NCBI GenBank assembly: GCA_903921455.1
Contig: CAIXPZ010000027.1
Span: forward strand, 1 to 27,009
Length of the DNA: 27,009 nt
Source: an uncultured Verrucomicrobia subdivision 3 bacterium
GTDB taxonomy: Bacteria; Verrucomicrobiota; Verrucomicrobiae; Limisphaerales; UBA11358
Direction of reading: 5' to 3'
Position numbers and translations under genes: made by a program. This document shows, piece by piece, positions 1 through 27,009 of the stretch (position 1 is the first letter of the stretch; every line of letters starts with the position of its first letter). Under the pieces are notes generated by a model. That model saw only the letters and a program-made list of their open reading frames with translations. It was not told where the DNA came from and did not search any database.

Positions 1-151
1 CAATCGCTCCGGTGATTCTGACAGCTTCCGGAATCAGCTTAAGTCTCTCTGCCTCGGTCTTAAACAACGAGCGGAGATAAGCGATCTGAGCAAGCTCTTC
101 GTCCAACTCTTGTCTGCGAGCCAGCAGAGTTGTCAGGTTCGTTGTGCTCAT
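1..151 (-). CDS. Small hypothetical protein, 3' part cut by window edge
   Basis: The frame opens at an ATG (positions 151-149) and is open for 50 codons to the left edge, so only the N terminus is visible. It begins MSTTNLTTLLARRQELDEEL and continues as charged helical sequence rich in Leu, Glu and Arg, which could form a coiled coil. No signal peptide or known motif is seen. It is the last visible gene of a run of tiny minus-strand genes and lies just downstream of a family-A hairpin repeat. I do not recognise the family. The main support is the position in the array and the uninterrupted frame. Confidence 0.5.
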   Translation of the reverse strand, partial: MSTTNLTTLLARRQELDEELAQIAYLRSLFKTEAERLKLIPEAVRITGAI

Positions 152-172
152 TCAGCTATCGGATAAACCGAG

Positions 173-215
173 CCACCGCCGACGCGCGACGATTGGTTCT
201 GGCGGATGATTGGAC
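173..215 (-). repeat. Family-A hairpin repeat, copy 1
   Basis: GC-rich element just downstream of the lipoprotein stop at 237. On the plus strand it carries an accgcc block, a gacgcgc core, and then the shared tail ending ggcggatgattggac. Four similar elements lie at 1458-1502, 1799-1842, 2345-2375 and 2632-2675, always between two small minus-strand genes. In this copy the inner ccgcc/ggcgg hairpin is degenerate. Confidence 0.65.
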
Positions 216-236
216 GATGGCTGCCTGAAAACAAAA

Positions 237-551
237 TCATTTTAATGCTCTAAGTTCATCGGCGGTCAAGGCTCTGACCTCCCAGCCGCCGTTTGTGTAT
301 CCGGCGATGGTGTCAATGACCGTCGCTCCTTGCCCGTGCAATGATTCTCGAAGCTCATCTATGCTCTTGAAAATCGGCTGTGTCTTGAGTGTAGCACTAC
401 TGCTAGCAAAGTTCGCAGCTTGGTAGCCCTGATGCCCAGCTCCATCAGTCACGACATACCAGCAACCGAAAGCATGGTTCATCGCTATTTCTTTGTGAGC
501 ACAACCCACAATTAAGACAAGGACCACAAAAAATATACAGCGAAATATCAT
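237..551 (-). CDS. Small predicted lipoprotein, unknown function
   Basis: 104 residues from the ATG at 551. A longer frame runs upstream, but it would translate the attC-like repeat, and the start at 551 gives a proper lipoprotein signal peptide: MIFRC, a hydrophobic stretch, then lipobox IVGC with the lipidated Cys near residue 17. The mature part (about 85 residues) has no motif I recognise; the C terminus GGWEVRALTADELRAL looks like a short globular domain. The start lies 11 nt after the GTTAGGC end of the attC-like element at 563-670, as expected for an integron-type cassette. The product is probably exported and anchored in a membrane. Function unknown. Confidence 0.65.
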   Translation of the reverse strand: MIFRCIFFVVLVLIVGCAHKEIAMNHAFGCWYVVTDGAGHQGYQAANFASSSATLKTQPIFKSIDELRESLHGQGATVIDTIAGYTNGGWEVRALTADELRALK

Positions 552-562
552 GCGTGTAATCA

Positions 563-670
563 GCCTAACGTCCAAAATCCAGGCGCGCGGGACAAATAAC
601 GGTGAGCCGCGAAACCGTAGCACGGTGGCAGCCAGTGCCAACCGGCATTGGCTCCGGTGATGTGTTAAGC
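563..670 (-). repeat. attC-like site (family B), copy 1
   Basis: 108-bp imperfect palindrome. Plus-strand ends are gcctaac (563-569) and gttaagc (664-670), which match the integron core consensus RYYYAAC/GTTRRRY and pair with each other. Inside are stem accgt-agc-acggt and stem gccagtgcc-aacc-ggcattggc. The upstream gene's TAA stop lies inside the R'' core and the next gene starts 11 nt past R'. It aligns without gaps over 108 positions with the element at 3206-3313, with about 82 identical positions by manual count. Confidence 0.65.
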
Positions 671-1060
671 AGCTGTCTCATCAATCTGCTCCAAATTCTG
701 TAAAATGTTGTCAACCTGCTCGGTCTCAATTTTCGCGTTTGCTTCCGCGCAACTATATCGCACTGACAACTTACAACCCAGACATGATAAGTGCCAACTC
801 CTGCGGAAAGTGCCTTTATAAACTGTGCCTGCATAATACTTGCCGACAAGCTTGCCTCTAAAATCTTGGCCGACGCCCGCTCCGTCATAAACTGCAGCCG
901 AAGACATGACCTGCAACATACCGACGCCGCTAGGTAAATAGAGTGTGACCATGCCAGGGTAATTGGGCATTGCAATCCAGCCATCAGGAAGCTGAACTTG
1001 CCAACGATCTGTCCTGAACGATTGCGGCATAACGCAAATTAGCTTAGGCATCCGGCTCAT
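665..1060 (-). CDS. Small hypothetical protein ending in attC-like site
   Basis: 131 residues from the ATG at 1060, which has a plausible Shine-Dalgarno (ggag, 8 nt upstream on the minus strand). No signal peptide or membrane segment is evident. The N-terminal half contains WQVQLPDGWIAMPNYPG and the middle a Cys-containing stretch (SCLGCKLSVRYSC); the C terminus is acidic and helical (QVDNILQNLEQIDETAA). The stop codon is inside the R'' core of the 108-bp repeat, a hallmark of integron cassettes. Its first 17 bp overlap the end of the next upstream gene (1044-1430), so these two have no repeat between them. A start at the next Met (1051) is possible. Family not recognised. Confidence 0.6.
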   Translation of the reverse strand: MSRMPKLICVMPQSFRTDRWQVQLPDGWIAMPNYPGMVTLYLPSGVGMLQVMSSAAVYDGAGVGQDFRGKLVGKYYAGTVYKGTFRRSWHLSCLGCKLSVRYSCAEANAKIETEQVDNILQNLEQIDETAA

Positions 1061-1430
1061 GTCTAAATCTCCGTGACCGACTCCAAACCATCAAACCCAA
1101 AAGTGTGACATTGGACAACATCTCTGGTGCTTCTCTCCAAATCACGTGCATCGCTTTGGCTGGATGAACAAAACAATAAATAGGGATGCCTGTGAATCCA
1201 AGTATCGCCATCACCCAAAGATAAATCAGTGTCAGAGAAACTGCTCGCTCGCGCTCCAATAATATACCGATGCCAAGTGGCAACGTCAGAACTGATATAA
1301 GGCGTGAAACAATCAGAACTGTATCTTGCACTGAGTTGGCATAATGAAAGAGCCAAGTGACTTGGAGATAACCTAACAATGCAAATGCGCCAGCGACGAA
1401 CAACTGAATCTCTCGTGGTGATATTTTCAT
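1044..1430 (-). CDS. Small multi-pass membrane protein, unknown
   Basis: 128 residues from the ATG at 1430. The longer frame to 1505 reads through a family-A repeat and is rejected. The protein has about four hydrophobic segments: around residues 10-30 (LFVAGAFALLGYLQVTWLF), 38-58, 65-88 (LTLIYLWVMAILGFTGIPIY) and 103-118, and then a basic tail (SRSRRFRHEPDA). This looks like an inner-membrane protein with a positively charged cytoplasmic C terminus. The stop overlaps the start of the next gene (665-1060) by 17 bp, suggesting translational coupling. No enzymatic motif is visible and I do not recognise the family. Confidence 0.6.
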   Translation of the reverse strand: MKISPREIQLFVAGAFALLGYLQVTWLFHYANSVQDTVLIVSRLISVLTLPLGIGILLERERAVSLTLIYLWVMAILGFTGIPIYCFVHPAKAMHVIWREAPEMLSNVTLLGLMVWSRSRRFRHEPDA

Positions 1431-1457
1431 AATGCTAGGATGCAACGAAAAAAACTG

Positions 1458-1502
1458 ACCCCCCGCCGACGCACGGCGGTTGGTTTTGGTGGGTGGTTGG
1501 AC
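1458..1502 (-). repeat. Family-A hairpin repeat, copy 2
   Basis: Lies between the stop of the gene at 1513 and the start at 1430. The plus strand holds a run of C followed by a gccg-acgca-cggc hairpin and the shared tail ggttggttttggtgggtggttggac. The outer C-rich and G-rich arms can also pair. A possible GTT-containing end (gttgcat on the minus strand) does not match GTTRRRY, so it is not called attC. Confidence 0.7.
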
Positions 1503-1512
1503 CACTGGTATC

Positions 1513-1767
1513 TCATTTCATCACCCCAACTTTCTTGCTCGCTGCAATCAGCGCAAGCTCATCTGGGTCTGATGGTATCGAAGCAAGTGCTTGGCGAACC
1601 AAATCAACGTGTCCCTTGTCCAACTCGCTGGCAGCACCAGCCGCCAGTCCGCCAACCATCTTGTGATAATAAAAATCGCCAATGGTCATCGAAAGCATCC
1701 GACATCCCAAAGCAATCAGCACAACAAGCAGCAAGATATTTACAGCGAGTGAGATGCGGAATTTCAT
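1513..1767 (-). CDS. Small membrane-anchored or exported protein
   Basis: 84 residues from the ATG at 1767. A longer frame upstream only translates the family-A repeat. MKFRISLAVN is followed by a strongly hydrophobic segment (ILLLVVLIALGC), which could be a signal anchor or an imperfect lipobox. The rest is a short soluble domain (HKMVGGLAAGAASELDKGHV and then LVRQALASIPSDPDELALIA), helical and reminiscent of a single TPR-like hairpin. Bounded by family-A repeats on both sides. Function unknown; it may be distantly related to the neighbouring 154-residue protein, which has the same N-terminal anchor plus helical layout. Confidence 0.6.
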   Translation of the reverse strand: MKFRISLAVNILLLVVLIALGCRMLSMTIGDFYYHKMVGGLAAGAASELDKGHVDLVRQALASIPSDPDELALIAASKKVGVMK

Positions 1768-1798
1768 AAATGCTCGAAGTGGACTAAAAAGAAGCAGA

Positions 1799-1842
1799 GC
1801 CCCCGCCGGCTTGCGGCGGTTGGCTTTGACGGTTGTTTGGGC
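1799..1842 (-). repeat. Family-A hairpin repeat, copy 3
   Basis: Plus strand: C-run, ccgccggcttgcggcgg hairpin, then ttggctttgacggttgtttgggc. It sits 5 bp downstream of the stop of the gene at 1847-2311 and 31 bp before the next start at 1767. Same order of parts as the other family-A copies. Confidence 0.7.
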
Positions 1843-1846
1843 GGCA

Positions 1847-2311
1847 TCATCGTGACAGTGAATTAAAAGCCCTTGCCACTCCGGCATCCACATTGGGATT
1901 GCTGCTCGTGTGCGGAAACTGCTCCCGATACTGCTTCGCACCGGCCACCACCTTATCCATCGCTGCCGTATGCGGCATCATATCGTAGCCAACCAAAGCC
2001 CCATCCAGTCGGGTCTCCAGCAAACGGATGACCTCGTTTGTCCGCCCGGCCCGAAGATCCTGCAGCATCCTGACCGACATCGCGATGTCGATGGTCTTCT
2101 GCTCGGCGTGCATCTCCGAAACCAAATCCGAAATCTGGCTGACCAAATTCGTCTGGCCGCTTTGGATGAGCGGAATCACCAGCCGCTCGTATTTGCCAAG
2201 GTTGCCCTGATCTGCTGTTGCGGGTGCCGGCTGGGCTGCCGACTGGCGGCGCACGCTGACAAAAACTACGACTCCGACAATCACGAACAGAATGATGCGT
2301 AAAGTTTTCAT
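1847..2311 (-). CDS. Membrane-anchored helical protein, unknown
   Basis: 154 residues from the ATG at 2311 (MKTLRIILFVIVGVVVFVSV). The start at 2389 is rejected because its first 26 residues are repeat translation. Residues about 5-21 form one membrane anchor, followed by an Ala/Pro linker (SAAQPAPATADQG) and a soluble domain of amphipathic helices with motifs such as LIQSGQTNLVSQISDL and LRAGRTNEVIRLLETRLDG. The spacing resembles tetratricopeptide-like hairpins, but no clear TPR signature is present. The C terminus (SSNPNVDAGVARAFNSLSR) is polar. It is probably exposed to the periplasm. Function unknown; part of the small-gene array. Confidence 0.65.
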   Translation of the reverse strand: MKTLRIILFVIVGVVVFVSVRRQSAAQPAPATADQGNLGKYERLVIPLIQSGQTNLVSQISDLVSEMHAEQKTIDIAMSVRMLQDLRAGRTNEVIRLLETRLDGALVGYDMMPHTAAMDKVVAGAKQYREQFPHTSSNPNVDAGVARAFNSLSR

Positions 2312-2344
2312 AATCGCTCGATGCCGCCCAGCGCCGCCAGCGTT

Positions 2345-2375
2345 GCTCCCGCCAACTTGCCGCGGATGGTTGGAC
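2345..2375 (-). repeat. Family-A repeat, copy 4 (divergent)
   Basis: Plus strand gctcccgccaacttgccgcggatggttggac. It keeps the conserved right end (cggatggttggac) and the cccgcc block, but the core has diverged. A second GC-rich palindromic stretch (gccgcccagcgccgccagc, 2323-2341) adjoins it on the left. It sits between the genes at 2386-2619 and 1847-2311. Confidence 0.5.
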
Positions 2376-2385
2376 GACTGGTAAA

Positions 2386-2619
2386 TCATCGCTCAAGCTT
2401 CCTAAAAATCCAACCAAGCCAATGTGTCACTGAATCTTCATGGCGACGAACGATGCGATACAAGCCGATCAGCAAAACAACCTGACAGGCATATCCAAGA
2501 ACCATCCAATTTGTCCACGGCTCGGACAAAGCAGCGGCGTTTAAGCCGACCAAACAACCGACAACTAACTGCCAGATCATCAGCCTGGCAAACCATAGAT
2601 GCTGTCGCTCTCTAGTCAT
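2386..2619 (-). CDS. Small two-pass membrane protein
   Basis: 77 residues from the ATG at 2619, 12 bp after the family-A repeat. Two hydrophobic segments are visible: about residues 9-31 (WFARLMIWQLVVGCLVGLNA) and 38-58 (WMVLGYACQVVLLIGLYRIV), followed by a basic/aromatic tail (RRHEDSVTHWLGWIFRKLER). Probably an inner-membrane protein with cytoplasmic termini. No family recognised. The support is the clean hydrophobicity pattern and the regular position between two repeats. Confidence 0.6.
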   Translation of the reverse strand: MTRERQHLWFARLMIWQLVVGCLVGLNAAALSEPWTNWMVLGYACQVVLLIGLYRIVRRHEDSVTHWLGWIFRKLER

Positions 2620-2631
2620 AAGGTGTTCTTC

Positions 2632-2675
2632 ACCCCCGCCTACGCGCGGCGGTTGGTTTTGGCGGATGATTAAGC
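2632..2675 (-). repeat. Family-A hairpin repeat, copy 5
   Basis: The best-formed copy: plus strand C-run, ccgcc-tacgcgc-ggcgg hairpin (2636-2652), then ttggttttggcggatgattaagc. It lies between the stop at 2692 and the next start at 2619. Confidence 0.7.
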
Positions 2676-2691
2676 ATAAAAAAATTCATCG

Positions 2692-2874
2692 CTAAAAATA
2701 GATTTGGTATATCGCAAAGCCCATGGCGATGAGGCCCAAGACCACCAGCAGCAATGCCATGACATTTGTCCATAATTGCTCCCTGCGCCTGTCCTGCTTT
2801 GGCTTTCGTCCAAACGTCGCACCCATGGCATCCAGCGCAGCTTGCAGAACTGAAAATATGCCGAATGGATTCAT
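2692..2874 (-). CDS. Small single-pass membrane protein
   Basis: 60 residues from the ATG at 2874 (MNPFGIFSVLQAALDAMG). A TTG two codons upstream is less likely. The sequence is an N-terminal amphipathic helix, a basic middle (GRKPKQDRRREQLW) and one C-terminal membrane segment (VMALLLVVLGLIAMGFAIYQIYF). This tail-anchored layout fits a small inner-membrane protein. No Shine-Dalgarno is obvious. Flanked by a family-A repeat downstream and a truncated family-B repeat upstream. Function unknown. Confidence 0.55.
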   Translation of the reverse strand: MNPFGIFSVLQAALDAMGATFGRKPKQDRRREQLWTNVMALLLVVLGLIAMGFAIYQIYF

Positions 2875-2911
2875 GAACAATAACGAGGAAATTTTGGAAA
2901 TACTTTTCTCA

Positions 2912-2950
2912 CGGCATTGGCTCCGGTGAATGGGTAGGCGGCTGTTTCAT
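2912..2950 (-). repeat. Truncated attC-like (family B) fragment
   Basis: The plus-strand run cggcattggctccggtga followed by atgggtaggcggctgtttcat matches the right half of the 563-670 element and about 10 bp beyond it. The left half, including the R' core and the first stem arm, is missing; AT-rich sequence replaces it. Confidence 0.6.
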
Positions 2951-2965
2951 ATATAATCAAAACTG

Positions 2966-3193
2966 CTAAAGGCTCCTAAATATCTCCCACTGGAGACGGC
3001 GACGATCTTTTATCAGCGAGTCAATGTCCCTATCTTCACCAGGAATCTGCGCGCAATCCGCAGCGCGCAATGCATCAAGAATCTCCAACTCATCTAACGT
3101 GCGCCGCGCCGCCTTGCTAAAAATATGCAACTCGTCCAGCGGTTGCTTCCGCAGCTCAAACCATCTGGCAAAAAGCTCGTCTCTAGTTTGCAT
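2966..3193 (-). CDS. Small soluble helical protein, unknown
   Basis: 75 residues from the ATG at 3193 (MQTRDELFARWFELRKQPLD), 12 nt after the GTTAGAC end of the attC-like site at 3206-3313. The longer frame to 3229 begins inside that site, so the inner start is preferred. It is highly charged and predicted helical throughout, without signal peptide or membrane segment (ELHIFSKAARRTLDELEILD and DIDSLIKDRRRLQWEIFRSL). This composition would suit a small DNA-binding or protein-interaction module, but no signature supports either. Function unknown. Confidence 0.55.
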   Translation of the reverse strand: MQTRDELFARWFELRKQPLDELHIFSKAARRTLDELEILDALRAADCAQIPGEDRDIDSLIKDRRRLQWEIFRSL

Positions 3194-3205
3194 ACGTGCA
3201 AAGTC

Positions 3206-3313
3206 GTCTAACGTCCAGAGTTCAGGCACGCGGGACCAATGGACTTGAAACGCGAACCCGTAGCAAGGTGGCAGTCAGCGCCAACCGGCATTGACTCCGT
3301 GGAATGGTTTAAA
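3206..3313 (-). repeat. attC-like site (family B), copy 2
   Basis: 108 bp, aligned end to end with 563-670. The left end gtctaac (3206-3212) is a good core; the right end gtttaaa (3307-3313) is degenerate. The inner stem gtcagcgcc-aacc-ggcattgac keeps pairing through a compensatory change relative to copy 1 (c/g to t/a). It separates the genes at 2966-3193 and 3321-3665; the latter stops 8 bp from the element. Confidence 0.65.
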
Positions 3314-3320
3314 TTACTCA

Positions 3321-3665
3321 TCAATGCGTCGTCCTGTGGCTTGAAAACCAATCTATTGCCTTGCCATCCTTTACCCTCACTTGAAAGCCAGAAAAAACAA
3401 AAATTTCTTTCGTGCCTGGCGGCGCGTCTGGCAAATTGAAATAAACAATCTCATCGACGTTGGTAAAAGCACCCTCAAACTTCGGGTGTTTTTCGTCGTA
3501 TACCGGCTGTCCGAAGCTCTGAATAATTGCTGTGACAGGCGTGCCAGGCAGGACAAACTTCCGAACATCATCCTCCGAGTAAAGCTGCCACGAAGCTCGC
3601 GTCTGTCGCGAACATGAAGTCGCAGCAAGTAGTGTCAAAAACATGATGATGACGTACTGCTTCAT
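3321..3665 (-). CDS. Small predicted lipoprotein, SmpA/BamE-like features
   Basis: 114 residues from the ATG at 3665. The upstream extension to 3782 is rejected because it translates an inverted-repeat spacer. The signal peptide MKQYVIIMFLTLLAATSC is followed by a Ser/Arg-rich start of the mature protein; Cys18 would be lipidated. The mature domain includes LPGTPVTAIIQSFGQPVYDE and an alternating strand region (EIVYFNLPDAPPGTKEIFVF and FQVRVKDGKAIDW). The order of a G-x-P turn, helix, FGxP and strands is similar to small SmpA/OmlA (BamE)-type lipoproteins, but this is only a resemblance. Probably membrane-attached. Exact role unknown. Confidence 0.6.
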   Translation of the reverse strand: MKQYVIIMFLTLLAATSCSRQTRASWQLYSEDDVRKFVLPGTPVTAIIQSFGQPVYDEKHPKFEGAFTNVDEIVYFNLPDAPPGTKEIFVFSGFQVRVKDGKAIDWFSSHRTTH

Positions 3666-3668
3666 ACT

Positions 3669-3787
3669 GCTAACGAATATAATCTGAGCCCATGCCTTCC
3701 TCGTGGCGGAAACCGTATCAGCGGAACTGGAGACGCCATTCCGCGTTGCCTGCTGCGATTTAGTAGATGGCAGATGGCTCATAGCAC
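3669..3787 (-). repeat. Inverted-repeat spacer, possible degenerate attC
   Basis: Arms gagcccatgcc (3686-3696) and ggcagatggctc (3769-3780) can pair, and an outer tagc/gcta pair (gctaac at 3669-3674, tagcac near 3782) extends the structure. It sits between the genes at 3793-4047 and 3321-3665, where the other spacers have repeats. Sequence is unrelated to family A or B, and only one end resembles a GTTAG core. Confidence 0.4.
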
Positions 3788-3792
3788 TAACC

Positions 3793-4047
3793 TCATTCGG
3801 ACAACTTGGGCGGCTTGCGTAATGACCGAGCCCAAAAGAATAAACCTAGCGCCCCACAGAGTAGGCACGGCAGCCAACATCGCCAACTGATGTCACTCGT
3901 TACCTCTCCAGCGATCCAATTGCCATTATCGGACGAACCGCTTCCGAAATTCTGCCAGTTTGAAAAAGCAGTCCACGCAATAACAAGCACCAACGATGAT
4001 AAACAAACCAACGAGATGCCAAGCCTTCGTTGTGCTGTAATGCTCAT
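3793..4047 (-). CDS. Small two-pass membrane protein
   Basis: 84 residues from the ATG at 4047 (MSITAQRRLGISLVCLSSLV). A longer frame to 4128 has an unlikely N terminus and is not used. There are two hydrophobic segments: residues about 10-30 (GISLVCLSSLVLVIAWTAF) and about 56-74 (CWLPCLLCGALGLFFWARSL), separated by a Gly/Ser/Asn-rich loop, with a basic C terminus (RKPPKLSE). A GTTAGAC-type core (minus strand, 4095-4089) lies 41 nt upstream. It is the right-most gene of the small-gene array and hence the first in the direction of transcription. Function unknown. Confidence 0.55.
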   Translation of the reverse strand: MSITAQRRLGISLVCLSSLVLVIAWTAFSNWQNFGSGSSDNGNWIAGEVTSDISWRCWLPCLLCGALGLFFWARSLRKPPKLSE

Positions 4048-4095
4048 AAACGCGATGCCGTCAAACAATGAGTCGATCGCGTTATACGGTCTAAC

Positions 4096-4413
4096 ATTGC
4101 TGGCGGTTTTGACCTTATTCCCATCCAAAAGCCATGTCGAGCGGAATTTAGCGCCGTCGGCGCGGCATCATGGTGGCCGTCCGCAAGGACTATGCCGCTC
4201 CGCTGGAACTGGATTCATTGAGAGCGGTTGTTTCTACCGAGATGTCAGTCCTACGGACTTCGCCACCGGCGGAGCGTGATCTCGTTTGGGGGAACGACTA
4301 GGGGCACAAGCCGGTGGACATTGGCTAGGCGCCCCAGCGGTGCAAGCAACACTAGGCAAGGGGTCTGTTAAAATATTGTTTGACGAAAATAGGGGAAATA
4401 TCAGAATGCGTTT
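4096..4413. repeat. Gene-free spacer with dispersed palindromic repeats
   Basis: No gene is seen. Between about 4140 and 4280 are short palindromic modules: gcgccgtcggcgcggcatc, a rightward unit around gtttctaccgagatgtc, and the hairpin agtcc-tac-ggact (4247-4259). They resemble a family of intergenic repeats common in Verrucomicrobiota, Acidobacteria and Planctomycetes genomes (recognition from memory). Related sequence recurs at 5990-6110. The last 80 bp before 4414 are AT-rich and probably contain the promoter of the lipoprotein gene, but I cannot fix -35/-10 boxes. Confidence 0.5.
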
Positions 4414-5853
4414 ATGAAGCGCTGGAATATTCTTATGGGGCTGCAATTCATTATTGGAGCATTAATCTGCGGTATTTTCAGCGGTTGTAATCAAAAGCAA
4501 GCGGCAGCCCCATCCGAGTCCGTAAAAACGGGCCAAGCCGCACCCCCCGTCAACCGGCTTCAGTGGAATCTCAACACGACGGTGGATATCTATCGAAGAG
4601 GCAACTCCGTAAATAGTGCGTGGGATCAATACGCGACGAATGCTTTGATCGAATTTGCCAGGGCTCGCGCAAAGGCAATTCCGCGCGGTGAAAACTTTAC
4701 CAAGATAATCGCCACCAATTCATTATTGGCCGTCACCGCTGGCTGTAATGACCCGCTGGTGAAATACCTTTATGTGAGATGTTATCTCGACAATTCGGCG
4801 GAAACGGAAGCTTTGACCGCCGCATGGATTCAAGATGCGACCGCGATGAACCAGAGCACCTACCCGCCGTTAAGAAAGTTCTACGCCGCATTTCGGGCGA
4901 TGAAACAATACCAGTGGGCTAATAATTATCCTGCCAATCATCCCCCGGAGGTCGCCGCCATCAACCGGCAGATGTTGGACAATTATCAGGCATTGTTGGC
5001 GGATAGCACTGTGCCAGTCGGTGAGATCTATGATGCCACCCATGAGTTTCTAGCGATATGGGAAGGCAGCGCACAAATGTATCAAACCTATTACAATTGT
5101 ATCGAACCTATATTGTTCAATAACTGGCCGGCGGCATCGGAGAGTTGGCTGATCAAAGGGGAAGCTTATTTACAGATGGGTTGGCAGGCTCGTGGCACCG
5201 GGTTTGCCAACGAGGTCGCGCAAGACAAGTGGAAGCAGTTTAAGGACAAGCTTGCTATTGCTGAAACTGCAGCGAAGCAGGCTTGGGCATTGGATCCCAG
5301 CAATGCTGCGGTCGCCACTTTAATGATCAAACTGGATGTAGGGCTCCAAAGAGACCGGGCCGACATGGAAATGTGGTTCAAGCGGGTGATGGATCTGACG
5401 CCGGACAATTACGACGCCTGCAAATGCAAACTGAATTACTTGTATCCGCAATGGTATGGTTCGCGAGCTGATATGCTGGCCTTTGGGAGAGTGTGTGTGG
5501 CCAATACCAACTGGGGCGGATACGTGCCGATTATCTTGGTGGATGCCCATTCTGATTATAACCGGATCGCCACGACTAACGAAGTGGTCCGCCTGGCATA
5601 CTGGAAAAAGCCGGATGTGTGGCCTGACCTCAAATCTAGTTACGAACGTTTTTTTCAATTGAATCCGGATCAGACCGAAATCTACAAGAACTATGCCTGG
5701 TATGCGTATCAAGCCGGTCAGTGGGCTGAATTTCTGAGGATCGCTGAAAAGGTGAGACCAGAAGACTACGATTTTTTTGGTGATAAAGCCGCCTTCCCCC
5801 AGATGTTGAAAAAAGCAAAAGCGAACGTTGCTGAGAGTGGCACGAATAAGTGA
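4414..5853 (+). CDS. DUF4034-like lipoprotein
   Basis: 479 residues. The N terminus is a lipoprotein signal peptide (MKRWNILMGLQFIIGALICG and then FSGC; Cys25 lipidated), followed by a low-complexity Ala/Pro/Ser linker. The middle and C-terminal parts contain repeated helical elements, with a recognisable block from about residue 240 to 350: WLIKGEAYLQMGWQARGTG, then a TPR-like AETAAKQAWALDPSNAAVAT, then MWFKRVMDLTPDNYDACKCK and LNYLYPQWYGS. This succession is what I remember of the DUF4034 family of bacterial secreted proteins; its function is unknown. The helical hairpins suggest a protein-binding scaffold at the outer membrane. The gene stands alone between repeat-rich spacers. Base composition is visibly less GC-rich than the oxidase operon to its right. 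The ATG at 4414 is chosen because an upstream ATG (4406) stops at once. Confidence 0.8.
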   Translation: MKRWNILMGLQFIIGALICGIFSGCNQKQAAAPSESVKTGQAAPPVNRLQWNLNTTVDIYRRGNSVNSAWDQYATNALIEFARARAKAIPRGENFTKIIATNSLLAVTAGCNDPLVKYLYVRCYLDNSAETEALTAAWIQDATAMNQSTYPPLRKFYAAFRAMKQYQWANNYPANHPPEVAAINRQMLDNYQALLADSTVPVGEIYDATHEFLAIWEGSAQMYQTYYNCIEPILFNNWPAASESWLIKGEAYLQMGWQARGTGFANEVAQDKWKQFKDKLAIAETAAKQAWALDPSNAAVATLMIKLDVGLQRDRADMEMWFKRVMDLTPDNYDACKCKLNYLYPQWYGSRADMLAFGRVCVANTNWGGYVPIILVDAHSDYNRIATTNEVVRLAYWKKPDVWPDLKSSYERFFQLNPDQTEIYKNYAWYAYQAGQWAEFLRIAEKVRPEDYDFFGDKAAFPQMLKKAKANVAESGTNK

Positions 5854-6203
5854 CAACTGAAAATAGGCAGTGCGAGAAAGGTAAAGGGGGTAGTCCTCGT
5901 TGCATCATTTTAAGCCATCGTTGCCATGGCCAATTTTGCGACGGGCTGGCAACGGTTTTACGCCCGAACCGCTTTCGTGTCAATCCTCAGACTGAATTCT
6001 TTAGGACAGCGCCATCGGCGGCGCGGCATCCTTGTAGCAAATCATTCCCCAAGAAATTCCTAGCTTCGTCGGAGCGGCATCAAATGGCCGTCCGAACGGG
6101 CACTATTACAGTGGATCACCATTGCGAAACTCCGAACGCAAAGACGGCATCCCTAAATGGTGCCCGTCCGGCAGGACTCCGGCCGGACGGGTTCCCCGCA
6201 ATG
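5854..6203. repeat. Gene-free spacer with dispersed palindromic repeats
   Basis: No gene is seen on either strand that is not a shadow. Around 6005-6110 are units such as agcgccatcggcggcgcggcatc and gtcggagcggcatcaaatgg that resemble the 4140-4280 modules. At 6163-6191 a strong hairpin pairs cccgtccgg with ccggacggg. The spacer separates two convergent transcripts. Confidence 0.55.
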
Positions 6204-6234
6204 AAAAAGCCGGAACGATGGCTCGTTCCGGCTT
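6204..6234 (-). terminator. Rho-independent terminator of the cbb3 operon
   Basis: A perfect 12-bp stem, aagccggaacga (6207-6218) with tcgttccggctt (6223-6234), around a 4-nt loop. Read on the minus strand it is followed at once by a run of five T (aaaaa at 6204-6208 on the plus strand). It lies about 18 bp beyond the ccoP stop. Confidence 0.9.
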
Positions 6235-6251
6235 GGTGTGGATATGTTTAT

Positions 6252-6845
6252 TTATTCAAATGCGCTCGGCCCGGCGGGCTTGGCGGGTGCCTGGTTCTCC
6301 GGCAGTTTGCCGGGCGACAACAGCTTCGTGCCGCGCAGGGTGTAGATGTAGCTGGCCACGGCCTGGATCTCTTCCGGCTTCAGCACGGTTTTCCAGGTGA
6401 TCATGCCCTTGGCCGGCACGCCGTCCCAGATGACTTTCACGCTGTCGGCGTAGGTGCTGCCGTGGATCCAATAATCGTCCGTGAGGTTCGGGCCGACGAG
6501 GCCGCCGCCATCCACGCGATGGCAGGGCGCGCAGAACTTGGCATAAGTCTGCCGGCCGGCCTGCAGCACCGCCGGGTCCGTGGACGGTTGCAGGGAGGCG
6601 AGCGAGGCTTCGAACTTGCTCATGGCGCCGTTCTTGATCTGTTCGCCGGCCTTCATCTCGCTGGCATATTCGGCCGCCTGCAGATCCCCCGTGCGCGTGA
6701 CGTGGTAATAGACGAGATACACCGCCGAGAAGATGATGGTGATGTAAAACAGCCACACCCACCAGCGCGGGAGGTTGTTGTCGAGTTCCTGGATGCCGTC
6801 GTAGTTATGATCGAGCAGCAAAGGTTCTTTGGGATCGTTGCTCAT
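6252..6845 (-). CDS. ccoP: cbb3-type cytochrome c oxidase subunit III, mono-haem
   Basis: 197 residues. The N terminus has the CcoP signature (DGIQELDNNLPRWWVWLFYI) leading into one membrane anchor at about 28-48. The periplasmic part is a single cytochrome c domain with haem motif CAPCH (Cys105, Cys108, His109) and a distal Met ligand at about 149 (KGMITW). CcoP of most proteobacteria is near 300 residues with two CxxCH motifs; here only one is present and the protein is correspondingly short. The role is electron transfer from soluble or membrane cytochrome c to CcoNO. The start overlaps the ccoQ stop (ATGA), so translation is coupled. Last gene of the operon, followed by a strong terminator. 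Confidence 0.92.
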   Translation of the reverse strand: MSNDPKEPLLLDHNYDGIQELDNNLPRWWVWLFYITIIFSAVYLVYYHVTRTGDLQAAEYASEMKAGEQIKNGAMSKFEASLASLQPSTDPAVLQAGRQTYAKFCAPCHRVDGGGLVGPNLTDDYWIHGSTYADSVKVIWDGVPAKGMITWKTVLKPEEIQAVASYIYTLRGTKLLSPGKLPENQAPAKPAGPSAFE

Positions 6846-7048
6846 AGTTTTGAGGAGGGAGTTTGGTCGTTGGCAGATTGGCGGGACTCGCCGCCGTCCA
6901 GCGGCAGCGCGCCCATTTTATTGAGGTAATTCTTCTTCAGGGCAAAGGCCCAGAGGAGCATGCCGGTGAAGAAGCCGAAGAAGATGCTGATGGAGATCAC
7001 GCCATAAAGGCTGACGCCATCGATTCCGGTCAGGATGTTTTGTATCAT
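6842..7048 (-). CDS. ccoQ: cbb3 oxidase small subunit, CcoQ/FixQ-like
   Basis: 68 residues from the ATG at 7048, which has a good ribosome-binding site (aggag, minus strand, about 5 nt upstream). The longer frame to 7234 is antisense-like Arg/Pro-rich sequence and is rejected. One membrane segment (LYGVISISIFFGFFTGMLLWAFAL, about residues 14-36) is followed by KKNYLNKMGALPLD and a polar tail. This size, layout and place between ccoNO and ccoP identify a CcoQ-type subunit, which stabilises the oxidase complex, although the sequence of this subunit is poorly conserved. Overlaps ccoP by 4 bp. Confidence 0.8.
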   Translation of the reverse strand: MIQNILTGIDGVSLYGVISISIFFGFFTGMLLWAFALKKNYLNKMGALPLDGGESRQSANDQTPSSKL

Positions 7049-7058
7049 GGTGGCTCCT

Positions 7059-9194
7059 TTATTTGACGGCCGCGGGCGCCGGCGCCGCCTTGATGTCGGT
7101 GCCGAGCCGCTGCAGATAGGCGATGACCGCGATGATTTCCCGGTCCGCATCGGTCGTGACGGAGCCCTGCTTGAGGTTCGCCACGATCTTGGCGGCCTGG
7201 GCGTCCAGGTCCTTTTGGGCCGGGCCGTTTTCATAGCCGGCGGGATAAGGCACGCCGAGTTTGCGCAGGGCGTTGAGGCGGGCCGGCAGCGATTCCTTCT
7301 CCAGCTTCTGCGTCAGCAGCCAGGAATAGCGCGGCATGATGGAGCCGGGCGAGGTGGAACGCGGATCGTCCATGTGATTGTAATGCCACGCGTCGGGATA
7401 CTTGCCCCCTTCGCGCGCGAGATCCGGGCCTTTGCGCTCGGAGCCCCAGAGGAAGGGATGGTCATAGACATATTCGCCCGCCTTGGAGTATTCGCCGTAG
7501 CGCTCGGTCTCGGAACGGAACGGGCGGATCATCTGCGAATGGCAGGCCAGGCAGCCCTCGCGGATGTAGAGGTCGCGCCCGAGCAATTCGAGGGGCGTGT
7601 AGGGTTTGACGCTCACGATGGTCGGCACATTTTCCTTGATGAGGAACATGGGGATCAGCTCCACCACGCCGCCGATCAGGACGGCCACCAGGGCGAGGAC
7701 GGTGAAGAACATCGGCTTGCCTTCGAGCATCCGGTGCCAGCTGGATTTGCCGTGGGCGACGGGCGCTTTTTCCAGGGGCGCGGCCTGCGCCTCGGTGTCC
7801 GGCTCAAACTGGCCGGACTTCGCCGTCCGGTAGAGGTTGTAAGCCATCATCAGTGTGCCGACAAAATACAGGGTGCCGCCGATGGCGCGCAGCTTGAACA
7901 TCGGGACCACCTGCACGATGGTTTCCAGGAAATTCGGATATTGCAGAAAGCCGTCCTTGTTGAATTGCTTCCACATCAGGCCTTCGGTGATCCCCGCGAC
8001 GTAAATGGGGATGATGTAAAACAGGATGCCCAGCATGCCGATCCAGAAGTGGTAGTTCGCCAGCTTGGTGGACCAGAGCTTGGTGTTGTACAGGCGCGGG
8101 AACAGATAGTAGAGCATGGCGAAGGTGAGAAAGCCGTTCCAGCCCATCGCCCCGCCGTGCACGTGGGCGATCGTCCAGTCGGTGTAATGCGACAGGGAGT
8201 TCACCGTCTTGATGGACATCAGCGGCCCTTCCAGCGTGCTCATGCCGTAAGCCGTGATGGCGGCCACCATGAATTTCAGCATCGGGTCCGACCGCACCTT
8301 GTCCCACGCGCCGCGCAGGGTGAGCAAGCCGTTCAACATGCCGCCCCAGCTCGGGGCGATCAGCATCAGCGAGAACACCATGCCGAGCGATTGCGCCCAG
8401 TCCGGCAGCGCCGAATACAGCAGATGATGCGGCCCGGCCCAGATGTAGAGGAACACCAGCGCCCAGAAGTGAATGATCGAAAGCCGGTAGCTGAACACCG
8501 GGCGGTTCGCGGCCTTCGGCAGGAAATAATACATCAGGCCGAGATACGGCGTCGTGAGGAAGAACGCCACGGCGTTGTGGCCGTACCACCATTGCACCAG
8601 CGCGTCCTGCACGCCGGCATACATCGAGTAGCTCTTGAGCCAGCTCCACGGCATCTCCATGGAGTTGGTGATATGCAGCACCGCGATGGTGATGACCGTC
8701 GCGATGTAAAACCAGATCGCGACATACATGTGTTTCTCGCGGCGCTTGATGATCGTGCCGAACAGGTTCACCGCGAACGCCACCCAGACAATCGTGATGG
8801 CGATGTCGATCGGCCATTCGAGTTCCGCGTATTCCTTGCTGGTGGTGAACCCGAGCGGCAGGGTCACCGCCGCGCTCACGATGATGAGCTGCCAGCCCCA
8901 GAAATTAAACCAGCTTAAAAAGTCGCTGAACATCCGCGCCTTGCACAGCCGCTGCAGCGAGTAGTAAATCCCCATGAACATGCCGTTGCCGACAAACGCA
9001 AAAATCACGGCGTTCGTGTGCAGCGGCCGGATGCGGCCAAAGGTGATGAACTGGAAGTTCAGGTTCGCCTCCGGGAAAAACAATTGCACCGCCGCCAGCA
9101 GGCCGACCAGCAGGCCGACAATGCCCCAGATGACGGTCGCGATGCTGAAGGCACGCACGATCCGGTTGTCATATTTGAAGGTTTCTACATTCAT
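7059..9194 (-). CDS. ccoNO: Fused cbb3 oxidase subunits I and II (CcoNO)
   Basis: 711 residues. Residues about 1-470 are the haem-copper oxidase subunit CcoN: His59 in IRPLHT (low-spin haem b ligand), His206 in WWYGHNAV (CuB), His256/His257 in AGPHH (CuB), and His344/His346 in IAHVHGG (haem b ligands), within about 12 membrane segments. After a linker (residues about 460-488, EAQAAPLEKAPVAHGK) residues about 490-711 are CcoO: one membrane anchor (FFTVLALVAVLIGGVVELIP) and a cytochrome c domain with CLACH (Cys548, Cys551, His552) and Met620 (SIMPRYSW). The enzyme reduces O2 to water with high affinity and pumps protons. Fusion of N and O occurs in some phyla, for example Bacteroidota. The stop is 10 bp from ccoQ. 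Confidence 0.96.
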   Translation of the reverse strand: MNVETFKYDNRIVRAFSIATVIWGIVGLLVGLLAAVQLFFPEANLNFQFITFGRIRPLHTNAVIFAFVGNGMFMGIYYSLQRLCKARMFSDFLSWFNFWGWQLIIVSAAVTLPLGFTTSKEYAELEWPIDIAITIVWVAFAVNLFGTIIKRREKHMYVAIWFYIATVITIAVLHITNSMEMPWSWLKSYSMYAGVQDALVQWWYGHNAVAFFLTTPYLGLMYYFLPKAANRPVFSYRLSIIHFWALVFLYIWAGPHHLLYSALPDWAQSLGMVFSLMLIAPSWGGMLNGLLTLRGAWDKVRSDPMLKFMVAAITAYGMSTLEGPLMSIKTVNSLSHYTDWTIAHVHGGAMGWNGFLTFAMLYYLFPRLYNTKLWSTKLANYHFWIGMLGILFYIIPIYVAGITEGLMWKQFNKDGFLQYPNFLETIVQVVPMFKLRAIGGTLYFVGTLMMAYNLYRTAKSGQFEPDTEAQAAPLEKAPVAHGKSSWHRMLEGKPMFFTVLALVAVLIGGVVELIPMFLIKENVPTIVSVKPYTPLELLGRDLYIREGCLACHSQMIRPFRSETERYGEYSKAGEYVYDHPFLWGSERKGPDLAREGGKYPDAWHYNHMDDPRSTSPGSIMPRYSWLLTQKLEKESLPARLNALRKLGVPYPAGYENGPAQKDLDAQAAKIVANLKQGSVTTDADREIIAVIAYLQRLGTDIKAAPAPAAVK

Positions 9195-9228
9195 ATTTTA
9201 TTTCGGTTCAAAAAAATTCAGTGCCGCA

Positions 9229-9262
9229 ACCGGCGGCGCGACCCACCGGTCGCGCCGCCGGT
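9229..9262 (-). terminator. Strong hairpin between barrel gene and ccoNO
   Basis: Perfect 14-bp stem accggcggcgcgac (9229-9242) with gtcgcgccgccggt (9249-9262), loop 6 nt, 8 bp after the barrel gene stop. On the minus strand a run of seven T follows only about 12 nt later, so it may be a partial terminator/attenuator or an mRNA-stabilising hairpin rather than a full terminator. Confidence 0.6.
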
Positions 9263-9270
9263 CTTGGGGG

Positions 9271-10188
9271 TTAAAACCGCCAGATCACGTCCACGGTCAG
9301 CCGGGTGTCAAAGATGCCGACGGGATGCACCACGCCGGCTTCGTAGGCAAAACCCACATCGAGGTTTTTCAAGATCCGCGAGCGCGCGCCGCCGCCGACG
9401 GTCAATTGCGTCGTGCCGCGAGCCCGGGAGCTGCCGAAGTTGATGAGGTCGTAGCCTTCCGTGTTCAGCGGCACCGCCGCGAGGGACTGGTCCGAGGTCT
9501 TGGAGGTTTCGGACAGGATCGTGTAGCCGTTCATCACCGCGAACGGGATGAAATACTGGCAGGTGTTATAATCCAGCTGCAGGCTGTAGTGCGCCTGCGC
9601 GGTCTGCTGGCTGAGGTTGTTCGGAACATTGAAGCCGGCATTGGCCGTGGCGTGGAATTTATCATAGCCCTTCTCCGCCGAGACGAACGCATTCCACACG
9701 CCCGAGCCGTTGCCTTGAAACACTTCCGTGCTGCCCGTGGGCAGCGTGATGGTCAGGCCCGGCGTCACGATGATCTGGTCGTCCTGATTGTCATAGACGA
9801 CATATTTCAAGCCCGCCGCCAGATCGCCCCAGCCGTAAGCGTGGCCCAGAGTGTGATCCGGCTGGAATTCGATATAGCCATCCTTCGTCGCGATCAAACC
9901 GAGCTTATCGGTCAGCGCATAGCGCACTTGCACCGCCATGACTTGCACCTGGCCGCCCAGCGGCACGCTGCCGCCGGCAAATTTGAAGGAATCCGGCAGC
10001 CAGTGATACATGTAAACCGGCCGCACCTCGCTCGTCACCCGCGGGTCTTCAAAAAAGATCGGGTTGGCGACCGGGGAGATGGTGTTGTCCAGCCAGCTGC
10101 TCTTGTTCGCATCCGCCGCACTCGCGGTGGCTGCCAGCGCCGCGGTCATCACGGCGGCTTGTCCTGCGATTCTGATTGTGGATTTCAT
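9271..10188 (-). CDS. Outer-membrane beta-barrel protein, phenol-MetA-like
   Basis: 305 residues. The signal peptide (MKSTIRIAGQAAVMTAALAA, then TASA) is cleaved about residue 24-25. The mature protein alternates amphipathic strands and turns: YALTDKLGLIATKDGYIEF, WGDLAAGLKYVVYDNQDDQI, VTPGLTITLPTGSTEVFQG, GYDKFHATANAGFNVPNN, and a last strand ending in Phe (RLTVDVIWRF), the usual signal for outer-membrane insertion. The order resembles the PF13557-type barrels (putative MetA-pathway transporter). Its start overlaps the ccoS stop (ATGA) and the ccoNO gene follows 76 bp later, so it appears to be translated within the cbb3 operon. It could move a small hydrophobic compound or metal ligand across the outer membrane; that is inference only. 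No role in oxidase assembly is known to me. Confidence 0.85.
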   Translation of the reverse strand: MKSTIRIAGQAAVMTAALAATASAADANKSSWLDNTISPVANPIFFEDPRVTSEVRPVYMYHWLPDSFKFAGGSVPLGGQVQVMAVQVRYALTDKLGLIATKDGYIEFQPDHTLGHAYGWGDLAAGLKYVVYDNQDDQIIVTPGLTITLPTGSTEVFQGNGSGVWNAFVSAEKGYDKFHATANAGFNVPNNLSQQTAQAHYSLQLDYNTCQYFIPFAVMNGYTILSETSKTSDQSLAAVPLNTEGYDLINFGSSRARGTTQLTVGGGARSRILKNLDVGFAYEAGVVHPVGIFDTRLTVDVIWRF

Positions 10189-10403
10189 TTATTATTGGAT
10201 AAGTGCCGTTCCTTGTTTGGTTGCAGGACCGGGATAGGAACAGCCTTGCCCCCGGTCCTGTTAAAATCATCTTCCGCCAGCACGCGCATCGAGGGCGTGG
10301 TGGTGTCTTCGTATTGCCCGCTGCGGACCGCCCAGACAAAGCCCGCCAGAAACATCAGCGCCACCGCCAGGCTCGCGAGGATCAAAATAATGACGACGCT
10401 CAT
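10185..10403 (-). CDS. ccoS: cbb3 oxidase maturation protein CcoS
   Basis: 72 residues. The N-terminal membrane segment (VVIILILASLAVALMFLAGFVWAV) is followed by RSGQYEDTTTPSMRVLAEDD, the conserved CcoS signature (R-x-GQ-[FY]-[DE]-D). The family is required for cofactor insertion (haem and copper) into CcoN. It overlaps ccoI by 4 bp upstream and the barrel gene by 4 bp downstream (both ATGA), indicating tight translational coupling. The C-terminal tail (VPIPVLQPNKERHLSNNK) is longer than usual. Confidence 0.92.
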   Translation of the reverse strand: MSVVIILILASLAVALMFLAGFVWAVRSGQYEDTTTPSMRVLAEDDFNRTGGKAVPIPVLQPNKERHLSNNK

Positions 10404-12967
10404 GCGGCCTCCAGTGATGGGGTGACCGGGCGGACGAGTCCGGTCGCAGTTGCCGTTGACGTTTTCGGGCGCGGTTCCCGCGCCGACAAAATCCGCGCGC
10501 CCGCCAGCGCTGTCGCCCCGCAGGTAAAGACCACGATGGTCGCCGAGCTCACCGGCATCAGGATCGCGCAGACAATCGGCGCCAGCAGGCCCGCCGCCGC
10601 GATGCTCACGCCGACCACGTTGTAGGCGGAGGAGATGACGAAGCCGAGGCGGACGATCAGCGCCGCGCGCCGCGCGAAGCGCAGGACCTGCGCCAGCCGC
10701 GGCAATTCCGCCGCGTCGAGAATCACATCGCTGGCCGGCGAAAAAGTGCCCACCTGCTCCACCACCGCCACCCCCACTTCCGCCTGCTTCAGCGCGCCGG
10801 CATCGTTCAAGCCGTCGCCGACCATCATCACCCGGCGTCCGCGCCGCTGCAGTTCGCGGACAAAATTCAGCTTGTCCGCCGGGCTCTGGTTGAATTTCAA
10901 AACCGCCCGCGCGCCGAACAGTTTTTGAAACCGGGCCGCCTCGCGCTCGTTATCGCCGCTCAGCAGCGCCAGTTCGAAGCGCCCGCCCAACTGGCTGATC
11001 AGTTGCGCCACTTCCGGCCGCAATGCGTTTTCCAGCTTGAACTCGCCGCGCGGAACGCCATCAATCGCCACCGCCACCGTGCTGCCGGCATCGACAGTTC
11101 CGGGGCGGGCGTCCCCGCGAACCGCTAAACCGACCCAATGCCGCGAGCCGAGCTTGATTTTGTGTCCGGCGATCTCGCCTGCGATGCCGCCGCCTGGCGT
11201 CTCCTTGAAATTCGCCACCGGCAGCATGGCCGCGCCCAGCGCCTTCGCGATGCGCACGGAATTCGGATGCGTCGAGTGCCGCGCCAGCGACGCAACCCAA
11301 TTGGTTTCATCAGCGGCCAAATCCGTTTCCGCTTTGCGCACTCCACATTCCGCACTTTGAAAAGTCACGCCGCCCGCATCCGCCGACGTCAGGGTGCCGG
11401 TCTTGTCGAGGACGATGGTGTTCACTTCCGCCATGCGCTCGATGACGAGCGCGTTCTTTAGATAGATTTTCAGCCGCGCCAGCAGCCGCTGCGCCGTGCC
11501 GTGGGTGAGCGGCGCGGCGAGCGCGAGGGCGCACGGGCACGCGACAATCAGCACGGAGGTGAACGCTTTCAACGCCTTCGCCGGGTCCCGGAACATCCAA
11601 TAGACCGCCGCGGCCAGCGCCACGCCGATGACGAGTTTGGTGAACCGCTTGCTGTAGCGGTTGGTCAGCGAGTCGAGATCATGGTCACGCGTTTTGCGGA
11701 AGGCTTCGTGGTTCCACAGCGTTGCCAGATAGCTTTGCGCGACGGGCTTGACCGTCTCGACTTCGATCGCCCCGCCGACCTGCCGGCCGCCGGCATAAAG
11801 ATGGTCGCCGGCGGCGCGGGCGACTGGTTCTGATTCGCCGGTCACGAAGCTGTAATCCATACAAGCCTCGCCGCTCACCAGTTTCGCATCCGCCGGCAGA
11901 AGTTCACCATTCCGTAAAATCAAATGATCGCCGGTCTTCAGTTGGGATATGGCAACGCTCGTTTCTTCGCCCGCCTCGCGGCGGATCACCGACAGCGGGA
12001 AAAACCCTTTGTAATCGCGGTCAAACGTCAGCCGGTCGTAGGTCCGTTTCTGGAACAGCCGGCCGCAGAGCAGAAAGAAAATCAGGCCGCAGAGCGAATC
12101 GCAGTAGCCGGGCCCGCGGCCGGAAAGCACTTCCCAGACACTCGCCGCGTAAATCGCCGCCAGGCCGAGCGCGATGGGCACCTCCATCGTCAGCACCCGC
12201 TGGCGGACGCTGAACCACGCGGCGCGCCAGAAATCCGCCGCGCTAAACGTCACCACGGGCAAGGCCAGCGCCAGGCCGAGCCAGCCGGCAATCACCTTGA
12301 ACCACGGGCCGTTGAAGCTGTCGAGCCCCAGGTAAAACGGCAGTGACATCAGCATGATGTTGCCGAAGCCGAACGCGGCCAGACCGATTTGCAGCCACGT
12401 CTTCCGATTCCGGGTCTGGCGTCTGGGGTCTGACGCCTGGGGATGTTCCCCAGACTCCGGAGCCGATCCGCCCGACGCCAGCGTGAATTGCGGCTCATAG
12501 CCGATGGACGCCAACAATGCCGCCAGCTCGCTGAACTTGATTTTGTCCGGCGCGAACGTGATGGCCGCCTCGCGGCGGGAAAAATTCACCAGCGATTGGC
12601 CGATGCCCGGATGGAGCTTGAAGAGGTTTTCCAGCAGCCACACGCACGCGACGCAGTGGATGGCCGGCAGATGGAGCGTGACCTTGACCTGCGTTTTATC
12701 CGCGTAATCAAAGAGTTTTTCCGCGACCGCCGGGTCGTCCAGAAAGGTCCATTTGGCCGCGGCGGCGGCGGCCCGGATGCGGGTTCCCGGTGCGGATTGG
12801 AGCTGGTAAAACTGGTCGAGCCCGTTGTCGCGCAGCAGGCTGAAAACCGTCTGGCAACCGAAGCAACAGAAGTTCCGGCCCTCCAGCGTGAAGGCCGGAC
12901 TGGGGCAGTTTTCGCCGCAATGAAAACAGGCCATTGCGACCGGCTGGATTTTTGACTGGCTGGACAT
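10400..12967 (-). CDS. ccoI: Copper-exporting P1B-ATPase CcoI/FixI
   Basis: 855 residues. The N-terminal Cys-rich metal-binding region has CFHC (14-17), Cys21 and a CC..C cluster (34-38), typical of CcoI. Next is a heavy-metal-associated domain with CVAC (105-108), then eight membrane segments. Catalytic motifs are TGES (376-379), the CPC metal site (477-479), phosphorylation motif DKTGT (Asp521), HP (567-568) and GDGLND (717-722). The enzyme delivers copper for the CuB site of the cbb3 oxidase. Two linkers contain translated dispersed repeats: about residues 165-190 (with a palindrome at 12437-12453) and 536-550 (AECGVRKAE); residues 614-623 come from a 28-bp repeat shared with the helicase gene. 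First gene of the operon; its promoter must lie in the 219-bp divergent spacer to 13187. Confidence 0.95.
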   Translation of the reverse strand: MSSQSKIQPVAMACFHCGENCPSPAFTLEGRNFCCFGCQTVFSLLRDNGLDQFYQLQSAPGTRIRAAAAAAKWTFLDDPAVAEKLFDYADKTQVKVTLHLPAIHCVACVWLLENLFKLHPGIGQSLVNFSRREAAITFAPDKIKFSELAALLASIGYEPQFTLASGGSAPESGEHPQASDPRRQTRNRKTWLQIGLAAFGFGNIMLMSLPFYLGLDSFNGPWFKVIAGWLGLALALPVVTFSAADFWRAAWFSVRQRVLTMEVPIALGLAAIYAASVWEVLSGRGPGYCDSLCGLIFFLLCGRLFQKRTYDRLTFDRDYKGFFPLSVIRREAGEETSVAISQLKTGDHLILRNGELLPADAKLVSGEACMDYSFVTGESEPVARAAGDHLYAGGRQVGGAIEVETVKPVAQSYLATLWNHEAFRKTRDHDLDSLTNRYSKRFTKLVIGVALAAAVYWMFRDPAKALKAFTSVLIVACPCALALAAPLTHGTAQRLLARLKIYLKNALVIERMAEVNTIVLDKTGTLTSADAGGVTFQSAECGVRKAETDLAADETNWVASLARHSTHPNSVRIAKALGAAMLPVANFKETPGGGIAGEIAGHKIKLGSRHWVGLAVRGDARPGTVDAGSTVAVAIDGVPRGEFKLENALRPEVAQLISQLGGRFELALLSGDNEREAARFQKLFGARAVLKFNQSPADKLNFVRELQRRGRRVMMVGDGLNDAGALKQAEVGVAVVEQVGTFSPASDVILDAAELPRLAQVLRFARRAALIVRLGFVISSAYNVVGVSIAAAGLLAPIVCAILMPVSSATIVVFTCGATALAGARILSAREPRPKTSTATATGLVRPVTPSLEAA
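11098..11125. repeat. 28-bp dispersed repeat inside ccoI
   Basis: A 28-nt stretch with core ccggggcgggcgtccccgcg (11100-11119) that matches 14767-14794 in the helicase gene at 25 of 28 positions in the same plus-strand orientation. The two genes run in opposite directions, so the encoded peptides differ. It contains the inverted pair gggg/cccc. Confidence 0.7.
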
Positions 12968-13186
12968 TTATTGTCTCTGCTGAGCAATAAAGTGCCAAGG
13001 GTGGATAGGACCGACTAACCGGATATTGCCAATGCCCAAAAGTTTCTTGCCGCTAATTCTTGCCATGATTTTGTCCTGTTTTACCGCCACCCCGCCAAGC
13101 CGGCGGCCCGGGAAAATCGGTTCCCCATTTAACGCTCGCCGCGGGGCGCGTTTCTGGTATGATTAGCGCAGTAGAAAAGACATTTC

Positions 13187-15214
13187 ATGACGCCAAAACT
13201 TTTTACCGAACTGGGGCTTTCCCCCGAACTGCTCAAGGCCATCGACAAACTGGGTTACGAGCAGGCCTCGCCCATCCAGGCCGCCGCCATCCCCGTGATG
13301 ATGACCGGCAAGGACATCGTCGGCCAGTCCATGACCGGCTCCGGCAAGACCGCCGCGTTCGGCGTGCCGGCGGTGGAAAAGGTGGATCCGAATCTGCGCG
13401 CGGTGCAGGTGTTGATCCTGTGCCCGACGCGCGAGCTGGCCATCCAGGTTTCCGAAGAGATCCACAAGCTGGCGTTCTTCAAGCGCGGCATCAACTGCCT
13501 GCCGATTTACGGCGGCCAATCCTACGAGCGCCAGTTCTTCGGCCTCAAGCAAGGAGCGCAGATCGTCATTGGCACCCCGGGCCGCGTGATGGACCACATG
13601 CGGCGCGGCACGTTGCGGCTCGAGACGGTGAAGATGGTGATTCTCGACGAGGCCGACGTGATGCTCAACATGGGGTTCCGCGACGACATCGAAACGATTT
13701 TGAAGGACGCGCCCAAGGAACGCCAGACGGTGTTCTTTTCCGCCACCATGCCCAAGCCGATCCGCGACCTCATCGAAAAATATTCGCGCGAGCCGCAAAG
13801 CGTGAAGATCGAGCAGAAGGCGATGACCGTGCCGACCGTCGAGCAGGTGTATTACGAGGTGGACCGCCGCTACAAGATGGAACTGCTCACCCGGCTCATC
13901 GACCTTTACGACATGAAGCTCGGCATCATCTTCTGCAACACCAAGCGGATGGTGGACGACCTCGTGGAGCATCTCGAGGCCGCCGGCTATCAGGCCGACC
14001 GGTTGCACGGCGACATGACGCAGGCGATGCGCGACCGCGTGATGAACAAGTTCCGCAAGTCGGGTTTGGAATTTCTCGTGGCCACGGACGTCGCCGCGCG
14101 CGGCATCGACGTGGACGACGTGGAAGTGGTGTTCAACTACGATCTGCCTTACGACCCGGAAGATTACGTCCACCGCATCGGGCGCACCGGGCGCGCCGGG
14201 CGCAGCGGCAAGGCGATTTCGCTCGTGCCGTTCCGCGAACTGTTCCAGATCCGCAACATCGAGCGGTTTGCCAACGTGCGCATCACGCGCGGGAAAATCC
14301 CGACGGAAAACGAAGTGGCCGAGGCGCGCGAAAACGTGTTCTCCGACAAGCTGCGGGCGCTGCTCACCAGCGGCGAATTCACCAAGCACGACCGCCTGAT
14401 CGACCAGCTGGTCGAGGAAAATTTCAGCTCCTCGGACATCGCTTCGGCGTTGATCCATCTGCTGCAAAGCGGCGAGGCCGCCAAGACGCCGCCGAAGACC
14501 GAGGAATACGCCCGGCCGGAGCGCGAAGAGCGCCCGGGCCGTTTCGACGACCGGGGCGACCGGGGCGGCTATCGCGAGGACCGCCGCGCGCCGCGTTTCG
14601 ACGACCGCCGCGAGGAGCGCCCGCGCCGGTTTGATGAGCGCGCCCGTCCGGACACAAAATTTGCCGATGCCAAGAAATCCAAAGAGGCGCCCTGGAAAGC
14701 CGCCGCCGCGCCGGTGGCGAGAACGCCCAAGGTCGTGATCCCGCCGCCGGCGACCAAGCCGAACGATGCCGGGGCGGGCATCCCCGCGAGCCGCCCGGTC
14801 ACCAGCGTTGAACCCAAGCCGGCCAGCGCCGCCAAGACCGAAGCGGTCAAAACGTATTCCGACGAGGAAATCTTGGCGTCAGTAAAAACGCCGGAACCAA
14901 AGCCGGCCTCCAAATTATTCATCAAACCAAAAGTCGAAGTCACTGCTCCGGCCAAGCCGAAGGAAAGCCGTGGCACGCCCGCCGGTCAGACGCGGCTGTG
15001 GATGAGCCTCGGGGCAGAGCAAGGCGTTGCGCCGATTGATTTCGTGAACTCCGTCGCGGGCGAAACCGGATTGCCCGGAAAAGTCGTCGGCAAAGTGGAT
15101 GTGCGCGACCGCCATGCCTTCGTGGATGTCGCCAGCGAACACGCCAATAGCATCATCGCCAAGCTGAACCGCTCGGAAATCAAAGGGCAGAAGGTTAAAG
15201 TGAAACTGGCGTGA
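13187..15214 (+). CDS. deaD: DEAD-box ATP-dependent RNA helicase
   Basis: 675 residues. Core motifs are in order: Q motif (Phe6 and SPIQ, 28-31), motif I GSGKT (51-55), PTRELA (80-85), TPGR (130-133), DEAD (154-157), SAT (185-187), ATDVAARGID, and HRIGRTGRAGR. A C-terminal domain at about residues 602-675 (TRLWMSLGAEQGVAPIDFVN to the end) matches the DbpA-type RNA-binding domain of CsdA/DbpA helicases. Between them is a long Arg/Asp/Glu-rich and Ala/Pro/Lys-rich linker (about 445-600), disordered. The protein unwinds structured RNA in ribosome assembly and mRNA turnover, often at low temperature. The linker contains the 28-bp repeat shared with ccoI. Start codon: ATG 13187, the first one giving the conserved Q-motif region. 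Symbol by similarity; csdA is equally suitable. Confidence 0.93.
   Translation: MTPKLFTELGLSPELLKAIDKLGYEQASPIQAAAIPVMMTGKDIVGQSMTGSGKTAAFGVPAVEKVDPNLRAVQVLILCPTRELAIQVSEEIHKLAFFKRGINCLPIYGGQSYERQFFGLKQGAQIVIGTPGRVMDHMRRGTLRLETVKMVILDEADVMLNMGFRDDIETILKDAPKERQTVFFSATMPKPIRDLIEKYSREPQSVKIEQKAMTVPTVEQVYYEVDRRYKMELLTRLIDLYDMKLGIIFCNTKRMVDDLVEHLEAAGYQADRLHGDMTQAMRDRVMNKFRKSGLEFLVATDVAARGIDVDDVEVVFNYDLPYDPEDYVHRIGRTGRAGRSGKAISLVPFRELFQIRNIERFANVRITRGKIPTENEVAEARENVFSDKLRALLTSGEFTKHDRLIDQLVEENFSSSDIASALIHLLQSGEAAKTPPKTEEYARPEREERPGRFDDRGDRGGYREDRRAPRFDDRREERPRRFDERARPDTKFADAKKSKEAPWKAAAAPVARTPKVVIPPPATKPNDAGAGIPASRPVTSVEPKPASAAKTEAVKTYSDEEILASVKTPEPKPASKLFIKPKVEVTAPAKPKESRGTPAGQTRLWMSLGAEQGVAPIDFVNSVAGETGLPGKVVGKVDVRDRHAFVDVASEHANSIIAKLNRSEIKGQKVKVKLA
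14767..14794. repeat. 28-bp dispersed repeat inside helicase linker
   Basis: Second copy of the sequence at 11098-11125 (25 of 28 identical). In frame it encodes part of the Ala/Gly/Pro linker, DAGAGIPASRP. Confidence 0.7.
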
Positions 15215-15240
15215 TGAGCGACGAAGCGCTTAATTTTGTT

Positions 15241-15368
15241 CCCCTCGCCCCGCAGAGCGGGGAGAGGGCTAGGGTGAGGCGCACTTGGCTTTCGACCATT
15301 TCTCTTTAGCATCATGAGCACCACCTCACCCCAACCCTCTCCCCCGTTTCACGGCGGAGAGGGAGAAA
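15241..15368. repeat. Inverted pair of dispersed repeats
   Basis: The left copy (15241-15285) holds hairpin ccccgc-aga-gcgggg followed by agagggctagggtgagg. The right copy (15325-15366) is in the opposite orientation: cctcaccccaaccctctccc and then the cggcggagaggg part. The two can pair into a long stem. This type (ctcaccctaaccctctcccc) is widespread in many bacterial genomes. The right copy extends into the reading frame of the following gene. Confidence 0.75.
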
Positions 15369-15760
15369 ACACGCCAACCACCAAATCTGTCGAACGGCTG
15401 TTCCCGTTCGTGGTGAAGACGCGGGGATTGCTCGTGGGTCGCGACACGTTGCGCGCGAACAAGAGCAAGCTGCATTTCGTCCTCATCACCACGGACATCG
15501 CAGAGAGCAGCCGCGAAGAAGTGTTGAAGGATTTTTCCTTCTATCCGGTCGTGCAACATTTCACCGGAGCGGACTTTGAAAAGTTTTTTGCGGTCAAAGG
15601 CGCGAAGGCAATTGGCTTCACCAAGTCCGGCTTGGCGCAATCCATTTACGCCGAGCTGAAATCGTTTCGCCTCAACAAGCCGCCGAATGTGCCGACGCCG
15701 CCCAAGCTCAAACCGGCGAAAACATCTGTCGATCCGATCACTCCTTCAGAAAATTCGTGA
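15314..15760 (+). CDS. L7Ae/L30e-like small RNA-binding protein
   Basis: 148 residues. Residues about 26-115 resemble the L7Ae/L30e fold found in YlxQ-type proteins: RLFPFVVKTRGLLVGRDTLR, then KSKLHFVLITTDIAESSREE, then PVVQHF and the helix-turn AKAIGFTKSGLAQSIYAEL. Such proteins bind RNA kink-turns or ribosomal RNA. The first ~20 residues (TSPQPSPPFHGGEG) are the translation of a dispersed repeat and are probably not part of the ancestral protein. The C terminus is Pro/Lys-rich. No other ATG exists before the conserved part, so either the repeat is translated or a GTG/TTG further in is used. The last 23 bp overlap the convergent rluA-like gene. Confidence 0.7.
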   Translation: MSTTSPQPSPPFHGGEGENTPTTKSVERLFPFVVKTRGLLVGRDTLRANKSKLHFVLITTDIAESSREEVLKDFSFYPVVQHFTGADFEKFFAVKGAKAIGFTKSGLAQSIYAELKSFRLNKPPNVPTPPKLKPAKTSVDPITPSENS

Positions 15761-16481
15761 ACCTCGGTTCCGGCGACGTGGAAAAATCCCAATCCCGTTC
15801 GCGCCAGTGAAATTGCAATCGTCCCGCGTGCAGCGCATGTGACGGCAAGATTAAACGCCCGCGCTGCTCATCCGTCAAACGCCGCTCGACCAGCGCAAGA
15901 TATAAATCCGGATCGCCGCCGTAAATTTTATCGCCGACGATGGGATGGCCGAGGTGCGCCAGGTGGATGCGGATCTGATGCTTGCGCCCGGTGCGGGGCA
16001 ATAGCCGCAAAAGCGAGAATGGAAGCTGGCGGCTAGCGGATGAAGAAGCGGCAACCTGGCGCGTGAATCGTTTCTCCACAAAGAACTCCGTCTGCGCGGG
16101 CGCGCCGTCGGACCGCACACAATCCTTGATGGCGACGATGCTCGTTTCATCCTTGCCCAGCGGGGCGTCAATCATCCCCTGCTCCGCCACAACCTGACCG
16201 TGGACGATGGCCTGGTATTCTTTCTGGAGGGTGCGCGTTTCCCAGAGTTTTCCCAACTCGCGCGCGACGAGCGCATTTTTGGCGATGACCACGAGGCCTG
16301 AGGTTTCGCGGTCCAGCCGGTTTACCAGATGCGGCTCGGATTCCGCTTTCAGGTAAATCCGCGCGCGGCTGATAAGGCTGGAATACTCGTCGCCCTTGGT
16401 CGGATGACAAACGAGGTCGGCCGGCTTATGCACCACCAGCAAATCGTCATCCTCGTGGATAACAGAAAACAATGGGTTCAT
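15738..16481 (-). CDS. RluA-family pseudouridine synthase
   Basis: 247 residues. Conserved parts: VIHEDDDLLVVHKPADLVCH (motif I), catalytic Asp57 in NRLDRETSGLVV, KEYQAIVHG, and the C-terminal TGRKHQIRIHLAHLGHPIVG motif. It converts uridine to pseudouridine in rRNA or tRNA; the exact target cannot be told. There is no S4 domain at the N terminus, so it is a short form as in TruC/RluE-like members. A Ser/Ala-rich insertion (VAASSSASRQLPF, about residues 147-159) is unusual before the conserved LLP-RTG segment. Its last 23 bp overlap the convergent L7Ae-like gene. uppS lies upstream with a 99-bp spacer. Confidence 0.88.
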   Translation of the reverse strand: MNPLFSVIHEDDDLLVVHKPADLVCHPTKGDEYSSLISRARIYLKAESEPHLVNRLDRETSGLVVIAKNALVARELGKLWETRTLQKEYQAIVHGQVVAEQGMIDAPLGKDETSIVAIKDCVRSDGAPAQTEFFVEKRFTRQVAASSSASRQLPFSLLRLLPRTGRKHQIRIHLAHLGHPIVGDKIYGGDPDLYLALVERRLTDEQRGRLILPSHALHAGRLQFHWRERDWDFSTSPEPRFTNFLKE

Positions 16482-16580
16482 TCTGAAGGAGGAATTATGA
16501 AAGGGGATTGAAGCACCCTCATTTAATCAAGCGTCGGGAAGAATGTTTCTTCATTCATCATTCTACCTTCGGCTTTTTCT

Positions 16581-17315
16581 TCAGATTCCGCCAAAGCGCC
16601 GGTTGCGCTTGGCGTATTCCTCCAAGGCGGCGAAGAACTGCGGCTTCTTGAAATCCGGCCACAGCGTCGGGGTGATGACGAGCTCCGCATAGGAAATCTG
16701 CCAGAGCAGAAAATTACTGACGCGCATTTCGCCGCTGGTGCGGATCAGCAAATCCGGGTCGGGCACGTTGCGTGTCCAGAGATGATCGGAGATGACTTTT
16801 TCCGTGATGTCGCCCGGCTCCAGTTTTCCCGACTTAACCTTTTCAGAGATTTGCCGCACCGCCTCCACGATCTCGATGCGGCTGCCGTAGCTCAGCGCCA
16901 TGATCAGCGTCAGGCCGTTGTTCTTGGAAAGTGTGGCGATGGATTTCGCCAGATGCTCCTGCACATTGTCCGGCAGGCGATGGATCTGGCCGATGACTTC
17001 GAGCCGGACGTTATTCTTGTTCAGGTCCTTCGTCTCCGTCTTGAGGTAATGGACCAGATACTTCATCAGCGCGTCCACCTCGTCTTTGGGGCGGTTCCAG
17101 TTCTCGGCGGAAAAGGCGTAGAGCGTGAGATACTTGATGCCGAGCTCGCCCGCCGTGCGGATGATTTCGCGCGCCGAATCCGCGCCGCGCCGGTGGCCCT
17201 CGATGCGCGGCAGATGGCGCGACTTGGCCCAGCGCCCGTTGCCGTCCATGATCACCGCGACATGGCGCGGGAGATTCGCGGCGGCTTCGGGACTTAATTG
17301 AACTGGTAAACTCAT
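16581..17315 (-). CDS. uppS: Isoprenyl transferase (undecaprenyl diphosphate synthase)
   Basis: 244 residues from the ATG at 17315; upstream in-frame sequence to 17486 is not conserved and overlaps the end of purA, so it is rejected. Signature: HVAVIMDGNGRWAKSRHLPR (Asp24 is the catalytic/Mg site), YLTLYAFSAENWNRP, and the C-terminal DLLIRTSGEMRVSNFLLWQ plus YAELVITPTLWPDF. It condenses isopentenyl diphosphate units onto farnesyl diphosphate in cis to give the C55 lipid carrier for peptidoglycan synthesis. The family usually has RTGGE; here RTSGE is a mild variation. It follows purA by 44 bp on the same strand, probably co-transcribed. Confidence 0.95.
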   Translation of the reverse strand: MSLPVQLSPEAAANLPRHVAVIMDGNGRWAKSRHLPRIEGHRRGADSAREIIRTAGELGIKYLTLYAFSAENWNRPKDEVDALMKYLVHYLKTETKDLNKNNVRLEVIGQIHRLPDNVQEHLAKSIATLSKNNGLTLIMALSYGSRIEIVEAVRQISEKVKSGKLEPGDITEKVISDHLWTRNVPDPDLLIRTSGEMRVSNFLLWQISYAELVITPTLWPDFKKPQFFAALEEYAKRNRRFGGI

Positions 17316-17359
17316 CTGGTGGCGGCGCCTGGCGGGTTCCGTTCCGCGACTGTTACAAA

Positions 17360-18704
<1,345 letters not shown>

Positions 18705-18721
18705 GAACCACCGCCGGCAAT

Positions 18722-18747
18722 AAAAATCCCCGGACGAAAATCCGGGG
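18722..18747 (-). terminator. Rho-independent terminator of the LysM gene
   Basis: Stem ccccgga (18728-18734) with tccgggg (18741-18747), loop cgaaaa. Read on the minus strand the stem is followed by attttta. It lies about 50 bp past the LysM gene stop and upstream of purA. Confidence 0.8.
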
Positions 18748-18798
18748 CAAAGCGGCGGGGTCTTTGCCGGAAGAAGCTAGGAAAACGCGGCCACAATG

Positions 18799-19461
18799 TC
18801 AATTCGCCGCTGGCAACGATTTCGGGACGCTGTTCGTCTTGAGGACATCGACCACGATTCGCTGCCCGATTTTTAGCTTGTTGGGAGCGAGACCGGGATT
18901 AACGTCCTGCAAATGCTTGAGCGTGACGCCCTCTTTGCGGGCGATCTTTGTGAGCGTGTCGCCATCTTGCACAATGTAAAAGCCGGGCCACGCTGGTGAC
19001 GGAGAAAGATCTCCGATGCGTTTCCCGTTACGTTTCGTTTCCACCTCTTTCACCAAATCATCGAAAATGTTCGTGCCGTATTTTTGCTGGATGTAAGCTT
19101 CGGAAACTTCGTTATAGCCTCGAATATATTTCATCAAGCCATCGGTCACACAACATCCCGCCAGCCAGTCCGTTTGGACATGATACCGCTTTTTAAGCAG
19201 CGCGTCGTATTCGTCGGCCCACGGCGCTGGCAAGCCGGCTGATTTCGTGGCCATCACGCCGTTGGTGAGATCCCGCCGCGCATTGGCCTGACCTTGGGCA
19301 AACGCTTGCGTCAAATTAGTCGGATACCCCGTCGAATCCACACCCAGCCCGGCAAACTCCCGTTCTATGGGGGTAAGCAATTTATGCTTGGCCGCGGCCG
19401 ACCAGCCGCTCGGGGTCATCGCAAGATTTAACAGCAGGGCGGCTAGGAAAATCGTTTTCAT
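18799..19461 (-). CDS. Secreted protein with C-terminal LysM domain
   Basis: 220 residues. Signal peptide MKTIFLAALLLNLAMTPSGW with cleavage near residue 22-24. A middle domain (about 30-150) contains paired Cys (CC at 103-104) and a helical segment with YIRGYNEVSEAYIQQKYG; I do not recognise it. Residues 161-204 form one LysM domain: YIVQDGDTLTKIARKEGVTL, then DVNPGLAPNKLKIGQRIVV, which binds peptidoglycan glycan chains. The product probably works in the periplasm or at the cell wall. Own terminator at 18722-18747. The middle domain gives no hydrolase motif, so an enzymatic role cannot be claimed. Confidence 0.85.
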   Translation of the reverse strand: MKTIFLAALLLNLAMTPSGWSAAAKHKLLTPIEREFAGLGVDSTGYPTNLTQAFAQGQANARRDLTNGVMATKSAGLPAPWADEYDALLKKRYHVQTDWLAGCCVTDGLMKYIRGYNEVSEAYIQQKYGTNIFDDLVKEVETKRNGKRIGDLSPSPAWPGFYIVQDGDTLTKIARKEGVTLKHLQDVNPGLAPNKLKIGQRIVVDVLKTNSVPKSLPAAN

Positions 19462-19589
19462 GGCAGATTTTGAAATCGGTTTTCACTCTAGCCAGTGCCG
19501 CGACGAATTCAACCTAAAGTTACCCACCGTCATTTCCGCCCCCCCCCACCGCCAGCCCCCGGCAACACGAATTGCGATGACGTTCAGGA

Positions 19590-20702
19590 TTAAGCTGGCG
19601 ACGGGTTGAACATCTTCGCCGGGCGCGCGAAGGTTTCCGTCGGCACGCCGAGATAATGTTTCATCAAAACATCGCGGTCCCACGGATTTTTCGTGCGCCA
19701 AATTTCCCACTTCTGCCGCAGCGAAAGATGGAACGAATACCATGGCGACACCAGCGCCGTGTTGATGAGCGGGAAATCCGTGCCATACACCAGCCGCCCG
19801 GCAAACTCCGGCTTCATCAGCGACTCCTTGAGATAACCCGACTTGTTGATCTGCGTCAGCGCGGAGATGTCCGTGTAAAGATTTGGATACTCCCGCATCA
19901 GCCGCGCCAGCCGGTCTGGCCCGCGTTCGCCACCATAATTCGCCGAAGACGCGATGTGCGCCGCCACCACCGTCACACCCAGGCTCAACGGCAGGCGCAA
20001 CTTCTCCGGGTCGCCAAAGTTTGCGGCGGCGCGCGAGAAGGAATGTTCCTCGCCCGTGTGCGAGAGCAGCGGCAGTTTTAATTCGACCATCTTTTTGTAA
20101 AACGGAATTAGTTTCGGGTCGTCGGGATTGATGGCCATCACGGGCGGAATCCATTTGACCAGCACCGCGCCATGCGCCTTGGCCCAGTCCAGCCGCGCCA
20201 GCGCGTCCGGACGATACGGATTGACCGACGCGCCAAACCATAAGTTGGTGTGCCGGGCACAAACGTCCGCGACAAATTCATCCGGCACATAGACCTCGCT
20301 GCGATTCGTATCTAGGTTTCCCGCCCCATCCACGACACCATCGAGCGCTAGCACGACGGCCTGATGCACATATTTGCTTTGCGTGAGCGACGCGGCCATG
20401 CGGTCGCCCACCAGCCCGTCGCCTTTTTCCATGAGTTCCTGCTTCGTAACCCCGAAGCTGTGCAGATAGATTTTGAACCGGAAATTATTTTGCATCCGTG
20501 GCGAAATCCAGCATCCGCTGCCGCCCGCGCCGATGCCGGCGATGTGACAGTGCATGTCGATGATGCCGGCGGGAATCGCTTCCACGGGACGGAACGGCCG
20601 CGCCGGCAGGCACGCCCAGCCCAGTAGGATCACCAGACTGCCAGCTATAAACAATTTACGACGGCGGGCGATGGCTGTCGGTTTGACTTTGATTTTTTGC
20701 AT
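19590..20702 (-). CDS. Membrane-anchored amidohydrolase-superfamily enzyme
   Basis: 370 residues from the ATG at 20702; an alternative ATG ten codons upstream (20732) is possible, neither having a clear Shine-Dalgarno. A basic N terminus (KIKVKPTAIARRRK) and one hydrophobic anchor (LFIAGSLVILLGWA) precede the catalytic domain. Metal-binding motif DMHCHIAG (His51, His53) begins the barrel; later candidates are His215 (LLSHTGEEH), His249 (VVAAHIASS) and Asp309 (VYGTDFPL). This is the amidohydrolase_2-like TIM-barrel pattern (decarboxylases, lactonases). The substrate cannot be predicted. It faces the periplasm or cytoplasm depending on topology; the anchor plus basic N terminus suggests the periplasm. 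Confidence 0.82.
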   Translation of the reverse strand: MQKIKVKPTAIARRRKLFIAGSLVILLGWACLPARPFRPVEAIPAGIIDMHCHIAGIGAGGSGCWISPRMQNNFRFKIYLHSFGVTKQELMEKGDGLVGDRMAASLTQSKYVHQAVVLALDGVVDGAGNLDTNRSEVYVPDEFVADVCARHTNLWFGASVNPYRPDALARLDWAKAHGAVLVKWIPPVMAINPDDPKLIPFYKKMVELKLPLLSHTGEEHSFSRAAANFGDPEKLRLPLSLGVTVVAAHIASSANYGGERGPDRLARLMREYPNLYTDISALTQINKSGYLKESLMKPEFAGRLVYGTDFPLINTALVSPWYSFHLSLRQKWEIWRTKNPWDRDVLMKHYLGVPTETFARPAKMFNPSPA

Positions 20703-20742
20703 GCAGCGACCATAGAAGAAGCCGGACGTCACCGTGAATTGA

Positions 20743-20780
20743 TAAAATTGCGCGCGCCATTGAAGGAAACAATGGCGCGC
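20743..20780 (-). terminator. Hairpin after the alginate-lyase-like gene
   Basis: An 11-bp stem gcgcgccattg (20752-20762) with caatggcgcgc (20770-20780), loop aaggaaa. On the minus strand it is followed by gcgcaattttatc, a short T-rich stretch. It lies about 60 bp past the stop at 20842 and may end that transcript. Confidence 0.7.
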
Positions 20781-20841
20781 ACATTTTTGACCGGCGCCGC
20801 TTTCCCGGCGCGGCGGTGGAGAATATTTTTTTGCCCGTTGA

Positions 20842-22125
20842 TCATTTCCGCGGCGAATCCTCGCGCGGGCCGGCGGCGTCCAGCTCCGCGTGGGTCATGC
20901 TTTCCCAAGCCAGATTACACATGGCGGTGAAATCCGACGGCCTGACTTTCGAGCGAATCAGGGTGTCGGTCAGCGGCAGGGCAAACCCGCGCCGATTGTG
21001 AAAATGATTATAAGCGATTTCCCACGTCGGCAAAATGTCGGAGGCGACAAAGCCATCCGGGAAAAGTGCGGCGGACACCGGCTGCCCCAGCAACGCGCCG
21101 GCTTGGAATTCCATCGCGGCCATGAGCCGCCGGTCGTTTTCGGCATACAGGTCCAAGCCCTGATGATAGGCGATTTCGGCAGTGTTGATCGCAGAGGCGA
21201 AGCCCATTTGCATGTGATGGCCAAAGTCGCGCCGGGTTTCCTGGCACAGTCCGTCGAAGTATTGGTTGGGTTTATACCAGAAATTATAAATGGCCGTGTC
21301 GGCATCCATCTGGCTGGTTCCGTAAGGGCGGATGGGCGTGGGGCCGTCGGTGGTCTGGTAAAAATAGGCCGGCACCCGTTTGCGCCAGAGAAAAACGCCG
21401 CGATTGAACGCTGCGGCGTCTTCGTTGAAAACCCCGATGCACAGCAGCGCGTCGCTCATGGACAGCTCCCAGTTGCCGTTGAACGTGGCATTGCCGGGAA
21501 AAATCAACGGCCGGAACGCCCGGTTCAACATGGCGGAGAACTGTCTGCTCTCATTCGTCGTCCAACCCGGATAACTGGACCGCAAAATTTCCGCGCCCAG
21601 TGGAAAAACCGAACCGCACCACGCCGCGAGCACGGCTTTTTGACGATCGCTGCTCACATGGTTCGTGAGTTTGGCCGACCACGCATCCAAAATTTCCGCC
21701 GCTTTTTTGCCGTAACTGGGATTGCCCGTGAAATACCAGAGCAACGCCTGGGCATACGCGGCTTTGGCGTCTTCGTTTTCGATGGTGGCATCGTTGCCGT
21801 TAGCGTTGACCACCGCCAACGGATGCGGCGTCCAGTTCAAGTTGCCATAGCCCGATTTTTTCAGGCGGTTGAACGACGCGGCCCACGGCTCGACCCCGGC
21901 CTTGATTTTTGCCTTCACGAAATCCAGCTCGGTCCGGGAATTAAGCAGGCCGGGATGTTTGAAGGCCGGAAGTTCTGGGCCCGGACGGTCTGGACTTGTG
22001 ACGGGGCCATTCGTTTTCGCTTCCGTTGACGCCGCTGCCGGTTTGGAATCAGTGGTCGTGGTCTGGGCGAAAATATTTCCTGCCAGAAGCGCCAGCAGCC
22101 AAGTGAATGGGGCGATTTTTTTCAT
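20842..22125 (-). CDS. Secreted alginate-lyase-family protein
   Basis: 427 residues. Signal peptide MKKIAPFTWLLALLAGNIFA (cleavage after FA, residue 20), a Thr/Ala/Pro linker to about residue 50, then an alpha/alpha toroid-type domain. Recognisable blocks: AYAQALLWYFTGNPSYGKKA, AAWCGSVFPLGAEILRSSYP, NGNWELSMSDALLCIGVF (216-233, the Asn/Trp pattern of the substrate cleft) and RDFGHHMQMGFASAINTAEI followed by YHQGLDLY (299-327). This matches the PF05426 alginate-lyase/PL5-like superfamily, acting on uronic-acid polysaccharides. The exact substrate is not certain. Divergent from the M42 peptidase gene at 22292; the amidohydrolase gene lies downstream on the same strand. Confidence 0.85.
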   Translation of the reverse strand: MKKIAPFTWLLALLAGNIFAQTTTTDSKPAAASTEAKTNGPVTSPDRPGPELPAFKHPGLLNSRTELDFVKAKIKAGVEPWAASFNRLKKSGYGNLNWTPHPLAVVNANGNDATIENEDAKAAYAQALLWYFTGNPSYGKKAAEILDAWSAKLTNHVSSDRQKAVLAAWCGSVFPLGAEILRSSYPGWTTNESRQFSAMLNRAFRPLIFPGNATFNGNWELSMSDALLCIGVFNEDAAAFNRGVFLWRKRVPAYFYQTTDGPTPIRPYGTSQMDADTAIYNFWYKPNQYFDGLCQETRRDFGHHMQMGFASAINTAEIAYHQGLDLYAENDRRLMAAMEFQAGALLGQPVSAALFPDGFVASDILPTWEIAYNHFHNRRGFALPLTDTLIRSKVRPSDFTAMCNLAWESMTHAELDAAGPREDSPRK

Positions 22126-22291
22126 GCGGAATGTGGTAGCAAACCATTTATTCGCCCGGCGGTAAAACTATTCTTCCAGCTCGCACCATGGAGCCAGACC
22201 ATGCCCGGCTGACCGGCCGGACGGCGTTGCCGCGCCGGCATCCCTTATATTTTCCCTTTTGATTTCCCTCGCCGCCATTTAGCCTGCTGCC

Positions 22292-23362
22292 ATGCGCGAA
22301 GCCTCTTTGCAATTTCTCAAAACTCTCGTCAACACCCCCAGCCCCACCGGCCACGAAACGCGCGGCCAGCGCGTCTGGCTGGATTACGCCGGCCAGTTTG
22401 CCGACGAAACATTTTCCGACGCCTATGGCAACTGCGTCGCCGTGCTGAACAAGGGCGGCGGACCGCGCATCATGCTCGCCGCGCACGCGGACGAAATCGC
22501 GATGGCGGTGAACTACATCGACGATAACGGCTTCATTTACGTCCGGCGCATGGGCGGCATTGACGCCGCCATCACCAAGGCGCAGCGCATCGTCATCCAC
22601 ACCCGCGGCGGCGCGGTCAAAGGCGTCGTCGGCAACGTCGCGCCCCATTTGACCAAGCAGGACGGCGAACCGAAGTTGCCGAAAATTCACGACCTCTTCA
22701 TCGACATCGGCGTCAGCAGCCGCAAGGAGGCGGAAAAAATTGTCCGCGTCGGCGACCCGATCACGCTGACTGATGAATTTGATATTTTGCGCGGCGACCT
22801 GGCCGTGGCCCGCGCGTTTGACAATCGCATCGGCACCTTTGCCGTGGCCGAGGCGTTGCGCCTGCTCAAGGAATCCAAGGTGAAGTTGCAGGCGGAGGTT
22901 TGCGCCGTCTCCAATGTGCAGGAAGAAGTCGGCCTGCTGGGCGCGCGGCAGATCGCGTATTCATTGCATCCCGATATCGCCCTGGTCGTGGATGTCACGC
23001 ACGCGACGGATTATCCCACCGTCAGCAAAGCCCAGCACGGTGACACGCGCATCGGCCAGGGTCCGGCCATCACGCACGGCGGGTGCAATCATCCGGAAGT
23101 GGTGAAGCGGCTGGAGGAAATTGCGGCCAAAAAGAAAATCCCGCTGCAGCACGAAGCCATGTCCGCCTCCAGCGGCACGGATACCGATGTGATTTTCTGG
23201 ACGCGCGGCGGCATTGCCAGCGCGCTGATCAGCTTGCCGAACCGCTACATGCACTCGCCGGTCGAGGTTGTCAGCTTGAAGGATCTGGAGCAGATCCCGC
23301 AGTTGATGGCCGCCTTCGTGGAGTCGCTCAAAAAGGGCGAGCAGTTCAAAGTGAAGATTTGA
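22292..23362 (+). CDS. M42-family metallo-aminopeptidase
   Basis: 356 residues. Metal ligands of the M42/M28-like fold are visible: His65 in AAHADEI, Asp177 in RAFDNRIG (bridging), Glu211/Glu212 in VQEEVGLLG (catalytic base and ligand), Asp234 in VVDVTHATD and His321 in RYMHSPVEV. These zinc or cobalt exopeptidases form large dodecamers in the cytoplasm and trim peptides (glutamyl aminopeptidase/FrvX type; often mis-annotated as endoglucanase). No signal peptide. The start at 22292 gives the full N-terminal helix. The mobile element begins within about 100 bp downstream of its stop. Confidence 0.93.
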   Translation: MREASLQFLKTLVNTPSPTGHETRGQRVWLDYAGQFADETFSDAYGNCVAVLNKGGGPRIMLAAHADEIAMAVNYIDDNGFIYVRRMGGIDAAITKAQRIVIHTRGGAVKGVVGNVAPHLTKQDGEPKLPKIHDLFIDIGVSSRKEAEKIVRVGDPITLTDEFDILRGDLAVARAFDNRIGTFAVAEALRLLKESKVKLQAEVCAVSNVQEEVGLLGARQIAYSLHPDIALVVDVTHATDYPTVSKAQHGDTRIGQGPAITHGGCNHPEVVKRLEEIAAKKKIPLQHEAMSASSGTDTDVIFWTRGGIASALISLPNRYMHSPVEVVSLKDLEQIPQLMAAFVESLKKGEQFKVKI

Positions 23363-23411
23363 TATATTTAACTGTTTTGTTGGTGTTTTTGGATATTTGA
23401 TTGCATTTTGA

Positions 23412-23440
23412 TTGACTTTCTGCCGTTACTTTGTCAGATT
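23412..23440 (+). promoter_or_regulatory. Possible promoter of the recombinase gene
   Basis: ttgact (23412-23417), a 17-nt spacer and cagatt (23435-23440), a weak -10. A small palindrome (tcaga-ttcgac-tctga, 23434-23449) overlaps it and could be an operator or recombinase binding site. Weak evidence from spacing only. Confidence 0.3.
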
Positions 23441-23476
23441 CGACTCTGAAAGAGAACACAAGCGAAAGGAAACAAA

Positions 23477-24802
23477 ATGAAATCAAAATCTCTAAAGTCC
23501 CCCGGCTCGTTGGTCGTTCGCGGGCGCAACTTCTACGCCTTCTGGCGCGTCAACGGTAAAGCCATCAGCAAGGCGCTTCGCGATGCTAACGGCGCGGCAA
23601 TCACGACAAGGCCGGAAGCCGAGAAAGCAAAGGCGCGGCTAATGGAGATCGTTAGCAAGCAAAACGAGGTTGAATCCCTACGCTCTATTCAACACGCGAT
23701 TGATGACAAGCAAACTGAGATTGACCGTTTAAAGGACGAGCAAAATCCCCCGCTGGCATTAGCGCAAGCGTGGGCAGCTTTCCTGCGGTCAACCGAGCGG
23801 CACGATTGCGGCAAATCATCACTGGTGACGTATGAGGGCATCTGGTCTAAATTCAAGACTTGGGCGGAGCGGGAACACCCGGAAGCCGTCATGCTCCGCG
23901 ACATCAGCGGCGACATCGCCAAGAGCTACTTGGAAAGCATGAATCACGGCAAGGTTGCCCCGAAAACTTTTAATTCCCACCTCAATTTTTTGAAGTATTT
24001 ATTTCGCGTCTTGGCGACGGAAGGACGATTGACGGAGAATGTCTGGAAGAAAGCCAAGCTAAAGGCGAACATCGGCCTTTCACGGCGCGAGTTGACCATC
24101 GAGGAATTAAAGAAAGTTTGCGATGCGGCGAAGGGCGAAATGAAGTTAGCTTTTGCCATCGGCCTTTACACCGGCATGAGACTGGGCGACGTGGCCACGT
24201 TAAAATGGGGCGAAGTGGATTTGAAGCGTCATCAAATCCGGCGGATTCCAAACAAGATTGCCCGCCGCTTGCCGCAAACCATCACCATCCCGATTCACCC
24301 CGCCCTATCCGCGATGCTGACGGAAATCCCCATCAACGAGCGCGACCACGTTTATGTCCTGCCGCAATGGGCGGATACCTATCGAAACAAGTCGCGCTCA
24401 AAGCTAACAGAGCAAATTCAGAAGCATTTCGAGGACTGCGGCATAAAAACAACGGAAGCCCGCGAAGTCGGCACACGGGCGCAAGTCGTGGTCGGCTTTC
24501 ATTCGCTCCGGCATACGTTTGTATCGCTTTGTCGCGAGAGCAACGCCCCGTTAGCCGTGGTTGAGAATATTGTCGGCCATCACTCCGCCAGCCTGACGCG
24601 ACACTATACGCACATCAGCGAACAGGCTTCGACAGACGCCGTAGCCTTGCTGCCATCATTGAACGGTAGCGACGCGCCCCTCGTTCCGACTGGTTCTGCT
24701 CGCGATGAAATGCTCCGCGAAATCATAGAAAGCATGACAACAAAAAATCTGCGCGAGACAAAACCACGGGCGCTAGCGATGCTGGCGAGCGCATTAAATT
24801 GA
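23477..24802 (+). CDS. Tyrosine recombinase (phage/element integrase)
   Basis: 441 residues, start ATG 23477 with an aaagga-type ribosome-binding site. N-terminal part: an AP2-like arm-binding stretch (GSLVVRGRNFYAFWRVNGKA), a coiled-coil segment (about 60-88) and a SAM-like core-binding domain (about 95-200). Catalytic domain: Arg235 (TGMRLGD), Lys260 (PNK), His342-x-x-Arg345 (HSLRH), His368 (GHHSAS) and the nucleophile Tyr377 (RHYTH). This is a complete active-site set. It lacks the extra helix typical of integron IntI, as far as I can see, so it is more likely an integrase of a phage-like or genomic-island element. Followed by three or four co-oriented genes of the same element. Confidence 0.93.
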   Translation: MKSKSLKSPGSLVVRGRNFYAFWRVNGKAISKALRDANGAAITTRPEAEKAKARLMEIVSKQNEVESLRSIQHAIDDKQTEIDRLKDEQNPPLALAQAWAAFLRSTERHDCGKSSLVTYEGIWSKFKTWAEREHPEAVMLRDISGDIAKSYLESMNHGKVAPKTFNSHLNFLKYLFRVLATEGRLTENVWKKAKLKANIGLSRRELTIEELKKVCDAAKGEMKLAFAIGLYTGMRLGDVATLKWGEVDLKRHQIRRIPNKIARRLPQTITIPIHPALSAMLTEIPINERDHVYVLPQWADTYRNKSRSKLTEQIQKHFEDCGIKTTEAREVGTRAQVVVGFHSLRHTFVSLCRESNAPLAVVENIVGHHSASLTRHYTHISEQASTDAVALLPSLNGSDAPLVPTGSARDEMLREIIESMTTKNLRETKPRALAMLASALN

Positions 24803-24813
24803 AAGTAGCTGCT

Positions 24814-25764
24814 ATGAACCAAGCAAACGAAATTGCCCCGCAACCCAGTAGTCCAGTTAAGCGAACGACGATCGAACAAGAATTACGACTGGCGAAAGAA
24901 TACTGGCTGCGGACAATCCAACCCCGCATAGCTGGGCGGAAACTGCGAGGCGTTGAATTGGCTGTTGCCAAAGATGCCCACTGCCGATTGCACGAAGGAC
25001 AGAGGCAGGCCGAGACCTGGAATCGGTCAGAAGCAGGCCGACTATTACCACTGGAAATTGACATGTCAGGAGAAAGATTTCAGGAGCCGGAAATCTTGTT
25101 TGCCGACGAAAACTTGAAGCCGGAAATGCTGGCAAAGATTGCAGCACCTTTAATGTATCAAAGCGGAGCGAAAACGACCTCGCTTGAAGCAGTTCGCACC
25201 GCGCACGAATTGCTGATGGCCGCAGAGCAATATATCGGGACATTGCCTAAAATAACGGAAGGAACGGAATCTCTCGTTGCCGATTTCGACACGGTATTTA
25301 GCACGGTCACATTCGCAGAGATTGAAGCGAGCAACAAAGAAACTTCTGGGCAAATACCGCTTCTACCTCCCGTCCAGCAAAAGCGAAACGAAGGCATACT
25401 AACAGTGACAGCAATAAAAAATGCCGTAAAGCGTTTCTTGGAACAAAAGAAAAAGAACCACTCACAGATTTCGGAAGCACAATGGAACCGTGAGGCGAAG
25501 GAAGGTGCGAAGCTCGCTCAACACGGATTATTTCCATATCCAAAACATGGAACTGGAAAGCTGACGACTTATCAGCAGGAGCAAGGAAAGCCTAATGAAG
25601 TCATCGCGGACTGCCTGCAAAACAACCGGATAATCCTCCAGGACCTTTGCGACTTGCGCTGGGAGCGGTTCAGAAACTTTTGGCAAAAACAACAGCGGCG
25701 CGGGTTGGGCAAGAAAAGACCAAAGGAAAACCGTCCAAAAAGCGCTAACAAGCGACAAAAGTAG
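24814..25764 (+). CDS. Hypothetical protein of the mobile element
   Basis: 316 residues from the ATG at 24814, 11 nt after the recombinase stop; an upstream TTG overlapping that stop is less likely. No signal peptide or membrane segment. The N-terminal part is helical and charged (TIEQELRLAKEYWLRTIQPR, AVAKDAHCRLHEGQRQAETW), the middle is acidic, and the C-terminal third contains RFLEQKKKNHSQISEAQWNR, GTGKLTTYQQEQGKPNEVIA, then a very basic tail (KKRPKENRPKSANKRQK). That tail suggests binding to nucleic acid. I recognise no domain. Probably part of the operon with the recombinase. It may be a regulatory or replication accessory protein. Confidence 0.7.
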   Translation: MNQANEIAPQPSSPVKRTTIEQELRLAKEYWLRTIQPRIAGRKLRGVELAVAKDAHCRLHEGQRQAETWNRSEAGRLLPLEIDMSGERFQEPEILFADENLKPEMLAKIAAPLMYQSGAKTTSLEAVRTAHELLMAAEQYIGTLPKITEGTESLVADFDTVFSTVTFAEIEASNKETSGQIPLLPPVQQKRNEGILTVTAIKNAVKRFLEQKKKNHSQISEAQWNREAKEGAKLAQHGLFPYPKHGTGKLTTYQQEQGKPNEVIADCLQNNRIILQDLCDLRWERFRNFWQKQQRRGLGKKRPKENRPKSANKRQK

Positions 25765-25943
25765 CCAGCGCAAATTTCTGTCAAAAACTTTTTCGCTTCA
25801 ACAATCCCTATCTGCGGTGTCATTTCCACGGGCTGCGGTCTTAAAACCGTTGCTGCGGTGCTGTTTTCTAAACTCGCCAATTTCCCTTCTATTCACAGGG
25901 TTACATTGCGGAATCTACGGCGCGAGCAGTGCCGGAAATGACT
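25765..25943. other. Gene-free spacer within the element
   Basis: About 180 bp with no supportable gene. Contains gcggtcttaaaaccgt (about 25843-25858), a short hairpin with an anticodon-arm-like look, but no complete tRNA cloverleaf. A promoter for the excisionase-like gene is likely here, but boxes could not be fixed. Confidence 0.4.
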
Positions 25944-26252
25944 ATGCAAACGCACACAATCACAATTCTCGAAACCACGTTGCGGACGGACAGCACCGTT
26001 AGCGCAACGCATCGCAAACAGATTCTTGATGCGGCTCGCGGTGGAACCGCTCCCGCACTGGACGGCAACCGTACACCGCCGCGAATTTACAGCCGAGAGG
26101 AAGCCGCAAAACTTTTGGGCGACCGTTCAACGCGATTTGTTGACCTGCTTTGTCGGCGGGGCTTGCTGAAAAAATTCACACCCAAAGGCAATCAGCGGAG
26201 CATCGGCATCACCGCCGAATCCTTTAACCGCTTTGTTGAAGGGATCGTCTAA
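25944..26252 (+). CDS. Excisionase-like small DNA-binding protein
   Basis: 102 residues from ATG 25944; a second ATG at 25938 and a GTG at 25929 are alternatives. The C-terminal half has a winged-helix/MerR-like pattern of excisionase type: IYSREEAAKLLGDRSTRFVD, then LLCRRGLLKKFTPKGNQRSI (helix-turn-helix with a basic wing), then TAESFNRFVEGIV. Such proteins direct the recombinase toward excision or act as element repressors. The N-terminal ~45 residues are Thr-rich and unordered. The stop overlaps the ATG of the next tiny ORF (TAATG). Confidence 0.72.
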   Translation: MQTHTITILETTLRTDSTVSATHRKQILDAARGGTAPALDGNRTPPRIYSREEAAKLLGDRSTRFVDLLCRRGLLKKFTPKGNQRSIGITAESFNRFVEGIV

Positions 26253-26366
26253 TGAAATCTTTTATGCGCCGTTCACGTTGTAGTAAGTCCACATTGCGCC
26301 GGGTTGAAATCATCCTGCGGCGAGGCTATTACCGCAAACGTCAGCGGCACCAAATCAGGAGATTTT

Positions 26367-26377
<11 letters not shown>
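26252..26377 (+). CDS. Tiny highly basic ORF, uncertain
   Basis: 41 residues. The start ATG overlaps the excisionase-like stop (TAATG), and the end overlaps the primase start by 11 bp. Very Arg/Lys-rich (MKSFMRRSRCSKSTLRRVEI and then ILRRGYYRKRQRHQIRRFCEC). It could be a coupled small protein that binds nucleic acid, or just leader sequence linking the two real genes. No family recognised. Confidence 0.35.

Positions 26378-27009
<632 letters not shown>

Follow-up and report, generated by a model that had tools for sequence, protein, structure and literature searches.

Integrons owe their special character to hairpin attC sites. Intergenic repeats of the REP and MITE type are short and partly palindromic, and they are repeated only between genes. 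For attC sites, a passage of PMC2727003 gives a length range of 57–142 nt and reports a C before R' in most of them. A CALIN is defined in the relevant part of PMC9024848 as at least two attC sites with no integrase. Integrons of Verrucomicrobiota have already been published, as a portion of PMC8618304 records, and finding one in this phylum would in itself be no novelty.

We analyzed a 27,009-nt stretch of an uncultured Verrucomicrobia subdivision 3 bacterium (contig CAIXPZ010000027.1), referred to here as the window, in which a first-pass annotation had described two 108-bp attC-like sites within an array of small genes lacking a visible integrase. The appearance of the array suggests an atypical or eroded store of gene cassettes, not a standard one.

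The small-gene array

Positions 1 to about 4100 of the window contain 11 small genes, all on the minus strand (11/11), and nine of the ten junctions between them measure 72–130 bp, or 72–127 bp with the gene starts given below; the remaining gene pair overlaps. The genes are separated by the repeated elements A and B and by a further junction, C, which together form a larger pattern within 1–4100. The GC content of the array is 0.50–0.52 compared with 0.56–0.65 across 6–23 kb; however, the 4–6 kb region also shows 0.50–0.52, so the low GC is not array-specific. A TPR gene (4414–5853) followed by core-type genes lies to the right of the array, and the leftmost array gene is truncated by the left end of the window.

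That truncated gene (1–151) runs off the left end and has an open frame from an ATG at 151. Next come two cassette-like genes: 237–551 (104 aa), with a lipoprotein-like start and no family over the cut-off, and 665–1060 (131 aa), with two homologues outside the window. Gene 1044–1430 (128 aa), membrane-like by eye, overlaps 665–1060 by 17 bases, so that two genes stand between elements B1 and A1. Gene 1513–1767 (84 aa) matched no family, and the cassette-like gene 1847–2311 (154 aa) has an identical longer form (180 aa) on seven contigs. Genes 2386–2619 (77 aa, no family over the cut-off) and 2692–2874 (60 aa) are both membrane-like by eye, the latter with an ATG at 2874 and a longer TTG form at 2692–2880; gene 2966–3193 (75 aa) again matched no family. 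The cassette-like gene 3321–3665 encodes a lipoprotein-like product of 114 aa with 15 homologues outside the window, for which the BamE/OsmE-like fold matches were weak and not significant. The rightmost array gene is 3793–4047 (84 aa, membrane-like by eye). Nothing useful was obtained from PADLOC (10 array proteins), PHROGs (4), NCBIfam (2), or PDB sequences (2 families).

Element A

Element A is present in two full copies on the minus strand. A1 (552–684) occupies the junction of genes 665–1060 and 237–551, with an R''-like heptamer GCTTAAC at 670–664 and R' GTTAGGC at 569–563. A2 (3194–3325) occupies the junction of genes 3321–3665 and 2966–3193, with R''-like TTTAAAC at 3313–3307 and R' GTTAGAC at 3212–3206. 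Given the minus-strand orientation of the array genes, the R' ends are those at 563–569 and 3206–3212. The ends had been described as integron-core-like; with GTTRRRY as the R' consensus and RYYYAAC as the R'' consensus, R' is perfect in both copies, and R'' matches at 7/7 positions in A1 and 5/7 in A2. The stop TAA of gene 665–1060 lies inside the GCTTAAC of A1, and the distance from R' to the next ATG is 11 nt in A1 and 12 nt in A2, both as first annotated. A C precedes R' in both copies, the flanking genes are mutually unrelated, and the length of 108 nt is inside the 57–142 nt attC range.

The gapless identity of 563–670 and 3206–3313 was 82/108, the same figure as the earlier manual count, and the local alignment of A1 with A2 scored 107 versus 15.6 ± 2.0 for shuffled sequences (0/300 as high). 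The likeness overruns the 108-bp ends: it extends from ATTGATGAG, immediately ahead of R'', as far as the ATG of the following gene. What is repeated is thus nearly an entire stop-to-start junction, about 140 bp long. Such an extension past both R boxes is not predicted by crossover at R' and counts against the integron reading. A half copy containing only the 5' part of A was detected between genes 2966–3193 and 2692–2874 (2912–2953, minus strand; nhmmer E 9.1e-5; repeat family D8). Its R''-like GCCTACC matches 6/7 by eye, and no shuffled sequence aligned locally with A1 as well as it did (0/300).

Folding did not support an attC identity for the two 108-bp elements, as no R''-L''/L'-R' hairpin was found in A1 or A2. 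In energy-based folds, the probability of R''-R' pairing was at most 0.04 in both; in a second analysis, with shuffles for comparison, it was at most 0.02, and across other lengths it reached at best 0.24 (A1) and 0.12 (A2). A simple stem score also showed no stem (z −0.2 for A1 and 1.1 for A2), nor did an A1/A2 consensus with either letter permitted at the 26 differing positions (z −0.2). As no stem emerged even with these 26 sites free, the idea that A1 and A2 decayed from a shared palindromic ancestor is unsupported. The control attC sites, namely class 1 integron sites and attC-like sites neighboring Planctomycetota intI, had the R-to-R stem in 16/16 cases (z 2.7–5.4), a pass rate that is biased since this stem score had also served to select them. 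The stem-score scan recovered 16/22 annotated class 1 cassette ends, tallied by eye from annotation tables; one of the six missed ends adjoins an insertion sequence, and a possible cut-off cassette in L009 was left uncounted.

The bottom strand of A1 folds better than shuffles (3/200 as low), yet as several small hairpins. This fold and the lack of an attC hairpin are consistent with A and B being ordinary junction repeats (resembling REPs or MITEs, or acting as transcript-level hairpins) that spread within a small-gene cluster and are not recombination sites, the R-like ends of A being partly chance. The span of the repeats, from stop to start and not from R'' to R', and the commonness of R'-like heptamers, of which the minus strand of the window has 27, agree with this explanation. 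However, within the window the copies are limited to one array and one orientation, R' is perfect and in a fixed place in both A copies, junction C has an attC-like fold, and three homologues of gene 3321–3665 fit the R' motif at equal spacing. We regard ordinary junction repeats as a rather unlikely account, at about one chance in four.

Repeat family B

A second repeat family, B, occupies five array junctions on the minus strand: B0 at 152–239 (nhmmer E 5e-19), B1 at 1431–1515 (2.5e-22), B2 at 1768–1849 (9.2e-18), B3 at 2312–2388 (2.7e-10, with an internal alignment gap), and B4 at 2620–2694 (1.7e-17), all E values being those of training copies. The B elements start with an R''-like heptamer, exact (GTCCAAC) in B1 and B3, and show no clear R'; by eye, possible R' heptamers are GTTGCAT in B1 and GCTGGGC in B3 (each 6/7). 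An attC role for B was rejected, since in the copies tested (B1 and B3) the R'-closing fold was no better than in shuffles. B forms a GC-rich stem-loop with 93% of cells paired and no covariation (no change on both sides). Three B copies are terminator-like on the plus strand (9 terminator-like sites were found against 5.2 ± 2.3 expected); the stem-loop and these copies are further points in favor of ordinary junction repeats. The treatment of A and B as one family was dropped, as a motif seen by eye after R'' was not significant (A1 and the half copy versus B1).

Junction C

Junction C (3668–3795, minus strand) separates genes 3793–4047 and 3321–3665 and forms a single R'-closing hairpin. Its R', GTTAGCA at 3674–3668, is degenerate, departing from the consensus GTTRRRY. 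The bottom strand gave an MFE of −21.4 (1/200 shuffles as low) and a probability of R' closure of 0.62 (1/200 as high), whereas on the coding strand 12/200 shuffles were as low in MFE and 2/200 as high in probability. C is one of two unbranched sites with a probability of at least 0.6 among 62, although five branched window sites had higher values, and it fails the simpler stem score (z 0.7–0.8). Among the five junctions tested (C, A1, A2, B1, and B3), only C had a significant R'-closing attC-like fold, and it is the best attC candidate. C was also considered as a diverged copy of A, and this was not significant (16/300 shuffles as high against A1 and 177/300 against A2; nhmmer E 0.078).

Distribution of the repeats

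Profile matches to A and B were found only at junctions and on the minus strand; the best matches elsewhere had E values of 0.53 and 0.81, and the other 22.9 kb of the window gave no significant match to either. The stem-score scan produced a sole window hit, 1755–1618 (z 2.9), which lies inside gene 1513–1767 and was taken as chance. As an RNA family, A had no Rfam match at the gathering score. No A sequence was found in plasmids by blastn, and viral contigs contained no match to either of two patterns from A or to one from B. An exact A pattern matched one planctomycete MAG among 84,980 species genomes, at a coding-looking position with no repeat array around it, and was taken as chance. A1 DNA had one match in 392 planctomycete genomes (single-genome E 7e-4), located inside a predicted open frame and expected by chance over 392. 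No convincing relative of A was detected in the collections searched by exact patterns or, in planctomycetes, by A1 DNA.

Homologues and signs of cassette movement

Three homologues of gene 3321–3665 (P0010, P0014, and P0016) have an in-frame upstream extension. All three carry V-R-x right before the start, and the residues further upstream are unrelated. V-R accounts for 48/3932 dipeptides in 29 fetched proteins. As judged from protein and not DNA, V-R-x fits GTT AGR C, with the same spacing as the GTTAGCA of the window. A GTTAGRC fit at constant spacing with unrelated sequence before it is what cassette recombination predicts. The longer form of gene 1847–2311, P0020 (1847–2389 read through), was counted on seven contigs, the longest of 34,218 bases. 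In contrast, P0001 and P0004, whose genes lie within about 1 kb to either side of it, were counted on one contig each, of 4,090. These counts suggest different neighbors, which they show only indirectly. Back-translation of P0013 and P0022 in search of R'' and R' gave readings too ambiguous to be used as evidence.

Two cassette protein families gave 104 and 19 pattern-matching stretches in viral contigs, none of which was confirmed. P0005, one member of the 3321–3665 family, was not found in plasmids, and a search for this family in 392 planctomycetes, run without a positive control, found none.

Search for an integrase

No IntI was found among the ORFs scanned, a subset of those in the window, in agreement with the first-pass annotation; a complete integron would have an IntI next to an attI. 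A tyrosine recombinase at 23477–24802 was rejected as the missing IntI: it scored 46.8 bits against an IntI cut-off of 265 and is a phage-type integrase beside a primase-polymerase, 19 kb from the array. In the strict sense the suggested CALIN was not shown, with one significant attC-like fold (C) in five junctions tested and no IntI among the scanned ORFs.

The array could be part of a complete standard integron cut by the contig end, in which case position 1 would have intI and undamaged attC sites to its left, or these would be on a different contig. The leftmost gene does run off the window, and draft assemblies often split integrons, as stated in a section of PMC9024848. However, the usual orientation puts attI and intI to the right of 4100, where the TPR and core-type genes sit, and C alone is significantly attC-like among the five junctions folded; we consider a cut standard integron very improbable.

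A1 and A2 may instead belong to a cassette system whose sites are not R-to-R hairpins; an IntI-like enzyme or some other tyrosine recombinase would recognize them as double-stranded DNA or through their inner hairpins. The two A copies share a non-palindromic sequence at junctions of unrelated genes and have kept their R' boxes, and one inner hairpin shows, by eye, a compensating C-G to T-A change between A1 and A2, although other changes break pairs. Nevertheless, there are only two full A copies, the phage-type integrase is the sole recombinase found in the window, and A has no convincing relative in the collections searched, which makes such a system improbable. We hold it similarly improbable that an undescribed cassette system, with R cores and no attC hairpin, uses A and B as functional recombination sites by a double-strand or differently folded route.

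Discussion

The reading we prefer, at about an even chance, treats positions 1 to about 4100 as a cassette array of integron origin that lacks its integrase and whose junction sites are degenerate or variant. The cassette-like architecture first proposed was supported by the same-strand small genes, the array-confined junction repeats, and R' before two starts; the three homologues with GTTAGRC-fitting residues and the identical gene counted on seven contigs add to this. Each small gene and the junction element downstream of it would probably have entered as one cassette through an IntI acting elsewhere or formerly, with joining at the R' heptamer (G^TTRRRY) that immediately precedes the following start. 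Today the junction elements would be of mixed quality: C with an attC-like fold and a changed R', A1 and A2 with R boxes but stemless, and the B elements with the R''-like start and no clear R'. We infer the past IntI movement, the crossover at R', and the cause of the mixed quality.

A cassette-like array in which most junction repeats are not attC-like may be a record of site loss after the integrase was gone, or of cassette exchange without the standard hairpin. Arrays of this kind could escape search tools that depend on the attC fold.

In comparison with integron cassette arrays and CALINs, the locus has the same-strand small genes of unknown function, the R''/R'-like heptamers at junctions, the stop inside R'' (A1), the starts just after R', and no integrase found beside the array. 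It differs in that one of five tested junctions has an attC-like fold, A1 and A2 do not, and family B is without a clear R'. The class 1 and Planctomycetota control attC sites share R'/R'' heptamers of the same consensus (5/7 for R'' of A2) and a length within 57–142 nt with element A, and are unlike it in their R-to-R stems, with z values well above those of A1 and A2. The array repeats resemble REP- and MITE-type repeats in being short, partly palindromic, and repeated only between genes, whereas in the window they occur in a single array and all point the same way, and family A has recombination-core-like ends.

Organization of the small-gene array

The left end of the window, from position 1 to about 4100, carries 11 small genes, all on the minus strand; 10 are complete. 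In nine cases out of ten the array junctions measure 72–127 bp, and the remaining gene pair overlaps by 17 bases; this pair, 1044-1430 and 665-1060, fills the interval between the junction repeats B1 (1431–1515) and A1 (563–670), which resembles a two-gene cassette. Pfam assigned no family at cut-off to any of the products of the 10 complete array genes, and PADLOC found no match among them. The GC content is 0.50–0.52 in the array and 0.56–0.65 at 6–23 kb of the window; the 4–6 kb stretch is equally at 0.50–0.52, so low GC does not set the array apart. The rightmost gene of the array begins 41 nt downstream of a GTTAGAC heptamer (4089–4095). Little fold closing on this heptamer as R' was found upstream of it (P 0.19), and it could be a former array entry point or a chance occurrence.

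The first-pass annotation had described A1 and A2 (3206–3313) as an ungapped repeat, and the count of 82 identical positions among 108 was confirmed; none of 300 shuffles reached the local alignment score. The similarity extends beyond the ends given there, from ATTGATGAG, which precedes the R''-like heptamer, as far as the following ATG. Since all 11 array genes are on the minus strand, the A sites were read on that strand and compared with R'' (RYYYAAC) and R' (GTTRRRY), the end heptamers of integron attC sites. The proposed likeness to integron cores held for R'' (GCTTAAC) and R' (GTTAGGC) of A1 and for R' of A2 (GTTAGAC), but R'' of A2 (TTTAAAC) matches at only 5 of 7 positions. As annotated, the TAA of gene 665-1060 lies inside R'' of A1, and the next starts follow 11 nt (A1) and 12 nt (A2) beyond R'.

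A half copy of A was detected at 2912–2953 (nhmmer E 9.1e-5), and a second family, B, has five copies (B0, 152–239; B1; B2, 1768–1849; B3, 2312–2388; B4, 2620–2694) with E values of 2.5e-22 to 2.7e-10. A1, A2, and the five B copies had served to build the nhmmer profiles and were therefore bound to match. All copies of both families are on the minus strand at gene junctions; in the window outside the array, the best E values were at chance level (0.53 for A, 0.81 for B). Three B copies contain terminator-like stem-loops (1463–1479, 1803–1819, and 2636–2652) on the plus strand, antisense to the genes.

Folding of the A sites

As described in PMC2727003, attC sites are 57–142 nt long, their R''-L'' and L'-R' arms pair, and recombination occurs at L'-R'. 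The assignment of A1 and A2 to attC was not supported by folding, which gave no R-to-R pairing on either strand. The bottom strand of A1 was more stable than shuffles (3/200 as low; 9/200 for the core alone) as several small hairpins, and that of A2 was not better than shuffles (180/200 as low). The stem score, computed inward from the R boxes in two runs, gave z values of −0.2 and 0.2 for A1 and 1.1 and 1.0 for A2, compared with 2.7–5.4 in 16/16 control sites, which had been selected by the stem score itself; by our own tally, 22 class 1 cassette ends were annotated and the scan recovered 16 of them. In the energy fold of the bottom strand, the R-box pairing probability was 0.02 for A1 and A2, 0.61 for the junction C (3668–3795), and about 0.5 or more in 12 of the 16 controls. 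The other four controls pair at just 0.06–0.26, which means that attC cannot be dismissed on the energy measure by itself; the stem score and energy fold taken together speak against A as attC. No stem appeared even when either letter was permitted at the 26 positions where A1 and A2 differ, so A was probably non-palindromic already in its common form.

The absence of a stem in A suits the main rival explanation, that A and B are repeats unrelated to integrons; their confinement, within the window, to one array and one orientation suits it less, and we consider it unlikely. We favor, at about even chances, a cassette array with degenerate or variant sites in region 1–4100. The boldest reading left, a cassette system that works free of hairpins, is a long shot.

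Junction C and the gene that follows it

Junction C, between genes 3793-4047 and 3321-3665, folds into a single hairpin closed by R' GTTAGCA. Its bottom-strand energy (−21.4) and closing probability (0.62) were each equaled by 1/200 dinucleotide shuffles; on the coding strand, 12/200 were as low in energy and 2/200 as high in closing probability. Of the window's 62 GTTAGNN/GTTRRRY sites, only C and one other, whose energy is just −6.3, were unbranched and closed with a probability of 0.6 or more; five branched sites closed with a higher probability than C. By the simpler stem score C does not pass (z 0.7–0.8), probably because its arms are unequal. C is a candidate attC, not proven. The junctions B1 and B3, folded in the same way, gave no significant result.

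A protein search with the product of gene 3321-3665 returned 16 proteins, including that of the window, and 3 of the 15 others extend in frame upstream of the usual start of the family. The residues across the start are N-V-R-R-M in P0010, T-V-R-P-M in P0014, Q-V-R-H-I in P0016, and F-V-S-S-M in the window protein (DNA GTT AGC AGT ATG). The V-R-x of the three homologues is compatible with the R' core, read as GTT AGR C, with the spacing seen in the window, and the residues upstream of it look unrelated; in the 29 proteins retrieved, V-R accounts for 48 of the 3932 dipeptides. Read from protein rather than DNA, this pattern agrees with what a cassette joined at R' would predict. The product itself is lipoprotein-like by eye, and the best matches of its structural model (mean pLDDT 73) include BamE and OsmE but are not significant (E 0.07–0.35). 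The remaining array products are small, and several appear membrane-like by eye.

Neighborhoods and the right end of the window

The 1847-2389 protein, which reads through B3, was counted on 7 contigs, the longest of 34,218 bases. P0001 (665–1060) and P0004 (3321–3782, the product of the gene after C), encoded on either side of it within about 1 kb, each have a count of a single contig, 4,090 bases long. A 34-kb contig with the same neighbors should have listed them, so the 1847-2389 gene, judged from contig counts, probably occurs in other neighborhoods. A length of 4,090 bases is close to that of the array, which looks as if an assembly broke off at the array's edge.

The stretch 23477–27009 (GC 0.49–0.54) has the look of an integrated element. 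It encodes a phage-type tyrosine recombinase, a protein of 321 aa with no family match, a small protein that resembles HTH proteins at a score under the Pfam cut-off, and a bifunctional primase-polymerase (PF09250) truncated by the window end. Four distant relatives of the integrase were found in viral contigs. A 9-bp tandem repeat, GACAGAGGT, occupies 26912–27009 in the primase-polymerase frame; the window ends inside it, which suggests that the contig was broken there.

Integrase search and comparison with known integrons

The annotation had seen no integron integrase (IntI) in the window, and none was found among the ORFs scanned (21 by Pfam; 7 by NCBIfam, five of them non-array). The tyrosine recombinase (23477–24802) was rejected as IntI, at 46.8 bits versus a cut-off of 265; it matches phage integrases and sits near the primase-polymerase.

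In planctomycetes, IntI exceeded the cut-off in 72 of 392 genomes. Several planctomycete genomes (G249, G276, G218, and G308) have more than one intI-like match, some with internal stops. Ten planctomycete IntI stretches, with both strands counted, contained 1–3 strongly paired attC-like sites in seven cases and none in three. Integrons of Verrucomicrobiota are already in print (PMC8618304).
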